This document shows positions 1 through 64,000 of a stretch of 64,000 nucleotides of DNA, piece by piece. The stretch comes from Anaerovorax odorimutans DSM 5092 (GTDB lineage: Bacteria; Bacillota; Clostridia; Peptostreptococcales; Anaerovoracaceae). A model generated the notes under the pieces. It saw only the letters and a program-made list of their open reading frames with translations. It was not told the DNA's origin and ran no database searches. The stretch is from contig NZ_AUFC01000008.1 of assembly GCF_000426305.1 (NCBI RefSeq), forward strand, positions 78,937 through 142,936. Direction: 5' to 3'. A program made the position numbers and the translations under genes. The first letter of the stretch is position 1; each line of letters starts with the position of its first letter.

Positions 1-400
1 GATTTATATTTTCTTTCTTAAAAAAGAAATATAAAATAAATCCTATTACTAAAATGGGCCATATAAAATCACCTATTTTAAAGGCAATTAATTGTGCAGT
101 CATGGTTGTTCCAATATTTGCACCTAAAATAATACTAATTGCCTGAGGCAATGTCATTAATCCTGCGCTTACAAATCCAATTGCCATTACTGAAGTGGCA
201 CTGCTGCTTTGTAATACTGCTGTAGTCAATGCACCTGCCAAAACTCCAATCAAAGGATTTTTTGTAAGCAGGGCTAAAATACTTCTCATTTTTTCCCCTG
301 CCGCCTTTTGCAGACCTTCGCTCATCAAATTCATTCCATAAATGAAAATTGCCAAACCGCCTAATAAGCCAAATACGATTTGTACATATTCGTTACTCAT
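1..400 (-). CDS. Na/Pi cotransporter family protein, N-terminal part (runs off the left edge)
   Basis: The 133 visible residues are a hydrophobic membrane protein that begins MSNEYVQIVFGLLGGLAIF. It contains QSSSATS at residues 64-70 and GANIGTT at 93-99, the paired signature of the PF02690 Na+-dependent phosphate symporter repeat. Members take up inorganic phosphate with sodium and often carry a C-terminal PhoU-like domain, which would lie outside the window. The start ATG is at 400; upstream there is only a weak purine-rich stretch (AGGAGAAAGAGTAAAGAAAT). The gene follows pfkA on the same strand but is separated from it by an intrinsic terminator, so it is probably a separate transcription unit. 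Confidence 0.85.
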   Translation of the reverse strand, partial: MSNEYVQIVFGLLGGLAIFIYGMNLMSEGLQKAAGEKMRSILALLTKNPLIGVLAGALTTAVLQSSSATSVMAIGFVSAGLMTLPQAISIILGANIGTTMTAQLIAFKIGDFIWPILVIGFILYFFFKKENIN

Positions 401-429
401 ATTTCTTTACTCTTTCTCCTATCTTAATT

Positions 430-473
430 AAAAAGCACTAACCCAGTAATTATATTCAATTACTAGGTAGTGC
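430..473 (-). terminator. Intrinsic terminator of the dnaE-pfkA unit
   Basis: On the minus strand the stem GCACTA-CC-TAGTAATT pairs with AATTACTG-GG-TTAGTGC and is followed directly by TTTTT. It begins about 7 nt after the pfkA stop codon. Confidence 0.85.
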
Positions 474-479
474 AATAGA

Positions 480-1442
480 TTAAATTGATAATATATTCGC
501 TAATTGTATAAATGACTCGTCATTTACTTTTTTCATCTGTAAAGCCTCTTCTAAATCATAATGAACTATTTCTGTACCTTCAATTCCAACAGCTCTGCTT
601 CTGCTGTCTTCCCGCAATAATTCAACCGCTTTATGACCCATTCTGCTGGCGAGCATCCGGTCTCTGGCTGTAGGAGATCCCCCTCTTTGTGTATATCCCA
701 AGACAACTACTTTTGTTTCCATTCCAGTTCGCTTAGTAATAGTATCTGCTAAATCTTGAGAGTTTATAGATATCCCTTCTGCACGAATAATAATACTATG
801 GAGTTTGCCTCTGTTTATACCTTGAATTATTTTTCTGCATATTGCATTTATATCTATGGGGATTTCAGGAATTAAAATAGCCTCAGCTCCCCCTGTTACT
901 CCTGCATACAATGCTATATCACCGCAGTTTCTGCCCATTACTTCTACAATCGTGGATCTTTCATGTGATGAAGATGTATCACGTATATTTCCGATTGCCG
1001 ATAATACGGTGTTCACTGCCGTATCAAAGCCTATGGTAAAATCTGTATATCCTAAATCATTATCAATTGTACCAGGAAGACCTATAACAGTAACGCCTGC
1101 TTTTGTTAATTCAAGACCTCCCTTTAAAGATCCATCCCCGCCAATTACTACTAAACCTTCTATTTCAAAGTTTTCTAACATGTCCAAAGCTCTGTTAAAA
1201 CCTTCTTCAGTCATAAAAGCTTTGCTTCTTGCTGTTCTGAGAATGGTGCCTCCGCGTTGTAAAATGTCTGAAACTGATGAAACGCTCATTTCATTTATTT
1301 CTCCATGTATGAGACCTTCATAACCTCTATTTATTCCATATATTTCCATATCATAATAGATTGCACTTCTTACTACAGCTCTGATTGCCGCATTCATCCC
1401 CGGAGAATCTCCTCCGCTTGTTAGTACACCAATTCTTTTCAT
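480..1442 (-). CDS. pfkA: ATP-dependent 6-phosphofructokinase
   Basis: This 320-residue protein phosphorylates fructose 6-phosphate to fructose 1,6-bisphosphate, the committed step of glycolysis. It shows the bacterial PfkA motifs: GGDSPGMN at 10-17 (ATP site), GGDGS at 101-105 (Mg/ATP) and TIDND at 125-129, whose Asp127 is the catalytic base in characterised PfkA enzymes. The start at 1442 is chosen because MKRIGVLTSGGDSPG is the family N-terminus and AGGAAGGAG lies 8 nt upstream; an in-frame ATG 17 codons earlier lacks support. It lies 47 nt downstream of dnaE on the same strand, a pairing common in Firmicutes. Confidence 0.97.
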   Translation of the reverse strand: MKRIGVLTSGGDSPGMNAAIRAVVRSAIYYDMEIYGINRGYEGLIHGEINEMSVSSVSDILQRGGTILRTARSKAFMTEEGFNRALDMLENFEIEGLVVIGGDGSLKGGLELTKAGVTVIGLPGTIDNDLGYTDFTIGFDTAVNTVLSAIGNIRDTSSSHERSTIVEVMGRNCGDIALYAGVTGGAEAILIPEIPIDINAICRKIIQGINRGKLHSIIIRAEGISINSQDLADTITKRTGMETKVVVLGYTQRGGSPTARDRMLASRMGHKAVELLREDSRSRAVGIEGTEIVHYDLEEALQMKKVNDESFIQLANILSI

Positions 1443-1489
1443 ACGATAACTCCTTCCTATCGTTTTAAAAATTTCCCCAGTATATTGTA

Positions 1490-4400
1490 TCATTTTATAT
1501 TATCTTTGCCAATTAAATCCGAAATTTTTGTTAAAAATATATTATCGGGGTTTACCCATAAATCTGATTTTGTTTTAAACCTTTTGTTTGAACTTAATGA
1601 GGATATAATAACAGGTGTGTCCCCTTTATGCTCAATAATGATATTTCTTATAGCATTTAATGTCTTTGACTCATCCATTTCCTTTGGAATAATTATCTTT
1701 ATTATATTAGAAAATTCACTTTTATTGTCTCCTATATACGAATTTATATCAAAGATTTTATTTGCTAGAATTTTAGGTTCTTCATCTTCTTTAAAATTGA
1801 CAGTTCCTTTTACAACAATGATAGAATCCTCTTTAATTAAACCTATATTTTTTTCATATACGTTACTAAAAACTATTACTTCAAAATTTCCATAAAAATC
1901 TTCAATCTGCAAAAATGCCATCATCTTATTATTCTTTGTAATTAATGTCTTTTTTGAACTTATGATACCTGCCATGATAACAGTCATTCCATCATAAATT
2001 TTACTTCCACTGTCTGAATGTGCATTGATTAAGTCTTCTGAATTCACGCTGATTATTTTGTTTATATCTTCTTTGTAATCGGCTAATGGATGGCCGGTAA
2101 GATAAACACCTATCATTTCTTTTTCCATAGTAATCAATAAATTATTTTTAAAATTTGTAATTTTAGGCAAGGTAGTTTCCAAACCTGAGCTGCTCATAAC
2201 CTCGCTGTTCATCTGAAATAAACTCATTTGTCCTTCTATGTTTTTTCTGGAATTGCTTTGTGCAGATTCAACCAAGCTTTCATAAACTGCCATATATTGT
2301 GCCCTATTTTCATTTAATGAATCAAAGGCTCCTGATTTAATCAAACTTTCAATTGCTTTTTTATTAATTTCGTGAATATCTACATTATTGATAAACTGAA
2401 AAATATCTTTTGGTTTTCCTTTTCCTGTCCTTGCTTTAATAATCTCATTTATAACGCCTTCACCAACATTTTTCACACCTAAAAGACCAAATCGAATTTT
2501 TCCGTCAATTACAGTAAATTTTTTGCTGCTTTCATTTATATCAGGTGGCAAAACTTCAATTTTCATTTCATTGCAGTTTCTTATATATTTAGCAATCTGA
2601 TCTGGATCGCCAATAACGCTGGTCATAAGTGCTGCCATAAATTCTACGGGATAATAGTTTTTCAAATACGCTGTTTGATAAGCCAAAACTGCATAAGCTG
2701 CTGCATGAGATTTATTAAATGCATACTCTGCAAAACTAATCATTTGATTATATATTTCCTGTGCAGAAGATTCGGGGATTCCATTTTTGACACAGCCTTT
2801 TATTTCTATATTTCCGTTTTCATCATCTTTTCCGTAAATAAAATATTCCTGTTCTTTCAGCATTATATCTCTTTTTTTCTTACTCATTGCACGTCTTACA
2901 AGATCACTTCTTCCATAAGTATATCCTGCTAAATCACGAACAATTTTCATTACTTGCTCCTGATATACAAGACAGCCATAAGTTACAGATAAAATAGGTT
3001 CTAAGTTTTTATCAATATATGTAATTCCATCAGGATTTTTTTTATTTTCAATATAAGTTGGAATTGAAGCCATAGGTCCTGGTCTATAAAGAGATATTCC
3101 CGCTATAATGTCTTCAAAGCAATCTGGTTTCAAATTTTTCATAAACTGAGTCATGCCACTGCTTTCAAGCTGAAATACTCCTTGTGTATTTCCACTGCTT
3201 ATCAGGTCATATGCAGCTTTATCATCATAAACCATCTTTGATAAATCAATTTTAACCCCATGATTTTTTTCAATTAAATCAAGTGCATCTCTTATGACAG
3301 TTAAATTTCTTAAGCCAAGAAAATCCATTTTAAGTAATCCGAGTTCTTCAATTGTACCCATTGTAAACTGTGTACTGATTCCCTTGTCAGAGAAATATAA
3401 AGGAACATATTCGTTTATGCTTTTCTTTGAAATCACCACTCCTGCCGCATGAGTTGAACAATGTCTTGGCATTCCCTCTAATGCAATTGCAGTATCAATA
3501 AGCTCCTTAATTCTTTTATCATTATCATAAGAACTTTTTAATTCCGGATTCATTTCTAAAGCCTTGCTTATTGTCATCTTTAAATCAAAAGGAATAGCTT
3601 TTGCTATGGCATCAACCTCACCATAACTCATATTCAAAGCTCTGCCCACATCTCTTACTGCCCCTTTAGCCTTCATAGTTCCAAAGGTTATAATCTGTGC
3701 AACTTTATCCTCTCCATACTTTTCAACAACATAATCAATAACTTCTTGTCTTCTTTCATAACAAAAATCGATATCAATATCAGGCATACTCACTCTCTCA
3801 GGATTTAAAAATCTTTCAAAAATCAAATCATATTTAATAGGATCAATATCTGTAATCTTTAAAGCGTATGCCACAATACTACCTGCTGCAGAACCTCTTC
3901 CCGGTCCCACCATTATTTTGTTACTCTTCGCATAATTTATAAAATCCCAAACTATAAGAAAATATTCCACATATCCCATGTTTTCAATAGTGGTAAGCTC
4001 ATATTCCAACCTGTTTCTTAAAACTTCATCAATTTGATCATACCTTTCTAAAAGGCCACTCTCACAAAGTTCTCTTAAAAATTCTTTATTACTTTTACCA
4101 TTGGGAGCTGAGAATTCAGGTAAATGAAGTTTTCCGAATTCAAAGTCAACATTACACCTGCTTGCAATTTCAGAAGTATTTTCTATTGCCTCGGGAATAT
4201 CAAAAAATAACTGCTTCATCTCTTCTTCGGACTTCAAATAAAACTGATCATTTGGGAATTTCATTCTGTTATCTTCATCCACAGTCCTTGCGGTCTGAAT
4301 ACAAAGCAATACATCATGTGCTGCAGCATCTGACTGATTTACATAATGAACATCATTTGTAGCCACAAAAGGAATACTAGTTTCCTCATTGAGTCTTTTC

Positions 4401-4966
4401 ATATATGATAATATCTTATATTCCTCTTCCAATCCTTGATCTTGTAATTCTAAGTAAAAATTTCCTTCCCCAAAAATTTCCAATAATTCAAGAGCTTCTT
4501 TTTTTGCCCCTTCATAATCATTGTTTAAAAGTTTCCTCTGAACGTCCCCTGCAAGACATGCAGATAATGCAATAATTCCTTTACTGTATTTTTTTAATAC
4601 TGTTTTATCAATCCTAGGTTTATAATAAAAACCTTCTGTGTAACCAGCTGAAACAATTTTTATAAGATTTTCATATCCTTGCTGATTTTCTGCAAGCAGT
4701 ACTAAATGTCCCTGATATTTATCTTTATCAACATCCTTGTCACTCATAGTTCTTGCTGCAGTATAAACTTCGCAGCCAATTATAGGTTTAACCCCTTGGT
4801 TTTTTGCTTCCTTATAAAAATCAATAACGCCAAACATTACTCCATGATCAGTAATCGCAATTGAATCCATGCCAAGCTCTTTTACACGAGCAATTAAGTC
4901 TTTAATTCTGGCTGCTCCGTCTAAAAGGCTGTATTCTGTATGTACATGAAGATGTGTAAAGCTCAT
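1490..4966 (-). CDS. dnaE: DNA polymerase III subunit alpha (DnaE)
   Basis: The protein has 1158 residues, normal for DnaE. The N-terminal PHP domain starts FTHLHVHTEYSLLDG. The catalytic palm carries PDIDIDF near residue 395, with the metal-binding aspartates, and GPGRGSAAGS precedes it. A helix-hairpin-helix region and an OB-fold (GIISSKKTLITKNNKMMAFL, around 985-1005) are near the C-terminus. In Firmicutes DnaE usually extends RNA primers while PolC does bulk synthesis. The start at 4966 has AAGGAGAT 7 nt upstream and begins MSFTHLHVH; an ATG 14 codons earlier is less likely. It is transcribed ahead of pfkA. Confidence 0.97.
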   Translation of the reverse strand: MSFTHLHVHTEYSLLDGAARIKDLIARVKELGMDSIAITDHGVMFGVIDFYKEAKNQGVKPIIGCEVYTAARTMSDKDVDKDKYQGHLVLLAENQQGYENLIKIVSAGYTEGFYYKPRIDKTVLKKYSKGIIALSACLAGDVQRKLLNNDYEGAKKEALELLEIFGEGNFYLELQDQGLEEEYKILSYMKRLNEETSIPFVATNDVHYVNQSDAAAHDVLLCIQTARTVDEDNRMKFPNDQFYLKSEEEMKQLFFDIPEAIENTSEIASRCNVDFEFGKLHLPEFSAPNGKSNKEFLRELCESGLLERYDQIDEVLRNRLEYELTTIENMGYVEYFLIVWDFINYAKSNKIMVGPGRGSAAGSIVAYALKITDIDPIKYDLIFERFLNPERVSMPDIDIDFCYERRQEVIDYVVEKYGEDKVAQIITFGTMKAKGAVRDVGRALNMSYGEVDAIAKAIPFDLKMTISKALEMNPELKSSYDNDKRIKELIDTAIALEGMPRHCSTHAAGVVISKKSINEYVPLYFSDKGISTQFTMGTIEELGLLKMDFLGLRNLTVIRDALDLIEKNHGVKIDLSKMVYDDKAAYDLISSGNTQGVFQLESSGMTQFMKNLKPDCFEDIIAGISLYRPGPMASIPTYIENKKNPDGITYIDKNLEPILSVTYGCLVYQEQVMKIVRDLAGYTYGRSDLVRRAMSKKKRDIMLKEQEYFIYGKDDENGNIEIKGCVKNGIPESSAQEIYNQMISFAEYAFNKSHAAAYAVLAYQTAYLKNYYPVEFMAALMTSVIGDPDQIAKYIRNCNEMKIEVLPPDINESSKKFTVIDGKIRFGLLGVKNVGEGVINEIIKARTGKGKPKDIFQFINNVDIHEINKKAIESLIKSGAFDSLNENRAQYMAVYESLVESAQSNSRKNIEGQMSLFQMNSEVMSSSGLETTLPKITNFKNNLLITMEKEMIGVYLTGHPLADYKEDINKIISVNSEDLINAHSDSGSKIYDGMTVIMAGIISSKKTLITKNNKMMAFLQIEDFYGNFEVIVFSNVYEKNIGLIKEDSIIVVKGTVNFKEDEEPKILANKIFDINSYIGDNKSEFSNIIKIIIPKEMDESKTLNAIRNIIIEHKGDTPVIISSLSSNKRFKTKSDLWVNPDNIFLTKISDLIGKDNIK

Positions 4967-5240
4967 AAAATAATCTCCTTTTATAGTCAATTTAGTATCA
5001 TTTAGCAAATTATTATCGAATAATACTAAATCTATTTTAACATATTGTTCTTAACGTAGCTACAAAGTATAATATTAAGAAAGAATATATTTTTACTTAA
5101 AATTATAAAAGCATAAATTACTATATCAAAGATTTTAATTGTATATAAAAGCAGTATAATAATTGATATTTATAATTAATTTGTATGCTTTTCTAATATC
5201 ATAACAAACATACTTTAAATAAAACTAAAAGGAGCTAACT
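4967..5240. other. Divergent intergenic region dnaE / ABC-F
   Basis: This is 274 bases of very AT-rich DNA between divergently transcribed genes, so promoters for both must lie here. I see TATAAT-like hexamers on both strands but no convincing pair of -35 and -10 boxes with 16-18 nt spacing. No small ORF with a ribosome binding site is visible. Confidence 0.5.
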
Positions 5241-7019
5241 TTGATACTTTTAAATGTAAATAATATTACAAAATCATATACTGAAAAACCATTGCTGAAA
5301 GATATTTCTTTTAGTATACATGAGGGAGATAAACTTGCTCTAATTGGTGTCAATGGGACAGGCAAATCTACTCTTCTTCGTATTATTGCCGGTGATATTC
5401 AGCCGGAAGAAGGCAACTTAACCATGACAAATGGTACTAGAATCTCTTATCTGCCTCAAATGCCGTCATACACTGACAATTTAACTGTACTTGAACAGGT
5501 ATTAAAAAATAATAGCAATCTTTCTATGGAATATGAATATAAATCCATGCTGAACCAGCTTGGAATAACAAATTTAAATGTGCCTATCACGCAGTTATCC
5601 GGCGGTGAAAAGAAAAGAGTATCTATGGCTTCTGTTTTTACAAATCCAGGAGATTTGCTTATCCTAGATGAACCAACAAATCATATTGACAGTGATACTT
5701 CTGCATGGTTGGAACAATATTTATATAAGTATAAAGGTGCTATTTTAATGGTTACACACGATCGTTACTTTTTAGATCGAGTTACTAATGGTATTATTGA
5801 ATTGGACAAAGGAAAATTATATCGACATGAAGGAAATTACTCTAAATTTTTAGAAGAAAAGGCTTCCAGAGAAGAGATGTCTTTAGCTGCAGAAAGGAAA
5901 AGATATACACTCTATAAACATGAGCTTGCATGGATCAGGAGGGGTGCACAGGCAAGAAGTACAAAAGCACGCTCCAGAATAGAGCGTTTTGAAGAATTAA
6001 AAAGAAATAAATTAGTTATAGATGAATCTCAAATAAATATAAGTTCTCTCAGCAGCCGCTTAGGAAAAAAAGTCATTGAATTAAATCATATTTCTAAAAA
6101 ATATGATAACAAACAATTAATTAAAGATTTTACTTATACTGTTCTCAGAAATGATCGTATTGGCATAATAGGAGAAAACGGGTGCGGTAAATCAACTTTA
6201 TTAAAAATCATACAAGGTATAATTCCTCCTGATGAAGGTACCATTGAAATAGGAGATACCGTAAATATAGGATATTTTTCACAGGAAAACGAACATATGA
6301 ATACAAATATGCGTCTTATAGACTTCATACAAAGCTATGCTTATAATATTGCAACCCCTGAAGGTGTAATTTCTGCTTCCCAAATGTTAGAGAGGTTTTT
6401 ATTTCCCACTTCCATGCATTCCACGATGATTAATCGTTTATCCGGAGGTGAGCAACGCAGACTTTACCTTCTAAGTATTTTAATGAAAGCACCAAACGTA
6501 TTACTTTTAGATGAACCTACAAACGATCTTGACATTGAAACGCTAACAATTCTTGAAGATTATTTAGATAATTTCAACGGTGCAGTTATAGTTGTTTCCC
6601 ATGATCGATATTTTCTTGACCGAGTGGTTTTCAGAACTTTTGTATATGAAGAAGAAGGTACAATAGGGCATTATCCCGGAGGATACAGTGATTATATTGA
6701 TATTCGCAAATATGAATCCCAAGAAATAAAAACATCAGAATCAAAAGAGAAAAAGCAAAAAGAAATTAAAAAAAAGTCACCTGGTAAATTAAAATTTTCT
6801 TATAAAGAGCAACGAGAATTTGACACAATAGATGAAGATATTTCAAATTTAGAAAACAAAATTGCAGAATTAGAAAAAGACATGTTGTCGCAATCAAGTA
6901 ATCATGCTAAACTCCAAGAACTTTTTCACGAAAAAGATATATTAGAAAAAGAATTAGAACAAAAAATGGAACGTTGGGTATATTTAAATGAATTAGCCGA
7001 AAAAATATCGTTGCAATAA
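5241..7019 (+). CDS. ABC-F family ATPase, Uup/YfmR type (translation factor)
   Basis: This soluble 592-residue protein has two ABC ATPase domains and no membrane segment. Walker A motifs are GVNGTGKST (about 36-44) and GENGCGKST (about 313-321), signatures are LSGGEKKR and LSGGEQRR, and Walker B motifs are LLILDEPTNHID and VLLLDEPTNDLD. The charged linker between the domains and the C-terminal coiled coil starting near KLKFSYKEQREFD match the Uup/YfmR branch. ABC-F proteins act in the ribosomal E site to relieve stalling; some confer antibiotic resistance, but this one looks like the housekeeping type. Translation starts at TTG, with AAAGGAG 7-8 nt upstream and no better ATG nearby. Confidence 0.92.
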   Translation: MILLNVNNITKSYTEKPLLKDISFSIHEGDKLALIGVNGTGKSTLLRIIAGDIQPEEGNLTMTNGTRISYLPQMPSYTDNLTVLEQVLKNNSNLSMEYEYKSMLNQLGITNLNVPITQLSGGEKKRVSMASVFTNPGDLLILDEPTNHIDSDTSAWLEQYLYKYKGAILMVTHDRYFLDRVTNGIIELDKGKLYRHEGNYSKFLEEKASREEMSLAAERKRYTLYKHELAWIRRGAQARSTKARSRIERFEELKRNKLVIDESQINISSLSSRLGKKVIELNHISKKYDNKQLIKDFTYTVLRNDRIGIIGENGCGKSTLLKIIQGIIPPDEGTIEIGDTVNIGYFSQENEHMNTNMRLIDFIQSYAYNIATPEGVISASQMLERFLFPTSMHSTMINRLSGGEQRRLYLLSILMKAPNVLLLDEPTNDLDIETLTILEDYLDNFNGAVIVVSHDRYFLDRVVFRTFVYEEEGTIGHYPGGYSDYIDIRKYESQEIKTSESKEKKQKEIKKKSPGKLKFSYKEQREFDTIDEDISNLENKIAELEKDMLSQSSNHAKLQELFHEKDILEKELEQKMERWVYLNELAEKISLQ

Positions 7020-7023
7020 AATT

Positions 7024-7056
7024 ACGGGTACTGTTTAAAATTTATTCAGTACCCGT
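7024..7056. terminator. Hairpin between convergent genes, probable bidirectional terminator
   Basis: A perfect 10-bp stem ACGGGTACTG / CAGTACCCGT with a 13-nt AT loop lies between the 3' ends of the ABC-F gene (+) and the germination gene (-). The U-tract is short on both strands (AATTTTATT on minus), so termination strength is uncertain. Confidence 0.6.
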
Positions 7057-7138
7057 AAAATATATAAAGACATATATACGTTGAGTTTCTACTATATCAA
7101 AAACTAATTTGCTAAAATGAATACTTTTAAGTTTTTCT

Positions 7139-8533
7139 CTATGATCTTGTTCTAAATAATAAATGTTTTAATTCATACCAGTTAAAAGGTATGAGTGGGT
7201 ATAAATAAGAAGTTCCTACCAAAGATTTTGTACTTGCCAGTAATATTAAATTGAAAGCTAACGCAGCAAGTCCACCCCATATTCCAAAGATAGCAACACC
7301 TATAAGAATAAGAATTCGCATAAATTTAATTGCATATCCAAGTTCCATACTTGACTGAGTAAAGCTGGCAAGAGCAACCACAGCCATACATAATATTGTT
7401 TGAGGAATGAACCATCCTGCACTGATTGAAAACTCTCCTAATATTAAAGCACCAATAACCGACAAAGACATACCTAAAGAATTCGGGGTACTTAAAGATG
7501 CAAGCTTTAAAGCATCAATAGCAAATTCAAGTATAATAAATTGCAGAAAAAGTGGTATAGAATAGCCTTCATCTGGTATCATGAATTTTAATTGTGCCGT
7601 TACAGGAATATTACCTTCTGCAATTAACAAATATATAGGAGTTAAAAGTAGAATTGAAATCATATTTATTGTCCTGATTAATCTAAAATAGTTTCCTGTC
7701 ATAAACGGTAAATAATAGTCATCTACATCTTGATTAAAGTCAAATATACAGGTGGGCAGCATAATAGCCGTAGGACTGTTGTCCACAAGAATTACAAATT
7801 TCCCTTCTGTTAAATGAGCACAAACAACATCAGGTCTTTGTGTGTATCTCACTTTCGGAAATGGATTTATTGAACTGCTTTTTCCTATTGCTTCTACTAA
7901 ACTTTGATCTCCCACAGTTAAGCTTTTTACTTTAAGACCTTTAATTTTATCAGTGATTTTTTCCAATTGTTTATCGTCCGCTAAACCCTCAATATAACCA
8001 ATACTAACATCGGTTTTGGTTTTTTCTCCAACATTGAATATCTTAAAAACCAAATTAGGATCTCTGACCCTTCTTCTTATCAAAGCAGTATTAAAAAGTA
8101 AAGTTTCTACAAAACCATCCTTTGCTCCTCTTAATGATTTTTCTTTATCAGGTTCTGATACACTACGCACAGGATAAGTTCTAAGATCCATTACAATTGC
8201 TTCTGAAAAGCCATCGACAACCATAACGGTTTGTCCTGACAAAATACTTGTTACTATATTATTTATATCTGTTTCTCTTGTAATCCCAATATATGGTATC
8301 TCACTTTTTATAAAATCCATGGCACAAGTATACTGATCCATCTGAATTTTAGCAATAGTAAAAAATCCAGTTATAATACGTTCCATAACATCATCTTTTA
8401 CTAAAGCTTGTAAAAAATACATATTACATTCTTTTCCGCCTATCAGTAGATTTCTTTCTACCATATCAAAAGTTCTTCCGATTGGTAATATTTCTCTTAT
8501 TTTTCCTACATATTCTTTAAACTTATTTTCCAT
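7139..8533 (-). CDS. GerA-family spore germination protein, SpoVAF-like
   Basis: This 464-residue protein has a soluble N-terminal half and about five membrane segments in the second half (roughly 290-450). The segment LRGAKDGFVETLLFNTALIR followed by RRRVRDP is the GerA/SpoVAF hallmark. The N-terminal stretch IGGKECNMYFLQALVKDDV resembles SpoVAF more than the classical GerAA receptor subunit. Family members sit in the spore inner membrane and help open the SpoVA dipicolinate channel or form nutrient receptors. AAGGAGAG lies 10 nt before the ATG. It is 70 nt downstream of pyrE with no terminator between, but it probably has its own sporulation promoter. No spoVA genes are adjacent. Confidence 0.85.
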   Translation of the reverse strand: MENKFKEYVGKIREILPIGRTFDMVERNLLIGGKECNMYFLQALVKDDVMERIITGFFTIAKIQMDQYTCAMDFIKSEIPYIGITRETDINNIVTSILSGQTVMVVDGFSEAIVMDLRTYPVRSVSEPDKEKSLRGAKDGFVETLLFNTALIRRRVRDPNLVFKIFNVGEKTKTDVSIGYIEGLADDKQLEKITDKIKGLKVKSLTVGDQSLVEAIGKSSSINPFPKVRYTQRPDVVCAHLTEGKFVILVDNSPTAIMLPTCIFDFNQDVDDYYLPFMTGNYFRLIRTINMISILLLTPIYLLIAEGNIPVTAQLKFMIPDEGYSIPLFLQFIILEFAIDALKLASLSTPNSLGMSLSVIGALILGEFSISAGWFIPQTILCMAVVALASFTQSSMELGYAIKFMRILILIGVAIFGIWGGLAALAFNLILLASTKSLVGTSYLYPLIPFNWYELKHLLFRTRS

Positions 8534-8603
8534 TAAACTTTTCTCTCCTTGCCAAAACTTACTATTATTTTGACCCTACGAGAAAATTTCATACATTTTT
8601 TTA

Positions 8604-9296
8604 TCAGTCATTATTTACACAATATTGTTTTAAATAATCTTCCATCTTTTCTTTCACTGAATCATCAATAACAACTTTACCATCAATAGGGACATTATGT
8701 AAGGTATCTATAATGTCACGAACTGTTACGATTGGATAAGTCTTTATACCAAATTCCGCTTCTATTTCCTGAATGGCAGTTTTATCATGCTGACCTCTTT
8801 CCATACGATCTACAGAAATAATAAGACCTGTAAGATTCACATTTGCTGATGCCTTAAGAATAGGGAAACATTCTCTTATAGCTGTTCCAGCCGTAATAAC
8901 ATCTTCGATAATTAAAACATTATCACCATCTTTTAGCTTATAGCCTACCATTGAACCACCCTCTCCGTGATCCTTTTCTTCTTTTCTGTTAAAACAGTAG
9001 TTTAAATTTTTATCATATTCATTGGATAAAGCAATGGCAGTAGCTACAGAAAGGGGAATCCCCTTATATGCTGGTCCAAAAAGTGCAGAAATATCTCCTT
9101 TGATATTTCCTTTATTTATATTTTCCATTATACATTCAGCATAAAACTTACCCAATTGAGCTGCTTGCTTACCTGTTTTATAATTTCCTGTATTTACAAA
9201 ATAAGGTGTTTTTCTTCCGCTTTTTGTAGTAAAATCTCCAAATGTTAAAACATCTGATTTTACCATAAATTCTATAAACTCTTTTTTATAACTCAT
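8604..9296 (-). CDS. pyrE: Orotate phosphoribosyltransferase
   Basis: The 230-residue enzyme joins orotate and PRPP to give orotidine 5'-monophosphate, step five of UMP synthesis. The PRPP-binding loop VLIIEDVITAGTAI is at 127-140, and FGPAYKGIPL at 73-82 is typical of PyrE. TTAAGGAGAAATAA precedes the ATG. It is the last gene of the pyr operon, 28 nt after pyrD, and follows the pathway order used in many clostridia. No terminator is evident directly downstream. Confidence 0.96.
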   Translation of the reverse strand: MSYKKEFIEFMVKSDVLTFGDFTTKSGRKTPYFVNTGNYKTGKQAAQLGKFYAECIMENINKGNIKGDISALFGPAYKGIPLSVATAIALSNEYDKNLNYCFNRKEEKDHGEGGSMVGYKLKDGDNVLIIEDVITAGTAIRECFPILKASANVNLTGLIISVDRMERGQHDKTAIQEIEAEFGIKTYPIVTVRDIIDTLHNVPIDGKVVIDDSVKEKMEDYLKQYCVNND

Positions 9297-9324
9297 TTAT
9301 TTCTCCTTAATTTTTAATCTATAT

Positions 9325-10236
9325 CTATTCACAAAAGGCTTCTCTTATTTCCCTAATAGTTTTAAATCCATGTTTTTCCATATATATCTTTAATTCTTTT
9401 AAAATGTCTACCGGCGCAGTTGGATTAATCAACGCAGCTGTTCCAACTGAAACAGCATCTGCTCCTGCCATAATAAATTCTACGACATCCTCACCTGTCA
9501 TAATACCTCCTAATCCAATAATAGGAATATTAACTGCTTTTCTTACCTGATAAACCATTCTTACGGCAACAGGTTTAATTGCAGGTCCTGAGAATCCTCC
9601 CATTTTGTTACATACAACCGGTCTTTTTCTGTTAACATCTATCTTCATACCAAGTAAGGTATTAATGAGAGAAACACAATCCGCACCTTCAGATTCTACT
9701 GCTTTTGCAATTTCTGTAATATCTGTAACATTTGGAGTTAGTTTAATAATAATGGGTTTTTTAGAAACTGCCCTAACACCTTTAGTTACTTTCGCTGCCA
9801 TATCAGTGCTTGTTCCAAATCCAATTCCGCCCTCCTTTACATTTGGGCAAGAAATATTTATTTCCATCATATCTATATCAGTATCATTTAATTTTTCCGC
9901 TACTGAGCAATATTCCTCTATAGTCCTTCCTGCTACATTTACAATAATTTTCGTATTAAAATTTTTTAAATAAGGTATTTCTTCTTTTATAAAATAATCA
10001 ATTCCCGGATTTTGAAGACCAACTGCATTAATCATACCTCCATAAGTCTCTGCGATTCTTGGTGTAGGATTTCCATCCCAAGGAACACTGGCGACACCCT
10101 TTGTTATCACTGCTCCAAGTTCATTGATATCATAATACGCACCGCTTTCTCTTGCTGAAAAAGTTCCTGATGCTGTGGTAATTGGGTTTTCTAATTTTAC
10201 ACCGCACAAATTTACTTTTAAATCTAACTTACTCAT
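9325..10236 (-). CDS. pyrD: Dihydroorotate dehydrogenase, class 1B catalytic subunit (PyrDB)
   Basis: This 303-residue FMN enzyme oxidises dihydroorotate to orotate. The active-site segment EINISCPNVKEGGIGFG carries the catalytic cysteine that defines class 1 enzymes, and GLGGIMTGEDVVEFIMAGA near the C-terminus binds the FMN phosphate. Class 1B is supported by the adjacent pyrK, whose product passes electrons to NAD+. The start at 10236 (MSKLDLKV) has GAGGTGG just upstream and overlaps the end of pyrK by 8 bp, implying translational coupling; a start 12 codons earlier would lie deep inside pyrK. Confidence 0.96.
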   Translation of the reverse strand: MSKLDLKVNLCGVKLENPITTASGTFSARESGAYYDINELGAVITKGVASVPWDGNPTPRIAETYGGMINAVGLQNPGIDYFIKEEIPYLKNFNTKIIVNVAGRTIEEYCSVAEKLNDTDIDMMEINISCPNVKEGGIGFGTSTDMAAKVTKGVRAVSKKPIIIKLTPNVTDITEIAKAVESEGADCVSLINTLLGMKIDVNRKRPVVCNKMGGFSGPAIKPVAVRMVYQVRKAVNIPIIGLGGIMTGEDVVEFIMAGADAVSVGTAALINPTAPVDILKELKIYMEKHGFKTIREIREAFCE

Positions 10237-11104
10237 CAAAAACCACCTCATTTCCAAAGAATACAGGCCCATCTTTACATACTTTTTTCAACACGATTTT
10301 TTCACAATTATTTTCAATATCTTTTTCTTTGATTTTACATATGCAGCCTACACAAGCACCATAACCGCATCCCATACGTTCTTCCATAGATACTTGCAAT
10401 GGAATTACCTTTTGTTTATTTTGAATTTTTTCCTCTATACAATAATTTGTTAATGCCTTCAGCATAACTTTTGGTCCGCAGGAATAACAGTAATCTATTT
10501 GAATATCTTCTTTTTCAATAAGTTTAACTACATTGCCATGAAATCCAACACTTCCATTATCAGTAGCAATATAAACTTTATCACAGTAATTTTGCAGCTC
10601 TCTTTGTAAAAAAGGTTCTTCTCTAAAGCCTATGACCGCAATCAATCTTATCCTGTTACGCTTGTATTCATCATCTTCTTTTTTTCTGATTGTTTTTGCT
10701 AGTTCAAGCATTGGAGGAACACCAATTCCGCCAGCCACAAGCAATACAACTTTATCCTTATTATCAGATAAAACACAATCCATATCTTCTAAATTAAAAC
10801 CATTTCCGTTTGCTGAGGAAAGTTTAATTTCCTCACCCTCAGTATATGAAGAGAGTTCTTTTGTTCCCTGCCCCACAACTCCATAAACCAATGTTATATT
10901 ATCACCTTCCAATTCGCATATACTTATTGGTCTTGGTAATAACAGACTTTTATTGTTTAGATATACGTTTACAAACTGCCCTGCTTTTGCACCATTTGTA
11001 ACCTCTTTGGCTCTTAATACTATTTTGTATATGTCTTTTGCAATCTCTGTATTTTCAACTATTTTAGCTTTTACTACTTTTTTCTTTGCTTCAAAGCAAC
11101 TCAT
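10229..11104 (-). CDS. pyrK: Dihydroorotate dehydrogenase electron-transfer subunit PyrK
   Basis: This 291-residue flavoprotein resembles ferredoxin reductase. It has an FAD-binding segment LLPRPISIC, an NAD-binding segment AGGIGVPPMLEL and a C-terminal 2Fe-2S cluster site in CGYGACVGCICK plus a later Cys (KKVCKDGP). It accepts electrons from the FMN of PyrD and reduces NAD+. Its ATG shares the A of the pyrF stop codon (TAATG), so it is probably coupled to pyrF translation; the ribosome site is AGGGGG inside the last pyrF codons. Confidence 0.95.
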   Translation of the reverse strand: MSCFEAKKKVVKAKIVENTEIAKDIYKIVLRAKEVTNGAKAGQFVNVYLNNKSLLLPRPISICELEGDNITLVYGVVGQGTKELSSYTEGEEIKLSSANGNGFNLEDMDCVLSDNKDKVVLLVAGGIGVPPMLELAKTIRKKEDDEYKRNRIRLIAVIGFREEPFLQRELQNYCDKVYIATDNGSVGFHGNVVKLIEKEDIQIDYCYSCGPKVMLKALTNYCIEEKIQNKQKVIPLQVSMEERMGCGYGACVGCICKIKEKDIENNCEKIVLKKVCKDGPVFFGNEVVFDE

Positions 11105-12021
11105 TAAATTGCCCCCTGTAAATCTATTTTCATTTCTTTTGCTGATTCTCTTGCTGCATCAGCAAAATTCATTTCATTATATCGTGAATCTTTTTTATAC
11201 GCTGCAATAATTCCTCTGGAAGAATTTATAATACAGCCTAGTCCATCCTTGTCAAAAAAACCTTTTAAATCTTTACCTTTGCCGCCTTGAGCTCCATAAC
11301 CGGGCACTAAAAAGAAGGTATGAGGCAATCTTTTTCTAAGATCTTCCCCTTGCTCTTTATAAGTAGCTCCTACAACTGCACCAATTTTACTGTAACCTTT
11401 TTTGCCCATCGCAAGTTCTCCCCATTTTGAAACTAAATCAGCAGTTTGTTCATAAAAAGTTTTATCCAGATTTTCTACTTTTAAATCCTGAAGTTCACCG
11501 CTGCTGGGATTACTTGTCTTAACTAAAATGAAAAGACCTTTGTCCAATTCTTTACAAGGCTTTATAAAAGGCTCAATACCATCAAATCCTAAATAAGGAT
11601 TCAAAGTTACGGCATCTTCTTTCCAAAGATCAAAATATTCATCTTCAATAGAAATTCCTGCGATATGTCCGGCATAAGCCGCTGCTGTTGATGCAATATC
11701 TCCACGTTTAATATCGCCTATAATAATTAAGCCTTTTTTCTTGGCATAATCTATAGTCTCTAAGTAAGCTCTTAATCCTTCTAATCCATATTGTTCATAC
11801 ATGGCAATCTGAGGTTTGACTGCTGGAGCTATATCACAGATTCCATCAATAATTCCTTTATTGAACTTTATAAACATTTCTGCTGCAGCTTTTGGTGTTT
11901 TTCCGTATGTTTCAAGCATCTCTTTTTTTATCATATCAGGTATCATCACATAAGTAGGATCAAGACCTACTACTGTTGGATTTTCAAATTTTATAATCTT
12001 TTCTAACAATCTATCTATCAT
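11104..12021 (-). CDS. pyrF: Orotidine 5'-phosphate decarboxylase, PyrF type 2
   Basis: The 305-residue protein makes UMP from OMP. Its length and the motifs FENPTVVGLDPTYVMIPD and IGDIKRGDIASTAAAY place it in the longer subfamily 2 (mycobacterial/clostridial type), not the 230-residue E. coli type. The Lys in IIGDIKRGDI is the catalytic lysine. I chose ATG 12021, which overlaps the pyrC stop as TAATG and has GGGAGG 7 nt upstream; a TTG five codons earlier also exists. Confidence 0.95.
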   Translation of the reverse strand: MIDRLLEKIIKFENPTVVGLDPTYVMIPDMIKKEMLETYGKTPKAAAEMFIKFNKGIIDGICDIAPAVKPQIAMYEQYGLEGLRAYLETIDYAKKKGLIIIGDIKRGDIASTAAAYAGHIAGISIEDEYFDLWKEDAVTLNPYLGFDGIEPFIKPCKELDKGLFILVKTSNPSSGELQDLKVENLDKTFYEQTADLVSKWGELAMGKKGYSKIGAVVGATYKEQGEDLRKRLPHTFFLVPGYGAQGGKGKDLKGFFDKDGLGCIINSSRGIIAAYKKDSRYNEMNFADAARESAKEMKIDLQGAI

Positions 12022-13343
12022 TATTTTGCCTCCCAAACAATTTCACCATTACAAATGGTATACTCAGCCTTACCCCATACATTAATTCCTGTAAATGGTG
12101 TATTTTTAGCTTTTGATAAAAATTCTTTCGGATCTATCATATATTTCTCTTCAATATCAATTATCGCTATATCTGCTGCATAACCAACTTGCAAACTACC
12201 TCTTTTTAATCCTAATATCTCTGCCGGATTTGAGCTCATTTTTTCAATAAGTTTCAGTGGAGATAATATCCCTGTTTTTACTAGATAAGTGTAACTTATA
12301 GGGAAACTCGTTTCAAGGCCAATAATACCAAATGGTGCCTTTTCAAAAGGTAAAGCTTTCTCTTCTTCACTGTGAGGCGCATGATCTGTAGCAATGGCAT
12401 CCAAAGTGCCATCCTTCAGTGCTTCTCTTAAGGCAAGCATATCATCTTTAGTTCTCAGCGGAGGATTCATTTTCATATTTGTCTTTGCCAGTGGTTTTTC
12501 TGCTACAATTTGCTGGTTTACTATTTCCCATTCAGTCATTGAAATATAATGGGGCGCTGTTTCTGCAGTAATCTTAATACCTTGCTTCTTTGCTTCACGT
12601 ATTAAATTCACACTTCCTCTTGTACTCATATGTGATAAGTGTAATTTACAGCCAACTTTAGCTGCAAGCTCGATATCTCTTTTTACAATGTTTTCTTCTG
12701 CCTCTCTTGGAATACCTTGCAAACTCATCCCGTATGACACCAAGCCCTCATTCATAACACCGCCGGTTAAAGTATGATCTTCTGTATGATCAAATATAGG
12801 AAGATTTAATTCTTTTGCTTTTTTCATAGCTTCTTCCATCAAGTTTACATCCATTACTGACTTTCCGTCTTCACTTATTGCACAAATTCCATGACCCAAT
12901 AATTCTTTACATTTTGTTTCTGCTTTGTTCATTTCATCTAAATCAGCTAATTGTTTTCCTTCCTGATTTTTAGTAATCGCACCTATGGGAAAAACATTGA
13001 TTAATGATGCTTCTTTAGCTTTATTATCTACAAAAGAGACAATTTTTTCGTTATCTATTACCGGATTGGTATTAGGCATACAACATACTGTAGTAAATCC
13101 ACCTCTGGCTGCTGACCTGCAACCACTGGCTATATCTTCTTTATATTCATATCCCGGCTCTCTGAAATGGACATGCAAATCAATTAAACCGGGAACAACC
13201 CATTTTCCTTCTGCATCAATGAATTTCACATCATTATCATCCATGGGATCAACAATAACTCCATTATTAATCCAAATATCACTGATTTCTTGAGTTCCTT
13301 TTACAGGATCAATAACCAAACCATTTTTTATACATAACTTCAT
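12021..13343 (-). CDS. pyrC: Dihydroorotase
   Basis: The 440-residue amidohydrolase closes carbamoyl aspartate to dihydroorotate. The zinc ligands are seen in DLHVHFREPG at 55-64, with further metal His residues in FDHTED and LHLSHMSTRG, and a catalytic Asp in AIATDHAPHS. This is class I dihydroorotase, as usual in Gram-positives. GAGGAG is 9 nt before the ATG. It lies third in the pyr operon, about 50 nt after pyrI. Confidence 0.96.
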   Translation of the reverse strand: MKLCIKNGLVIDPVKGTQEISDIWINNGVIVDPMDDNDVKFIDAEGKWVVPGLIDLHVHFREPGYEYKEDIASGCRSAARGGFTTVCCMPNTNPVIDNEKIVSFVDNKAKEASLINVFPIGAITKNQEGKQLADLDEMNKAETKCKELLGHGICAISEDGKSVMDVNLMEEAMKKAKELNLPIFDHTEDHTLTGGVMNEGLVSYGMSLQGIPREAEENIVKRDIELAAKVGCKLHLSHMSTRGSVNLIREAKKQGIKITAETAPHYISMTEWEIVNQQIVAEKPLAKTNMKMNPPLRTKDDMLALREALKDGTLDAIATDHAPHSEEEKALPFEKAPFGIIGLETSFPISYTYLVKTGILSPLKLIEKMSSNPAEILGLKRGSLQVGYAADIAIIDIEEKYMIDPKEFLSKAKNTPFTGINVWGKAEYTICNGEIVWEAK

Positions 13344-13391
13344 TTTCTGCTACTCCTCTACTTCTCTTTCTTATGATGTACATTATCCATT

Positions 13392-13823
13392 TTACTTACT
13401 GTTCATAGTAACTATCTCATCGCAATATTCACATCTGTATTCTTTATTTTCTTCGTCAATAAGATGAAAAACATGTGGTACATTTGTTTCTACAGATGTA
13501 ACACAACGTGGATTTTTACATTTAATTACGTTTGTTACTGTCTTAGGAAGTTCAAGTTTAATCTTCTTTTTAATAATATGATCTTCAATAATATTTACTG
13601 TGGCTTGATTATCAATTAGTCCCAATGCCGCTAAATCGATATCATCTAAATTTTGAAGTTTAATAACATCTTTTCTTCCATATTTGTTGCTTGTTGCATT
13701 CATTATAAATGCCACTGTACCCTTTGATGCGTCAATATTTAAATAATCAAGAATCTTTACACCAAAGCCTGCCTTAATATGGTCTATAACAATTCCCTTT
13801 TCAATACTATTAATTACTACCAT
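13392..13823 (-). CDS. pyrI: Aspartate carbamoyltransferase regulatory subunit
   Basis: This 143-residue protein binds CTP/ATP and makes aspartate transcarbamoylase allosteric. The C-terminal zinc domain has Cys102, Cys107, Cys131 and Cys134 (C-x4-C ... C-x2-C), the ligands that hold it to PyrB. The start at 13823 has AGGAGGTAAAGAG directly before it and lies 11 nt after pyrB; a start six codons earlier would sit on top of that ribosome site. Presence of PyrI means the first pathway enzyme is under feedback control, in addition to the transcript-level control seen upstream. Confidence 0.95.
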   Translation of the reverse strand: MVVINSIEKGIVIDHIKAGFGVKILDYLNIDASKGTVAFIMNATSNKYGRKDVIKLQNLDDIDLAALGLIDNQATVNIIEDHIIKKKIKLELPKTVTNVIKCKNPRCVTSVETNVPHVFHLIDEENKEYRCEYCDEIVTMNSK

Positions 13824-13834
13824 CTCTTTACCTC

Positions 13835-14761
13835 CTAACAAGTTACACCTAAAACACTCATAATCAAAGCCATTCTAATAAACATACCATATTTTGCTTG
13901 CTTAAAATAAAGGGCTCTCGGATCACTATCTACTTCAACTGCTATTTCATTAACTCTTGGAAGTGGGTGCAATACTATCATATCTTCTCTTGCTAATCTC
14001 ATTTTTTCTAAGTCTAGTATATATCTATCCTTTAACCTTATATAGTCTTCTTCGTTAAAAAATCTTTCTCTCTGTACTCTTGTCATATATAATATATCCA
14101 AATCATGGATTACTTCTTCCATTTTTTGTACTTCTTTAAACTCTATATTATTTTTAATTAAAACTTCCTTTATAACATAATTAGGCAATCTTAATTCTTC
14201 AGGAGAAATAAGTATAAATTTTATATTATTGTATCTGGAAAGAGCCTTTATTAATGAATGTACCGTCCTTCCAAATTTTAAATCTCCACAAAGACCTACT
14301 GTCAAATTATCAAAATGACCTTTTTCTTTTTTTATTGTCAATAAATCTGTTAAAGTTTGAGTAGGATGTTGATGGCCCCCGTCACCTGCATTAATTACAG
14401 GCATATCTGTACTCAAATGAGCAACTTTCGGTGCTCCCTCTTTTGGATGTCTCATAACCGCTAAATCCACATAACATGCTACGGTTCTTATTGTATCAGA
14501 AATACTTTCACCTTTTGCAACTGAACTGGAATTAGGTTCAGAAAAACCTATTACTTGTCCTCCTAATCGCAGCATGGCAGCTTCAAAACTAAATCTTGTT
14601 CTTGTGCTTGGCTCGTAAAATAATGTTGCCATCAGTTTTCCTTCACAAGCCTTCGTATATTTTTGAGGGCACTCTATAATTTTATCGGCTAACTGAAAAA
14701 GTTCTTCTAATTCACTTGTTGTAAAATCCATAGGTTCTAATAAGCTTCTTCCTTTTAACAT
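13835..14761 (-). CDS. pyrB: Aspartate carbamoyltransferase catalytic subunit
   Basis: The 308-residue enzyme condenses carbamoyl phosphate with aspartate. It shows [13 protein letters not shown] (carbamoyl phosphate loop), the [11 protein letters not shown] 80s loop, HPTQTLTDL and the HPLPRVNEI 240s loop. The start at 14761 ([13 protein letters not shown]) has GGAAGGAG 8 nt upstream. The reading frame is open for 44 more codons upstream, but these run through the leader terminator and encode only hydrophobic residues, so that extension is not credible. It is the first structural gene of the pyr operon. Confidence 0.96.
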
Positions 14762-14783
14762 CGTGTATACTCCTTCCATACAT

Positions 14784-14809
14784 AAAAAAAGTCTTCCAAA
14801 AAGGAAGAC
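14784..14809 (-). terminator. Attenuator terminator in the pyr leader
   Basis: Stem GTCTTCC / GGAAGAC with loop TTTTT, followed by TTTTTTT on the minus strand. It ends 22 nt before the pyrB start codon and lies between the operon promoter and the first structural gene, so it must be bypassed for expression. The 5' arm could alternatively pair with the GGAAG in the pyrB ribosome binding site. Confidence 0.85.
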
Positions 14810-14816
14810 ATAAATT

Positions 14817-14936
14817 TCAAATATTAATAAAAGAAATAGAAGAGAAACTAATACTGCCGATATAAAACGAATCCAAAAATACCGGTAAATCATGTAATCT
14901 TTTTAATTTTGTAACATCATATCTATTCCTATCCAT
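14817..14936 (-). CDS. Pyr operon leader peptide, 39 codons, pyrL-like
   Basis: A short ORF starts with ATG 6 nt after the very strong site AGGAGGAG. It encodes [20 protein letters not shown] and then a Ser/Ile/Phe-rich stretch, and stops with TGA 7 nt before the terminator stem. Its second half is rich in uridine (runs of five, four and three U). The position, ribosome site and uridine runs match the logic of the 44-residue E. coli pyrL leader, in which a ribosome close behind a UTP-starved polymerase blocks the terminator. The peptide sequence itself is not similar to pyrL. Function is inferred from architecture. Confidence 0.75.
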
Positions 14937-14979
14937 AGTTTACTCCTCCTAATTTCTAAATTTAGCTTAAATCTTCAAT

Positions 14980-15008
14980 ATATTATCATAAAAAAATACT
15001 CAGGTCAA
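14980..15008 (-). promoter_or_regulatory. Sigma-A-type promoter of the pyr operon
   Basis: TTGACC, 17-nt spacer, TAATAT, predicted start near 14973, about 37 nt before the leader ORF. The -35 box is embedded in the hairpin that ends the upstream transcript. Confidence 0.8.
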
Positions 15009-15021
15009 GTACCTAAGTATT
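14990..15021. terminator. Terminator overlapping the pyr promoter -35 box
   Basis: Stem AATACT-AGGT / ACCT-AGTATT followed on the minus strand by a T-run (14990-14994 on plus are A) and on the plus strand by a T-rich stretch. It ends the small membrane protein transcript just before pyr transcription begins. Confidence 0.75.
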
Positions 15022-15043
15022 TATATTTTTATTTTTTTATTTA

Positions 15044-15217
15044 TTATGACCTATGTCTAGAGTTATATGTCAAAGCTGCTATTATATACAAAACACTTAC
15101 TACAATCAGCATCTTAAGTACTGCCTCTTTGCTGTCACCAAATCCAGCAAATTTAGCAATCAGACTGGCTATGACTATAGTTATCCAATAATATAATACC
15201 AAACTTACTTTACTCAT
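15044..15217 (-). CDS. Small hydrophobic protein, 57 residues
   Basis: The sequence begins MSKVSLVLYYWITIVIASLI and has two likely membrane helices (about 5-22 and 34-50) separated by a short polar loop FGDSKEA, ending NSRHRS. GGAG lies 9 nt before the ATG. It follows the MscS-type channel gene by 33 nt on the same strand and is closed by the terminator at 14990-15021, so the two probably share a transcript. I do not recognise a family. Confidence 0.65.
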   Translation of the reverse strand: MSKVSLVLYYWITIVIASLIAKFAGFGDSKEAVLKMLIVVSVLYIIAALTYNSRHRS

Positions 15218-15250
15218 AATAAAATTCTCCGTTTCTAAAGTTATTTAATT

Positions 15251-16033
15251 TTATTTTTTTAAGTTTACATCCAACTGTGGGAATGGTATTGATATACCTG
15301 CTTCATCAAAAGCTAATTTTACTTTTTCTTCTAAATAATATTTCACATCCCAATAATCTTCTGTCTTACACCAAACTTTTAAATCAATACCTATACTACT
15401 GTCATTATGTCCTGATACTCCAATAACAATATCTTCATCTTTAAAAACTTTATAATTTGATACTGCAACTGAACGCAGGATATCTTTTGCTTTGTCTATA
15501 TCATCACCGTAACTGATTTGGAAATTACAATCTACACGTCTGTTTTCTGCTTTAGAATAATTTACAACTGTAGAATTTGCCAATTTACCGTTAGGGATAG
15601 TAATTATTTTATTATCAAATGTAATTAATGTAGTATACAGCAAATCTATTTTTTCTACCTTCCCAGCTGTTTCATAATCTTCTATGTAATCACCTTTTCT
15701 GTAAGGTTTTGTACAAATAATCAGAATACCGCCGGCAAAGTTAGAAAGACTGTTTTGTAAGGCTAAAGCAACAGCAATTCCAGCAGCACCAAGCACAGTA
15801 AGGAAAGCCGTTGGTGGTATCCCCATTTTACTAAGTGCAGTAATCAGAACCACAATCCAAAGAATTACTTTTATACAATTAATAATAAAAGTATGAATAA
15901 CTTCATCAAGACCGCTTTTTACTAAAGCTTTTTTAACAATTTTACACACAATTTTTATAGCTATATACCCTACAATTAAAATAAGAGCTACAATGCCAAT
16001 TTTAATAAGTAAGTTCATATATTTCTCTGGCAT
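15251..16033 (-). CDS. Small-conductance mechanosensitive channel (MscS family)
   Basis: This 260-residue membrane protein has an N-terminal helix, two more membrane segments, and the pore-lining TM3 with the Gly/Ala-rich pattern LGAAGIAVALALQNSLSNFA (about 80-100). It continues into the beta domain (KPYRKGDYIE) and the C-terminal alpha/beta domain ending FPQLDV. Such channels release solutes under osmotic downshock. The start at 16033 (MPEKYMNLL) has AAAGGAGA 7 nt upstream; an ATG 14 codons earlier would place that site inside the gene. Confidence 0.92.
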   Translation of the reverse strand: MPEKYMNLLIKIGIVALILIVGYIAIKIVCKIVKKALVKSGLDEVIHTFIINCIKVILWIVVLITALSKMGIPPTAFLTVLGAAGIAVALALQNSLSNFAGGILIICTKPYRKGDYIEDYETAGKVEKIDLLYTTLITFDNKIITIPNGKLANSTVVNYSKAENRRVDCNFQISYGDDIDKAKDILRSVAVSNYKVFKDEDIVIGVSGHNDSSIGIDLKVWCKTEDYWDVKYYLEEKVKLAFDEAGISIPFPQLDVNLKK

Positions 16034-16158
16034 AATTATTCTCCTTTCACTAATAGATATTTTTTTATTATACACTACTCTACTCTAAAAGTGCAATCTA
16101 TACTTGTTGTTTTTAAGAAAAGTAAGTGAAAATTTCAAAAAAAAGAAGTAAAAGTATG

Positions 16159-16188
16159 AAAAAAAGAAGTGACTATCTGCCACTTCTT
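16159..16188 (-). terminator. Terminator of typA
   Basis: Stem AGAAGTG / CACTTCT followed by a run of T on the minus strand. The 5' arm lies inside the last codons and the stop codon of typA. Confidence 0.8.
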
Positions 16189-17984
16189 CTACGTTCTAAT
16201 TCTTTTAATAATTTCTTTCTGAGTCTTATATCATCAGGTACAATTTCCACTAATTCGTCATCGTTAATAAACTCCAGTGCTTCTTCCAATGTAAACACTC
16301 TTGGCGGTGACAATTTAATTGCATCATCACTTCCTGCAGCTCTCATATTAGTTGCTTTTTTTGCTTTACATGGATTTACTACCATGTCTTCATTTCGACT
16401 GTTCATTCCAACAATCATGCCTTCATATACTTTTGTACCCGGTTCTATAAACATGGTTGCTCTCTCACTTATATTAAATAAAGCATAAGGTGTGGATACT
16501 CCCTCTTCCTGTGCAATAATAGCACCATTTGTTCTTTGAGGTATTTCTCCCTTATATTCTTCAAAACACTCAAATCGCCTTACCATGGTGCCTTCTCCCC
16601 TAGTATCATTAATAAATTCTGTTCTATATCCAAGAAGTCCTCTTGTGGGAACAAAGTATTCCAATCTTGAGTATCCATCTTTCCCTGACATACTCTTCAT
16701 AATACCTTTTCTCACATTTAATTTTGAAATTACTGTACCTGAATATTCATCCGGAACATTTATTACAACCTGTTCAATAGGCTCCAATTTTTTTCCATTT
16801 TCACCTCTGTGCATTATAACTTCAGGTTTTGATACTGCTAATTCATAACTTTCACGTCTCATATTTTCTATCAGAATGGAAAGATGTAATTCTCCCCTGC
16901 CAGAAACTTTATATCCTTCAGTACCTTCTAAAGGCTCCACAAGCAGTCCAACATTTACCTCTAATTCTTTTTCAAGTCTTTCTTTTAAATGTCTTGTAGT
17001 AACATATTTGCCTACTTTACCAGCAAATGGTGATTTATTTACCATAAAATTCATAGATAACGTTGGCTCTTCAATATGAATCATTTCCATTGGTAGAGGT
17101 TTTCCTAAATCACAAACAGTCTCACCGATTGATATATCCGCAATACCTGAAAGTACAACAATATCTCCGCTTTCTGCTTCTTCTACAGGAATACGTTTAA
17201 GACCTTTATATACAAAAACTTGATTAATTTTTCTTTGTACAATACTGCCATCTGCCTGACAAACAGTAACAGCTTCTCCCGACTTAATTTTTCCTTTTGA
17301 TATTCTTCCAATGCCAAGTCTTCCAATATAATCATCATATGCGAGGGTTGAAACTTGTAATTGTAAAGGTTCATCGTTATAATCGGGATATGGATCTACA
17401 TGTTTTGTAATAGTTTCAAAAAGAGGAATAATATCATTATTATCATCCTCCATTTCATATTTTACAACTCCGTGCTTTGCCACACCATAAAGAATCGGAA
17501 AATCCAACTGTTTATCACTTGCATCAAGTTCCATAAACAATTCATAAACCATATCAACAACTTCCATTGCACGCTGATCTCTTTTATCTATTTTATTGAT
17601 TAAAAGTATGGGATTTAACTTCATTTCCAAAGATTTTTGAAGTACAAATCTAGTTTGAGGCATTGGGCCTTCACTGGAATCAACTAATAAAATAACTGTA
17701 TCTACAGTTTTAATAATACGTTCTACTTCCGATGAAAAATCAGCGTGGCCCGGAGTATCTACAATATTAATCTTTATATCTTTATACATAACAGAACAAT
17801 TCTTAGAATAAATTGTAATTCCACGTTCTCTTTCTATATCATTGCTATCCATAATACAGTCAACTACATCTTCGTTATCTCTAAAAACTCCGCTCTGAGA
17901 TAAAAATGCATCCACTAACGTTGATTTTCCTGCATCTACATGGGCAATTACTGCTATATTTATAATCTTTTGTTTATTATTCAT
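16173..17984 (-). CDS. typA: Ribosome-associated GTPase TypA/BipA
   Basis: The 603-residue translational GTPase has the G1 motif AHVDAGKST at 14-22, DTPGHADF (G3) and NKIDKRDQR (G4), then EF-G-like domains and the BipA-specific C-terminal domain (IGMNSRNEDMVVNP, ending LRKKLLKELERRRSGR). BipA helps 50S assembly and stress adaptation. AGGAAATTCTCA precedes the ATG. It is a single-gene unit, with its own terminator overlapping the stop codon. Confidence 0.97.
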   Translation of the reverse strand: MNNKQKIINIAVIAHVDAGKSTLVDAFLSQSGVFRDNEDVVDCIMDSNDIERERGITIYSKNCSVMYKDIKINIVDTPGHADFSSEVERIIKTVDTVILLVDSSEGPMPQTRFVLQKSLEMKLNPILLINKIDKRDQRAMEVVDMVYELFMELDASDKQLDFPILYGVAKHGVVKYEMEDDNNDIIPLFETITKHVDPYPDYNDEPLQLQVSTLAYDDYIGRLGIGRISKGKIKSGEAVTVCQADGSIVQRKINQVFVYKGLKRIPVEEAESGDIVVLSGIADISIGETVCDLGKPLPMEMIHIEEPTLSMNFMVNKSPFAGKVGKYVTTRHLKERLEKELEVNVGLLVEPLEGTEGYKVSGRGELHLSILIENMRRESYELAVSKPEVIMHRGENGKKLEPIEQVVINVPDEYSGTVISKLNVRKGIMKSMSGKDGYSRLEYFVPTRGLLGYRTEFINDTRGEGTMVRRFECFEEYKGEIPQRTNGAIIAQEEGVSTPYALFNISERATMFIEPGTKVYEGMIVGMNSRNEDMVVNPCKAKKATNMRAAGSDDAIKLSPPRVFTLEEALEFINDDELVEIVPDDIRLRKKLLKELERRRSGR

Positions 17985-18306
17985 TGAGAATTTCCTGCTT
18001 TCTTTTGCTTCTTTACTTATCTATTATAAGCCATTTTTTTACATTTATCTATTCAACCTTTTAATTATATCAGAAAAAGTACAAATTGAACAGTTTTTAT
18101 TTTTACCAATAATATAATAAAAATTGCAAATGTCCGCATTTTTTTAATTTATAATGTAATATTTATACCTTTATAGTCTAAGATTTCACGGCCTTGTGTG
18201 CCATTGATAATAAACTAAAACATGATATCCTTGTTTAGGGTAGTGCCCTAGATTTAGAAAAGCCCCTTGTAGTCTCTCTACAAAGGGCTTTTCATTGTGA
18301 AACGAT
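17985..18306. other. Intergenic region upstream of typA, holding the ntp terminator
   Basis: The 18257-18293 hairpin lies at the right end. A TATAAT box for typA is visible at 18023-18028 (minus), but the best -35 (TTGAAT at 18051-18056) is 22 nt away, which is too long. No small gene is seen. Confidence 0.5.
18257..18293 (-). terminator. Terminator of the V-ATPase operon
   Basis: A long stem GAAAAGCCC-TTTGTAG pairs with CTACAAG-GGGCTTTTC around a short loop and begins about 13 nt after the ntpD stop. The stem ends in its own T-run on the minus strand. Confidence 0.85.
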
Positions 18307-18969
18307 TTACGCTTCTCTTTTTTTCTTTTCTTCCAATGCTTTTTTTAAAATAAGATCCTTAACTTTCATCATTCTGATAGTTCCAGCACGTTCATTTTCT
18401 TCCAACTTCATGGTTATATACTTAATGGTTTCCTGACAGTTTGGAATCATAACGTTCTCCAAGGCATTTACACGCCGACGAGTACGTTCAATTTCCTGTG
18501 CCAAAAGCTGAGCAGTTTTTTCGCTTTCTGCCAAACGCAATAAAGGTTCCATGGCATTAGAAAACGAAAGTATTGCACTATCTAATTCACCTGAAGAAAA
18601 AGCAAGACCATAAGGATAAATATCTCCACTGCTCTCTTCTTTCTGGAAATCAAAAACAGGCACATTTACGCTCATAATATTCTTTTTTGTAACCTTTACA
18701 GCAACAGTTTGCTGAGGTATCATTAAAGACTCACCCAAAACGCTTTCGCTTAAAACAGCTCTAGCAATAACAAAGTCTCTATAAGCATTTTCCAACGCTT
18801 TCTCCACCTCTTCACGCAAACGCATGTTTTCCCGCACGATATTTAAGAACTGCTTCATCAGCTCATCCAGCTTATCTTTCAACAGCTTATGACCTCTTGT
18901 TGCCGTCTTAAGCTGCTGCTTTAATCTGGACATTTCCATACGGGTTGGATTGACATTTAATCTAGCCAC
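18307..18969 (-). CDS. ntpD: V/A-type ATPase subunit D (central stalk)
   Basis: This 220-residue, largely helical protein begins ARLNVNPTRMEMSRLKQQL, the typical V-ATPase D start, and forms the rotating coiled-coil shaft together with subunit F inside the A3B3 head. Long alpha-helical stretches at both ends match the family. It starts with GTG, with GGGGAG about 10 nt upstream, 6 nt after ntpB. It is the last gene of the nine-gene operon and is followed by a strong terminator. Confidence 0.95.
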   Translation of the reverse strand: MARLNVNPTRMEMSRLKQQLKTATRGHKLLKDKLDELMKQFLNIVRENMRLREEVEKALENAYRDFVIARAVLSESVLGESLMIPQQTVAVKVTKKNIMSVNVPVFDFQKEESSGDIYPYGLAFSSGELDSAILSFSNAMEPLLRLAESEKTAQLLAQEIERTRRRVNALENVMIPNCQETIKYITMKLEENERAGTIRMMKVKDLILKKALEEKKKREA

Positions 18970-18975
18970 GACTCA

Positions 18976-20352
18976 TCACTCCCCGTCTGCTAAATATTTT
19001 TCCAGATATTCCTCACGAATACGCTTTAATTCACTCTTTGGTAACATACTAAGCAATTTCCATCCGGTTTCCAAAGTCTGTTCAATAGTTCTATCAGTTC
19101 TAAATCCCTGAGAAACATATTCCTTTTCAAATTCATCCGCAAAGTTTGAATAAATCAAATCGATATCGGATAATGCGGATTCACCCAAAATTGCCATCAA
19201 TTCCTTTGCATCCTTACCACGAGAGTAAGCTGCAAATAACTGATTTAGAGTATCAGCATGATCCTCTCTGGTCTTGCCTTTTCCAATACCTTTATCCTTC
19301 AAACGAGAAAGGGATGGCAAAACATTGATTGGTGGCTGAATACCTTTTTTATAGAGGTCACGGCTCAAAATAATCTGACCTTCTGTAATATACCCTGTTA
19401 AGTCAGGGATAGGATGTGTCTTATCATCTTCAGGCATGGTCAAAATAGGAATCATTGTAATAGAGCCTTCTTTACCCTTCATACGACCAGCACGTTCATA
19501 CATAGTTGCAAGGTCAGTATACAAGTAGCCTGGGTAACCACGACGACCGGGTACTTCCTTCTTTGCCGCAGAAACTTCACGCAATGCCTCTGCATAGTTT
19601 GTAATATCCGTAAGGATAACCAAAACATGCATCCCCTGTTCAAATGCCAAATATTCCGCTGCGGTTAATGCCATACGAGGAGTACAAATACGCTCTACCG
19701 CAGGGTCGTTTGCAAGGTTTACAAATACAACGGAACGATCAATGGCACCAGTGGCTTTAAAGTCATTAATAAAGTATTCGGCATCCTCAAAAGTAATACC
19801 TATTGCTGCAAAAACTACAGCAAACTTTGAATCCGTACCACGTACCTTTGCCTGACGGGCAATCTGTACCGCTAGATTTGCATGGGGCAAACCTGCACCG
19901 GAGAAAATAGGCAGTTTCTGACCACGTACCAATGTATTCAGTCCATCAATGGCAGAAACTCCTGTCTGAATAAATTCTGCTGGATATTCTCTTGCCGCCG
20001 GGTTAATGGGTGCACCGTTAATATCTAAGCGTTTTTCTGGTATAATTTCCGGACCTCCATCAATAGGTTTACCCATACCACTGAATACACGTCCTAAAAT
20101 ATCAGGTGATACACTAAAGTCCAAGCTTTTTCCAAGGAATCGAACTTTACTTTCAGCAAGGTTAATCCCTGTTGCGCTCTCAAACAGCTGTACCAAAGCA
20201 GTATCGCCGTTTACTTCCAACACCTTACATCTTCTCACTTCACCGCTTGCCAGCTCGATTTCGCCAAGTTCATCGTATTTTACGTCTTCAACGCCTGTTA
20301 CAAGCATAAGGGGGCCGGCAACTTCTTGAATTGATCTATATTCCTTTATCAT
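18976..20352 (-). CDS. ntpB: V/A-type ATPase subunit B (regulatory head subunit)
   Basis: The 458-residue protein begins [20 protein letters not shown]. It has the nucleotide-fold core but [16 protein letters not shown] in place of a Walker A GxxxxGKT, as expected for the non-catalytic B subunit. [20 protein letters not shown] contributes to the catalytic interface with subunit A. The C-terminal helical domain ends LEKYLADGE. Its ATG overlaps the ntpA stop by 4 nt (ATGA), indicating coupled translation and equal stoichiometry. Confidence 0.97.
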
Positions 20353-22124
20353 AATTCATCTGCCCCCTTTCTGATTAATTCGTTTATTTCTACTTTAATA
20401 TCATTTTCAATTTCATCATAACTATTATCAACATCCATCTCTTCTACATACTTTGCACGACCAATGCGTTCAACAACATCTATATTTGTAATTTTCTGAA
20501 TGGGAACGTTTGCTTTAATTGCAGCCTGTGCTTCATGATAGAAGGTTAAAATCAGCTTTAACATTCTATACTGCTTATGCAAAGAGGTATAGGTATCCAC
20601 TTCATGGAAAGAGTTCTGATGCAAGAAGTCCTCACGGATAGAACGAGCTGTTTCCAAAATCAGTCTATCACCATGGGATAAGGAATCAACACCAACCAAC
20701 TGTACAATTTCCTGCAATTCTGCTTCTGTCTGCAACAATTTCATGGCTTCAATTCGATGACCAGAAAAATTAGAATGTACGTTAATATCAGCCCATTCAT
20801 CAACTCTATCCTGATATAAAGAATAACTTGTCAGCCAGTTGATCGCAGGGAAATGACGTTTATATGCCAAAGAAGCATCAAGACCCCAGAAAACCTTAAC
20901 GATACGCAATGTAGCCTGAGATACAGGCTCAGAGGTATCACCACCGGGAGGAGATACTGCGCCGATTGCTGTCAGCGTACCAATTCTTTCTTCACTACCC
21001 AAGCTAACAACACGACCTGCTCTTTCGTAGAACTGTGCCAAACGAGAACCCAAGTAAGCAGGATAACCTTCCTCACCGGGCATTTCCTCCAAACGACCAC
21101 TCATTTCACGAAGTGCTTCTGCCCAACGGGAAGTAGAGTCAGCCATAAGGGCAACACTGTAACCCATATCACGGAAGAATTCCGCAATGGTAATTCCTGT
21201 ATAAATAGATGCTTCACGAGCCGCAACGGGCATATCGGAGGTATTTGCAATCAAAACGGTTCTTTGCATCAAAGACTCTCCTGTACGGGGGTCTTTAAGC
21301 TCAGGGAACTCGTTCAAAACGTCGGTCATTTCGTTACCACGCTCACCGCAGCCAATATAAACAACGATATCCGCATCTGCCCATTTTGCCAGCTGATGCT
21401 GTGTTACTGTTTTACCACTACCAAAAGGTCCAGGGATTGCAGCAACACCACCCTTTGTAATAGGGAAAAATGTATCAATAACACGTTGTCCTGTCACCAA
21501 CAAAGAGTCAGGAGTCTTTTTTACTTTATAAGGTCTTTCACGACGTACAGGCCATTTTTGCATCATTGTTACTGCTACGTCCTTACCTTTTTCATTAGTT
21601 ATAACACAAACAGTTTCTTCAACTGTAAATTCGCCAACATAAATTTCTTTTATGGTACCTTTTAATCCATAAGGTACCATAATTTTACAGGTAGTCACTG
21701 CCGTTTCCTGTACAATACCAATGATATCTCCAGCTTCTACGGCATCACCATTTTTCTTTGAAGGCTCAAATTTCCATTTTTTCTTACGATCTAAGGATTT
21801 TACTTCAATCCCTTTTTGGATATTCGTACCACTGGCTTCATATAACTTTTCCAGAGGACGTTGAATACCATCATAAATCGTAGAAACCAATCCAGGTCCC
21901 AATTCAACACTCATTGGCATCCCTGTGGATACAACTTCTTCACCGGGTCCAAGGCCTGATGTTTCTTCATAAACCTGAATGGATGCTTTATCTCCGTGTA
22001 TTTCAATAATTTCACCAATAAGGTGTTTATCAGATACACGTACCACGTCAAACATATTGGCGTCTCTCATACCTTCCGCTACTACCAACGGACCCGACAC
22101 CTTTATTATTGTGCCTGTTTTCAT
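20349..22124 (-). CDS. ntpA: V/A-type ATPase catalytic subunit A
   Basis: The 591-residue subunit hydrolyses or makes ATP. The Walker A motif GPFGSGKT lies in [18 protein letters not shown], and GCGERGNEM carries the catalytic Glu. The non-homologous insert ([16 protein letters not shown] region) is characteristic of V/A-type A subunits. [20 protein letters not shown] is the conserved Walker B neighbourhood. The start at 22124 (MKTGTIIKV) has AGGTG 9 nt upstream; GTG four codons earlier is an alternative. It follows ntpG by about 24 nt. Confidence 0.97.
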
Positions 22125-22148
22125 ATGCTCATTCACCTACAATCGTTT

Positions 22149-22466
22149 TTATTCACTAAATAATATATCCGCTCCAATCGCACGCTTTGCCGATTCTCTT
22201 AATTCATTCATGCCTAGCCCCATGCTTCCCTCAACACCAGGGATCACAATAATTGCAGGCAATTCAAAATCCTTGTATTTCGCAATGCTATCTTTTGCCA
22301 TTAAACTAGCCTGCTCTGTGATATAAATAATCGCATAGTCTTTTTCTGCCAGTCCATGAATTGTTTTTTTTACCTCATCTGCATTATATGCAGGGAAAAC
22401 ATCAATTCCTAAGGCAAGGAAGCCCAAAATGCTGTCCTTATCACCAATAATACCCACTTTAGACAT
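22149..22466 (-). CDS. ntpG: V/A-type ATPase subunit F (NtpG, central stalk)
   Basis: The 105-residue Rossmann-like protein begins MSKVGIIGDKDSILGFLALG, the conserved start of the F subunit, and contains YAIIYITEQ and LPAIIVIPG. It binds subunit D in the rotor. Its start overlaps the end of ntpC by 8 bp, with AAAGGGTGAG inside ntpC as ribosome site. In Enterococcus nomenclature this subunit is called NtpG. Confidence 0.93.
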   Translation of the reverse strand: MSKVGIIGDKDSILGFLALGIDVFPAYNADEVKKTIHGLAEKDYAIIYITEQASLMAKDSIAKYKDFELPAIIVIPGVEGSMGLGMNELRESAKRAIGADILFSE

Positions 22467-23436
22467 AAGCTTCTCTCACCCTTTCTTTTATAATAGCCGC
22501 TTCAATGTTATGCATCTTACATGTCATAATAATGCGAATAGACTTCGCTTCAGTTTCTTTCGCCAATATAAACGCCATAACTGGTTCTGGAGTCAAGGTT
22601 TTATATTTCGCAGCTTTGATATATTCCATAAGGTAATCATCACAAGCTTTTTCAAAAACCGTAAATCCTTGTTCCATATACCTTTCACAAAGTAAACCAT
22701 ATGGTGTTTCCTTTAGGACTGCCACTGAAGAATCACTGCGGAACGCTCTGGAAAACACTTCAAAGCTAATACTCCCTCCGGGAACAAAACATTCCTGAAA
22801 AACCTGAAAATCTCTGTCTAACGTCTTCATACGCAAAAGAGTCTTTAAGTTTGTAAGGTCTGCCAACATTTGAACGTACTTAGAAACATAGGGATTTTCC
22901 AACTTACTTGCCGCCTTTTCCATGGTAGAAAAGCAAGCCTTATCCAAAATAGTATCTATATATCTTGCGTTTCGGGTTTTTGCGTACATACTAACGGCTT
23001 CTTCCACAGCTTCTCCACTAATATTAGGTAACTCAACATAGTTTCTTTCCCGTAAATTCTTTCGTAGCGTTTCTAGTGGTATTGTACCACCTCGTATCAA
23101 AAACTTTTTACCGCTTTCCTTTGAAACCTCTTCCTTAAGGAGAACCTTAATATTGTGGTAATCATTTTTATACAGAAAAATATCAATAAATGTTTCTTGA
23201 GGAATTAAGCCGGCAACCGCCTGATATGTTTCCTCTAAATGATTTCCAATCATCTGCTCAAAATCATGAACATCTTTGATTTGCGTTTTTCCGTATGCGC
23301 TGTCAGACAAAATACGTAAAGCTTCTTCTACTGTTTTAGCTTCTGCCATCTGCATCAATTTCTGCTTTGTCATTAAGGAGTTTTCCATGGAACGGACACT
23401 GGCTACAGCGAAAGGGTATATCTTATTTTTTGACAT
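22459..23436 (-). CDS. ntpC: V/A-type ATPase subunit C (rotor-to-ring adaptor)
   Basis: The 325-residue helical protein begins SKNKIYPFAVASVRSMENSL, with the family-typical VRxxE segment, and has repeated helical bundles that form the funnel connecting the D/F shaft to the proteolipid ring. ATG 23436 is preceded by GGAGGGGGATTATTG; a TTG directly before it is in frame but badly spaced. It lies 15 nt after ntpE. Confidence 0.93.
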   Translation of the reverse strand: MSKNKIYPFAVASVRSMENSLMTKQKLMQMAEAKTVEEALRILSDSAYGKTQIKDVHDFEQMIGNHLEETYQAVAGLIPQETFIDIFLYKNDYHNIKVLLKEEVSKESGKKFLIRGGTIPLETLRKNLRERNYVELPNISGEAVEEAVSMYAKTRNARYIDTILDKACFSTMEKAASKLENPYVSKYVQMLADLTNLKTLLRMKTLDRDFQVFQECFVPGGSISFEVFSRAFRSDSSVAVLKETPYGLLCERYMEQGFTVFEKACDDYLMEYIKAAKYKTLTPEPVMAFILAKETEAKSIRIIMTCKMHNIEAAIIKERVREAYV

Positions 23437-23451
23437 CAATAATCCCCCTCC

Positions 23452-24012
23452 TTAAAATAAAATTTTTGCAGCTATTTGTCTAATCTCTTCTTGCTCCACT
23501 GCGATAATAGATTCAAAAGAATAATTATATTCAATGTCTCCATTTTTCACAATAAATCCACCGTCAAGCTCTCTGCTTTGATTAGAAAGATTAAAGCCTT
23601 TTTCCTTAACAATTGGAGCCAGGCGTTCTCTATCCCTTTCAGAAACAATAATTTCTGTACCGTTTTTTTTATCCAATCCATCAAGCATTATTCCTACCGT
23701 TTCTGCATACTGAGCATCAGGTAACGTTTTCAAACGTTTCTTTGCTTCAGCAATAACATCTTCCAGCAAATTTTGCTTTTCTTGTAAAATTGTAATTTTT
23801 CTTTGTAACTCCGCACCAGAAATAGCTTTCGACTTTACTTTTTCCGCCTCAATGTCAGCGTCTTTTTTTAAAGCTTCACTTTCACGTTTCGCTTTTTCCT
23901 CTGCAGCCTTAATAATTGCTTCTGCTTCCAAATTGGCTTTCTCTTTAATCGCCTTCGCTTCCTCTTCTGCCTTCTCTATGATTTTATCGATGATTATTTT
24001 ACCGTCATTCAT
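23452..24012 (-). CDS. ntpE: V/A-type ATPase subunit E (peripheral stalk)
   Basis: The 186-residue protein has a long charged N-terminal coiled coil rich in Ala, Glu and Lys (about 5-85) and a small C-terminal globular domain (LDGGFIVKNGDIEYNYSFES), the standard E-subunit layout. It pairs with the short coiled-coil NtpF to build the stator. GGAGGCGCACTCCT precedes the ATG. It lies between ntpK and ntpC. Confidence 0.93.
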   Translation of the reverse strand: MNDGKIIIDKIIEKAEEEAKAIKEKANLEAEAIIKAAEEKAKRESEALKKDADIEAEKVKSKAISGAELQRKITILQEKQNLLEDVIAEAKKRLKTLPDAQYAETVGIMLDGLDKKNGTEIIVSERDRERLAPIVKEKGFNLSNQSRELDGGFIVKNGDIEYNYSFESIIAVEQEEIRQIAAKILF

Positions 24013-24042
24013 AGGAGTGCGCCTCCTTTTCTTTCAAGTTTA

Positions 24043-24546
<504 letters not shown>

Positions 24547-24565
24547 TCAATATTTGAAATTTGTT

Positions 24566-24619
24566 AATATATCTCCTGATATATTCTTAAATACTTGTTA
24601 TCAATACCATAAAGGTATT
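24566..24619 (-). promoter_or_regulatory. Two small hairpins between ntpI and ntpK
   Basis: AATATATC-TCCT-GATATATT (24566-24585) and AATACC-loop-GGTATT (24603-24619) lie in the 116-nt gap, the longest inside the operon and directly 5' of the gene for the most abundant subunit. Neither has a T-tract, so they look like RNA processing or stability elements, not terminators. Confidence 0.45.
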
Positions 24620-24644
24620 AACATTAATAATTTTTACTAGATTT

Positions 24645-26621
24645 TTACTTAAGTATCTTGATATATTTAGTTTTTCTCTCAAAAGGTACAAATGGTCTAC
24701 CACCGCCGGTATAAAATTTACCAAAAAACTCTACATATTGCAATCTGCAAGAATGTACGAAAGCACCTAATGCATTGATTGCAATGTTGAATATTGTACC
24801 GACCACAAATGCTATCAGTAAAACTATTGCACCCTTTAGTCCGCCACCTGCCAGGGAACCTAAAGTGTTAATTACTTTCGCAACAACACCCGTCGCCAAA
24901 CCTAACGCAAGAAGCCTGGAGTAAGAAAGAACATCAGACAAATAGCTGGTAATACCATATAGACTACCAAGACCGCCTGTAACCTTGCCCAAAATACCTT
25001 TTTTACTTCTACCACCGGTTAATAAAATACCTGCTGCACCTACAATAGACATACCTTTGCCTACCGTAACCATGGCAGGGCCTACACTGCTGCCTAATCC
25101 AAATAGAACCAAACCGATTAATAAAATATACCAAAGACCAATATCAAGCAATGCATCCAAAGGATGTCCCTCTTTGATATACATATACGCGCGAATACCC
25201 ATACCTACAAATAAATGAATACCACCCAATATTAAGGAAAAAATCAATAATTTCATAGGTTCTGACAACGGATCAAACCAAATCGGCTTGATTACAAAGT
25301 CCACATTAAACAGGGTTTTTCCCGCAACGGTGAAGAAATCTCCAAACCATCCACCAAAAATAACACCCCAGAAAAAAGTTGAAATGCCGCAAAAGGAAAA
25401 CATCTTTATCATTCGATATGTCATTCCTTCTAACTTAAACTTCTTTAACAAAATCCAACAGGCAACCGTAATAATTATACCGTAAGCTGCATCACTGAGC
25501 ATCAAACCGAAAAATATAAAATAAAACGGTGCCAAAATCTTCGTTGGATCTATGTCATGCCTTGATGGCAAACTGTACATATTTGTAACCGCTTCAAATG
25601 GAGTAGAAAATCCACCATTTTGAAGACAAACTGGAATTTCCTCATCTGACTCAGGCTCGTTAATCTCATAATAGAATTCAAATTCTTTCAATAGCGCTTC
25701 CACCTCAGGCTGCGCTTTTTTTGGCATCCAACCGTCAAAATAAAATACCATCTCTGTACTAAGCATATTACCAACGATTTTTGCCCGATCACGATGCATG
25801 CTTAAACTATCATAAAGAAATTCGATTTGCTTTTTTGCTCCCGATAATTCAGCTAGTAACGCCTCTTTTTCATTAATTCCTTGCTGAATCTCTTCGATTT
25901 GTGTTTCATATTGCTTCATTACTTCCCTCGGAGGTCCATAGTGCTCTGTAAAAGAAACTGGATTAAATGCAAATTCTCTAAGAGCTTCAAATGCCTGATC
26001 CCGTTCCTCTTTTAAGCAGATAATGGAGATATAAATCTGCTGCACGTCTGCACTGACCTGCTGTACTACTGCTGAGGGAGCTTTTCCTAGTACAGCCTGT
26101 AATAATTCTTCAAACTTCGTTTTAATATTTACGGTTCCAAGAATTACTACGGAATATTTTGTTTCCTTCGTTTGTAATGGCAAGTCCATGCTTTCCCATG
26201 GTCTTAAACCTGCAATAATACCTTTTAAACGATTGATTTCGTTTTGTCCATCAGCAATTTGCTTATAGCTCATAACCGCTGTCTCCACATTCATCTCCGT
26301 TTCTGTTTTTGTTCGATTCATATAATCTGTAAATTTCCCTCGACCAATCTCTTCACGGGTATGAAATAAAGGTTTTTTTCCTTTATCGTAGCGGTTAATT
26401 GCCTCCAGCGCAGTGCTAACACGGGAAATATCGGCCTCCAAACGTGAAACATCCGCACTGTTACTGGTTCTAAAAATGTCAGACATCCATTCTTCATCAT
26501 TCACAACACCTTCCTGTGAGTTGATTTCCACAACACCTAAATGCATTAATTCGTGAATAAAAGGAGTTCGTCCACTATTTAGACCAATTACAGTAAGCTT
26601 TTGCATCTCAATGACTGCCAT
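24645..26621 (-). CDS. ntpI: V/A-type ATPase subunit I (membrane stator, a-subunit)
   Basis: The 658-residue protein has a cytoplasmic N-terminal half with coiled coils (about 210-280) and a C-terminal half with seven to eight membrane helices starting near FYFIFFGLMLSDAAYGII. The conserved YLSDVLSYSRLLALGLATGV contains the essential Arg that faces the rotor ring. It provides the ion half-channels and anchors the peripheral stalks. I chose ATG 26621; a TTG four codons upstream is equally in frame. It overlaps the end of ntpF, so the two are translationally coupled. Confidence 0.94.
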   Translation of the reverse strand: MAVIEMQKLTVIGLNSGRTPFIHELMHLGVVEINSQEGVVNDEEWMSDIFRTSNSADVSRLEADISRVSTALEAINRYDKGKKPLFHTREEIGRGKFTDYMNRTKTETEMNVETAVMSYKQIADGQNEINRLKGIIAGLRPWESMDLPLQTKETKYSVVILGTVNIKTKFEELLQAVLGKAPSAVVQQVSADVQQIYISIICLKEERDQAFEALREFAFNPVSFTEHYGPPREVMKQYETQIEEIQQGINEKEALLAELSGAKKQIEFLYDSLSMHRDRAKIVGNMLSTEMVFYFDGWMPKKAQPEVEALLKEFEFYYEINEPESDEEIPVCLQNGGFSTPFEAVTNMYSLPSRHDIDPTKILAPFYFIFFGLMLSDAAYGIIITVACWILLKKFKLEGMTYRMIKMFSFCGISTFFWGVIFGGWFGDFFTVAGKTLFNVDFVIKPIWFDPLSEPMKLLIFSLILGGIHLFVGMGIRAYMYIKEGHPLDALLDIGLWYILLIGLVLFGLGSSVGPAMVTVGKGMSIVGAAGILLTGGRSKKGILGKVTGGLGSLYGITSYLSDVLSYSRLLALGLATGVVAKVINTLGSLAGGGLKGAIVLLIAFVVGTIFNIAINALGAFVHSCRLQYVEFFGKFYTGGGRPFVPFERKTKYIKILK

Positions 26622-26934
26622 ATACTGCCACAACCCTTCTAATTACCGCCTGAACAGCTTCATCTTTCTGTTGTGCTGCCCGCTCTTTAATTTTCAAACA
26701 AGTATCTTTCGTATCTTTTTGTATACTCTGGATCTCGACGCGACTTTCTTCATCCGCTTGTTTGGCAACAAGTTGCATCAGTTCTTTTCCTTGTTTTTGA
26801 ACCTGTTGCAATAGTACTTCCCTTTGCTTCTGGGCATCCTTTTTCAAAGCTTCCGCGTCTTCATTGGCCTGCTTTACGATCTGACCAGCTCGTTCTTCAG
26901 CCTCTACAATGCTTTTAAGGATCTCATAAGCCAT
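26608..26934 (-). CDS. ntpF: V/A-type ATPase peripheral-stalk coiled-coil subunit (NtpF/AhaH-like)
   Basis: This 108-residue, almost entirely charged helical protein (MAYEILKSIVEAEERAGQIV at the start, EAVQAVIRRVV at the end) is the first gene of the operon. Position and composition match Enterococcus NtpF, the partner of subunit E in the peripheral stalk. GAGGTG lies 6 nt before ATG 26934; the ATG two codons upstream is too close to that site. A leader of about 220 nt separates it from the operon promoter. Confidence 0.85.
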   Translation of the reverse strand: MAYEILKSIVEAEERAGQIVKQANEDAEALKKDAQKQREVLLQQVQKQGKELMQLVAKQADEESRVEIQSIQKDTKDTCLKIKERAAQQKDEAVQAVIRRVVAVYGSH

Positions 26935-27158
26935 TTCCATCACCTCTCTTGTTTGCAATTTGCCATGCAAATTGTATAGTATGCACTTCATTTAGAACAT
27001 AACCCTCTTTTTTGTTAGATCATTTTTTATTAAATTTTCGTCCGACTTCTCATATAAATATGAAAAAAACATTTTGTTTAGATAAAATACAACAAAAAAC
27101 ACAGTTTTTTTATGGTCTCACCCAGTATGTATTAATTCTAAAGCACATCTCAATTTAA

Positions 27159-27187
27159 ATAATAAATTATTTACCTTATATTGTCAA
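27159..27187 (-). promoter_or_regulatory. Promoter of the V-ATPase operon
   Basis: Consensus TTGACA, 17-nt spacer, TATTAT on the minus strand, with predicted start near 27152. It leaves an untranslated leader of about 218 nt before ntpF. Confidence 0.8.
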
Positions 27188-27258
27188 TGACCTATTGTTT
27201 TGACTTTTCTCATAAAAATTTCGATATTAAATGTCCACTTTTTCCCCAAAATACAACA

Positions 27259-27291
27259 CGCCGGATTGAATTATGTAAATTCAAAACGGCG
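27259..27291 (-). terminator. Terminator of the ammonium transporter gene
   Basis: Stem CGCCG..TTGAATT / AATTCAA..CGGCG with a 2x2 internal loop, 46 nt after the stop codon, followed by TGTTGTATTTT on the minus strand. Confidence 0.7.
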
Positions 27292-27336
27292 CATTTTATT
27301 TAAAATATTAAGCTTTTATTTATATTAGTTTATTTA

Positions 27337-28446
27337 TTATTCTTCTTCCAAAAATTCTTCGCTATCTTCATATGCTAATTCTTTTGTTCCTGTAATCTTA
27401 AGTATTACTCCGCTTATTGCTCCTGCAACCAAAGCTAAAACTATGGTAAATATAATACCAATAATCTGTGCCTTTGCAGCTGATGGAACAACTGCTATAG
27501 CAAATAAACCACCAAATAAACCAGGCATACCATGAAGATTATGAACTCCGCAAGTATCTATAGTCTTAAAAATTCTTTGTAGTCTCGGTTGAATACATAC
27601 ATATCCTATAACACATAAAGCTCCTGCAATCAGCCCAACAATAAACGCTCCTATTGGACTCACAAGATTACATGTTGCACCAATTGCAACTCCACCAGCA
27701 AGGGTAGCATTGGCAATATCTGCTATAGCAATTTTTTTACGTAAAATTGAACCTGTAATATATGTACAAAGGGTGGCACCGCAAAGAGCTAAAATTACAT
27801 TAACCACAGTTTGTCCAAATTGTGCTTCAGGAACAAGCGCACTGCAAAAGCTCGGCCAGAATATCCATAATATCATAGAGCCGATCATACTGAATCTGTC
27901 AGAAGTTGCATCACTTTCAATTTTAACATTTTTATTCTTTGTATTCAGTACTAATATAAGACCCATTCCAAAATATGCACCAAATGCATGAATTACAATA
28001 GAACCGCCAGCATCTACGAATCCTTCTGTGATACCTAATCCTCCATCTAAGACAAGCCATTCATTAAGCATATAAAAAGGAACAATAAGAGCACCCAATA
28101 TTGCATATTGATAAACTCGTATTCTTCCTAAAATGGCTCCCATTGCAATCAGTCCTGCCGCCGCAGCTAATTCAGCAAAAATAAAAGCTTCTACGCTATC
28201 TGCTTTTATTACTTCTTCTGATAAAATTCCCATGGATTTCAATCCAAGGTAAACAGGTAAAGCAGCTGCAACCAACATATACGTACCCGTAATTGCACTA
28301 AATCCATAATTTCTAATGAAAACCATTAAAAATCCAAAACCTAACAGCAGCATTGCAAGTATGGCAATAGCAAAATCATATTGCTGTACTTGATGAATTA
28401 CTTCAGATGTGCCGTTAACTACAGCATTTGTATTACTAGACAACAT
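27337..28446 (-). CDS. Rh-type ammonium transporter
   Basis: This 369-residue membrane protein has about eleven helices. Several segments match the Rh (SLC42) branch of the Amt/Rh family better than classical AmtB: FIRNYGFSA near the N-terminus, DAGGSIVIHAFGAYFGMG and DTCGVHNLHGMPGLFGGLFA. These hold the twin pore histidines and the Rh-specific Asp. Rh proteins conduct NH3/NH4+ and possibly CO2. No glnK follows, unlike most bacterial amtB loci. The C-terminus is short and acidic (YEDSEEFLEEE). The ribosome site is weak (AGGT 10 nt before ATG). Confidence 0.9.
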   Translation of the reverse strand: MLSSNTNAVVNGTSEVIHQVQQYDFAIAILAMLLLGFGFLMVFIRNYGFSAITGTYMLVAAALPVYLGLKSMGILSEEVIKADSVEAFIFAELAAAAGLIAMGAILGRIRVYQYAILGALIVPFYMLNEWLVLDGGLGITEGFVDAGGSIVIHAFGAYFGMGLILVLNTKNKNVKIESDATSDRFSMIGSMILWIFWPSFCSALVPEAQFGQTVVNVILALCGATLCTYITGSILRKKIAIADIANATLAGGVAIGATCNLVSPIGAFIVGLIAGALCVIGYVCIQPRLQRIFKTIDTCGVHNLHGMPGLFGGLFAIAVVPSAAKAQIIGIIFTIVLALVAGAISGVILKITGTKELAYEDSEEFLEEE

Positions 28447-28511
28447 TTTTCAGTACCTAAACCTTTCTTTTAATTTTAGTAAATAGATATAATTATTATT
28501 AAACCTTCAAA

Positions 28512-28540
28512 ATATTATTATATTCCTCTATTTTTGTCAA
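28512..28540 (-). promoter_or_regulatory. Promoter of the Rh-type ammonium transporter gene
   Basis: TTGACA, 17-nt spacer, TAATAT on the minus strand, about 60 nt before the start codon. Confidence 0.75.
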
Positions 28541-28828
28541 TATATTTGTAAAAAATTAGCAAATTTTGAATTTTCTAAATTACATGTTATTTTATAATAA
28601 AAGGAATTTTAATTAAGGTTTTAAATACTTACTGTATTTTATTTTTTATTTTCCAATCTTATTTTATATATATAAGAATCTATTTTTTATCTAATCACAA
28701 TTAATCACAAAATTTATAATTTATCATATATTATATTAGAAGTTGCCCAAATCAACTACTCCATTGCAGCTTAAACTGTTTTTTAATCGGAAATTTTAAA
28801 AAATTGTTTTCATTAATATGTTTTCAAT

Positions 28829-28860
28829 GCGCCCATCTATATGGGCGCTTTATTATTTAT
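28829..28860 (+). terminator. Orphan intrinsic terminator
   Basis: Stem GCGCCCAT / ATGGGCGC with a 4-nt loop followed by TTTATTATTTAT on the plus strand. There is no gene on the plus strand upstream of it for 28 kb except the ABC-F gene at 5-7 kb, so it may end a non-coding transcript. Confidence 0.6.
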
Positions 28861-28928
28861 GGTTATAATCATTGATTCACCTCTTAAAAATATATAACAT
28901 GAAATAATAATTGCTATGATAAAAACAG

Positions 28929-28969
28929 CGTTGCTGCAAGGTAGTAATCATTGAATACTATCTGCAACG
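28929..28969 (+). repeat. Inverted repeat upstream of plsC
   Basis: CGTTGC...GGTAGTA pairs with TACTATC-GCAACG across a 9-nt loop. It lies about 30 bp before the plsC promoter, so it is more likely a separate transcript end or a protein site than part of the plsC mRNA. Confidence 0.4.
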
Positions 28970-29000
28970 ATAAAATAGTCTGAAGACGTGGATAATAAAA

Positions 29001-29030
29001 TTAGACTTTTTTCTTAAAAACTGATAAAAT
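29001..29030 (+). promoter_or_regulatory. Probable promoter of plsC
   Basis: TTAGAC, 18-nt spacer, TAAAAT, about 64 nt before the plsC start. Confidence 0.5.
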
Positions 29031-29093
29031 ATTCCTGATAAAATAATTTCTATATACAAGACTACAAAATAATTAGAATAAGAAGGAATTAAT

Positions 29094-29801
29094 ATGCGCA
29101 CTATAATATGGTTTATATATTTTTGGCTTTATCTTATATTAGTTTGGCCTTACAGCCTTTACATAAATTTTAAAACAAAAAGAAATCAGGCTCCCTTAGA
29201 TTTAATATATAAGGTTGTACACAAATGGGCTTCTCGTTTACTTTTTCTTGCAGGTGTAAAAGTTACAGTCAAGGGATTGGAAAACATTCCAAAGGGCGGT
29301 GCCCTTATTGTAAGTAATCATCAAGGAAACTTTGATATTCCTATTCTTCTTTCAAAGCTTGATAAACCGAAAAGTATTATTGCTAAACTAGAACTTTCAA
29401 GGCTTCCCGGGATAAGCAGCTGGATGAAACATTTTCATTGTCTTTTTTTAGACAGAGGCAATGCGAGACAATCATTAAAAATAATGAAGGAAGCTCAGGA
29501 ACTCATAGATAACGGATTACAAGTAATAATTTTCCCAGAGGGAACACGAAGTAAAGGCAGTACTCCTGGAGAATTTCAACCTGCTGCTCTAAAGTCAGCT
29601 TTAAGTGCAGAAGCCCCTATTGTACCTGTTGCCATTGATGGTTCATATAAGGTGATGGAAGAACACGGTTTTTGGATTCATCCTGCTGAAGTAAAACTGA
29701 CTATACTCCCTCCAATAGAAACTTGTGAACTATCTAAAGAAAGGAAAAAAAATCTTCATAATGAAGTGAGAGATCAAATTATTAATATAATATCTAATTA
29801 A
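29094..29801 (+). CDS. plsC: 1-acyl-sn-glycerol-3-phosphate acyltransferase
   Basis: This 235-residue membrane-associated enzyme acylates lysophosphatidic acid to phosphatidic acid. The HX4D catalytic motif is seen in SNHQGNFDIPIL (about 75-86), and the glycerol-phosphate binding motif in IIFPEGTRSKG (about 142-152). An N-terminal hydrophobic helix (IIWFIYFWLYLILVWPY) anchors it. AAGGAA precedes the ATG. It is followed after about 60 nt by an amidase gene on the same strand. Confidence 0.93.
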   Translation: MRTIIWFIYFWLYLILVWPYSLYINFKTKRNQAPLDLIYKVVHKWASRLLFLAGVKVTVKGLENIPKGGALIVSNHQGNFDIPILLSKLDKPKSIIAKLELSRLPGISSWMKHFHCLFLDRGNARQSLKIMKEAQELIDNGLQVIIFPEGTRSKGSTPGEFQPAALKSALSAEAPIVPVAIDGSYKVMEEHGFWIHPAEVKLTILPPIETCELSKERKKNLHNEVRDQIINIISN

Positions 29802-29817
29802 ATATAGTGACACAATG

Positions 29818-29855
29818 CACTCCTCTTTTTCATATTATAAAAGAAAAAAGGAGTG
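29818..29855 (+). promoter_or_regulatory. Hairpin covering the amidase ribosome binding site
   Basis: CACTCCTCTTTTTC pairs with GAAAAAAGGAGTG with one bulge across an 11-nt loop. The 3' arm contains the AAAGGAG Shine-Dalgarno of the amidase gene. It could limit translation or act as a weak terminator for plsC (TTATTTG follows). Confidence 0.5.
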
Positions 29856-29864
29856 TTATTTGTT

Positions 29865-30425
29865 ATGCCTTCAATATATTTAAGTCCTTCTGTTCAAGAG
29901 TACAATAAATATGTAATAGGTGGCGATGAAGAATACTATATGAATCTCATAGCTGATGCAATGGTACCGTACTTAAGAGCTGGAGATATTGATTTTACAA
30001 GAAACAGTCCGGGGTTTACTTTGGATAAAATTGTAGAGCAATCTAATTTAGGAAATTATGATCTACATTTAGCTTTACATTCAAATTTTTCACCAAGTAA
30101 CCTTACGGGAATATTACAAGGTCCGGACGTATACTACTATGCTTATAACTCTCCGGCTAAAAGGGCTGCCGAAATTATAAGCAATAATTTAAAATCCATA
30201 TATCCAAATCCTGAATTAGTAACAGTAATTCCAAACACTACTTTAGGAGAAATAAAACGGGTCAAAGCCCCTGCTGTGTTAGTGGAAACAGCTTACCATG
30301 ATAATTATGACGATGCTACGTGGCTTAAAGATAATATAAATGGCATCGCAAAAAATCTTGTATATTCCCTTACAGAGTATTTTGAGATACCATTTGCAGA
30401 TCCATATGAAACTATTTCATATTAA
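29865..30425 (+). CDS. N-acetylmuramoyl-L-alanine amidase-like protein (Amidase_3 variant)
   Basis: The 186-residue protein has no signal peptide or wall-binding repeats. The Amidase_3 metal residues are partly visible: Glu in GGDEEYYMN, His in HLALHSNFSPSN and the catalytic Glu in AVLVETAYHDN. The first zinc His (usually DPGHGG) is replaced by the segment YLSPSVQEYNKY. This variant is recurrent in clostridial genomes, so it may be a real subfamily. ATG 29865 has AAAGGAG 11 nt upstream; a GTG four codons earlier overlaps the ribosome site. Its stop overlaps the stop of the convergent lipoprotein gene. Confidence 0.75.
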   Translation: MPSIYLSPSVQEYNKYVIGGDEEYYMNLIADAMVPYLRAGDIDFTRNSPGFTLDKIVEQSNLGNYDLHLALHSNFSPSNLTGILQGPDVYYYAYNSPAKRAAEIISNNLKSIYPNPELVTVIPNTTLGEIKRVKAPAVLVETAYHDNYDDATWLKDNINGIAKNLVYSLTEYFEIPFADPYETISY

Positions 30426-30904
30426 AAGTATTTCCCTATTATCTTCTGTGCATTATCTTCATCACCAGTAATGCACAGAATTACATAATTATCATTTGAT
30501 TCAATAATAGCCTTATTTAATTTGTCCATTTCTTTCGGTTTATAGCTTTCCATAATAGATTTTTGATCTTCCACTCTCATTTTAAGAGCATCTATTACCT
30601 TTTCCTTATCATCCTTGTTATTTATTCCGAAAACAGCTATTTCTTCTGCTGTAGCTCCTGTGGACATTAAAACATTATAAGAGGATATTTGATCTTCATT
30701 TATGCCATACATTGTTTCAATAACTTTCATATCAACATTTTCAAGCTGATCTTCAAAATCTATACTATCTAATAATTCTTGAGGTAGTGTTTTCTCAATA
30801 TTTTCAGAATCAGTAGTGTTTTTATCTGCACTGCAAGCAGATAGGCTCAATACAAAAATCATAATAACAGTAATTATTTTGCCAATTTTCTTAAGTTTAT
30901 TCAT
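30422..30904 (-). CDS. DUF4358-type lipoprotein
   Basis: The 160-residue protein begins with a lipoprotein signal (IITVIMIFVLSLSACSADKN), with the acylated Cys in LSAC. The mature part is acidic and contains NVLMSTGATAEEIAVFGINN, a pattern seen in DUF4358 proteins. In clostridia these often accompany SGNH hydrolases and MBOAT acyltransferases in surface-polymer acylation, and here an SGNH lipoprotein gene lies 38 nt upstream. No MBOAT gene is in the window. Function is unknown. An ATG two codons earlier is equally possible. Confidence 0.75.
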   Translation of the reverse strand: MNKLKKIGKIITVIMIFVLSLSACSADKNTTDSENIEKTLPQELLDSIDFEDQLENVDMKVIETMYGINEDQISSYNVLMSTGATAEEIAVFGINNKDDKEKVIDALKMRVEDQKSIMESYKPKEMDKLNKAIIESNDNYVILCITGDEDNAQKIIGKYF

Positions 30905-30942
30905 TTTCATTTTCCCTTCTTTTACCTCAAATTTAATATTTA

Positions 30943-31926
30943 TTATTGTTTATGTTCCTTTAAATATTCAAACCAAAGCTGACAATATTTTTTATTTAAA
31001 TGAACTCCATCCGTGGTGGCTTCTTCATACAAAAATCCATTATCATCAGTAACAGCTGAACTTGCATCAATATAATTTACACCCTTATCTTCTGTCATCT
31101 TAGCAATAAGGTTATTAAACTCTAAAATTCTATTATTATTAACATACGTACCCTCATCATTTTTTTTAGCTGTAACAGGCAATATTGCTTCTACGTAAAT
31201 TACAGCCTGCGGTTGCAGTTCTTTTAATTTATCAATTACTTTTCCATATTGATCAATAAACTTGTCTGTATAAACCCAACCTAATTCATTCATTCCCAAT
31301 TTTATATAAATTTTACCAAATTTACTTATTTGCAACGCTTCAGGAATTGTAAGCCTTTGTCCATTATTTTTAACAAAAGCTTTAGTAAGAACCGTGTTAA
31401 CATCTAATCCAGATTCAGTATATCCCGTTGCAGAAACCCCTGAATAAAGCATGAACCCCTGCATTCTAGAATCCCCTATAAACAAAGCATCATCAAAATA
31501 ACTATCATCCTCTTTTGGAGTCACAGAAGCAGGAACGCTTTCTTCTTCATTAATTTCATTAGATTTAGTGTTTTCATTGGTTTTACTATTCTCATTGGTT
31601 TTACTATTTTCATTGCTTGATTGTTTTGGTATAATACTGCTGGCCAATATATTATAATCATCTTTAATATTATCATATTTTGAATTCTTATTTTTTGTTT
31701 CACTATTTTCTTTGCTTACATCTTTCTTATTATCTTTTTTAGTCTCATTATCAATTACACTGTTTTCATTTTTTAATTTTATATCCTTTGTTTTTACATC
31801 CTTTCCTGAATTATTACATCCTGTCAGAAAAATACCGGATATACTCATTGATATAATTAATATAATAATTAAAATTCTTTTAATCATTATATGATTTTTT
31901 TTAAAATTGCTGTTATTTACCGTCAT
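30943..31926 (-). CDS. SGNH/GDSL hydrolase-type lipoprotein
   Basis: The 327-residue protein has a lipobox (ISGIFLTGCNN) and a long Lys/Asn/Glu linker with a tandem repeat (KTNENSKTNENTKSNE, about 108-123). The SGNH domain follows: FIGDSRMQGF carries the catalytic Ser, IYIKLGMNELG the Asn block and TTDGVHLNK the Asp-x-x-His pair. It probably de-acetylates or transfers acyl groups on surface glycans. The start at 31926 is favoured because AGGGG lies 9 nt upstream; the later MIKRILIII start has no ribosome site. It is cotranscribed with the DUF4358 gene. Confidence 0.8.
   Translation of the reverse strand: MTVNNSNFKKNHIMIKRILIIILIISMSISGIFLTGCNNSGKDVKTKDIKLKNENSVIDNETKKDNKKDVSKENSETKNKNSKYDNIKDDYNILASSIIPKQSSNENSKTNENSKTNENTKSNEINEEESVPASVTPKEDDSYFDDALFIGDSRMQGFMLYSGVSATGYTESGLDVNTVLTKAFVKNNGQRLTIPEALQISKFGKIYIKLGMNELGWVYTDKFIDQYGKVIDKLKELQPQAVIYVEAILPVTAKKNDEGTYVNNNRILEFNNLIAKMTEDKGVNYIDASSAVTDDNGFLYEEATTDGVHLNKKYCQLWFEYLKEHKQ
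31572..31616 (-). repeat. 18-bp tandem repeat inside the SGNH lipoprotein gene
   Basis: About 2.5 copies of an 18-bp unit (TTCATTGGTTTTACTATT on the plus strand) encode the repeated NENSKT linker. Such in-frame repeats can change copy number without a frameshift. Confidence 0.7.
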
Positions 31927-32047
31927 AGATGATTTCCCCTTTTTATATTTTAATGTCGATTTTTATAAAATTTTATCGTTATTTATTAAATTATAATACA
32001 AAGGTTAACATTTCTCCATATAAGTTGTAAAAAAAAAAGTGTTTATA

Positions 32048-32076
32048 TTGATTTAAATTTTGGAAACTGTTAAAAT
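32048..32076 (+). promoter_or_regulatory. Promoter positioned for a leaderless transcript
   Basis: TTGATT, 17-nt spacer, TAAAAT; the ATG begins 7 nt after the -10 box, at the expected transcription start. Confidence 0.7.
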
Positions 32077-32082
32077 TTTATT

Positions 32083-33240
32083 ATGGAAAGATTTAATGAA
32101 TTAATAAATGAAATATTAGCAAGCAACAGCCTAATTAAAATGGTCTTCAGTGGACTGCGTAAAAAATCGCTGCCTTTTAAAAAAGTATCAATTCGCCCTG
32201 TTATAATACAAGGGCTAGTTTACTATCAGGCAGAATATCATTTTGATAAAAAAGTTACTCATGAGAATTTAGATGACGAAGAATTTTATAATCTTTGTCA
32301 AGATTTACTATTAAATAATTTTAAGCAAGTGAATATTTTCAGTATTTCTGCTGATTATCAAATACTGGCTTCAAAACCTGAAAAGCCAAAGATTATAAAA
32401 AAAGATCCAAGTAAAACTTTAGAATGTTTAGAACATAATCAAAACAAGAAATATATTATTCCTGATGGAAAACCTTGTGACTTCTTAATTCGTCTTGGGG
32501 TTATGCAAAAAAATGGTCAAGTTGTTCCGAAGTACTATGCAAAATTCAGGCAAATAAACAGATTCTTGGAAATAGTTTCAGATGTACTTGAATATTTGCC
32601 CAATAGCTCAAATAGTACTGATAATAAAAAGCCCATAAAAATTATTGACTTTGGCTGTGGTAAAGCATATCTTACTTTTGCCCTTTATTACTATCTGAAA
32701 TTGACATTGAATAGAAATGTAGAAATAATAGGCTTAGATTTAAAAACAGATGTGATTAATTTTTGTAATGAGATAGCTAATGACTTAAACTATGATAAGC
32801 TTAAATTTCAATTAGGTGATATAGCTGAATACAATGATGCTGCTTCTGCGGATATGGTCGTTACTCTTCACGCATGTGATACTGCAACAGACTATGCCTT
32901 AATTAAAGCAGTAAACTGGAAAGCCTCTGTTATTTTATCAGTGCCTTGCTGCCAGCATGAATTGTTTAGCCAAATAAAAAATGATATTAATGATTCATTG
33001 TTAAAATACGGTATTTTAAAAGAACGATTTACTGCAATTTTAACTGATGGTATGCGTGCATTAAAACTGGAAGAATACGGATATGATATTTCAATGATAG
33101 AATTTACAAGTTTAGAGCATACTTCAAAAAATATTATGATAAGAGGTGTTAAAACAGATAAAAAAAATATGAAATCTGCCGAAGAATTTATAAAGCTTAA
33201 AGAATATTGGAATATCAATCCAACTATTGATCAATTATAA
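32083..33240 (+). CDS. Class I SAM-dependent methyltransferase, uncharacterised
   Basis: The 385-residue protein has an N-terminal domain of unknown role (KKVSIRPVIIQGLVYYQAEY) and a C-terminal Rossmann methyltransferase domain with IIDFGCGKAYLTFALYYYL (SAM motif I, about 187-205), EIIGLDLK and VVTLHACDTATDYAL followed by SVPCCQHEL. The Cys-Cys-Gln-His element and HACDTA resemble the PF13679 family, thought to modify RNA, but the substrate is unknown. No Shine-Dalgarno exists, and the promoter places the start of transcription at the ATG. Confidence 0.8.
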   Translation: MERFNELINEILASNSLIKMVFSGLRKKSLPFKKVSIRPVIIQGLVYYQAEYHFDKKVTHENLDDEEFYNLCQDLLLNNFKQVNIFSISADYQILASKPEKPKIIKKDPSKTLECLEHNQNKKYIIPDGKPCDFLIRLGVMQKNGQVVPKYYAKFRQINRFLEIVSDVLEYLPNSSNSTDNKKPIKIIDFGCGKAYLTFALYYYLKLTLNRNVEIIGLDLKTDVINFCNEIANDLNYDKLKFQLGDIAEYNDAASADMVVTLHACDTATDYALIKAVNWKASVILSVPCCQHELFSQIKNDINDSLLKYGILKERFTAILTDGMRALKLEEYGYDISMIEFTSLEHTSKNIMIRGVKTDKKNMKSAEEFIKLKEYWNINPTIDQL

Positions 33241-33277
33241 CCTATAATACATTTACTAATTTAAATTTATACAATTT

Positions 33278-33372
33278 ACAGAGTAGAAGTTTATACGTGA
33301 AGTGTTCTTTGAACGGGGAGTTGTCAAAGAAACGAAAGGAAATCCTGCGGTTTAAACTTTGCATCCCGCTGT
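33278..33372 (+). ncRNA. Tetrahydrofolate riboswitch (folE/THF class)
   Basis: The conserved elements appear in order: GAGTAGA, P2 arm AGTTTA, ACGTGAAGTG, P3 TCTTTGA, GGGGAGTTGTC, P3' TCAAAGA, AACGAAAGGAAATCCT (P4 with loop), GCGGT, P2' TAAACT and the ligand-binding TTTGCATCCCGCT closing P1. Helices P2 (AGTTTA/TAAACT), P3 and P4 (AGG/CCT) all pair. It precedes the folP and folB-folK genes, the expected regulon. The match was made by eye to the known consensus. Confidence 0.85.
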
Positions 33373-33390
33373 TATTATACTTAATAATCT

Positions 33391-33421
33391 AAGGGATAAG
33401 TATCTGTGCTTATCCTTTTTA
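33391..33421 (+). terminator. Riboswitch-controlled terminator
   Basis: Stem GGATAAG / CTTATCC followed by TTTTTATATTT, 20 nt after the riboswitch. GGGAT of the 5' side can instead pair with ATCCC (33363-33367) of the ligand-binding core, giving mutually exclusive folds and ligand-induced termination. Confidence 0.8.
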
Positions 33422-33508
33422 TATTTAATTAGTTATTACTATAAATCATGTATCTAACTAACTATTTAAAAATTAGTTTTATGTTTAATTAAGAAAGAAA
33501 GATAAATT

Positions 33509-33991
33509 ATGGAAAGGATAAACAAAATATTAAGTAATAAAATATTTAAACATTACTTGTATGAAATTGAATCTTGTGAAAAAGATCGTATATTTTGCAA
33601 ACACGATATGACACACTTTTTAGATGTTGCAAGAATTGCATATATTATTAACTTAGAAAATAACTACAATATGGAAAAGGACTTAATTTATGCAGCTGCA
33701 TTACTCCATGACTGCGGAAAAAGTATCCAATATAATTACGGCATACCCCATAATATTGCTAGCTGTGATATTGCAAAAGATATTTTATCAACTTGTGATT
33801 TTACTGAAAAAGAAATAAGTGCAATTATATGTGCGATTCGTGACCATAGAAACAGCAAAGTGATAAATGAATTTACACTAAGTGAATTATTGTATAAAGC
33901 TGATAAAATGAGCAGAAATTGTTTTAACTGTTCCGCTTCAAAAGACTGCAATTGGAGTAATGAAAAGAAAAATTTAAAAATATTGATATAG
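33509..33991 (+). CDS. HD-domain phosphohydrolase of the folate operon
   Basis: The 160-residue protein has the HD metal motif: His in CKHDMTHFLDVARI (about 31-44), HD in AAALLHDCGKS (about 65-75), His in GIPHNIASCD and RDHRNSK. A Cys-rich tail (NCFNCSASKDCNW) may bind metal. It is first in the riboswitch-controlled operon, 10 nt before folP. Its position suggests a role in pterin or folate metabolism, possibly as the missing phosphatase acting on dihydroneopterin triphosphate, but that is inference. Its stop TAG overlaps the folP ribosome site. Confidence 0.75.
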   Translation: MERINKILSNKIFKHYLYEIESCEKDRIFCKHDMTHFLDVARIAYIINLENNYNMEKDLIYAAALLHDCGKSIQYNYGIPHNIASCDIAKDILSTCDFTEKEISAIICAIRDHRNSKVINEFTLSELLYKADKMSRNCFNCSASKDCNWSNEKKNLKILI

Positions 33992-34001
33992 GAGATTACA
34001 A

Positions 34002-34808
34002 ATGAAAATAGGTAATAAAGAATTTGATACAAATAATAATACTTATATTATGGGAATTTTAAATATAACTCCGGATTCTTTTTCTGACGGAGGTAACTAT
34101 ACATCTATAGATAAAGCTTTAAAACAAACTGAAAAAATGATAGATGAAGGAGCTGCAATTATTGACATAGGTGGTGAATCCACAAGACCGGGAAGCAGTT
34201 TTGTCTCAGCGCAAGAAGAAATTGAAAGAACAATTCCAATAATAAAATCAATTAAAAATAATTTTGATATACCAATCTCCCTTGACACTTATAAAGCAAG
34301 TGTCGCAAAAGCTGGTATTTCAGAAGGTGTAGATCTGATAAACGACATTTGGGGATTAAACTATGATAATGAAATGGCTGAAGTTATTGCCCAAAGCGAT
34401 ATTCCCTGCTGTCTTATGCATAATCGAAAAGAAATAAACTATATTGATTTTTTATCTGATGTAACAAAAGATTTAAAAGATACATTGGAAATTGCAAGGA
34501 AAGCAGGAATTAAAGATAATAATATTATTTTAGATCCGGGAGTTGGTTTTGGAAAAACATATGAACAAAATCTTCAAATCATTAATGAACTTCAAGCCCT
34601 TCATTCTCTTGGCTTTCCTATTTTATTGGGAACTTCTCGTAAATCGGTTATCGGTTTAACTCTTGATTTACCAGTTAGTGAAAGAGTAGAAGGAACATTG
34701 GTTACTTCAGTTTTCGCAGTTCTAAAAAAATGCGCCTTTATTCGAGTACACGATATAAAAGAGAATTTCAGAGCAATAAAAATGACACAAGCTATATTAA
34801 AAAGATAA
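34002..34808 (+). CDS. folP: Dihydropteroate synthase
   Basis: The 268-residue TIM barrel couples 6-hydroxymethyl-dihydropterin diphosphate with p-aminobenzoate. Signatures are MGILNITPDSFSDGG (19-33), IDIGGESTRPGS (about 53-64), the pterin-binding ILDPGVGFGKT and GTSRKSVIG. AGGAGATTACAA precedes the ATG. It is the sulfonamide target. It lies between the HD gene and the folB-folK fusion, all reading from the same riboswitch leader. Confidence 0.97.
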   Translation: MKIGNKEFDTNNNTYIMGILNITPDSFSDGGNYTSIDKALKQTEKMIDEGAAIIDIGGESTRPGSSFVSAQEEIERTIPIIKSIKNNFDIPISLDTYKASVAKAGISEGVDLINDIWGLNYDNEMAEVIAQSDIPCCLMHNRKEINYIDFLSDVTKDLKDTLEIARKAGIKDNNIILDPGVGFGKTYEQNLQIINELQALHSLGFPILLGTSRKSVIGLTLDLPVSERVEGTLVTSVFAVLKKCAFIRVHDIKENFRAIKMTQAILKR

Positions 34809-34817
34809 GAGGTTATT

Positions 34818-35633
34818 ATGGATAAAATAAAAATTACTAACTTAAAAGTATTTGCCTATCATGGTGTTTACGAAGAAGAAAAGAACAATGGTCAAGACTT
34901 TTATATAAATACGGTATTATATACAAATACAAGAAAAGCAGGTCAAAGTGATGATCTTCAGCTTTCCACTAATTATGGTGAAGTATGTCATTTTATAAAT
35001 GATTATATGACAAAGCATACTTTTAATCTAATTGAATCTGTTGCTGAAAATTTAGCTGAAAATATTCTATTATCTTTTCCTTTAATTTCATCAATAGATT
35101 TAGAAATCTGCAAACCACATGCACCTATAGGTTTACCCTTTGAGAATGTATCAGTATGCATTACTCGAAGCTGGAAAAAAGCTTTTTTAGGAATTGGCTC
35201 AAATCTAGGAAATAAGCAAGCATATATTGATAATGCAATAAGACAATTAAGTACAAATTCTAAAACAAGAAATATCAGAGTATCAAAAATTATAGAAACT
35301 GAGCCTTATGGTATGAAAGACCAAGATACTTTTTTTAATGGAGCTATTGAAATTGAAACTATTTTATCACCCTTTGAACTTCTTGATTTTCTTCATTCTA
35401 TTGAAAATAATGCACATAGAGAAAGAAAAATTCATTGGGGTCCAAGAACATTGGATTTAGATATATTATTGTATGAAAATGAAATAATTAATACGGAAAA
35501 TCTTACAATTCCTCATATTGATATGAAAAACAGGATATTTGTTTTAGAGCCCCTTTGTGAATTAGCGCCCTATTACATACACCCTGTTTTTAAAAAAAGT
35601 ATAAAGCAAATGCTATGTGAGATTAGGAAATAA
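34818..35633 (+). CDS. folBK: FolB-FolK fusion: dihydroneopterin aldolase / HPPK
   Basis: The 271-residue bifunctional enzyme catalyses two consecutive steps. FolB spans about 1-118 (ITNLKVFAYHGVYEEEKNNG, with the catalytic Lys in ICKPHAPIG). FolK spans about 124-271, starting FLGIGSNLGNKQAYID and carrying the HPPK signature HWGPRTLDLDILLY. The fusion is common in clostridia. AAGAGGTTATT precedes the ATG. It ends only 5 nt from the stop of the convergent DUF2207 gene, with no terminator between. Confidence 0.95.
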   Translation: MDKIKITNLKVFAYHGVYEEEKNNGQDFYINTVLYTNTRKAGQSDDLQLSTNYGEVCHFINDYMTKHTFNLIESVAENLAENILLSFPLISSIDLEICKPHAPIGLPFENVSVCITRSWKKAFLGIGSNLGNKQAYIDNAIRQLSTNSKTRNIRVSKIIETEPYGMKDQDTFFNGAIEIETILSPFELLDFLHSIENNAHRERKIHWGPRTLDLDILLYENEIINTENLTIPHIDMKNRIFVLEPLCELAPYYIHPVFKKSIKQMLCEIRK

Positions 35634-35638
35634 AAAGA

Positions 35639-37531
35639 TTACCAGCGGCCACCTCCGCCGCCGCCCATTCCTCCGCCGGAAAATCCACCACCACCGGAAA
35701 ATCCGCCAATGTCTCCTACTGACGATGTATCAACTTTTGGTACAGAAATATTATTCTGAACAGTTGAAGTAAAGTGATGGAAAGAATTCATAAATAAATA
35801 AGTATTAAATACATTCATGCTATTGTAACTTGAATACCAAACAGGTTCAGGAACAACAATCTTTTCAAATTTCTTTACCCATTTATCATTCAAGCCAAAT
35901 ACATACGCATAAGGTAATACATCATAAAAATATTGAGGATTTTGAGATGAAAGAAGCTTTATTCTATCAAGTTCAGCTGTTTTTATAAACTCCTTAAATC
36001 CTAAAATTTTACCAAGCAGCATATTACTTTTTTTAGTTCTTTTTAACATTATTAATATGAAGAACAATACTATAACGCTTGATAAAATCATTAAAATACC
36101 ATAAATTATATTATCTAAAGCAAAAATACCGTAACCTAAAAATATTACTGCTGACAAAGCTGTAAAGATAGAACCTCCTACTATATTTCCCATAAACTTA
36201 GTCTTAGATATGCTGTGCTTTTTATCATTAGCAATAATAAATATAATAGTACCAATTATAAAAAGTATACCTGCTGCAATGGGCAATAAACCAAACATTG
36301 AACTTTTCATGCTTATCTGCGTCCCTAAGATGGCAAATATAGAAAACGATACAATTAATACAAGTATACTAAGCATCCTTGTAATCCTAGAAGCTATTGT
36401 AAAAATTCTATTTTCTTTAAACTTTGTAAAGTATGCTCTCAGTTGGTCTTTAGTTGCCTGAAAGCTGCCGTAAAAATCATCTTTTAATTGCTCCATTGTT
36501 ACTTCATCTCTATTATCAAAAAGACCGTTAAACATGGTATATTCATATGTTTTAGCATCCCCAGGTAAGTCCTTTATTTTCTTTAATATAAATTCTTTCT
36601 TACTTTCTTCTCTTATACTCAAATATCCTTTTTCAGCCCAATATATAATAAGAGAAACAATATCCTTACTATCCACAAAGCCATCTACAATATAACCTAC
36701 TTCTGCAGAATTATTACCTTCAGGCGGATAAAATTCCACCGTCTTGACAACTTTATCATCTCTTCCGAATAATAGCCATAATATTAAAGTAATCAAAGGT
36801 ATTAATGCAATTAATATAACAAGAAGAAGCTTTAATGCAGTATTGGTTTTTTCTCCCGTAAAATACCCTTCTTCTAAAGGTATTTTAACAGTTATTCCCT
36901 CATTTGCACTTATTGTTCTATTAGTTTTTGCTGTAATTTGATTTCCCTTAACCTTAAAATCCACATCATCCACATTATTTTGACCATAAGTTCCTGTAAT
37001 AAATTCAATTTTAGATGAATCAAAGGCTTTTGGCATATTTATAACAATCTTACTTGATAAAACAGGCTCAGGCCATTGTGTGCCCAAAACATTCCAGTAA
37101 AACTCATCAAAATCCTTAATGCCATCATCGTAAGCTGTAACTTTATAACTGATGGTAAATGTCTGAAGACCTGTTAAGTAAACATCTTCATCACCTATCT
37201 TAATTACCAGACAGTCATTTTCATGATAAGTCTCATAGTTATATCCTTCTACATTAACATCTGATAATTTTATTTTATATGCGTCTTTTCTCACTTCTCC
37301 GTCTACTTCACGAGTTACAGTGCCTATATATGGAATATATCTATAAATTCCCCTTCCCGGTTCAGTAAATTCCATTTGAATTTTTTCTGTAATATCATAA
37401 GTATTATTTTTATTTACATCTATTGTAACATCATAATCCTGTGTTTCCTCAGCAAAGGAATATGAAACACTGACAGCAAGCAGAAACACTGCAACAAAAA
37501 CAGTGGATAAAATCTTTGCTAATTTTCTCAT
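35639..37531 (-). CDS. DUF2207 family membrane protein, LemA partner
   Basis: The 630-residue protein has a signal peptide (ILSTVFVAVFLLAVSVSYSFA), an extracellular beta-rich DUF2207 domain (about 30-220), a membrane segment near 235, a cytoplasmic winged-helix-like region (KDIVSLIIYWAEKGYLSI), two to four more membrane helices (385-490) and a flexible C-terminal tail of Gly and Ser ending GGGGGGRW. It follows lemA by 3 nt, the usual pairing. The pair is thought to act in envelope stress, but the mechanism is unknown. AAAGGTGCAG precedes the ATG. Confidence 0.88.
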   Translation of the reverse strand: MRKLAKILSTVFVAVFLLAVSVSYSFAEETQDYDVTIDVNKNNTYDITEKIQMEFTEPGRGIYRYIPYIGTVTREVDGEVRKDAYKIKLSDVNVEGYNYETYHENDCLVIKIGDEDVYLTGLQTFTISYKVTAYDDGIKDFDEFYWNVLGTQWPEPVLSSKIVINMPKAFDSSKIEFITGTYGQNNVDDVDFKVKGNQITAKTNRTISANEGITVKIPLEEGYFTGEKTNTALKLLLVILIALIPLITLILWLLFGRDDKVVKTVEFYPPEGNNSAEVGYIVDGFVDSKDIVSLIIYWAEKGYLSIREESKKEFILKKIKDLPGDAKTYEYTMFNGLFDNRDEVTMEQLKDDFYGSFQATKDQLRAYFTKFKENRIFTIASRITRMLSILVLIVSFSIFAILGTQISMKSSMFGLLPIAAGILFIIGTIIFIIANDKKHSISKTKFMGNIVGGSIFTALSAVIFLGYGIFALDNIIYGILMILSSVIVLFFILIMLKRTKKSNMLLGKILGFKEFIKTAELDRIKLLSSQNPQYFYDVLPYAYVFGLNDKWVKKFEKIVVPEPVWYSSYNSMNVFNTYLFMNSFHHFTSTVQNNISVPKVDTSSVGDIGGFSGGGGFSGGGMGGGGGGRW

Positions 37532-37534
37532 AAT

Positions 37535-38092
37535 TTAAAACTGCACCTTTACATTTTCCCTTTCTTTTACATCCTGAACCTCAAATAATGGCTTACGTGT
37601 AAAATGAAACATACCTGCGATAATATTGCTCGGAAACATCTCTGTCTTAATGTTAAATTCTTTGACTACTGCATTATAGTATTTTCTGGAATTTGCAATT
37701 TCATCCTCAATTCTTTTTAATTGACTTTGCAAATCTAAAAAATTCGTATTTGCTTTTAAATCAGGATAACTTTCAGCTATTGCAAATAAACTTTTTAATG
37801 TTCCCTGAAGCATATTTTCACCTTGAATCTTATCCTCCATTGTAGTTGCTCCTGCTGCCATATTCCTAGCCTGTACTACTTTTTCCAAAGTACCTGATTC
37901 ATGGGCTGCATAGCCTTTTACAGTTTCAACAAGATTAGGTATTAAATCATACCTTTTCTTTAAATAGACATCCATTGTTGAAAATGCTTCCTCAATCATA
38001 TTTTTTAATTTAACAAAACCATTGTAGGCAGTAATTATCCATACAATAAGTATAGCAACAACTGCAACAATTATAATTAGTGCTATTTTCAT
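37535..38092 (-). CDS. lemA: LemA family protein
   Basis: The 185-residue protein has an N-terminal membrane anchor (IALIIIVAVVAILIVWIITA) and a cytoplasmic or extracytoplasmic four-helix bundle that begins YNGFVKLKNMIEEAFSTMDV and includes KKRYDLIPNLVETVKGYAAH, the LemA signature. It is transcribed ahead of the DUF2207 gene. The start codon lacks a close ribosome site: a strong GGAAGGAG lies 33 nt upstream, separated by a perfect hairpin (38102-38122). Confidence 0.9.
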   Translation of the reverse strand: MKIALIIIVAVVAILIVWIITAYNGFVKLKNMIEEAFSTMDVYLKKRYDLIPNLVETVKGYAAHESGTLEKVVQARNMAAGATTMEDKIQGENMLQGTLKSLFAIAESYPDLKANTNFLDLQSQLKRIEDEIANSRKYYNAVVKEFNIKTEMFPSNIIAGMFHFTRKPLFEVQDVKERENVKVQF

Positions 38093-38101
38093 ACTTTCTC
38101 T

Positions 38102-38132
38102 ATGATGTTATAAAAACATCATTTACTCCTTC
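38102..38132 (-). promoter_or_regulatory. Displaced Shine-Dalgarno, hairpin and micro-ORF before lemA
   Basis: GGAAGGAG is followed by TAA, then hairpin ATGATGTT/AACATCAT with loop TTTAT, then 9 nt to the lemA ATG. The hairpin also contains ATG-ATG-TTT-TTA-TAA, a four-codon ORF well placed after the ribosome site. Either the folded hairpin shortens the spacing, or the micro-ORF delivers ribosomes to lemA. Confidence 0.5.
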
Positions 38133-38164
38133 CTCTATATTGTTTTAATTTTAAACCTTTTTAA

Positions 38165-38830
38165 TTATTTAATTTCCCAGTCAATAATCTTCCCGTATTC
38201 AGACAAAAATTTATTTGCCTTAGAAAAATGTTTACATCCAAAAAATCCATTATACGCCGAAAGTGGGCTTGGATGTGCTGCCTTTAATACAAGATGATTT
38301 TTATTTGTAATAAAAGCGGATTTTGACTTTGCATTTGCTCCCCAAAGGATAAAGACTATAGGATCATTTCTTTCATTTAATAGTTCAATAACTTTATCTG
38401 TAAATATTTCCCATCCTTTCTGTTTATGTGAATTTGCCTGACCCTTTCTCACTGTAAGTACTGTATTTAACAATAAAACCCCTTGCTTTGCCCAATCTTC
38501 TAAATAACCATGATTTGGAGGCTTAATGCCTAAATCACTTTCCAGTTCCTTAAAAATATTTACAAGAGATGGTGGTTTTTTTACTCCCTTCTGTACTGAA
38601 AAGCAAAGACCATGAGCCTGATTTGGTTCATGATATGGGTCTTGACCTAAAATAACAACCTTGACATCACTATAGCTTGTATACTTTAAAGCATTAAAAA
38701 TGTCATACATTGTCGGATAAGTTACTTTTGTCCTATACTCGCTAATCAGGAACTTACGTAACTGCAAATAATATTCTTTTTTAAATTCATCTTTTAGGAT
38801 TTCATCCCATTCATTTCCTATGTTAACCAT
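38165..38830 (-). CDS. ung: Uracil-DNA glycosylase, family 1
   Basis: The 221-residue repair enzyme removes uracil from DNA. GQDPYH at 62-67 contains the catalytic Asp64, and [17 protein letters not shown] near the C-terminus is the conserved His-containing minor-groove loop. The length is normal for Ung. There is no Shine-Dalgarno: TAAAAT (38837-38842) with TTGTTT 17 nt upstream forms a promoter whose start point coincides with the ATG, so the mRNA appears leaderless. Confidence 0.95.
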
Positions 38831-38836
38831 ATTTTA

Positions 38837-38865
38837 ATTTTATAATAAATTGTTAGAGAAAACAA
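38837..38865 (-). promoter_or_regulatory. Promoter of ung, leaderless spacing
   Basis: TTGTTT, 17-nt spacer, TAAAAT, then 6 nt and the ATG. Confidence 0.65.
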
Positions 38866-38878
38866 GAAATAGATAGTG

Positions 38879-38884
38879 TATAAT
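38879..38884 (+). promoter_or_regulatory. Consensus -10 box 6 nt before an ATG
   Basis: TATAAT followed by ATAACC and then ATG of the next gene. No good -35 box is present at 16-18 nt. The region overlaps the divergent ung promoter. Confidence 0.55.
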
Positions 38885-38890
38885 ATAACC

Positions 38891-39529
38891 ATGAGTACAG
38901 TTTATTTATCAGAAAATGCTGACGAATCACTGAAGGAATATATTATTGACACTGGTCATGTTTTAATGGAGGTAAAAAAAACTGCTGATGTATATGACGG
39001 AATAGCAACTCATCCTGACATATACATATGCAAAATCTGTGACCAGCTAATAACCGAAGAAGGTGATTTAGGCTATAATTATCCAAACAATGTTAAATAT
39101 AATGCTGCTTGTGTGGGGAAATATTTTATACACAACACAAATTACACTGCGCCAAAACTTCTTGAATTTGCAAAACAAAAGGGTTTGACTATTGTCCATG
39201 TAAATCAGGGATATACAAAATGTAACCTTGCAATAGTAGATGATAAATCGGTCATTACATCGGATGAAGGAATTGCAAAAACACTTGAATCCACCACGGA
39301 TATTGATGTACTTCTTATTTCAAACGGCAATATAAAGCTTAAAGGATTTCCATATGGATTTATAGGCGGTACATCTGGCAGAGTGGGAGATGCAATGGTA
39401 TTTCATGGTGACTTATCCGAACACCCTGATTATATAGAAATGTCTAACTTTGTATTTGACAGAGGTTTTTGTCTTCAATATTTTGATAGTTTTGAGTTAG
39501 AAGACATAGGCTCTATAATAGAAGTGTAA
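38891..39529 (+). CDS. Uncharacterised protein, possible GME/pentein-fold (DUF6873-like)
   Basis: The 212-residue soluble protein begins MSTVYLSENADESLKEYIID. It has conserved-looking blocks ATHPDIYICKI, YPNNVKYNAACVGKYFIHN, VNQGYTKCNLAIVDDKSVIT and GFIGGTSGRVGDAMVFHGDL. The N-QGY-KC block and the His-Asp residues recall the guanidine-modifying (pentein) fold; my assignment to DUF6873 is from memory and tentative. It is directly followed (2 nt) by a radical-SAM gene, so the two probably work together. There is no ribosome site, and TATAAT lies 6 nt before the ATG. An upstream ATG at 38876 precedes that -10 box and is unlikely. Confidence 0.6.
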   Translation: MSTVYLSENADESLKEYIIDTGHVLMEVKKTADVYDGIATHPDIYICKICDQLITEEGDLGYNYPNNVKYNAACVGKYFIHNTNYTAPKLLEFAKQKGLTIVHVNQGYTKCNLAIVDDKSVITSDEGIAKTLESTTDIDVLLISNGNIKLKGFPYGFIGGTSGRVGDAMVFHGDLSEHPDYIEMSNFVFDRGFCLQYFDSFELEDIGSIIEV

Positions 39530-39531
39530 TC

Positions 39532-40548
39532 ATGAAAAAACATGCAATTATACCTATTTTCATTCCACATATCGGATGCCCAAATGACTGTGTATTTTGT
39601 AATCAGAAAAAAATTACAGCCAAAATAAATCCGCCTTCAAAAGAGGATATTGTGGATATAATAGAAAGAAATTTGAAAACTATCATAAATCGCAATATTG
39701 AAACCATTGAAATTGCTTTTTTTGGAGGAAGCTTTACAGGAATCCCCTTAGACGAGCAAATATCATATCTTTCCATTGCAAAAAAATATAAAGATGAAGG
39801 CTTTATAAACAAAATTCATCTGTCTACAAGACCTGACTATATTGATGACAAAATCCTCACCAATTTAAAGGAGCATAGTGTTGACATTATTGAACTTGGA
39901 GTTCAATCCTTTGATGAAGATGTTCTTCGTTTATCAGGAAGAGGCCATAATGCTCAAGTAGTATATTCCAGCTCAAAACTTATTAAAGAATATGGTTTTG
40001 AACTTGGTCTTCAGCTTATGATTGGTCTTCCGGGAGACAGTTATGAAAAAGATATTTACTCTGCTAACGAAGCTGTTAAAATAGGTCCTTCAATAGCAAG
40101 ACTATATCCTACTATTATAATTTATGATACAGCACTTTATGACATGTATAAAAAAGGAAGTTACACTCCACTTTCTGCTGATGAAGCTGTAAAAAATACA
40201 AAAGATATGTACAAGATTTTAAAAAATGCCGGCATTAATGTAATAAGAATAGGTTTAAAAAGTACAGATTATATTAATGAAAACGGTCAAGTAACAGGCG
40301 GCACATATCATCCTGCTTTCAGACAGCTTGTTGAATCAGAACTTGCAAAAGAACATCTGGAGAATCAGCTTTTAAAGTCACAAATTAATAATAGTAAAAT
40401 AAACTTTGTCAGCAACAGTAAATGTTTTTCTTATATGATTGGAAATAATAAATCAAATAAAATATATTTTAAAGAAAAATATCCCAATTTTTCCTTTAAA
40501 TTTAAAGTTAATCCAAATCTTAAAGATGATGAATATTTATTGTTATAA
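39532..40548 (+). CDS. Radical SAM protein (Elp3/HemN-like)
   Basis: The 338-residue protein carries the CX3CX2C 4Fe-4S motif in IGCPNDCVFCNQKK (Cys16, Cys20, Cys23). EIAFFGGSFTGIPLDEQISY and ELGVQSFDEDVLRLSGRGH are typical of the Elp3/COG1243 and coproporphyrinogen-dehydrogenase-like branch. No GNAT acetyltransferase domain is present, so it is not a full Elp3. The substrate is unknown. It overlaps in context with the preceding GME-like gene (2-nt gap) and has no strong ribosome site, implying translational coupling. A terminator follows after about 110 nt. Confidence 0.85.
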   Translation: MKKHAIIPIFIPHIGCPNDCVFCNQKKITAKINPPSKEDIVDIIERNLKTIINRNIETIEIAFFGGSFTGIPLDEQISYLSIAKKYKDEGFINKIHLSTRPDYIDDKILTNLKEHSVDIIELGVQSFDEDVLRLSGRGHNAQVVYSSSKLIKEYGFELGLQLMIGLPGDSYEKDIYSANEAVKIGPSIARLYPTIIIYDTALYDMYKKGSYTPLSADEAVKNTKDMYKILKNAGINVIRIGLKSTDYINENGQVTGGTYHPAFRQLVESELAKEHLENQLLKSQINNSKINFVSNSKCFSYMIGNNKSNKIYFKEKYPNFSFKFKVNPNLKDDEYLLL

Positions 40549-40656
40549 TGTTCTTTGTTTTATACCATATCTATATCAAACTCAATATAGATTAATAAGA
40601 GAAAATTATTAAATAGAGAAACTAATAAAATAAAAATAAGGTTATTATTTTTACTT

Positions 40657-40690
40657 GGCAGATTGATATTTTTTCAATCTGCCTTTTTAT
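40657..40690 (+). terminator. Terminator of the radical-SAM unit
   Basis: Perfect 9-bp stem GGCAGATTG / CAATCTGCC followed by TTTTTATTT. Confidence 0.9.
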
Positions 40691-40797
40691 TTGGTTATTA
40701 AAATTTTTCAATATTTATTAATGATATTAAACAAATAATTAAATAGAGAAAATAAGAATTTTTTGCTTCTATAATTAAAAAAAGGTTGCTTATTCAT

Positions 40798-40902
40798 ATG
40801 CAGATTATTTATTTACTTATTATTTTATTAACTTGTCTAATTTTTATATACATATTGTCCACTTTTCTGAATACAATTTACAAAATGCAAAATTCTTTTT
40901 AG
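40798..40902 (+). CDS. Possible 34-residue single-span membrane peptide
   Basis: ATG begins MQIIYLLIILLTCLIFIYIL and ends NTIYKMQNSF: one strongly hydrophobic helix and a short basic/polar tail. It ends 28 nt before the Ca2+-ATPase start. AAAGG lies 12 nt before the ATG, which is marginal. Small single-span peptides are known partners of P-type ATPases (KdpF in bacteria, phospholamban-like peptides in animals), so the location is suggestive, but the AT-rich DNA could also give such an ORF by chance. Confidence 0.4.
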   Translation: MQIIYLLIILLTCLIFIYILSTFLNTIYKMQNSF

Positions 40903-40930
40903 AGAACTTAAGATAAGGAGTGAATTGAAT

Positions 40931-43576
40931 ATGTATATTAAACCTGGACTTACTTCCTCTCAGGTTGCTGATTCTCGAATAAATAACGGTGATAACAGTC
41001 TAACACAGAGAAAAAGAAAAGGATTTTTAAAGCAATATTTAAGCAGCTTTGGTGATCCAATCATAAAAATATTGTTAGTTGCATTAGCTTTAAATGTAAT
41101 TTTTTTATTTCGTGATGCAAACTGGCTTGAAACAGCAGGTATAGCCATAGCTGTTTTTTTAGCTACATTTGTTTCAACCTTATCCGAATATGGCAGTGAA
41201 TCAGCTTTCATTAAATTAATGGACGAGACTCAACGTATACAATGCAGGGTTTTAAGAGATGGAAACACTATATCTGTACCAATCAATGAAATTGTTGTTG
41301 GTGATATTGTATTATTGCAGGCAGGGGAAAAAATTCCTGCCGACGGTATTATAATATCAGGGAAATTAAAAATTGATCAATCTGCTTTAAACGGAGAAAG
41401 CAAAGAAATTGAAAAATTACCTGATATCAGAAGTATTACCGAGCAAACATCCAGCTGGGATTTAATGTCTTCTCATCAACTATTTAGAGGAAGTGTGGTT
41501 GATGAAGGTGAAGGCGTAATGGAAGTTATTAGGGTTGGAGATTTTACATTTTATGGTGTTTTAGCTATGGAAATGCAAGAAGAATCAAGAGAAAGTCCTT
41601 TAAAGATCCGCCTTTCAGAGCTTGCAAAAATCTTAAGTAAAATCGGTTATTTAGCTGCCGCAGTTATAGCTTTTTCAGATCTTTTTTCTTCTATTGTACT
41701 AGAAAATAATATGCAGTTTTCATTAATCTGTTCAGTACTTTCAAATCCATACGCAATGACAGGTTATATTCTACACGCCATAACCCTTGCAATTATTATC
41801 GTTGTTGTTGCTGTCCCCGAAGGTCTTCCTATGATGATTACTGTGGTACTCTCATCTAATATGCTGCGAATGCTGAAAGATAAAGTAATGGTCAGGAAGC
41901 TGGTTGGAATTGAAACAGCCGGCAGTTTAAATATTTTATTTACCGATAAGACTGGAACACTTACGCAAGGAAAATTGGCTGTAAGCCATTTCATGACAGG
42001 TGACGGTAAAATTTATCGTAATAAGGATAAACCGGGAAGAGGTTCTCCTCAATTACAATATTTAGCACTTTCTAGTTTTTATAACACTGGCTCTGTAATT
42101 TCAAAAACAAAACCCTTAGGAGGAAATTCTACTGACAGAGCCTTATTAGAATACGTTATGCCCTTACCCATAGAAACAGATCAATATATCAAACTTGACA
42201 GTATTCCCTTTAATAGTGAGAAAAAATATTCCGCCGCCCGAATATCAGGGAAAAAAGATTTAAGTTTAATAAAAGGTGCTCCCGAAAAAATTTTACCAAG
42301 CTGTACACATTACTATGGAGAAGATGGCAATGTATACCCACTTTCAAAAATAAAATTATTGGAAGATACTTGGCACGATCTTACAGCAAACGCAATTCGT
42401 GTTATTGTAGTTGCAGCTGCAAAGACTTGGCCTATATACGAAGATGAATTTTCAAACCTCATTTTAATCGGTCTTATTGGTATCAGAGACGAATTGAGAC
42501 CTGAAGCACAAAGCTCTATTAATCAAATAATGAATGCCGGTGTACAGGTTGTAATGATTACAGGAGATAATAAAGATACTGCTGTTGCCATAGCAAGAGG
42601 TACAGGGCTTCTTAATGAATATGAAAAAGACAGCATTATCACTAGTAAGGATTTAAATAAACTAAGTGACGAACAATTAAAGCAAATTCTACCAAAGCTT
42701 CGTGTTGTAGCAAGAGCTTTGCCTACAGATAAAAGCCGATTGGTCACTTTAGCTCATGAACTAGGTATGGTTACAGGAATGACTGGTGATGGCATAAATG
42801 ATGGTCCTGCATTAAAGCTTTCCGATGTTGGCTTTGCCATGGGTGACGGTACAGAAGTTGCAAAAGAAGCCGGAGATATTGTCATAATGGACAACAACAT
42901 TCACTCTATTTCAAAAGCAATATTGTATGGCAGAACGATTTTTAAAAGTATTCAAAAGTTTATTATATTTCAGCTTACTATGAATTTATGTGCCGTGGGA
43001 GTTTGCTTTATTGGACCGTTTATAGGAATGGAAACACCCATTACAGTAATTCAAATGTTATGGGTCAACATTATTATGGACACTCTTGCAGGTCTTGCCT
43101 TTGCCGGAGAAGCCCCTCTTTTAGAATATATGGAGGAACCTCCGAAATCCAGAGATGAACCTGTATTAAACAAACAAATGCTAAAGCAAATATTGTTTAT
43201 GGGATTTTATACGATAATTATATGTATGCTTTTCCTTTCATTAAATTGGGTAAAAATATTCTTTCATTATTCATTTAATGCTTCAAAATTTTTATCTGCA
43301 TTTTTTACTTTATTTATATTTTGCGGTATTTTTAACAGTTTTAATGCCAGAACAACAAGAATTAATTTAACTGCATATTTGTCAAAAAACCCTGCCTTCA
43401 TAGCTATCATTTCAATAATATGCACAGTGCAGTTGATTTTAACATATTATGGGGGAACATTGTTTAGAACTTATCCCCTTTCCGCGCCAGAATTAATTTT
43501 AACCATAATATTAGCAGCAACAGTTATACCTGCAGATATGATAAGAAAAATTTTTATTAAAAAAATACTGAAATAA
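40931..43576 (+). CDS. Calcium-type P2 ATPase (cation-transporting ATPase)
   Basis: The 881-residue P-type ATPase pumps a cation, most likely Ca2+, out of the cell. It has the actuator motif LNGES (153-157), the transport-site PEGLP in VVVAVPEGLPM (296-300), the phosphorylated Asp339 in DKTGTLTQG, nucleotide-binding LIKGAPEKIL, and TGDGINDGPAL in the P domain. QMLWVNIIMDTLAGLAFAGE supplies the M6 Asn/Asp Ca2+ ligands. The short N-terminus and LSEYGSESAFIKLMDE are closer to plasma-membrane-type (PMCA) pumps than to SERCA. AAGGAG lies 10 nt before ATG 40931; a TTG at 40925 is also possible. Confidence 0.93.
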   Translation: MYIKPGLTSSQVADSRINNGDNSLTQRKRKGFLKQYLSSFGDPIIKILLVALALNVIFLFRDANWLETAGIAIAVFLATFVSTLSEYGSESAFIKLMDETQRIQCRVLRDGNTISVPINEIVVGDIVLLQAGEKIPADGIIISGKLKIDQSALNGESKEIEKLPDIRSITEQTSSWDLMSSHQLFRGSVVDEGEGVMEVIRVGDFTFYGVLAMEMQEESRESPLKIRLSELAKILSKIGYLAAAVIAFSDLFSSIVLENNMQFSLICSVLSNPYAMTGYILHAITLAIIIVVVAVPEGLPMMITVVLSSNMLRMLKDKVMVRKLVGIETAGSLNILFTDKTGTLTQGKLAVSHFMTGDGKIYRNKDKPGRGSPQLQYLALSSFYNTGSVISKTKPLGGNSTDRALLEYVMPLPIETDQYIKLDSIPFNSEKKYSAARISGKKDLSLIKGAPEKILPSCTHYYGEDGNVYPLSKIKLLEDTWHDLTANAIRVIVVAAAKTWPIYEDEFSNLILIGLIGIRDELRPEAQSSINQIMNAGVQVVMITGDNKDTAVAIARGTGLLNEYEKDSIITSKDLNKLSDEQLKQILPKLRVVARALPTDKSRLVTLAHELGMVTGMTGDGINDGPALKLSDVGFAMGDGTEVAKEAGDIVIMDNNIHSISKAILYGRTIFKSIQKFIIFQLTMNLCAVGVCFIGPFIGMETPITVIQMLWVNIIMDTLAGLAFAGEAPLLEYMEEPPKSRDEPVLNKQMLKQILFMGFYTIIICMLFLSLNWVKIFFHYSFNASKFLSAFFTLFIFCGIFNSFNARTTRINLTAYLSKNPAFIAIISIICTVQLILTYYGGTLFRTYPLSAPELILTIILAATVIPADMIRKIFIKKILK

Positions 43577-43583
43577 CTAATAA

Positions 43584-43620
43584 GCAGAAAGACAATTTTA
43601 TATTGTTTTTCTGTTTTTTA
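43584..43620 (+). terminator. Terminator of the Ca2+-ATPase gene
   Basis: Stem AGCAGAAA-GACAAT / ATTGTT-TTTCTG followed by TTTTTT, starting 8 nt after the stop codon. Confidence 0.8.
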
Positions 43621-43739
43621 GTATATGTAGCTGCCATAGGTTTTTAGTAATGTAGCTGCCATCTTGTTTTTTCCTAATGTTTATGATAAAATGACTGGTA
43701 AAACTTTTTAAATGAATAAACTTTATGGAGGTAATTAAT

Positions 43740-44003
43740 ATGAGAGCAGTCATCACTGTAATCGGTAAAGATATGGTAGGTATATTAGCTAAAGTCAGCA
43801 CAACTTGTTCTGAAGCAAATGCAAATGTTATTGAAGTGACTCAATCAGTATTGCAAGACTTCTTTGCCATGGTTATGCTTATTGATATTGAAAAAATGAC
43901 GTGTGAATTACCCGAATTACACGAAAAACTTGAAAATAATGTAAAAGAAATGACAATACACGTTATGCATGAAGATATATTTAATTCAATGCATCGTATA
44001 TAA
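43740..44003 (+). CDS. ACT domain protein (UPF0237)
   Basis: This 87-residue stand-alone ACT domain begins RAVITVIGKDMVGILAKVST, the GcvR-like ligand-binding pattern. ACT domains bind amino acids or other small molecules. GGAGGTAATTAAT precedes ATG 43740; an ATG five codons earlier overlaps that site. It precedes a DUF711/UPF0210 gene by 34 nt, an association conserved across many Firmicutes and archaea; the pair's biochemical role is not known to me. Confidence 0.92.
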   Translation: MRAVITVIGKDMVGILAKVSTTCSEANANVIEVTQSVLQDFFAMVMLIDIEKMTCELPELHEKLENNVKEMTIHVMHEDIFNSMHRI

Positions 44004-44037
44004 TACTATATAAGAAAGAAATCAGAGGTAGAAACAC

Positions 44038-45396
44038 ATGCTTAACATGAGTGACATCATGGAAACTATAACCATGATTCAAGATGAAAATTTAGATATA
44101 AGAACTATAACTATGGGAATTTCTCTTTTAGACTGCTGTGACAGCGATATTGATAAATCCTGTGAAAAAGTTTATAACAAAATTTACAATTATGCTAAAG
44201 ATTTAGTTAAAACAGGATGTGATATAGAACAAAAATATGGTATTCCTATTATTAATAAAAGAGTTTCTGTTACTCCAATAGCCATATTAGTAGCAGCATC
44301 CGGCGGAGATCCTGTTAAATATGCTCACACATTGGAACGTGTTGCAAATGATATTGGAGTAAATTTTATCGGGGGTTTTTCTGCCCTTGTTCATAAAGGT
44401 TTTTCTCCCGGAGACAAAGCTTTAATTGATTCAATTCCACGTGCTTTAGCAGAAACAGATCATGTTTGTGCTTCAGTAAATATAGGTACAACTAAAACCG
44501 GAATAAATATGGATGCTGTTAAAACTATGGGGAAAATAGTACGTGAAACAGCAGAATTAACAGCTGATCGTCAGTGTATAGGTGCTGCAAAATTGGTTGT
44601 ATTTTGCAACGCTCCTGAGGACAATCCTTTCATGGCCGGTGCAATGCATGGCCCAGGTGAACCAGACTGCGTAATTAATGTGGGAGTTTCAGGTCCCGGA
44701 GTTGTTCGAGCTGCAATTGCTAAAGCTCCTGATGATTATGACTTAACTCAAATTGCTGATATAATAAAGAAAACTGCATTCAAAATCACCCGTATGGGAC
44801 AACTTGTAGGAAGTGAAGCTTCTGCTCGTTTAGGGGTTCCCTTTGGAATTGTAGATTTATCTCTTGCTCCTACACCTGCCATTGGTGATTCTGTTGCTCA
44901 TATATTAGAAGAAATCGGACTTGATATGTGCGGATGCCACGGAACTACTGCTGCACTTGCTATGCTTAACGATGCAGTTAAAAAAGGAGGAGTAATGGCA
45001 TCATCTAATGTGGGTGGTCTTTCTGGCGCTTTTATTCCAGTAACTGAAGATGCTGGTATGATAGAAGCCGCTCGCTGCGGAACACTTATATTAGAAAAGT
45101 TAGAAGCTATGACTGCTGTATGTTCTGTTGGTCTTGATATGATTGCAATTCCTGGAGAGACTCCTGCTGAAGTTATTTCAGCTATTATAGCAGATGAAGC
45201 TGCAATAGGTATGGTAAACTCAAAGACTACTGCCGTAAGAGTAATCCCTGCAATCGGTAAATCAGAAGGAGAAGAACTTGAATTCGGAGGACTTCTCGGA
45301 AACGGTCCTGTTATGAAAGTAAATATGACATCTCCTGCAAAAATGATTAACAGAGGCGGAAGAATACCGGCTCCAATGCATAGTTTGAAAAATTAA
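44038..45396 (+). CDS. UPF0210/DUF711 (PFL family) protein
   Basis: The 452-residue cytosolic protein matches the conserved DUF711 family, with blocks [36 protein letters not shown] and a glycine-rich core ([25 protein letters not shown]). It is distantly related to the glycyl-radical/PFL fold, hence the family name, but no glycyl-radical motif is seen and the activity is unknown. AGAGGTAGAAACAC precedes the ATG; a second ATG three codons on is possible. It is cotranscribed with the ACT gene and ends at a strong terminator. Confidence 0.9.
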
Positions 45397-45410
45397 AGAT
45401 TATTACATGA

Positions 45411-45441
45411 AAATACCTAGCTTAAAAGTTAGGTATTTTTA
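45411..45441 (+). terminator. Terminator of the ACT/DUF711 unit
   Basis: Stem AAATACCTA / TAGGTATTT with a 10-nt loop and TT following, 15 nt after the stop. Confidence 0.85.
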
Positions 45442-45487
45442 TGTGTTTTATTATCAAATTCTTGATTATATTTAGAAACTTTTTTCA

Positions 45488-45580
45488 TTATGACAATGCC
45501 AAACCTCTAGCCAATCCAGCTACAGCCATAGTAATAACTATCCCCTCTTCAGTTATAAAGATACTTTTTAAATCTATCAC
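45488..45580 (-). CDS. Possible 30-residue peptide coupled to the preceding small membrane gene
   Basis: GTG overlaps the stop codon of the upstream gene as GTGA and opens VIDLKSIFITEEGIVITMAV followed by AGLARGLALS and TAA. The overlap is typical of coupled translation, but there is no family match and the ORF is short. Confidence 0.3.
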   Translation of the reverse strand: MIDLKSIFITEEGIVITMAVAGLARGLALS

Positions 45581-45801
45581 CTTACTTTTTTATAAATAAA
45601 ATAAATGGCGATTCCAATTGGAAAATATAGAGCACAAATAATTCCCCAAAAGATAGATTCATAAAAATCAATTCCATTTTTTCTTGCATCCTTAAAAAAA
45701 GTAATACAAACTATAAGAAACAAAATACACAGTAGCAGAAAATCAAAATACAAAAATGGCCATATGCTGAGATTTATATTATTAAAAAAATTATAATGCA
45801 T
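45577..45801 (-). CDS. Small membrane protein, 74 residues
   Basis: The protein has two hydrophobic helices (about 12-34 and 48-68) joined by FKDARKNGIDFYESIFWG and ends in basic IYKKVR. The pattern of a helix, a short charged loop and Pro-Ile-Gly in the second helix recalls PLDc_N-like small membrane proteins, but I cannot assign it. GGGGA lies 12 nt before the ATG, so the ribosome site is poor. Confidence 0.5.
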   Translation of the reverse strand: MHYNFFNNINLSIWPFLYFDFLLLCILFLIVCITFFKDARKNGIDFYESIFWGIICALYFPIGIAIYFIYKKVR

Positions 45802-46182
45802 TTACTATCAAATCCCCTTTTTACTATCTTAAAATATTCCTATAAAAATTTTATATTTTGCATTTATTTACTAAAATAATCCAATATATTACTATTATAA
45901 TATATCTTTATATAAATTAGTCAATATCTTAGGTATTACGTGTTGATATAATCTGACATCACTTTTAGATAAATACTATATAAATTTTAGATATATATAA
46001 TTTTATATAGTACATAATAAGGCTTTATTCAATTAAATTCTTATTTTTATCATGACAATATTTGAAACAAAAATAAACCCACCTTTTCGTAGGTTTATTA
46101 TGTTTTTGAGTAATACCCGATTTTGCGTAAATCACATAATTTGTATATGATAACCTAAAAATAAAATTAAAGATAATATCTC
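45802..46182. other. Intergenic region, AT-rich, holds one terminator
   Basis: Apart from the hairpin at 46072-46099 I see no gene, repeat or promoter pair. TATATAA-type strings are abundant, as expected from composition. Confidence 0.4.
46072..46099 (-). terminator. Terminator downstream of the histidine kinase gene
   Basis: Stem AATAAACC-TAC / GTG-GGTTTATT around a 6-nt loop followed by TTTTG on the minus strand, 84 nt after the stop codon. Confidence 0.7.
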
Positions 46183-47517
46183 TTATAAATTAATTTTAAA
46201 CGCTACGCCATTTTCAATATTATAAGCTGTTATTCTGCCATTATGAGCATCTAAAACCTTCTTTGTTATTGCAAGACCAAGTCCGAATTTACCGTCTTTA
46301 TCTTTTTTATATGCATCAAATAATTCCATAGGATTATCTCTGTTAATCTTTGGTCCATCATTTGATATTATCACTTCAATATGTTCATCATTGTTTATTG
46401 AAATATTAATTTCATTCTCGGCGTATCTCATTTGATTCTCAAGAATATTTTCAAAAGCAATAAGTAATGCCTCTGCATCCCCTTTTATTTCTGCTTCTTT
46501 TATTTCTAAATTCCAATGTAATTCAGGTCTTATAACTTTAAATTTAGATACTAAGCTTTTAAGAATTCTATCAATACTTACAATATCCCAATTTTCATTG
46601 TAATCAAGAGAATGTTCTAATGTATTAAGTCTCAAAATCTGAGTTATTTTTCTTTCTAAGCGATCAGCTTCTAATTTAATTACTTCTGCCGCTGGTTTTT
46701 CTGAGTCTATACTTATTCCATCTAAAATAGATTGTGCATATCCTTTTATAACCATAACAGGTGTTTTTAAATCATGTGATGTGGATTGTAAAAATTGTCT
46801 GTCTCTTTCTTCTGCTATTTTCAATGAATTTCTCATATCTTCCAATGACTTTGCTAACATTCCGATCTCATCATTATCCGTCTTAGGTAATTCAACTTCC
46901 CAATTTTTCTTTGATACTTCCTCCGCAAAAACTTCCAGCTGTTTAATTGGGCTAAAAATTCTCCTTGTAACAATTCTGGAAGCAAAAAAGCTTATAATTA
47001 ACAATCCCACTAATAAAATTATCATTTCAATTGTTAATGGACTTTTCTTTTCAACTGACGTTAAAAATACCATTGCACTTTTTCCATCTTCTTCCCAATC
47101 GATATAATAATAATGAAGTAAATTGCCATTTTCTATTATGCCTCTATCTTTACTGTCATTATACAAACTGATATTCTGCACAATTTGAGGAATAATCTGA
47201 GAGTTTTCTTTATTATCTAAATATAAGCTTCTTGTAAATTTATCCACTTTAAGATTGTAATTCTCACTATCATTATCTTTATCCATTCTAAAGTGTGCAA
47301 CCCAAAAAGAACTATTTTCGTCTTCTACTTTAGTTACAAATTTTTCCGCAGCTTTTTTCGCTTTAGCTGATTCTTTAAGTTGATCAAATATAAATTCTTT
47401 ATTGATACTACTTGAAACGATAATATTAAAAAACAGGATTAAAATCAACAATATTACTATTGTCACAGTTACCGAATACCATATTTTCCAACTAATTGAT
47501 CTGAATTTCTTTTTCAT
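46183..47517 (-). CDS. Two-component sensor histidine kinase
   Basis: The 444-residue membrane kinase has TM1 at about 12-33, an extracellular sensor domain of about 130 residues, TM2 at about 163-183, a HAMP linker, the phospho-accepting His248 in STSHDLKTPVMVIKGY, and a C-terminal ATPase domain (NILENQMRYAEN, FGLGLAITKKVLDAHNG). ATG 47517 has AGGAG 7 nt upstream; the upstream in-frame start overlaps the response regulator gene. It lies 17 nt after its regulator, which follows the FMN-binding iron-sulfur protein gene. Confidence 0.92.
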   Translation of the reverse strand: MKKKFRSISWKIWYSVTVTIVILLILILFFNIIVSSSINKEFIFDQLKESAKAKKAAEKFVTKVEDENSSFWVAHFRMDKDNDSENYNLKVDKFTRSLYLDNKENSQIIPQIVQNISLYNDSKDRGIIENGNLLHYYYIDWEEDGKSAMVFLTSVEKKSPLTIEMIILLVGLLIISFFASRIVTRRIFSPIKQLEVFAEEVSKKNWEVELPKTDNDEIGMLAKSLEDMRNSLKIAEERDRQFLQSTSHDLKTPVMVIKGYAQSILDGISIDSEKPAAEVIKLEADRLERKITQILRLNTLEHSLDYNENWDIVSIDRILKSLVSKFKVIRPELHWNLEIKEAEIKGDAEALLIAFENILENQMRYAENEINISINNDEHIEVIISNDGPKINRDNPMELFDAYKKDKDGKFGLGLAITKKVLDAHNGRITAYNIENGVAFKINL

Positions 47518-47534
47518 ACATTTACTCCTGCTTA

Positions 47535-48188
47535 TCAAATTTTAAGTATATAGCCATATCCATAAGCAGATTCCAAAGGCAGATCCGGTACTTTTTTCCT
47601 AAGACGTCTTAGGGTATCGTCTACAACTCTTTCTGATCCAAAGTAATCCGTTCCCCAAACTGCATCAATAATAGCTGTTCTGCTTACTGCATTTTCTTTG
47701 TTTGCTATCAAAAACTCTAATATATCGTATTCTTTTACTGTTAATGCTATTTCCTCATTTTCATCTATAATACTTCTTTTTTGTCTGTTAAAATCATATT
47801 TACCAAGCTTCATTACTTCTTCTTGTTTTGTCTGTTCTTTTAAAAGTCGATTTACTCTTAAAACAAGCTCTCTCGGAAGAAAAGGTTTCGGCAAATAGTC
47901 ATCACTTCCCATTTCAAGTCCAATAACCCTATCTAATTCCGCACTTCGCGCAGACATAAATATAACAGGAACATTTGGTGTATAATTTTTTATTTCTCTT
48001 ATAAGGCTATATCCATCCATACCCGGAAGCATAATATCAAGTATCCATAAATCCGGTTTTTCATTAATTGAATTCTTTGCCTCTAATCCATCTGAAAAAA
48101 CCCTGACATCATAACCGGCATCTCTTAGATAAGATATAAGTAAATTACACAATGATATTTCATCTTCGACAAGGAAAATTCTTTTCAT
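47535..48188 (-). CDS. OmpR/PhoB-type response regulator
   Basis: The 217-residue protein has a receiver domain with the acidic pair in VEDE (8-10), phospho-acceptor Asp51 in LWILDIMLPGMDGY and the conserved Lys in LPKPFLPRELV, and a C-terminal winged helix (LTVKEYDILEFLI, VVDDTLRRLRKKV). ATG 48188 has GGTG 7 nt upstream; a GTG four codons earlier is possible. It lies 20 nt after the FMN-binding gene, so the redox protein and its putative sensor system are probably cotranscribed. Confidence 0.93.
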   Translation of the reverse strand: MKRIFLVEDEISLCNLLISYLRDAGYDVRVFSDGLEAKNSINEKPDLWILDIMLPGMDGYSLIREIKNYTPNVPVIFMSARSAELDRVIGLEMGSDDYLPKPFLPRELVLRVNRLLKEQTKQEEVMKLGKYDFNRQKRSIIDENEEIALTVKEYDILEFLIANKENAVSRTAIIDAVWGTDYFGSERVVDDTLRRLRKKVPDLPLESAYGYGYILKI

Positions 48189-48208
48189 AAATTTCACCAC
48201 ATTCTTAT

Positions 48209-49447
48209 TTATTTAGCATTGTTTAAAGCATCTATAACTGCATCTCTTATTCCTATTGATGAATAAGTAGCTCCACTTACTAAATCTACATCTGTACTTT
48301 GTTCTTCTATAATTTTATCAAGAATTATATTTTTAGCTCTCTCAAACCATTTTTCATCATCTTGATTACTTATAATTTCTATTTTAGCTATTTTCTGATC
48401 TTTAACTGTAACTTCTACAACTGTTGTACCTTTAAAGCCTTTTCCTTCTCCTGTATATACTCCATCAGCTATACCTGCTGCATCTCCATAGGAAATATTT
48501 TCATCTTCTGGAATTATGTTTGTTTCACTAGGTTGTTGTTCCCAATTATTATCAGCTGTTTCTTCGTTTACAGTTAAATTATTACCATCTTCATCATCTT
48601 GTTCTGACACAGATATTTCTGATGGACTCTCTGTTTCTTCACTAACTTTTTCATCAGATTGTTTAGTAAATTGGGTCTTTGCTAAACTATCATCATTAAA
48701 AATATTATACAACATAAAACTTGAAGAGAACAGTACTACTGCTATTGCCAATGCAATATAAATTTTCTTTTCTTTTTTATTCATTTTTATTGTTCCAAAC
48801 TTCAAGGTATCATCAACGGGACAAACATTGACACATTCAAAACAATTAATACATTGAGCAGATCTTAAATTATTACATTTTGAAACAGCAATATTCATAG
48901 GACACACATTATCACATTTTTTACAGCCTATGCAGTTACTTTCATTTCTTTTTATGGTAAAAACCCTAAAAATACTCATCAAGCCATATTTTGCACCTTC
49001 GTAGCAAAAATAATTACAAAAAGGTCTATCAAAAAACATTGATAATAATGCAAAACAAATTATTGTTAATAGTGCTCCAACTTTACTTACATTCCCTAAT
49101 AATAATTGGCTAAAAGCTACTCTAGGGTCAAAGGAAAGGATTGCAAATATAATATCTGCTGCCATAAATAAGACTAAAGCAAATATAATATATCTTACAA
49201 ATATTAATATTCTATGTAACACCATAGGTACCTTTCTTTTTTTTATGCCTATTTTTCTGCCTAATTTACTGAAAACATCTTGAATAAATCCAAAAGGACA
49301 CATCCATCCACAATAAAAAACTCCAGATAATATTGTCAATACTGTAAGTAATAATAAACCCACTTCAAAATTTAAAAATAATGCCGAAGCAGTGATAATC
49401 AAAAATATTATTTGCGCTATTAAGCGATATTTTTTTATATTCTTCAT
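48209..49447 (-). CDS. Membrane 4Fe-4S protein with flavinylated FMN-binding domain
   Basis: The 412-residue protein combines a NapH-like membrane part (about four to five helices, YCGWMCPFGFIQDVFSK, FCNYFCYEGAKYG), two ferredoxin-type 4Fe-4S sites (CIGCKKCDNVCP and CINCFECVNVCP, about 170-210), another membrane helix, an acidic extracellular linker and a C-terminal FMN_bind domain. The SGAT motif (about 391-394) is the covalent FMN site filled by ApbE. It likely moves electrons across the membrane. It precedes a two-component system. No apbE is in the window. AAAGGAATGTGG precedes the ATG. Confidence 0.9.
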   Translation of the reverse strand: MKNIKKYRLIAQIIFLIITASALFLNFEVGLLLLTVLTILSGVFYCGWMCPFGFIQDVFSKLGRKIGIKKRKVPMVLHRILIFVRYIIFALVLFMAADIIFAILSFDPRVAFSQLLLGNVSKVGALLTIICFALLSMFFDRPFCNYFCYEGAKYGLMSIFRVFTIKRNESNCIGCKKCDNVCPMNIAVSKCNNLRSAQCINCFECVNVCPVDDTLKFGTIKMNKKEKKIYIALAIAVVLFSSSFMLYNIFNDDSLAKTQFTKQSDEKVSEETESPSEISVSEQDDEDGNNLTVNEETADNNWEQQPSETNIIPEDENISYGDAAGIADGVYTGEGKGFKGTTVVEVTVKDQKIAKIEIISNQDDEKWFERAKNIILDKIIEEQSTDVDLVSGATYSSIGIRDAVIDALNNAK

Positions 49448-49768
49448 ATTTCCACATTCCTTTCATCTACTATTTGTTTATGATAATTATTATAAAAGAT
49501 TTGAAAATTTGAATCTACAATAAAGCGATGTGAAAATTATGGGATAATTTTGGGAAAATAATAACTAATATTAAATAGAGGCTGTTTCTCCAGCAGCTAA
49601 TTAAACTGCCTTAGGAACAGCCTCCTTAATAAAAGAAAGAGCGTTTTAAGAAAATAGTATGTATTTAAAATTACACAATAACATAATAAATAACTTCTGT
49701 AATAACAAATTGAAAAAATTAAATTGAAGGGTAATAGCTAAAATTTAAACTTTAATACAAACCTCTTA
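49448..49768. other. Intergenic region with a strong hairpin
   Basis: It contains the 49578-49624 hairpin. The FMN-binding gene's promoter should be between the hairpin and 49460, but I cannot identify a clear pair of boxes. Confidence 0.4.
49578..49624 (-). terminator. Hairpin downstream of the ABC cluster, probable terminator
   Basis: GAGGCTGTT-CT-GGCAG pairs with CTGC..AG-AACAGCCTC with small internal loops. It is followed on the minus strand by TATTTAATATTAG, a weak U-tract. It lies about 145 nt after the permease stop. Confidence 0.6.
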
Positions 49769-50764
49769 TTATATATTTCTTCTCCTGCTATAAATCAAGA
49801 ATAAGAAAAATGGTGTACCTAGAATTGCCGTTAATATTCCTACCGGCAGTTCCATAGGTTGGAACATTACTCGTGCCAATGTATCAGAGACTACCAATAT
49901 CAATCCACCTAAAATTCCTGAAAAAACAACTAGATAACGGTAATCATTACCAATAATCAATCTGGCAATATGAGGTGAACACAATCCAATAAATCCAATA
50001 GTTCCTGCAACACTTACTGCACTACCTGCAAGTATTGACGCAGTTATTATAATCAATATTCTAGAGAACTCTACAGATAAGCCTAAGTTTTTTCCCATAT
50101 CCTCTCCCAATAAAAAGAGATTGATTCTCGGACTCAGAAAAATAGATGCGATTATTCCGAATAAGCTATAATACAATATGGATTCATAATGTATCCATCC
50201 TCTTCCATTTAAACCTCCGATGAGCCAAGTATAAGTTACAGCAAGTTCATCACTGTTCAGAATCATTATTGCAGAAGTTAATGCATGTAAAAGTGCATTT
50301 AAAGCTACCCCTGCTAATATTATAGTTACATTTGAACTATTTCCTTTTTTCTTTGAAATAGAATAAATTAAAAGTGAAGTAAGGAGTGCTCCTAAAAATG
50401 TAGCCGAAGGAAGCATGTTAATGCTTCCCGGCATAAAACACATCATTATAACTGCGGCTAATCCTGCACCTGAATTTACACCTATTATATTCGGTGAAGC
50501 CAGATTGTTTCTAAGGAGTCCTTGCAATAAAGCTCCTGCAATACCTAAATTTACACCTACTAACATCCCTACAAGTGTACGCGGCAATCTAACATTAATT
50601 ATGATATGCTGCGTTAGATGATCAGCATTTCCTTTTAAAAATACTTTTAAAATGTTAGAAACTGAGAAATCCAAAGTACCACTAACTATACTTATCATCA
50701 TTGCAATGATTAAAATTACAGCGAACAAAAAAATCCATAATATACGTAATTTTTGTTTTGCCAT
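49769..50764 (-). CDS. FecCD-family ABC permease (metal chelate/siderophore type)
   Basis: This 331-residue protein has ten predicted membrane helices. The conserved blocks VRLPRTLVGMLVGVNLGIAG, LRNNLASPNIIGVNSGAG and GFIGLCSPHIARLIIGNDYR, and the C-terminal LPVGILTAILGTPFFLFLI, are diagnostic of FecCD/BtuC. It is the only permease in the cluster, so two copies would form the pore. It is the last of seven genes, 16 nt after the binding-protein gene. Confidence 0.93.
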   Translation of the reverse strand: MAKQKLRILWIFLFAVILIIAMMISIVSGTLDFSVSNILKVFLKGNADHLTQHIIINVRLPRTLVGMLVGVNLGIAGALLQGLLRNNLASPNIIGVNSGAGLAAVIMMCFMPGSINMLPSATFLGALLTSLLIYSISKKKGNSSNVTIILAGVALNALLHALTSAIMILNSDELAVTYTWLIGGLNGRGWIHYESILYYSLFGIIASIFLSPRINLFLLGEDMGKNLGLSVEFSRILIIITASILAGSAVSVAGTIGFIGLCSPHIARLIIGNDYRYLVVFSGILGGLILVVSDTLARVMFQPMELPVGILTAILGTPFFLFLIYSRRRNI

Positions 50765-50779
50765 TTTTATTTTACCATC

Positions 50780-51829
50780 CTAATTCTCGTCACATACTAG
50801 TTTTGCCATAACATCCAAAGCTTCCTCTGCTTCAATTTTTCCCGGTGAGATATTTTCCGGAACTATTATTAAACGTCCATTTTTAACAGCACTTAATTCC
50901 TTCCACATAGGATCATTTTCGTACATTAATTTTAAATCTTCAGAACTGATTTTATTTACTGCATTATTAGATTCACCATTTGCAGAATTACTTTTATTTC
51001 CGTTACCTTTACCTTCTCCCTTTCTAAAGCCTGGCTGAAGAACAAATATAACATCAGGATCTTTTTGTGTAATTGTTTCAATATCAAATGTTATAAATCC
51101 CGCTTTTGAAGATGTTTTAATATCATCAGATACAATATTTTCTAATCCTAAATATGTAAGTAATCTTCCCCAAAAGCAAAATGATCTGGCTGCTGTAATA
51201 CTTTGATTGCCTCCCTGAATAAATAAAGCTGTTTTAATACCGGTCTTTTTTACTTCTTCTTTTAATTTTTTAGATTTATTCATAATACTTTTTTCATATT
51301 CTTCAGCTTTATCTTGACAATTAAGGATTTCTCCTAACTCATTTACAGAACCAACCAATTGATCTTCCGCTGCACTAGGATCAACATAAACAACTACTGC
51401 ACCTGTAGCTTCTAAACTGTCAAGCATCTGAGCATGATTTCGCACATGTGCAATTATTAAATCCGGTTTAAGTTCATTAATAATTTCAATATTAGGTGAA
51501 TTTTCCATAGAAATACTAGGTAAATTTTCTGCATTTGCCCTAGGTATTGAATATTCATCAACAACACCTATAGGTGTTACACCTAAATTAAAAAGCGATT
51601 CTATCATACTTGAATTAAGAGCTAGTACTCTTTTTGGGTTATTTGGAATCATAACTTCTCTTTCAAGTGCATCAGTATAAGAATGATATTCTTCATTACT
51701 TTCATTTGTTTTACTGTCATTTACATTATTATTTACAGCTTTGTCTTCTTTGCTTACACAAGCTGATAAAGAAAATGATATAAGCATTATTGTAATAAAT
51801 ATTAAAAATTTATTTCTATTTTTAAGCAT
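50780..51829 (-). CDS. Substrate-binding lipoprotein of a FecB/BtuF-type importer
   Basis: The 349-residue lipoprotein has its lipobox LSAC at about 21-24, followed by a polar linker and a class III binding-protein fold: VLALNSSMIESLFNLGVTP and PDLIIAHVRNHAQMLDSLEA in the N-lobe, KDPDVIFVLQPG in the C-lobe. A low-complexity Gly/Asn/Ser insert (KGEGKGNGNKSNSANGESNN) interrupts the C-lobe. The ligand is unknown; heme, corrinoid or a metallophore would all suit this fold. AAGGAGTAAATT precedes the ATG. Confidence 0.9.
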   Translation of the reverse strand: MLKNRNKFLIFITIMLISFSLSACVSKEDKAVNNNVNDSKTNESNEEYHSYTDALEREVMIPNNPKRVLALNSSMIESLFNLGVTPIGVVDEYSIPRANAENLPSISMENSPNIEIINELKPDLIIAHVRNHAQMLDSLEATGAVVVYVDPSAAEDQLVGSVNELGEILNCQDKAEEYEKSIMNKSKKLKEEVKKTGIKTALFIQGGNQSITAARSFCFWGRLLTYLGLENIVSDDIKTSSKAGFITFDIETITQKDPDVIFVLQPGFRKGEGKGNGNKSNSANGESNNAVNKISSEDLKLMYENDPMWKELSAVKNGRLIIVPENISPGKIEAEEALDVMAKLVCDEN

Positions 51830-51904
51830 AATTTACTCCTTATTTATTTTATAAATCTTACTACTAAAATTGCCATATAAAGTTATCTGTTTTTAATTTC
51901 TTGT

Positions 51905-52492
51905 CTATTTACGAATTTCTATCCACGTAGCAGGCTTGTTTTCCACATCTGATATAAGTCTACAATTATCTATACCTGTTTTATCAAGCAACGCCTGTAA
52001 TTCATCTCCACTTAAAAATCCGGTTTCTCCTCGTTCTATAAGCTTTTTCCGACCTTTACCTTGTAATTTTTCTCGTAAATCTTGTGGTGTATACCTTCCT
52101 AATCCGCCACCTACAAATGCTACTCCACCTTTTTTCAAAACTCTGTTTATCTCTTGTAATCCTTTTATTTGATCATGCCAAAACCAAAGAGAACCTCGAC
52201 TTACTATAAAATCCGCAAAGTTATCCATCAAAGGAAGATTGCAAACATCTGCTTTCAAATAATGACTTTTATTATTTAGATTGGTATTTTTAACATTCTG
52301 TTTAACTTCTTCTATTGAATCAGGATTAATATCTATAAAATACATCTCAAAATCGGTTATCTTAGCTAATTCTATGCCCATAGCTCCATGCCCTGTACCA
52401 ATATCAAGACATTTTCCTTTAGTTATTTTATAATCATCTACAATCTGCTGTGCAATATAAGAGTATATTGGTTTTAGATTTTCTGAATGCAT
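51905..52492 (-). CDS. Class I SAM-dependent methyltransferase in the import cluster
   Basis: The 195-residue protein carries SAM motif I in CLDIGTGHGAMGIELAK, MYFIDINPDSIEEVKQN (motif II) and LPLMDNFADFIVSRGSLWFW. It looks like a Methyltransf_11-type small-molecule enzyme. It lies between the ATPase gene and the binding-protein gene, so it may modify the imported ligand or its metal complex; this is inference. AAGGA is 9 nt before ATG 52492. A start six codons earlier would leave that ribosome site inside the gene. Confidence 0.85.
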   Translation of the reverse strand: MHSENLKPIYSYIAQQIVDDYKITKGKCLDIGTGHGAMGIELAKITDFEMYFIDINPDSIEEVKQNVKNTNLNNKSHYLKADVCNLPLMDNFADFIVSRGSLWFWHDQIKGLQEINRVLKKGGVAFVGGGLGRYTPQDLREKLQGKGRKKLIERGETGFLSGDELQALLDKTGIDNCRLISDVENKPATWIEIRK

Positions 52493-52556
52493 CTTATTAG
52501 TTCCTTTCACAAAAGTTTATTGTTTATTATAAAAATCAAATCTTTCTTTTAGCCAT

Positions 52557-53342
52557 TCATCTTTCTACACTATTTTTTGCAGGAATAATGAACTTTTTAA
52601 AATCACTGCCTAAACTGCATACTTCAGCAGAAATGTCATATACATCCTTTAATAAGCTTGCGGTAATAACTTCATCAGGTTTTCCTTGTGCACTTATTCC
52701 TCCGTCTTTTAAAATCACACAACGATCGGCTACCATCATGGCCTGATTAAGATCATGTAAAACTAAAATAAAAGTTTTTTTATATTGATCTCGTATATTT
52801 TTAATAATTTCCATTAATCCCCATTGATATTTCAAATCTAAATATGTAATAGGCTCATCTAATAATATTAATTTTGTATCTTGAGCAATAATCATGGCAA
52901 GCCATACCCTCTGGCGCTCTCCTCCAGAAAGTTTATCCACTTGCTTATCTCTTAAATATTGTAAATTCATATAATCAAGTGCCCATTCTATTTTTTCTTT
53001 ATCTTCTTTTTTTAGAGCCCATCCATATTGCTTATATGGAGTCCTTCCCATGGAGATTAATTCGTACACAGTAATATGCTGAACTGAGTCTAAATTTTGA
53101 GGCAGAAAAGCAATGTTACGGGATATCCACCTTCTGGATTGATTATAAATATTTTTACCATTAAGCAGTATTTGACCGCTCTTTGGTTTTAAAAATGCAT
53201 TAAAGCAACGTAATAATGTAGATTTCCCAAATCCATTAGGTCCTAAAAGTGCTAATATTTCGCCATCTTGTATATCAAGATTTATATCCTTTAAAATCTC
53301 TTTATCACCATAAGAAAAATACAAGTTTCTTATTTGTATCAT
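52557..53342 (-). CDS. FecE/BtuD-type ABC transporter ATPase
   Basis: The 261-residue ATPase has Walker A GPNGFGKST (34-42), the Q-loop in FLPQNLDSV, the signature LSGGERQRVWLAMIIAQ, Walker B LILLDEPITYLD and the H-loop in LVLHDLNQ. Phe replaces the common Ser/Cys inside Walker A, which is tolerated. It pairs with the FecCD permease and the lipoprotein two and three genes further on. AAAGGG precedes the ATG, 2 nt after the previous stop. Confidence 0.94.
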   Translation of the reverse strand: MIQIRNLYFSYGDKEILKDINLDIQDGEILALLGPNGFGKSTLLRCFNAFLKPKSGQILLNGKNIYNQSRRWISRNIAFLPQNLDSVQHITVYELISMGRTPYKQYGWALKKEDKEKIEWALDYMNLQYLRDKQVDKLSGGERQRVWLAMIIAQDTKLILLDEPITYLDLKYQWGLMEIIKNIRDQYKKTFILVLHDLNQAMMVADRCVILKDGGISAQGKPDEVITASLLKDVYDISAEVCSLGSDFKKFIIPAKNSVER

Positions 53343-53344
53343 CT

Positions 53345-54241
53345 TTAAAACCCTTTGCCCTCTTTAATGACCTTTAAATAGTTATCCCAATTATCCCAAT
53401 ATAATTTGTAATTATTTTGTGATAACAACTTAGGTACTTCAATCTCTGCAGATGCAGGTATAAAACTCTGTAACGCTAAATATTCCTGAACTTCTTTTCC
53501 CATTAGAAAATCACCAAGTTCAAGTAATCGTTTATCTGCTTTTTTGCTGAATACCATAACTTGCGGCATACAAAAGAAACCATCTTTCGGCCAGATAAGC
53601 TTTGTATTTTTATTTTTAGAAATTCGTGCAAAAGCAATATTCGTTATACCTAAAGGGTATTCTCCCTTATCAACAGATTGCACCACATCAATAGGACTTC
53701 CGCTATGTACAGCATTCTTATTAAAAATCGAAAATCTTTCCGGATAATTAGCTCTCATAAAAGTTCTTATAATTATAGAAACCATTCTAAACTCATCGGG
53801 CATTCTTATTTTTTTTGACCACGTATCGTTTAATAAGTCTTCCCAAGATTTCGGAACATCTTTTTCTTCTAATAGGTTTACGTTATAGAAATAAGCAAAT
53901 GGTATTACTGTAAATGGATGAAAATACCCTTTATCATCTTTAAATCCCATATCTTCCAACTCTTTTCTGATAGGAAAACGATCAGGTATTGAAAGAAAAT
54001 ACTTTTCCAAATATCCATCAGGTAATGCTGCGAAATCATTAACATGACCTATAATCATATCAGGAAATTCATCATTTTCAAAATCTGTTTCAAACAAACT
54101 TTTTTCTTCAGGACGATGAGGCTGGTCTAAAATTTCAATTTTTTCTCCATATTTATCCTGCATTTTTTCACCATATTCTGATATCATCTGAACTAAAGTT
54201 CTGCTTACATTAAGCGGACAATGAAGATATACTTTCTGCAT
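53345..54241 (-). CDS. Periplasmic-binding-protein-like protein without signal peptide
   Basis: The 298-residue protein looks like an iron/spermidine-type solute-binding protein (type 2 fold): MIIGHVNDFAALPDGYLEKY, YFHPFTVIPFAYFYNVNLLE, VPKSWEDLLNDTWSKKIRMP and a C-terminal LLELGDFLMGKEVQEYLALQ. It starts MQKVYLHCPLNVSRTL, with no signal sequence and no lipobox, so it appears cytosolic. GGAGGG lies 7-8 nt before ATG 54241. A cytosolic sensor or chaperone for the imported metal is one reading. Confidence 0.75.
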   Translation of the reverse strand: MQKVYLHCPLNVSRTLVQMISEYGEKMQDKYGEKIEILDQPHRPEEKSLFETDFENDEFPDMIIGHVNDFAALPDGYLEKYFLSIPDRFPIRKELEDMGFKDDKGYFHPFTVIPFAYFYNVNLLEEKDVPKSWEDLLNDTWSKKIRMPDEFRMVSIIIRTFMRANYPERFSIFNKNAVHSGSPIDVVQSVDKGEYPLGITNIAFARISKNKNTKLIWPKDGFFCMPQVMVFSKKADKRLLELGDFLMGKEVQEYLALQSFIPASAEIEVPKLLSQNNYKLYWDNWDNYLKVIKEGKGF

Positions 54242-54254
54242 AATAATTCCCTCC

Positions 54255-55031
54255 TTAAATATCAAAGTTTTTTTCTTTTATAATTCCGCCGTTTCTAATA
54301 TAATCACGTATATTTGAAATCTTTTCTTCAAAATTTACTAGTGACTTTAACAGCTCTTTTTCTTCTGTTGAAGTTATATGTAATTTGTTCATACCTCCAT
54401 TCTTCATAACTATTCTTTTATCTGCCATTAATAAAAGAGTTGGGTCATGAGTTATAACCAATATAATTTTCCCTTGCTTTTTAAGAATTTCCAATGCTTT
54501 TAATCTATTAATACCTGCATTTTCGATCTCATCTATCAATAATATAGGTGCTTTGCTGATTACTGCTGCATCAGCTACCATTAAAGCTCTCGATTGTCCT
54601 CCGCTTAATTTAGTAAGATTATCACTAAAATAAACAGGTTCACCTGCTAATTCATTTGTAATTTTCAAAGCTTCATCAATTATTTCTTTCTGATTTTCTA
54701 TTTCTCTGACTTTTGTATGCATTAATAAGAAATTTTCAACAGTTATATCAATAACAAAATTCATGTTTTGTGATACTTCTGCTATCAAATATCTTAAAGA
54801 TTTATTAAAATTAAATTCGGATGCAGGATGGTTATTAATTAAAATTGATCTTCCGGATATAGTTTCACTGTCATCAATAAATTGTTCTATATCTGATATA
54901 AGCTGAGTTTTCCCTGAACCTGTAGGTCCTACAATAGCAAATACCATGCCGGCATCAATCTCAAAAAGCTTGACATTTTCAGGGTTTCCTTCCTTATCAT
55001 TTCCGCCTATGATAGTTAATTTTTCCAACAT
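54255..55031 (-). CDS. Second, atypical ABC ATPase of the cluster
   Basis: The 258-residue ATPase has Walker A GPTGSGKTQLI, signature LSGGQSRALMVADAAVISK, Walker B ILLIDEIENAG and the H-loop in LVITHDPTLL. Walker B ends DEIENAG rather than DEP-T/N-LD, so it departs from standard importer ATPases. No second permease is present. It starts 1 nt after the GTPase stop (TAAAATG), with GGGAGG 10 nt upstream, and is followed 13 nt later by the binding-protein-like gene. These three genes look like a coupled module. Confidence 0.85.
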   Translation of the reverse strand: MLEKLTIIGGNDKEGNPENVKLFEIDAGMVFAIVGPTGSGKTQLISDIEQFIDDSETISGRSILINNHPASEFNFNKSLRYLIAEVSQNMNFVIDITVENFLLMHTKVREIENQKEIIDEALKITNELAGEPVYFSDNLTKLSGGQSRALMVADAAVISKAPILLIDEIENAGINRLKALEILKKQGKIILVITHDPTLLLMADKRIVMKNGGMNKLHITSTEEKELLKSLVNFEEKISNIRDYIRNGGIIKEKNFDI

Positions 55032-55032
55032 T

Positions 55033-55728
55033 TTATTTCTGCCTCCCAAAATCCACTTTTTTGACATTACCCATCTGATATTGGCTGCCAACTATTGTTT
55101 CTCCTGCACAATAGGAGCAGATTGATGCAGGCATTGAATATTTTAATTCTTTACCGCTTATGGTATCCAATTCCTTATACTTCATAATCTCATTTTTCAA
55201 TTTAAGTGAGCCTTGTCCTGTAAGACCATTGATTTCTAAAATCCTGGCTTTAGAATTAATCATTTCTACTTTATGACGAAATACTTCTCTTTCAGCATGA
55301 GATACAATCTCACCTTTTGTAATAACAATAATATCTGCCGTACTTAACATAGGTCCAACTTTTTTAGGTGTATCAATTCCTATTAAATTATCAATTACGC
55401 AAATTGATAAACAATCATTTACATATGGTGCACAACGATGACATAAGCCTGCTGTTTCTAATACAAGTATGTCTGCATTTTGATTTTTTGCCCATGTCTC
55501 TATTTCTTCCAAATTTGCCACATAGAAATGATCAGGGCAAAGGTAATCACTTAGACCCACAGCTACAGGAATTCCTAGTTTACCGTATCTTTCATCATCT
55601 GATGTTTCTAGGCAATCAATTTTACAGGCTGCTACTTTAACATTATTTTTTAAAATGTGAGAAATAGTATAGTACATAACTGATGTCTTACCAGAAGACG
55701 GGGTACCTGCAACTACTATAAAACGCAA
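55033..55728 (-). CDS. P-loop GTPase, HypB/CobW-like metallochaperone candidate
   Basis: The 231-residue protein begins MRFIVVAGTPSSGKTSVMYY with a Walker A motif at 8-16. VLETAGLCHRCAPY matches the G3 region of HypB/CobW-type GTPases, with a Cys-x-x-Cys-like His/Cys group, VITKGEIVSHAERE is the base-recognition region, and the tail SICSYCAGETIVGS has another Cys pair. Such proteins load nickel, cobalt or zinc into enzymes. It is the first gene of the cluster, with TTG start and AAAGGAGG 10 nt upstream. Confidence 0.8.
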   Translation of the reverse strand: MRFIVVAGTPSSGKTSVMYYTISHILKNNVKVAACKIDCLETSDDERYGKLGIPVAVGLSDYLCPDHFYVANLEEIETWAKNQNADILVLETAGLCHRCAPYVNDCLSICVIDNLIGIDTPKKVGPMLSTADIIVITKGEIVSHAEREVFRHKVEMINSKARILEINGLTGQGSLKLKNEIMKYKELDTISGKELKYSMPASICSYCAGETIVGSQYQMGNVKKVDFGRQK

Positions 55729-55802
55729 GATTAAAAACCTCCTTTTACAAAATATTTTATTAGTTAATAAAATTTCTCTGCTGCATTAATTACTTTTTTA
55801 TA

Positions 55803-55842
55803 ATTGACATCAATTGGCATAAAATTATGAGCAAATGTCAAT
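55803..55842. promoter_or_regulatory. Inverted repeat upstream of the metal-uptake cluster, possible operator
   Basis: ATTGACAT and ATGTCAAT are exact inverted copies, 24 nt apart, about 75 nt before the first gene. A smaller inverted repeat AATTGA-TG-TCAATT (minus strand) overlaps the left arm. A metal-responsive repressor such as a NikR- or DtxR-type protein is a possible user, but no known consensus matches exactly. Confidence 0.35.
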
Positions 55843-55990
55843 AATCATTTATTATATCTCCATTTTGTTTAAAAGTAAACAGATATTGTTGTATTATATT
55901 ATATTGTATTTATTTTTATTGTTATTTGTTTGTTTTTGTTTAATTATAAATAAAATGTTGAGTTAAAACAACAATTAATTAGAGAGTACC

Positions 55991-56020
55991 TAAAAAAAGC
56001 TGACAAAGTCAGCTTTTTTT
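55991..56020. terminator. Bidirectional terminator
   Basis: AAAAAAAGCTGAC-AAA-GTCAGCTTTTTTT: a 7-bp GC-containing stem extended by A/T pairs, with T-runs on both strands. Confidence 0.75.
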
Positions 56021-56311
56021 AAGAATAAATATTAATTTAATTATTAAATCTTATTTGATATAGCATTAAATTACACATATTAAAATTATTAATTTTATAG
56101 GACATTATTATGAATAATAACAATAATAAATTTTCCTATATGGCAAATATCCTTTTTCATTAGTATTTAAATTTTTTAGATTCAAAATTTTAAGATCCTT
56201 ACATTAACCGGTATTTTCATTCATCCAAATTATATTATGTAAACCTCATTTTTTTAATTATAAATATTATTCAACAACCCTATTTTCCCAAAATCTTAAT
56301 ATTTAAGGACT

Positions 56312-56442
56312 TTTTCCACATACTTTTTAAAATAGTATACAATTTTATTCACTACTGCCTGTGGATAAATACCACTTATATAAATGTGTATATTTCAACA
56401 TTTATTCATTGTATTTTAAAAACCATAATCATTTTATCCACA
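56312..56442. repeat. Cluster of DnaA-box-like sequences
   Basis: Two exact DnaA boxes occur in opposite orientation, TGTGGATAA at 56360-56368 and TTATCCACA at 56434-56442, plus TTTTCCACA (one mismatch) at 56312-56320. The surrounding DNA is extremely AT-rich. No dnaA or dnaN lies nearby, so this is more likely a DnaA-titrating or regulatory site than the chromosomal origin. Confidence 0.5.
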
Positions 56443-56690
56443 ATTATGTTAATTTTATAGATAACCAATTTTTAATTATACATATAAAACTTTATTTATA
56501 CTTTCTTTTTGATATATTACAAGATACTTACTTACAATTATTCATTCTTTAAAAACACACTACCTTCAGCATTAAAATCTATATCTCATATTTTGCTAAC
56601 CTGATTCACGATTAAGCTTTCTGCTTTATGGCATAGTTATTTTATTTATTGAAAGCATTATCTTATAGTATTTTCTTCTTATTCTAACTC

Positions 56691-57497
56691 TTACCATTCA
56701 ATCTGTAACCCTACACCCACTTCTTTTACCGGTAAAGTCTTGTACATTTCTGCTCTAACATTAAATGAAGTACAATGGCAAGGATATATATCCTTTATAT
56801 TCATCTTTTTTAGATAATCTATGGTTTTATGAACTCGTTCATTCACTTCAAATAAGTGGAACCCGCCTATAACACCTAATACCCTATTATCTTCACTAAC
56901 TCTCTTTGCATATTCTATTATGTTACATATACCACTGTGAGAACATCCTGTAATAATATAAATACCTCTTTTATTTTTATATACAAGAGCAGAATCATCT
57001 TCTATATAATCATTTATTACACTTTCACCAATAATTTTTTTACCAATAGGTTTTCTATTTTCAAAGTGATTTATTTGAGGTATTTCTCCTAAAAAAGTTA
57101 TATTATTACTAACTTTAACAGGCTCTTTTGAAAGCAGTAAATTACACCTTTTTTTCAATTCTTCTTCTGAAAAATAAGAACCTATTTTTAAATTATCTAT
57201 GATTTTTTCTTTAAAAGCATCAGGATGGGCCATAATAGAAATGCTTCTGTTATTTTTTTGTTCAAAGTAGTATTTTAATCCTCTTGTATGGTCATCATGT
57301 CCATGTGAAATAACTATTGAAATTATATTTTCTAAGTTTACATTTAATGCTTCTGCATTTCTTAAAAACAAATCTGAATATCCCACATCAAATAAAAAGC
57401 TTCTGCCTTCATCTTCAATATAATATGAAACTGCAGGTTCACCGCAGTAATATTGGTCGATGAAGGTATTATTATCTACTAAAACTTTCAGTTTCAA
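56691..57497 (-). CDS. MBL-fold metallohydrolase (DHPS-like family)
   Basis: The 268-residue protein has the metallo-beta-lactamase metal motif HGHDDH in VISHGHDDHTRGL, further His in TGCSHSGICNI and GGFHLFE, and a C-terminal YPCHCTSF. This layout resembles the archaeal ribofuranosylaminobenzene 5'-phosphate synthase-like MBL family, whose clostridial members are uncharacterised. I place the start at TTG 57497, because AAGGAGG sits 5-6 nt before it and falls inside the gene if the ATG eight codons upstream is used. It is probably monocistronic. Confidence 0.85.
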   Translation of the reverse strand: MKLKVLVDNNTFIDQYYCGEPAVSYYIEDEGRSFLFDVGYSDLFLRNAEALNVNLENIISIVISHGHDDHTRGLKYYFEQKNNRSISIMAHPDAFKEKIIDNLKIGSYFSEEELKKRCNLLLSKEPVKVSNNITFLGEIPQINHFENRKPIGKKIIGESVINDYIEDDSALVYKNKRGIYIITGCSHSGICNIIEYAKRVSEDNRVLGVIGGFHLFEVNERVHKTIDYLKKMNIKDIYPCHCTSFNVRAEMYKTLPVKEVGVGLQIEW

Positions 57498-57699
57498 CTT
57501 TTTCCTCCTTAGTGTTATCATTTTTATTTATAACATATTACTTATTTTAAATCTCTTATACTGTGCTACTTAATACCTCAAACATATTCAATAATTCTTC
57601 ATTAATTATGCAATATATATAAATCTTTCATATTATTTAAAAATTTATTTCACATATTATGACCCAAAAGAATAAACCAATTCTAGGAGATGATTTATT

Positions 57700-58164
57700 T
57701 TGAGTTCAAACATTATTTTATTGCTGGTTTTTGCTATTGCCACAATAGGTAAAGCTAATTCTGTAGCTATTGCCACAGGAGCATTACTTATAATAAAACT
57801 TGTTGGCATAGATAAATTTGTATATCCTTATATAGAAAAAAATGGATTAACTTTTGGTCTCATACTACTTATAGCCGCTATTATGATTCCTATTGCAAAT
57901 GGTAGTATTTCAGTTGAAAATATAAAAAATATATTTACATCATGGATTGGTATAGTTGCTTTGATTCTTTCATTTTTAACATCATATTTAAGCGGACAGG
58001 GTTTAGGATATCTTACAGTTCAAGGTCATGGCGACGTTATGCCGGCAATTATAATAGGAGCCGTTGCCGCCGCTGCGCTTTTAGGAGGAGTACCTGTAGG
58101 ACCTCTTATTACATCAGGAATATTAGTTTTAATTGTTAAGTTCGTTGAAATTATCAACAAATAA
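57700..58164 (+). CDS. DUF441 family membrane protein
   Basis: The 154-residue protein has about four to five membrane helices, with NGLTFGLILLIAAIMIPIAN, LTSYLSGQGLGYL and GHGDVMPAIIIGAVAAAALL, the DUF441 (YeaL) pattern. Function is unknown. The start is TTG at 57700, with AGGAGATG about 10 nt upstream. It stands alone, divergent from the MBL gene. Confidence 0.88.
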   Translation: MSSNIILLLVFAIATIGKANSVAIATGALLIIKLVGIDKFVYPYIEKNGLTFGLILLIAAIMIPIANGSISVENIKNIFTSWIGIVALILSFLTSYLSGQGLGYLTVQGHGDVMPAIIIGAVAAAALLGGVPVGPLITSGILVLIVKFVEIINK

Positions 58165-58290
58165 GTGCTGTAATCAACTATTTAAGCTAGATTTTAACGA
58201 ATAATAATTGCAAGATTAGCATTAAAAAGTTATAACAATCTATTAAATAACAAAAAAATTTAATTACTTTAATTATAATAATGGACACTT

Positions 58291-58360
58291 GATATTTGCG
58301 TGTGAACCGTATATATACATCTATTTATAAATTCATGTTTATATGGATCACGCAAACATC
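58291..58360. repeat. Imperfect 70-nt inverted repeat between convergent genes
   Basis: GATATTTGCGTG...ACC...ATATA pairs with TATAT..GG..CACGCAAACATC, the outer arm TTTGCGTG/CACGCAAA being perfect. It lies between the 3' ends of DUF441 (+) and the radical-SAM gene (-). There is no clear T-run, so it could be a terminator of both or a remnant of a small mobile element. Confidence 0.45.
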
Positions 58361-58435
58361 TTAAAATTTAAGCCCATATTTTCTTTTCCACATCATTAAT
58401 TAATATTTAAAACTAAGAAATATTAAGCACTGCGC

Positions 58436-59800
58436 TTATTCAGCAGAATGGGAAGAGCAATTTTTGCAATTAATGTAATCTTGCCAAAGCTGTTCGGCTA
58501 CAGGAGTCCAGTTTTTAGCATATTTAGTCGTTCGAGTACATAATTCTTCCGCACTTTCAGGTGCCTCAGGATTTGTGGATTTTGCTCCTGCCTTTTTAAC
58601 CATGTCCGGTAAGATTTCAGGATTTTCCAGCATAGGACAAGGACGCAGCATATTATCATTAAATGGCTGTCTATTATGATATTCCATAAAAATAGGTGAA
58701 CGTAACGCATCTAACAAAGTAGTATCATGTATGTTAGCATTTGAGTAATGAATAAATACACAAGGGTCAACATCACCTGCAGCATTAATATGAAGATAAC
58801 GACGTCCACCGGCTATGCAGCCACCTACATACTGTGCATCATTTTGAAAATCCATGGCAAAGATGGACTTTGTTTTACGGAAAGCTTTAATACGTTCATA
58901 AAGTTCTGTTCTTTGCTCAGGTGTAACCATCAACTCAGGAACAGCACCTTTACCTACGGGCATATAATGGAAGAACCAAACAAAAAGAGCTCCCATATCT
59001 ATAATTTTATCATAAAATTCCTCGCTGCTAACATCATCCCAATTGTCCTTTGTATAACAAACCGACACTCCAAACGGTAAATTCTTTTCTTTCAGAAGTC
59101 CCATGGAATTCATTACTTTAGAGTATGTACCTGCCCCACGGCGGCTATCATTTGCTTTTTCAAATCCTTCTAAGCTAATAGCAGGTACAAAATTCTTTAC
59201 CCTAAGCATGTTGTCACAGAACTCCTTATCAATCAGTGTACCGTTTGTAAAGCACAGGAATATACAATCGGAATGTTTTTCACAAAGTTTAATAAGATCT
59301 GCCTTTCTAACCAGCGGTTCTCCTCCCGTATATATGTAAAAATATATGCCTAAATCTTTACCTTGTTCAATAATAGAATCAATATCTTCATAGGACAAGT
59401 TTAGCTTATGTCCATATTCAGCAGCCCAGCAGCCAGTGCAATTCAAATTACATGCAGAAGTTGGATCAAGCAATATTGTCCAAGGAATGTTACAGTTATA
59501 TTTTTCCCTGTTTTTATCCTGATCAGTCCAACCAAAAAAGTTAGCATTCATAATAAAATTATGAAAGAAAGTGGTTCTTATACCAGGATCCAGTTCATAA
59601 AATCTCATAATTAACTGGTACCAATTGTCTTTACTTTCAACTACCGACCAGATTGCCTCACGCTGCGCTTTAAATTCATCCTTTGGAATAAAACGATCCA
59701 CTAATCCAAGCAGCTTTGGAATATTTGCTTCCGGATCTTTTTCCAAATACTTGATGGCTTGTGCAAAACCAAAATCTTTTGCCTTATTAATGATATTCAT
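58436..59800 (-). CDS. Radical SAM/SPASM-domain protein
   Basis: The 454-residue protein has about 110 N-terminal residues of unknown role, the CX3CX2C cluster site in SACNLNCTGCWAAEYG (Cys117, Cys121, Cys124), IYTGGEPLVRKADLI, and a C-terminal region with further Cys (GGCIAGG, GDVDPCVFIHYS, RPCPMLENPE, CKNCSSHS) that suggests an auxiliary 4Fe-4S cluster. Family members modify peptides, lipids or cofactors; no precursor-peptide gene is obvious next to it. AAAGGAGATACAAAA precedes ATG 59800; an ATG ten codons earlier lies on the wrong side of that site. Confidence 0.88.
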   Translation of the reverse strand: MNIINKAKDFGFAQAIKYLEKDPEANIPKLLGLVDRFIPKDEFKAQREAIWSVVESKDNWYQLIMRFYELDPGIRTTFFHNFIMNANFFGWTDQDKNREKYNCNIPWTILLDPTSACNLNCTGCWAAEYGHKLNLSYEDIDSIIEQGKDLGIYFYIYTGGEPLVRKADLIKLCEKHSDCIFLCFTNGTLIDKEFCDNMLRVKNFVPAISLEGFEKANDSRRGAGTYSKVMNSMGLLKEKNLPFGVSVCYTKDNWDDVSSEEFYDKIIDMGALFVWFFHYMPVGKGAVPELMVTPEQRTELYERIKAFRKTKSIFAMDFQNDAQYVGGCIAGGRRYLHINAAGDVDPCVFIHYSNANIHDTTLLDALRSPIFMEYHNRQPFNDNMLRPCPMLENPEILPDMVKKAGAKSTNPEAPESAEELCTRTTKYAKNWTPVAEQLWQDYINCKNCSSHSAE

Positions 59801-60832
59801 TTTTGTATCTCCTTTATAAAATATAATCAAATATTTATATTTTCAAATTTTTTTGATCCGTATTTTTACAAGTTATAAACTCTTTTTATTAAAATATATT
59901 AATTATTTATTAACTGGATGATATATTGTAAAAAGTTAATTAAGTTGCCAGTTTTAGTTTATCTTCATTTATTAGTAAACAAGTTAATTAATCTTAAGTA
60001 AGTGCTTAATAAGTAAGATTTTTATTTATAAAGATGAAATCAAAAGTATTTATTTTCTTTTCTAATTCATAAATATAATTATTCATCAGCTTTTTTTATA
60101 GAACAAACTTCAAAAAATAAGTTTAATGACTATTGTACAAATCACTTCTATATAATACATTTAAGTTAAAAAATATATTATAAAACGATACTTCTTGTTT
60201 CCAATTTATCGTCCTCTTATATTTCTATTATACACCTATTTTGCCACATAAAACCAATTATGTTTAACATAACTTTATATAATCTTTTAATATTGCTTAT
60301 CTTAAAAATATTTTACTATCTTACACAACCTAGATACGGGTACTCAAAATAATAAAATTTTACTTCACTAAACGTCCTTATACTTCCTTATATATCACAA
60401 TTAAAACCTGCTTACCTTATGATTCTATAAGAAGGCATTAATACCTTTCTAATCATTTATTCTATATAATTCATTTAACTTACTATCTAAGTAAAATTTT
60501 TTTACGTCAAACAAAATAAAATTAGTTTAAAATAAATTTTATCTTAGAAAGAAATTTTTTATAGGAATATTTTATTAAATACAAATTTTAACTTTATAAT
60601 GAATAACATACCAATATAATTCTACTTTTTATTTTTGTAAAACTTAAATAATTATTTCACTTACTAATTTATAATTAAAGATAATATTTTATTACATATA
60701 ATTACAATAAAAGTAAAATTCCTAAAAAATAGCAACATAATAATTTGTTTTAAATGATTTACTTATTAATTTGCATATTAAATATGAAAAATCAAATAAT
60801 AAAAGTATTAATATTAATCGGAGGTAATTATA
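59801..60832. other. About 1 kb of AT-rich intergenic DNA
   Basis: No ORF with a ribosome site, no strong hairpin and no clear promoter pair is visible until the small gene at 60833. The stretch is more AT-rich than flanking genes and might be the relic of lost coding DNA, but no trace of one can be read. Confidence 0.4.
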
Positions 60833-60973
60833 ATGAATGAAGAAAACAATCAATATACAAAAAGAGTACAGAATATTGACCTGCACGAAAAGGAAGAAAA
60901 AATAGAGGGCAAACCAGATGCTTATAAAAATATTTTTTCTGAAGATGATTCTAAAAAATCTAATAGAAAATAA
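60833..60973 (+). CDS. Small charged protein, 46 residues
   Basis: It begins MNEENNQYTKRVQNIDLHEK and ends SEDDSKKSNRK, with about half of its residues charged and no hydrophobic helix. An excellent GGAGGTAATTATA ribosome site precedes the ATG and a strong terminator follows, so it is very probably a real gene. Location next to cotJC suggests a spore role, but I recognise no family. Confidence 0.7.
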   Translation: MNEENNQYTKRVQNIDLHEKEEKIEGKPDAYKNIFSEDDSKKSNRK

Positions 60974-60983
60974 GAAATTATTT

Positions 60984-61010
60984 AAAGCAGCTTTGAAGCT
61001 GCTTTTTATA
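60984..61010 (+). terminator. Terminator of the small charged protein gene
   Basis: AAAGCAGC-loop-GCTGCTTT followed by TTATATA, 10 nt after the stop. Confidence 0.85.
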
Positions 61011-61058
61011 TATCCATTCCATAATATATTCACAACATTATTTCCATTGTATATACAT

Positions 61059-61101
61059 AAACCTCTTGATTAATATGTATTAAAAATTAACCAAGAGGTT
61101 T
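61059..61101 (-). terminator. Hairpin downstream of cotJC, probable terminator
   Basis: AAACCTCTTG / CAAGAGGTTT with a partly paired AT loop, 20 nt after the cotJC stop. The U-tract is poor. Confidence 0.6.
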
Positions 61102-61120
61102 TCAAAACTATAAGTTAACT

Positions 61121-61342
61121 TTATCTGCCATCGAATTCAGGATTGAAGGCATAGAAATTCTTAGAATCTAAGTTATCTTGTACTACTCGCAGGGCTTCAC
61201 CGAATCTCTGAAAATGTACTACTTCACGTTCTCGTAAAAATCTGATTGGATCAATAACATCAGGATCATCACATAAACGTAATATATTATCATATGTTGT
61301 TCTTGCTTTTTGTTCTGCTGCACCTTTATAAGAACAACTTCT
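61121..61342 (-). pseudogene. cotJC: 3' part of cotJC (spore coat, manganese-catalase family), interrupted at its 5' side
   Basis: The frame encodes AAEQKARTTYDNILRLCDDP, then FLREREVVHFQRFGEALRVV and NLDSKNFYAFNPEFDGR, the last 65 or so residues of CotJC, including the metal-ligand Glu and His of the four-helix bundle. Similarity stops sharply before AAEQK (position about 61321); the preceding seven codons (RSCSYKG) are not CotJC, and then comes the in-frame recombinase stop. About two thirds of the gene is missing. The clean break and neighbouring recombinase point to an insertion, not decay: the remaining codons have no frameshift or stop. CotJC is a mother-cell coat protein. Confidence 0.85.
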
Positions 61343-61345
61343 TTA
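61310..61345. mobile_element. Element/host junction (attachment-site half) in cotJC
   Basis: Host cotJC sequence ends and element sequence begins within ACC/TGCTGC at about 61316-61324 (plus strand). The exact core cannot be set without the other junction; serine recombinases usually use a 2-nt central dinucleotide. The recombinase stop codon lies about 20 nt away. Confidence 0.55.
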
Positions 61346-62896
61346 AAAATTCCAATGTATTTCAATTGGAACATTCCCGGTTAACTTATCTTTTTTTCCA
61401 ACATATATACAATCAATAAGCTGTTCTACTGTTTCTCTGTCTAACTTTTTTAGATTTGTATATTGTTCAATTATCTGTTTTTTATTATCTTCATTTTTTA
61501 GCTTACTATCTACATCATCCAGCTGCATCTGTGTTTCTTTTATTAATTCTATGATCTTATTTTTCTCATCATGGAAATTTTCATAAAATTCAAGATACTG
61601 CTCTGTAGTTATAGTTTTTTTAACTTTATCCATGTATAGCTCTTTTAATACTTGTGTAAGATCTTCCTCCTTACCTTTATAATTTTTCACAGCTCTTTCC
61701 AGCTTTTTTCTTTTATCATGCAAACTACCATTAAAGTCTATATTTTTTTCAATTTCTTCCTTATTCATATAGTTGTCTATCATTTCATTTAGCTGGTATA
61801 AAACAGTTGCTTCTAACCTTTCTACAGAAATAAAAGCACCTACACAAGCATCTTTATGTGCATATTTGGTAGAACATTTTAAATAGCATCTGTCTCTGGT
61901 CTTTGAGCTTTTCATTGTATAACCGCAGTTTAAGCATTTGACCTTTTTAGCAAACAGCCCTATGGTTCCACAGCTAAAAGGCTTAGCTTTCTGTTTAATA
62001 ATATTTTGAACTTTATTCCATAGTTCTCTTTCTATTATAGGTTCATGTGTACCTTCAACCACATACCATTCTTCCTTTGGTCGTGGTTTGTTTTTTTTGG
62101 TTTTATATGAAATACTTCCATATTTACCTTGTACCATATTCCCTATATAAATTTCATTTGAAAGCATATCTGCTACGGTGTAGTACTTCCATAAGGTACT
62201 ATTTTTGGTTCTTGCTTGCTTATATCGTAATCCCTTGAGCCTTTTATATTCTGTAGGATTAGGTATACCTCTTTCATTTAATATTCTTGCAATAGCAGTT
62301 TTACCATAACCTTGAGTAAACAGCAGAAATACTTCTTTGACTATTTCCGCAGCTTCTTCATCAATAATCAAATGACCTTTCTTCTCCGGATCTTTCATAT
62401 ATCCATAAAGTGCAAAGGCACCTATATGTACACCTTTTTTTCTCTTGTCAGTTAACACACTCTTAATATTATCTGACATATCTTCAAGATACCATTCATT
62501 TACTAAGCCATTTATCTGCCTTGATTTTTTATTACCTTTATTTTCAGTATCTGCATTATCAACAACACTGATAAATCTTATATCCCATATAGGAAATAAT
62601 CCATGTATGTACTTTTCCACCAGCTCAAGTTCTCTTGTAAATCTTGATTGTGTTTTGCATAAGATTATATCAAATTTATGTTCCTCGGCATCTGATAATA
62701 TTTTTTTAAATTCCGGTCTGTTTCTGTCAGCACCTGCATAATCATCATCACTATAAATATTGTATATTTCCCAGTGCTTATCTACTGCATACTGTACAAG
62801 CATGGACTTTTGATTTTGTATACTTTCACTGTCATCTGTTTCTGTATGTTTATTTCTGTCTTCTTCCGACAGCCTACAATAAATAGCTACCTTCAT
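61343..62896 (-). CDS. Large serine recombinase (TndX/SpoIVCA-like)
   Basis: The 517-residue recombinase has an N-terminal resolvase domain with catalytic Ser10 in YCRLSEED and the DDYAGADRNRPEFKKILSDA region, a recombinase domain (GYGKTAIARILNERGIPNP, about 195-213), a zinc ribbon (CLNCGYTMKSSKTRDRCYLK plus CVGAF) and a coiled coil near 400-480. These enzymes integrate and excise phages, ICEs and the skin element at specific sites. Its 3' end abuts the truncated cotJC, in the same orientation and reading frame. AGGAGATAAAAAACT precedes the ATG. Confidence 0.95.
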   Translation of the reverse strand: MKVAIYCRLSEEDRNKHTETDDSESIQNQKSMLVQYAVDKHWEIYNIYSDDDYAGADRNRPEFKKILSDAEEHKFDIILCKTQSRFTRELELVEKYIHGLFPIWDIRFISVVDNADTENKGNKKSRQINGLVNEWYLEDMSDNIKSVLTDKRKKGVHIGAFALYGYMKDPEKKGHLIIDEEAAEIVKEVFLLFTQGYGKTAIARILNERGIPNPTEYKRLKGLRYKQARTKNSTLWKYYTVADMLSNEIYIGNMVQGKYGSISYKTKKNKPRPKEEWYVVEGTHEPIIERELWNKVQNIIKQKAKPFSCGTIGLFAKKVKCLNCGYTMKSSKTRDRCYLKCSTKYAHKDACVGAFISVERLEATVLYQLNEMIDNYMNKEEIEKNIDFNGSLHDKRKKLERAVKNYKGKEEDLTQVLKELYMDKVKKTITTEQYLEFYENFHDEKNKIIELIKETQMQLDDVDSKLKNEDNKKQIIEQYTNLKKLDRETVEQLIDCIYVGKKDKLTGNVPIEIHWNF

Positions 62897-62973
62897 AGTT
62901 TTTTATCTCCTATTTCCAGATAAAAAATAAATCTTACAGGAAAAATCATATTATATTTAAGCATGATTTGTAA

Positions 62974-63123
62974 TTATCTTATTTTGCCAAGATTTATGCA
63001 GCTTTTATTTTTTTCGCTTTCTTTAATTACTTGGATCAGTTTTTTATTAAATTCAAGCTTAAACTCATCTTTGCTGCTGCTTTTAAAAACATTATTACAA
63101 ACAACATTTATTTCTTTTGCCAT
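62974..63123 (-). CDS. Small element protein, 49 residues
   Basis: It begins MAKEINVVCNNVFKSSSKDE and ends SCINLGKIR; basic and probably helical. AGGGGG lies 8 nt before the ATG. It precedes the recombinase by 77 nt on the same strand and could be a directionality factor or accessory protein, but I recognise no family. Confidence 0.55.
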   Translation of the reverse strand: MAKEINVVCNNVFKSSSKDEFKLEFNKKLIQVIKESEKNKSCINLGKIR

Positions 63124-63829
63124 ACCAAACACCCCCTAATATGTAATATATTTTTATATACATGTACAATATGTTTAACTAAAGTTAATATTATTTAACT
63201 AAATTTCTTGGCGGCGTTCATGTAAGATGTGCTAGGCTTTCATTTACCCTTTTAAGGCTGCTCTTCATATTCATATTAAATTGTCAAGGTACAACAACCT
63301 TTCAGAGTTGCTATATAGGATATTTCACAATAACCATATAAGCAGAGCTAACTGAATGTCATATATCTTCAAGTAGTTACTGTCTAATTCTTTTAATGTA
63401 TCGTACTAATCTCTAGTATTTTATACGACAATCTGAAGATTAATAAATAAAACTAGATTTCATACAACAAAAAACAGTGTACTGTATTTTCTTTAATACC
63501 TTACACTGCTATTGACTCATTTTAAATAAAACACTATATATTTAATAAACTTAATTACCGCTTTTCGAGTAGCGGTCAGTCCTATAAATTCAAAAAGACT
63601 TCTTTTTTGAAGACCATGCCCCTATGTACCTTTTTTAAAGAATTACTCATGTATAATTTATAGAGTATATATAATAAACATAGCACAAAACCGCTAACGC
63701 GGTGGCATCCGATACGCCAACTAAGTGCGTAAAACCCAACTGTCGATTTACCTGCAGTTTTATTTCCCTAAAAACTCCTTTAAAATAGACGTACGCAGAA
63801 AAGCGAATATATATTGAAGGAGAATAGAC
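63124..63829. other. Non-coding element DNA between the recombinases
   Basis: It holds a TTAACT-TT-AGTTAA palindrome near 63176-63200, a hairpin ACAGTGTA/TACACTG at about 63473-63510, hairpin ACCGCT/AGCGGT at 63557-63576 and the structured leader at 63690-63829. I find no gene. Confidence 0.45.
63690..63829 (+). promoter_or_regulatory. Structured leader of the tyrosine recombinase gene
   Basis: ACCGC-TAAC-GCGGT, GGC...GCC and AACTG...CAGTT can form consecutive hairpins, and GTGCGTA (about 63726) can pair with TACGCA (about 63792). It resembles a structured RNA or a transposon end; no Rfam family is recognised. It is GC-richer than its surroundings. Confidence 0.45.
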
Positions 63830-64000
63830 ATGACAAACGAAGAAATCATCTTAAACGCCAAAGAAGAAATTAAATTACGAGGTTTATCGCCACACACAGA
63901 AGCAGAGTATTTCAGAGTTCTGCACGCATTTCTACGTTATTTCGAAAATCGTCCTATTGAAACAATGGGGGAAACCGAAATACGAGAATTTTTACTATAT
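63830..64000 (+). CDS. Tyrosine recombinase/integrase, N-terminal part (runs off the right edge)
   Basis: The 57 visible residues (MTNEEIILNAKEEIKLRGLS, then PHTEAEYFRVLHAFLRYFEN and GETEIREFLLY) are the SAM-like core-binding domain of XerC/D-type recombinases. Catalytic Arg/His/Tyr residues would lie beyond the window. AAGGAG precedes the ATG. It belongs to the element that splits cotJC or to a second transposon inside it. Confidence 0.85.
   Translation, partial: MTNEEIILNAKEEIKLRGLSPHTEAEYFRVLHAFLRYFENRPIETMGETEIREFLLY

What the first reader, a model, noticed from the sequence alone, without database searches (positions are those of the whole stretch)
61121..64000. Spore-coat gene cotJC split by a serine-recombinase element: possible sporulation-excised intervening element
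Only the last third of cotJC is present (61121 to about 61321). It has no internal damage, and its 5' side stops dead at DNA whose first gene, 20 nt away, is a large serine recombinase. In the sigK/skin and other known intervening elements, a mother-cell gene is cut and the recombinase sits at the junction, and precise excision during sporulation rebuilds the gene. cotJC is also a mother-cell gene. I know of sigK, spsM and a few others as targets but not cotJC. The sequence shows the break and the recombinase; regulated excision is inference.
Basis: partly seen in the sequence, partly recalled or inferred. Interest (0 to 1): 0.9.

Follow-up and report, generated by a model that had tools for sequence, protein, structure and literature searches.

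The report
Spore-coat gene cut by three elements
In this bacterium the spore-coat catalase gene cotJC lies in four pieces with a different recombinase gene beside each of the three cuts; the pieces are likely held apart by three mobile DNA elements that are predicted to cut themselves out while a spore forms and so rejoin the gene, and many related bacteria have the same gene cut at the same few places.

Summary
The window ends at a contig end; the rest of cotJC lies in the same assembly in three more pieces, so the gene is cut three times. At each cut both ends share a short core in the same codon register, and a different large serine recombinase adjoins. Relatives show four such recombinase families, 20-26% identical to one another, each tied to its own site in cotJC. 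The window's family, R3, was searched in named genomes by the recombinase alone: 75 of the 80 loci kept hold a cotJC piece, 70 within 1 kb. At least 57 of 341 sampled genomes of the class have split cotJC (my reading). R3 is preceded by a conserved 49-aa protein (candidate directionality factor) and a sigma-E-like promoter: 40 of 55 upstream stretches against 5.7 expected. Best reading: skin-like elements that leave in the mother cell and restore CotJC. Excision is untested. No listing of ten paper searches showed cotJC as a known target; two papers note prophage phi027 beside a cotJC paralogue. This genome's sigK is cut too.

The parts
61121..61321 (-). cotJC, fourth and last piece (from codon 134 to the stop codon)
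   Evidence: Profile match and reading frame
61314..61321 (-). J3 core GCAGCAGA, shared with the end of piece 3 at C25:22580 in the same codon register
61343..62896 (-). R3, 517-aa large serine recombinase of element 3; its stop codon faces the cut
62974..63123 (-). 49-aa protein, candidate recombination directionality factor, conserved in front of R3 relatives
   Evidence: 69 hits up to E 1 in 85 loci searched; no Pfam family above cut-off; coordinates
63145..63174 (-). Sigma-E-like promoter (ACATATT, 15 nt, AATATATT), 21 nt before the 49-aa gene; 11 of 14 consensus positions
   Evidence: the consensus is recalled

Best explanation
cotJC of this genome is cut into four pieces with a different large serine recombinase gene beside each of the three cuts, and these are most likely three skin-like intervening elements that would be excised in the mother cell during sporulation and so rebuild the gene. 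Shown: the pieces, the shared cores in codon register, the recombinases, the same arrangement in many relatives, and the conserved small gene with a promoter-like site before the window's recombinase. [quoted passage not shown] R3 recombines the two copies of its core, releases element 3 as a circle and joins piece 3 to piece 4. R1 and R2 would do the same at their sites with factors not identified here, so that all three excisions are needed before CotJC, the coat manganese catalase, can be made. Because the mother cell dies, the elements stay in place in the spore's genome. The cuts fall at or next to codons of the presumed manganese ligands, among the best conserved DNA of the gene, which would explain why unrelated recombinases keep choosing it.
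For: Four pieces of one gene, no intact copy; shared cores in register at all three cuts; R1, R2, R3 each at its own cut, 20-26% identical. The reverse test, searching by recombinase only: R3 75 of 80 loci with a cotJC piece, R1 22 of 23, R2 15 of 30 examined and 14 of the 15 best, R4 5 of 6. Split pieces keep the presumed ligands: E35 74 of 74, E65 83 of 83, H68 74 of 75, E136 89 of 92, H169 90 of 90 (some pieces held twice). The same in single-contig genomes (G230, G232, G289, G569 and others), so not an assembly artefact. Sigma-E-like promoter before the 49-aa gene and R3: 40 of 55 against 5.7 expected, little or no excess before R1, R2, R4. sigK of the same genome is cut by a serine recombinase element. 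In C. difficile skin a small directionality factor under sigma-E directs excision (PMC5025042, passages).
Against: No excision was observed. Elements 1 and 3 run over contig ends, so their extent is inferred. dN/dS of split pieces (median 0.24 in 61 pairs of J3 3' pieces) is higher than in the few intact pairs (0.04 in 5), and sister species carry recombinases more diverged than their cotJC, i.e. separate arrivals, so selection after insertion is not proven. CotJC is dispensable in B. subtilis (PMC12122855, passage), and some genomes with a split copy also have an intact one (G404, G414; G656, G473). In G046 and G595 the two pieces lie on opposite strands far apart, where plain excision could not rejoin them. 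The promoter test uses a recalled consensus, and the 55 stretches are related to one another.
Confidence: 0.83

Rival explanations
1. Plain insertion: cotJC is a convenient, dispensable attachment site for phages and other mobile elements; the cut gene is lost for good and the elements leave only when they transfer.
For: Element 1 carries a phage tail sheath and an S24-type repressor; elements arrive repeatedly; CotJC is dispensable in B. subtilis (passage); second copies in some split genomes.
Against: Promoterless 3' pieces keep frame and ligands in almost every case counted; sigma-E-like promoter before the R3 module; up to three elements stacked in one gene without decay of the pieces in between.
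Confidence: 0.1
2. Excision is real but not tied to sporulation: the elements excise in a fraction of growing cells, and cotJC is restored by chance in that fraction.
For: The yin element of C. botulinum was found excised at all time points (PMC10747680, passage); no clear sigma-E-like excess before R1, R2, R4.
Against: Sigma-E-like promoter before the R3 module.
Confidence: 0.06
3. Assembly or binning artefact: unrelated contigs make one gene look cut.
For: The window's pieces lie on three contigs.
Against: Piece 2, element 2 and piece 3 are on one contig (C25); single-contig genomes show the same cuts; the cores match in register.
Confidence: 0.01

Closest known systems
skin elements in sigK (B. 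subtilis, C. difficile) and the elements in spsM, spoVFB, gerE and yabG (listed in PMC10747680, passages)
   Same: A sporulation gene cut by an element whose large serine recombinase adjoins the junction; short shared core; small directionality factor under a mother-cell sigma factor in some of them
   Different: New target gene; four recombinase families at four sites of one gene; up to three elements in one gene; the target is a coat enzyme; excision not yet shown
Heterocyst interruption elements of cyanobacteria (nifD, hupL, fdxN and others; PMC4874684, abstract and passages)
   Same: Element-borne recombinases; several elements in one gene (10 of 87 interrupted genes, nifD with four); insertion at different places in one gene
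   Different: Other phylum and other cell type; both serine and tyrosine recombinases there
Prophage phi027 beside the cotJC paralogue CDR20291_1465 in C. difficile (PMC11222575 and PMC12122855, passages)
   Same: A prophage attachment site next to a cotJC-type gene
   Different: There the gene is reported as lying downstream of attR, not as a cut gene that is rebuilt
TndX-like, DUF4368-bearing large serine recombinases (PMC10083194, passages)
   Same: R3 has a DUF4368 match (31.1 bits, cut-off 25)
   Different: That clade is described as mostly multi-targeting, while the R3 relatives seen here are tied to one site

Membership tests
Sporulation gene-intervening elements (skin type) | A sporulation gene is split by the element | tested here: met
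   cotJC in four pieces, no intact copy
Sporulation gene-intervening elements (skin type) | The element encodes a site-specific recombinase at the junction | tested here: met
   R1, R2, R3 beside their cuts; the reverse search leads back to cotJC
Sporulation gene-intervening elements (skin type) | Both junctions share a core that restores the frame | tested here: met
   Cores in register at J1, J2, J3 of this genome. Across 26 junctions compared, two are not clean: G397 (J2, shifted site) and G251 (J4, out of register with the anchor used)
Sporulation gene-intervening elements (skin type) | Directionality factor or recombinase under a mother-cell sigma factor | tested here: inconclusive
   Conserved 49-aa gene and sigma-E-like site before R3; none found before R1, R2, R4; role and promoter unproven
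Sporulation gene-intervening elements (skin type) | Excision during sporulation rebuilds the gene | not testable with these tools
   Needs DNA from sporulating cells
Large serine recombinases | Resolvase, Recombinase and Zn-ribbon domains, about 450-600 aa | tested here: met
   All three domains in R1, R2 and R3 and in the sigK element's recombinase
Manganese catalase / CotJC (PF05067) | Profile match and invariant presumed ligands | tested here: met
   All four pieces over the curated cut-off; E35, E65, H68, E136, H169 invariant in 12 intact relatives; ligand role recalled

The most novel reading that the evidence does not exclude
cotJC is a docking gene shared by spore formers across and beyond the Clostridia: at least four unrelated recombinase lineages each enter it at a fixed codon at or near a ligand of its manganese centre, elements stack up to three deep, and the coat catalase is rebuilt in every mother cell by several independent excisions tied to sigma-E, so that an enzyme gene rather than a regulator may be the most widespread programmed DNA rearrangement of sporulation.
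Probability: 0.55. Interest if true: 0.88.

Novelty: new variant of a known kind. Interest (0 to 1): 0.8.

Why it matters
Programmed DNA excision in sporulation is known from a handful of genes. Here one coat gene is cut in at least 57 of 341 sampled genomes of the class, and in named gut bacteria such as Roseburia faecis and Blautia sp. An249, by four recombinase families with fixed sites. That offers a natural set of site-specific recombinases with matched sites and candidate directionality factors, warns that short 'truncated' cotJC genes in databases may be pieces of one gene, and makes it testable why mobile elements keep settling in this gene.

Tried and rejected
Selection by dN/dS: few unsaturated pairs, and genes and elements differ in age, so it does not prove selection after insertion. 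Sigma-E-like sites before R1 (n 21), R2 at cotJC (n 15) and R4 (n 5): little or no excess over shuffles. Promoter before cotJA: not convincing. Attachment core in a circular phage with an R1-like integrase (PQ006094.1): none of the patterns GGTCC, GGACC, TATTGC or CCGGA in the 1.1 kb looked at. A possible attachment site after the R2-like integrase of MT835739.1 was seen by eye only and is not used. Phage records for R4: no match.

Count of split genomes: of 224 class genomes with a match, 73 were searched again, chosen by me from weak best scores or several matches. 55 of 73 have pieces on both sides of a site. Left out: G487, G606, G660, G678, G726 (pieces adjacent or overlapping); G430, G472, G482, G499, G525, G568, G571, G589, G599, G629, G633, G670 (one-sided, at contig edges, middle missing or unclear); G557 (no cotJC split). 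The match tables were cut, so 57 is a lower bound.

The recombinase searches include rows that built the queries: without them R1 is 21 of 22 (G000), R2 13 of 28 (G000, G038), R4 2 of 3 (G170, G251, G257).

Full report
WHAT IS IN THE WINDOW. The last 200 bases of cotJC lie at 61121-61321 on the minus strand, open to the stop codon. Twenty-one bases beyond the break a 517-aa large serine recombinase, R3, ends at 61343. Behind it, at 62974-63123, is a 49-aa gene, and before that a sigma-E-like promoter at 63145-63174. The window's last base is the last base of contig C6.

THE REST OF THE GENE. A search of the window's own genome (54 contigs) with the manganese catalase profile gave four matches, and all are pieces of one cotJC: codons 1-34 at C10:58752, directly after cotJA and cotJB (named by eye); codons 23-69 at C25:16813; codons 65-137 at C25:22373; codons 134-190 in the window. 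So there are three cuts, J1, J2 and J3. Element 2 is seen whole, about 5.4 kb of C25. Elements 1 and 3 run over contig ends. The C10 side of element 1 carries a phage tail sheath protein and an S24-type repressor next to R1. Element 3 would include the end of C25, which carries an acyl-CoA dehydrogenase-rubredoxin fusion and a flavodiiron-type protein, unusual cargo; that link between C25 and C6 is inferred.

THE CUTS. Both ends of 26 junctions in 22 genomes were laid side by side in the codon register of the intact gene, without joining them. In this genome they share CAGTATGGTGGTCCGGAT (J1), GAAA (J2) and GCAGCAGA (J3). Over the relatives, the five J1 junctions share bases of codons G30-P32, next to E35; twelve of thirteen J2 junctions share GA of the codon of E65 (G397 is shifted); all five J3 junctions share GCAGCAGA, codons A134-E136. 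A fourth site, J4, lies near codons 108-110 in three relatives; with the anchor used, two of these are in register and G251 is three codons off. E35, E65, H68, E136 and H169 are invariant in twelve intact relatives; that they are the manganese ligands is recalled. They are kept in split pieces: 74 of 74, 83 of 83, 74 of 75, 89 of 92 and 90 of 90, some pieces held twice.

THE RECOMBINASES. Each cut has its own: R1 (477 aa, J1), R2 (519 aa, J2), R3 (J3), and R4 at J4 in relatives. Pairwise identity of the four is 20-26%. Among the junctions fetched, R1 is at all five J1 genomes; R2 at twelve of fourteen J2 genomes (G397 has another recombinase, G066's contig ends at the cut); R3 at all five J3 genomes; R4 at all three J4 genomes.

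THE REVERSE TEST, searching with recombinases only. R3 in named genomes: the 80 loci kept are the best of 536 confirmed; 70 have a cotJC piece within 1 kb, five have one further off in the same locus, five have none, of which two are cut off by the contig end within 100 bases. In 68 of the 70 the recombinase's stop codon faces the cut, 45 times at the C piece and 23 times at the N piece, so the element can sit either way round. R1: 22 of 23 loci. R2: 15 of 30 loci examined of 43 matches, 14 of the 15 best; weaker ones sit elsewhere, one of them in sigK (L254). R4: 5 of 6. Without the rows that built the queries these become 21 of 22, 13 of 28 and 2 of 3.

HOW COMMON. In 393 sampled genomes of the order, 153 match, and 23 have cotJC pieces on both sides of a site by my reading; two of these, G066 and G397, are weaker. 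In 341 sampled genomes of the class, 224 match, paralogues included; 73 were searched again, 55 of them are split, and with G000 and G038 that makes 57 of 341. Fifteen of the 57 have three or more pieces; two, G000 and G577, have four. Of twenty named genomes chosen because they carry R3, nineteen have cotJC pieces on both sides of J3; with two cuts among them are Lachnospiraceae bacterium 3-2, Blautia sp. An249, Eubacterium plexicaudatum and Sporomusa ovata. Sporomusa lies outside the Clostridia by recall.

THE SWITCH. The 49-aa protein before R3 has 69 hits up to E 1 in 85 R3 loci, mostly directly upstream of the recombinase, and no Pfam family. Fifty-five non-redundant stretches before it were scored against a recalled sigma-E consensus: 40 reach 11 of 14 against 5.7 in shuffles, 15 reach 12 against 0.8, and the spacing is 15 in 38 of the 40. 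The stretches are related to one another, so the counts are not independent. The same score before R1, R2 and R4 shows little or no excess. In C. difficile skin the recombinase is constitutive and the small directionality factor is controlled by sigma-E and SpoIIID (PMC5025042, passages), so this does not exclude the model for R1 and R2. That cotJ is sigma-E controlled in B. subtilis was seen only as the title of a cited paper.

AGAINST. No excision was observed. CotJC is dispensable in B. subtilis (passage), second intact copies exist in some split genomes, and the elements are mobile: the closest pair of named loci has cotJC at dS 0.24 and recombinases at dS 0.68. A plain attachment site is therefore the main rival. 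The dN/dS test is inconclusive: median 0.24 in 61 pairs of J3 3' pieces, 0.04 in five intact pairs. In G046 and G595 the pieces lie on opposite strands far apart.

LITERATURE. PMC10747680 lists sigK, spsM, spoVFB, gerE and yabG as targets (passages); PMC5595907 was seen in passages and its Discussion; neither text holds 'cotJ'. Ten searches of the paper library listed no paper whose title or abstract start describes cotJC as cut and rebuilt; of the papers that hold the word cotJC I looked at passages of four and not at the rest. Preprints and most subscription journals are not held. Two papers on prophage phi027 note a cotJC paralogue downstream of attR. Several elements in one gene are known from heterocyst formers, up to four in nifD (PMC4874684, passages).

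VERDICT. A real and widespread target of skin-like elements that I did not find described, with unusual stacking and convergence of recombinases on one gene. The mechanism follows from anatomy and still needs one experiment.

Noticed in passing
L300:735-4933 (G000:C1:13234-17432): sigK of the window's genome is in two pieces (best NCBIfam match SigK for both) around an element of about 3.5 kb with a 551-aa large serine recombinase.
   Followed up: partly
L251:3066-3506 (G674); L254:1035-1490 (G441): Weaker R2 relatives adjoin other split-looking genes: a glycosyl hydrolase 18 fragment and sigK.
   Followed up: partly
G046:C1 2091087 and 1011465; G595:C1 225389 and 452986: The two cotJC pieces lie on opposite strands far apart; plain excision could not rejoin them unless an inversion came first.
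   Followed up: no
G018:C69, G459:C1, G572:C7: Distances between matching cotJC pieces of about 163, 157 and 118 kb on one strand, far larger than the smallest, about 3.3 kb in G130.
   Followed up: no
L142 (Holdemanella biformis DSM 3989): R3-type recombinase with the small gene in front, but no cotJC match in the locus or the genome.
   Followed up: no
L133:239-1948 and L134 (G397): A cut close to J2 with a recombinase that belongs to none of R1-R4 by score and a shifted core: perhaps a fifth lineage.
   Followed up: no
window 63831-64000: Start of an open frame at the contig end that looks by eye like a tyrosine recombinase; a repeated mobile gene may explain why the assembly breaks here.
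   Followed up: no
L006:1507-12735 (G000:C25): A very long RHS-repeat-like protein gene followed by several alternative C-terminal cassettes (by eye; one cassette scanned, no Pfam family), in what should be element 1.
   Followed up: no
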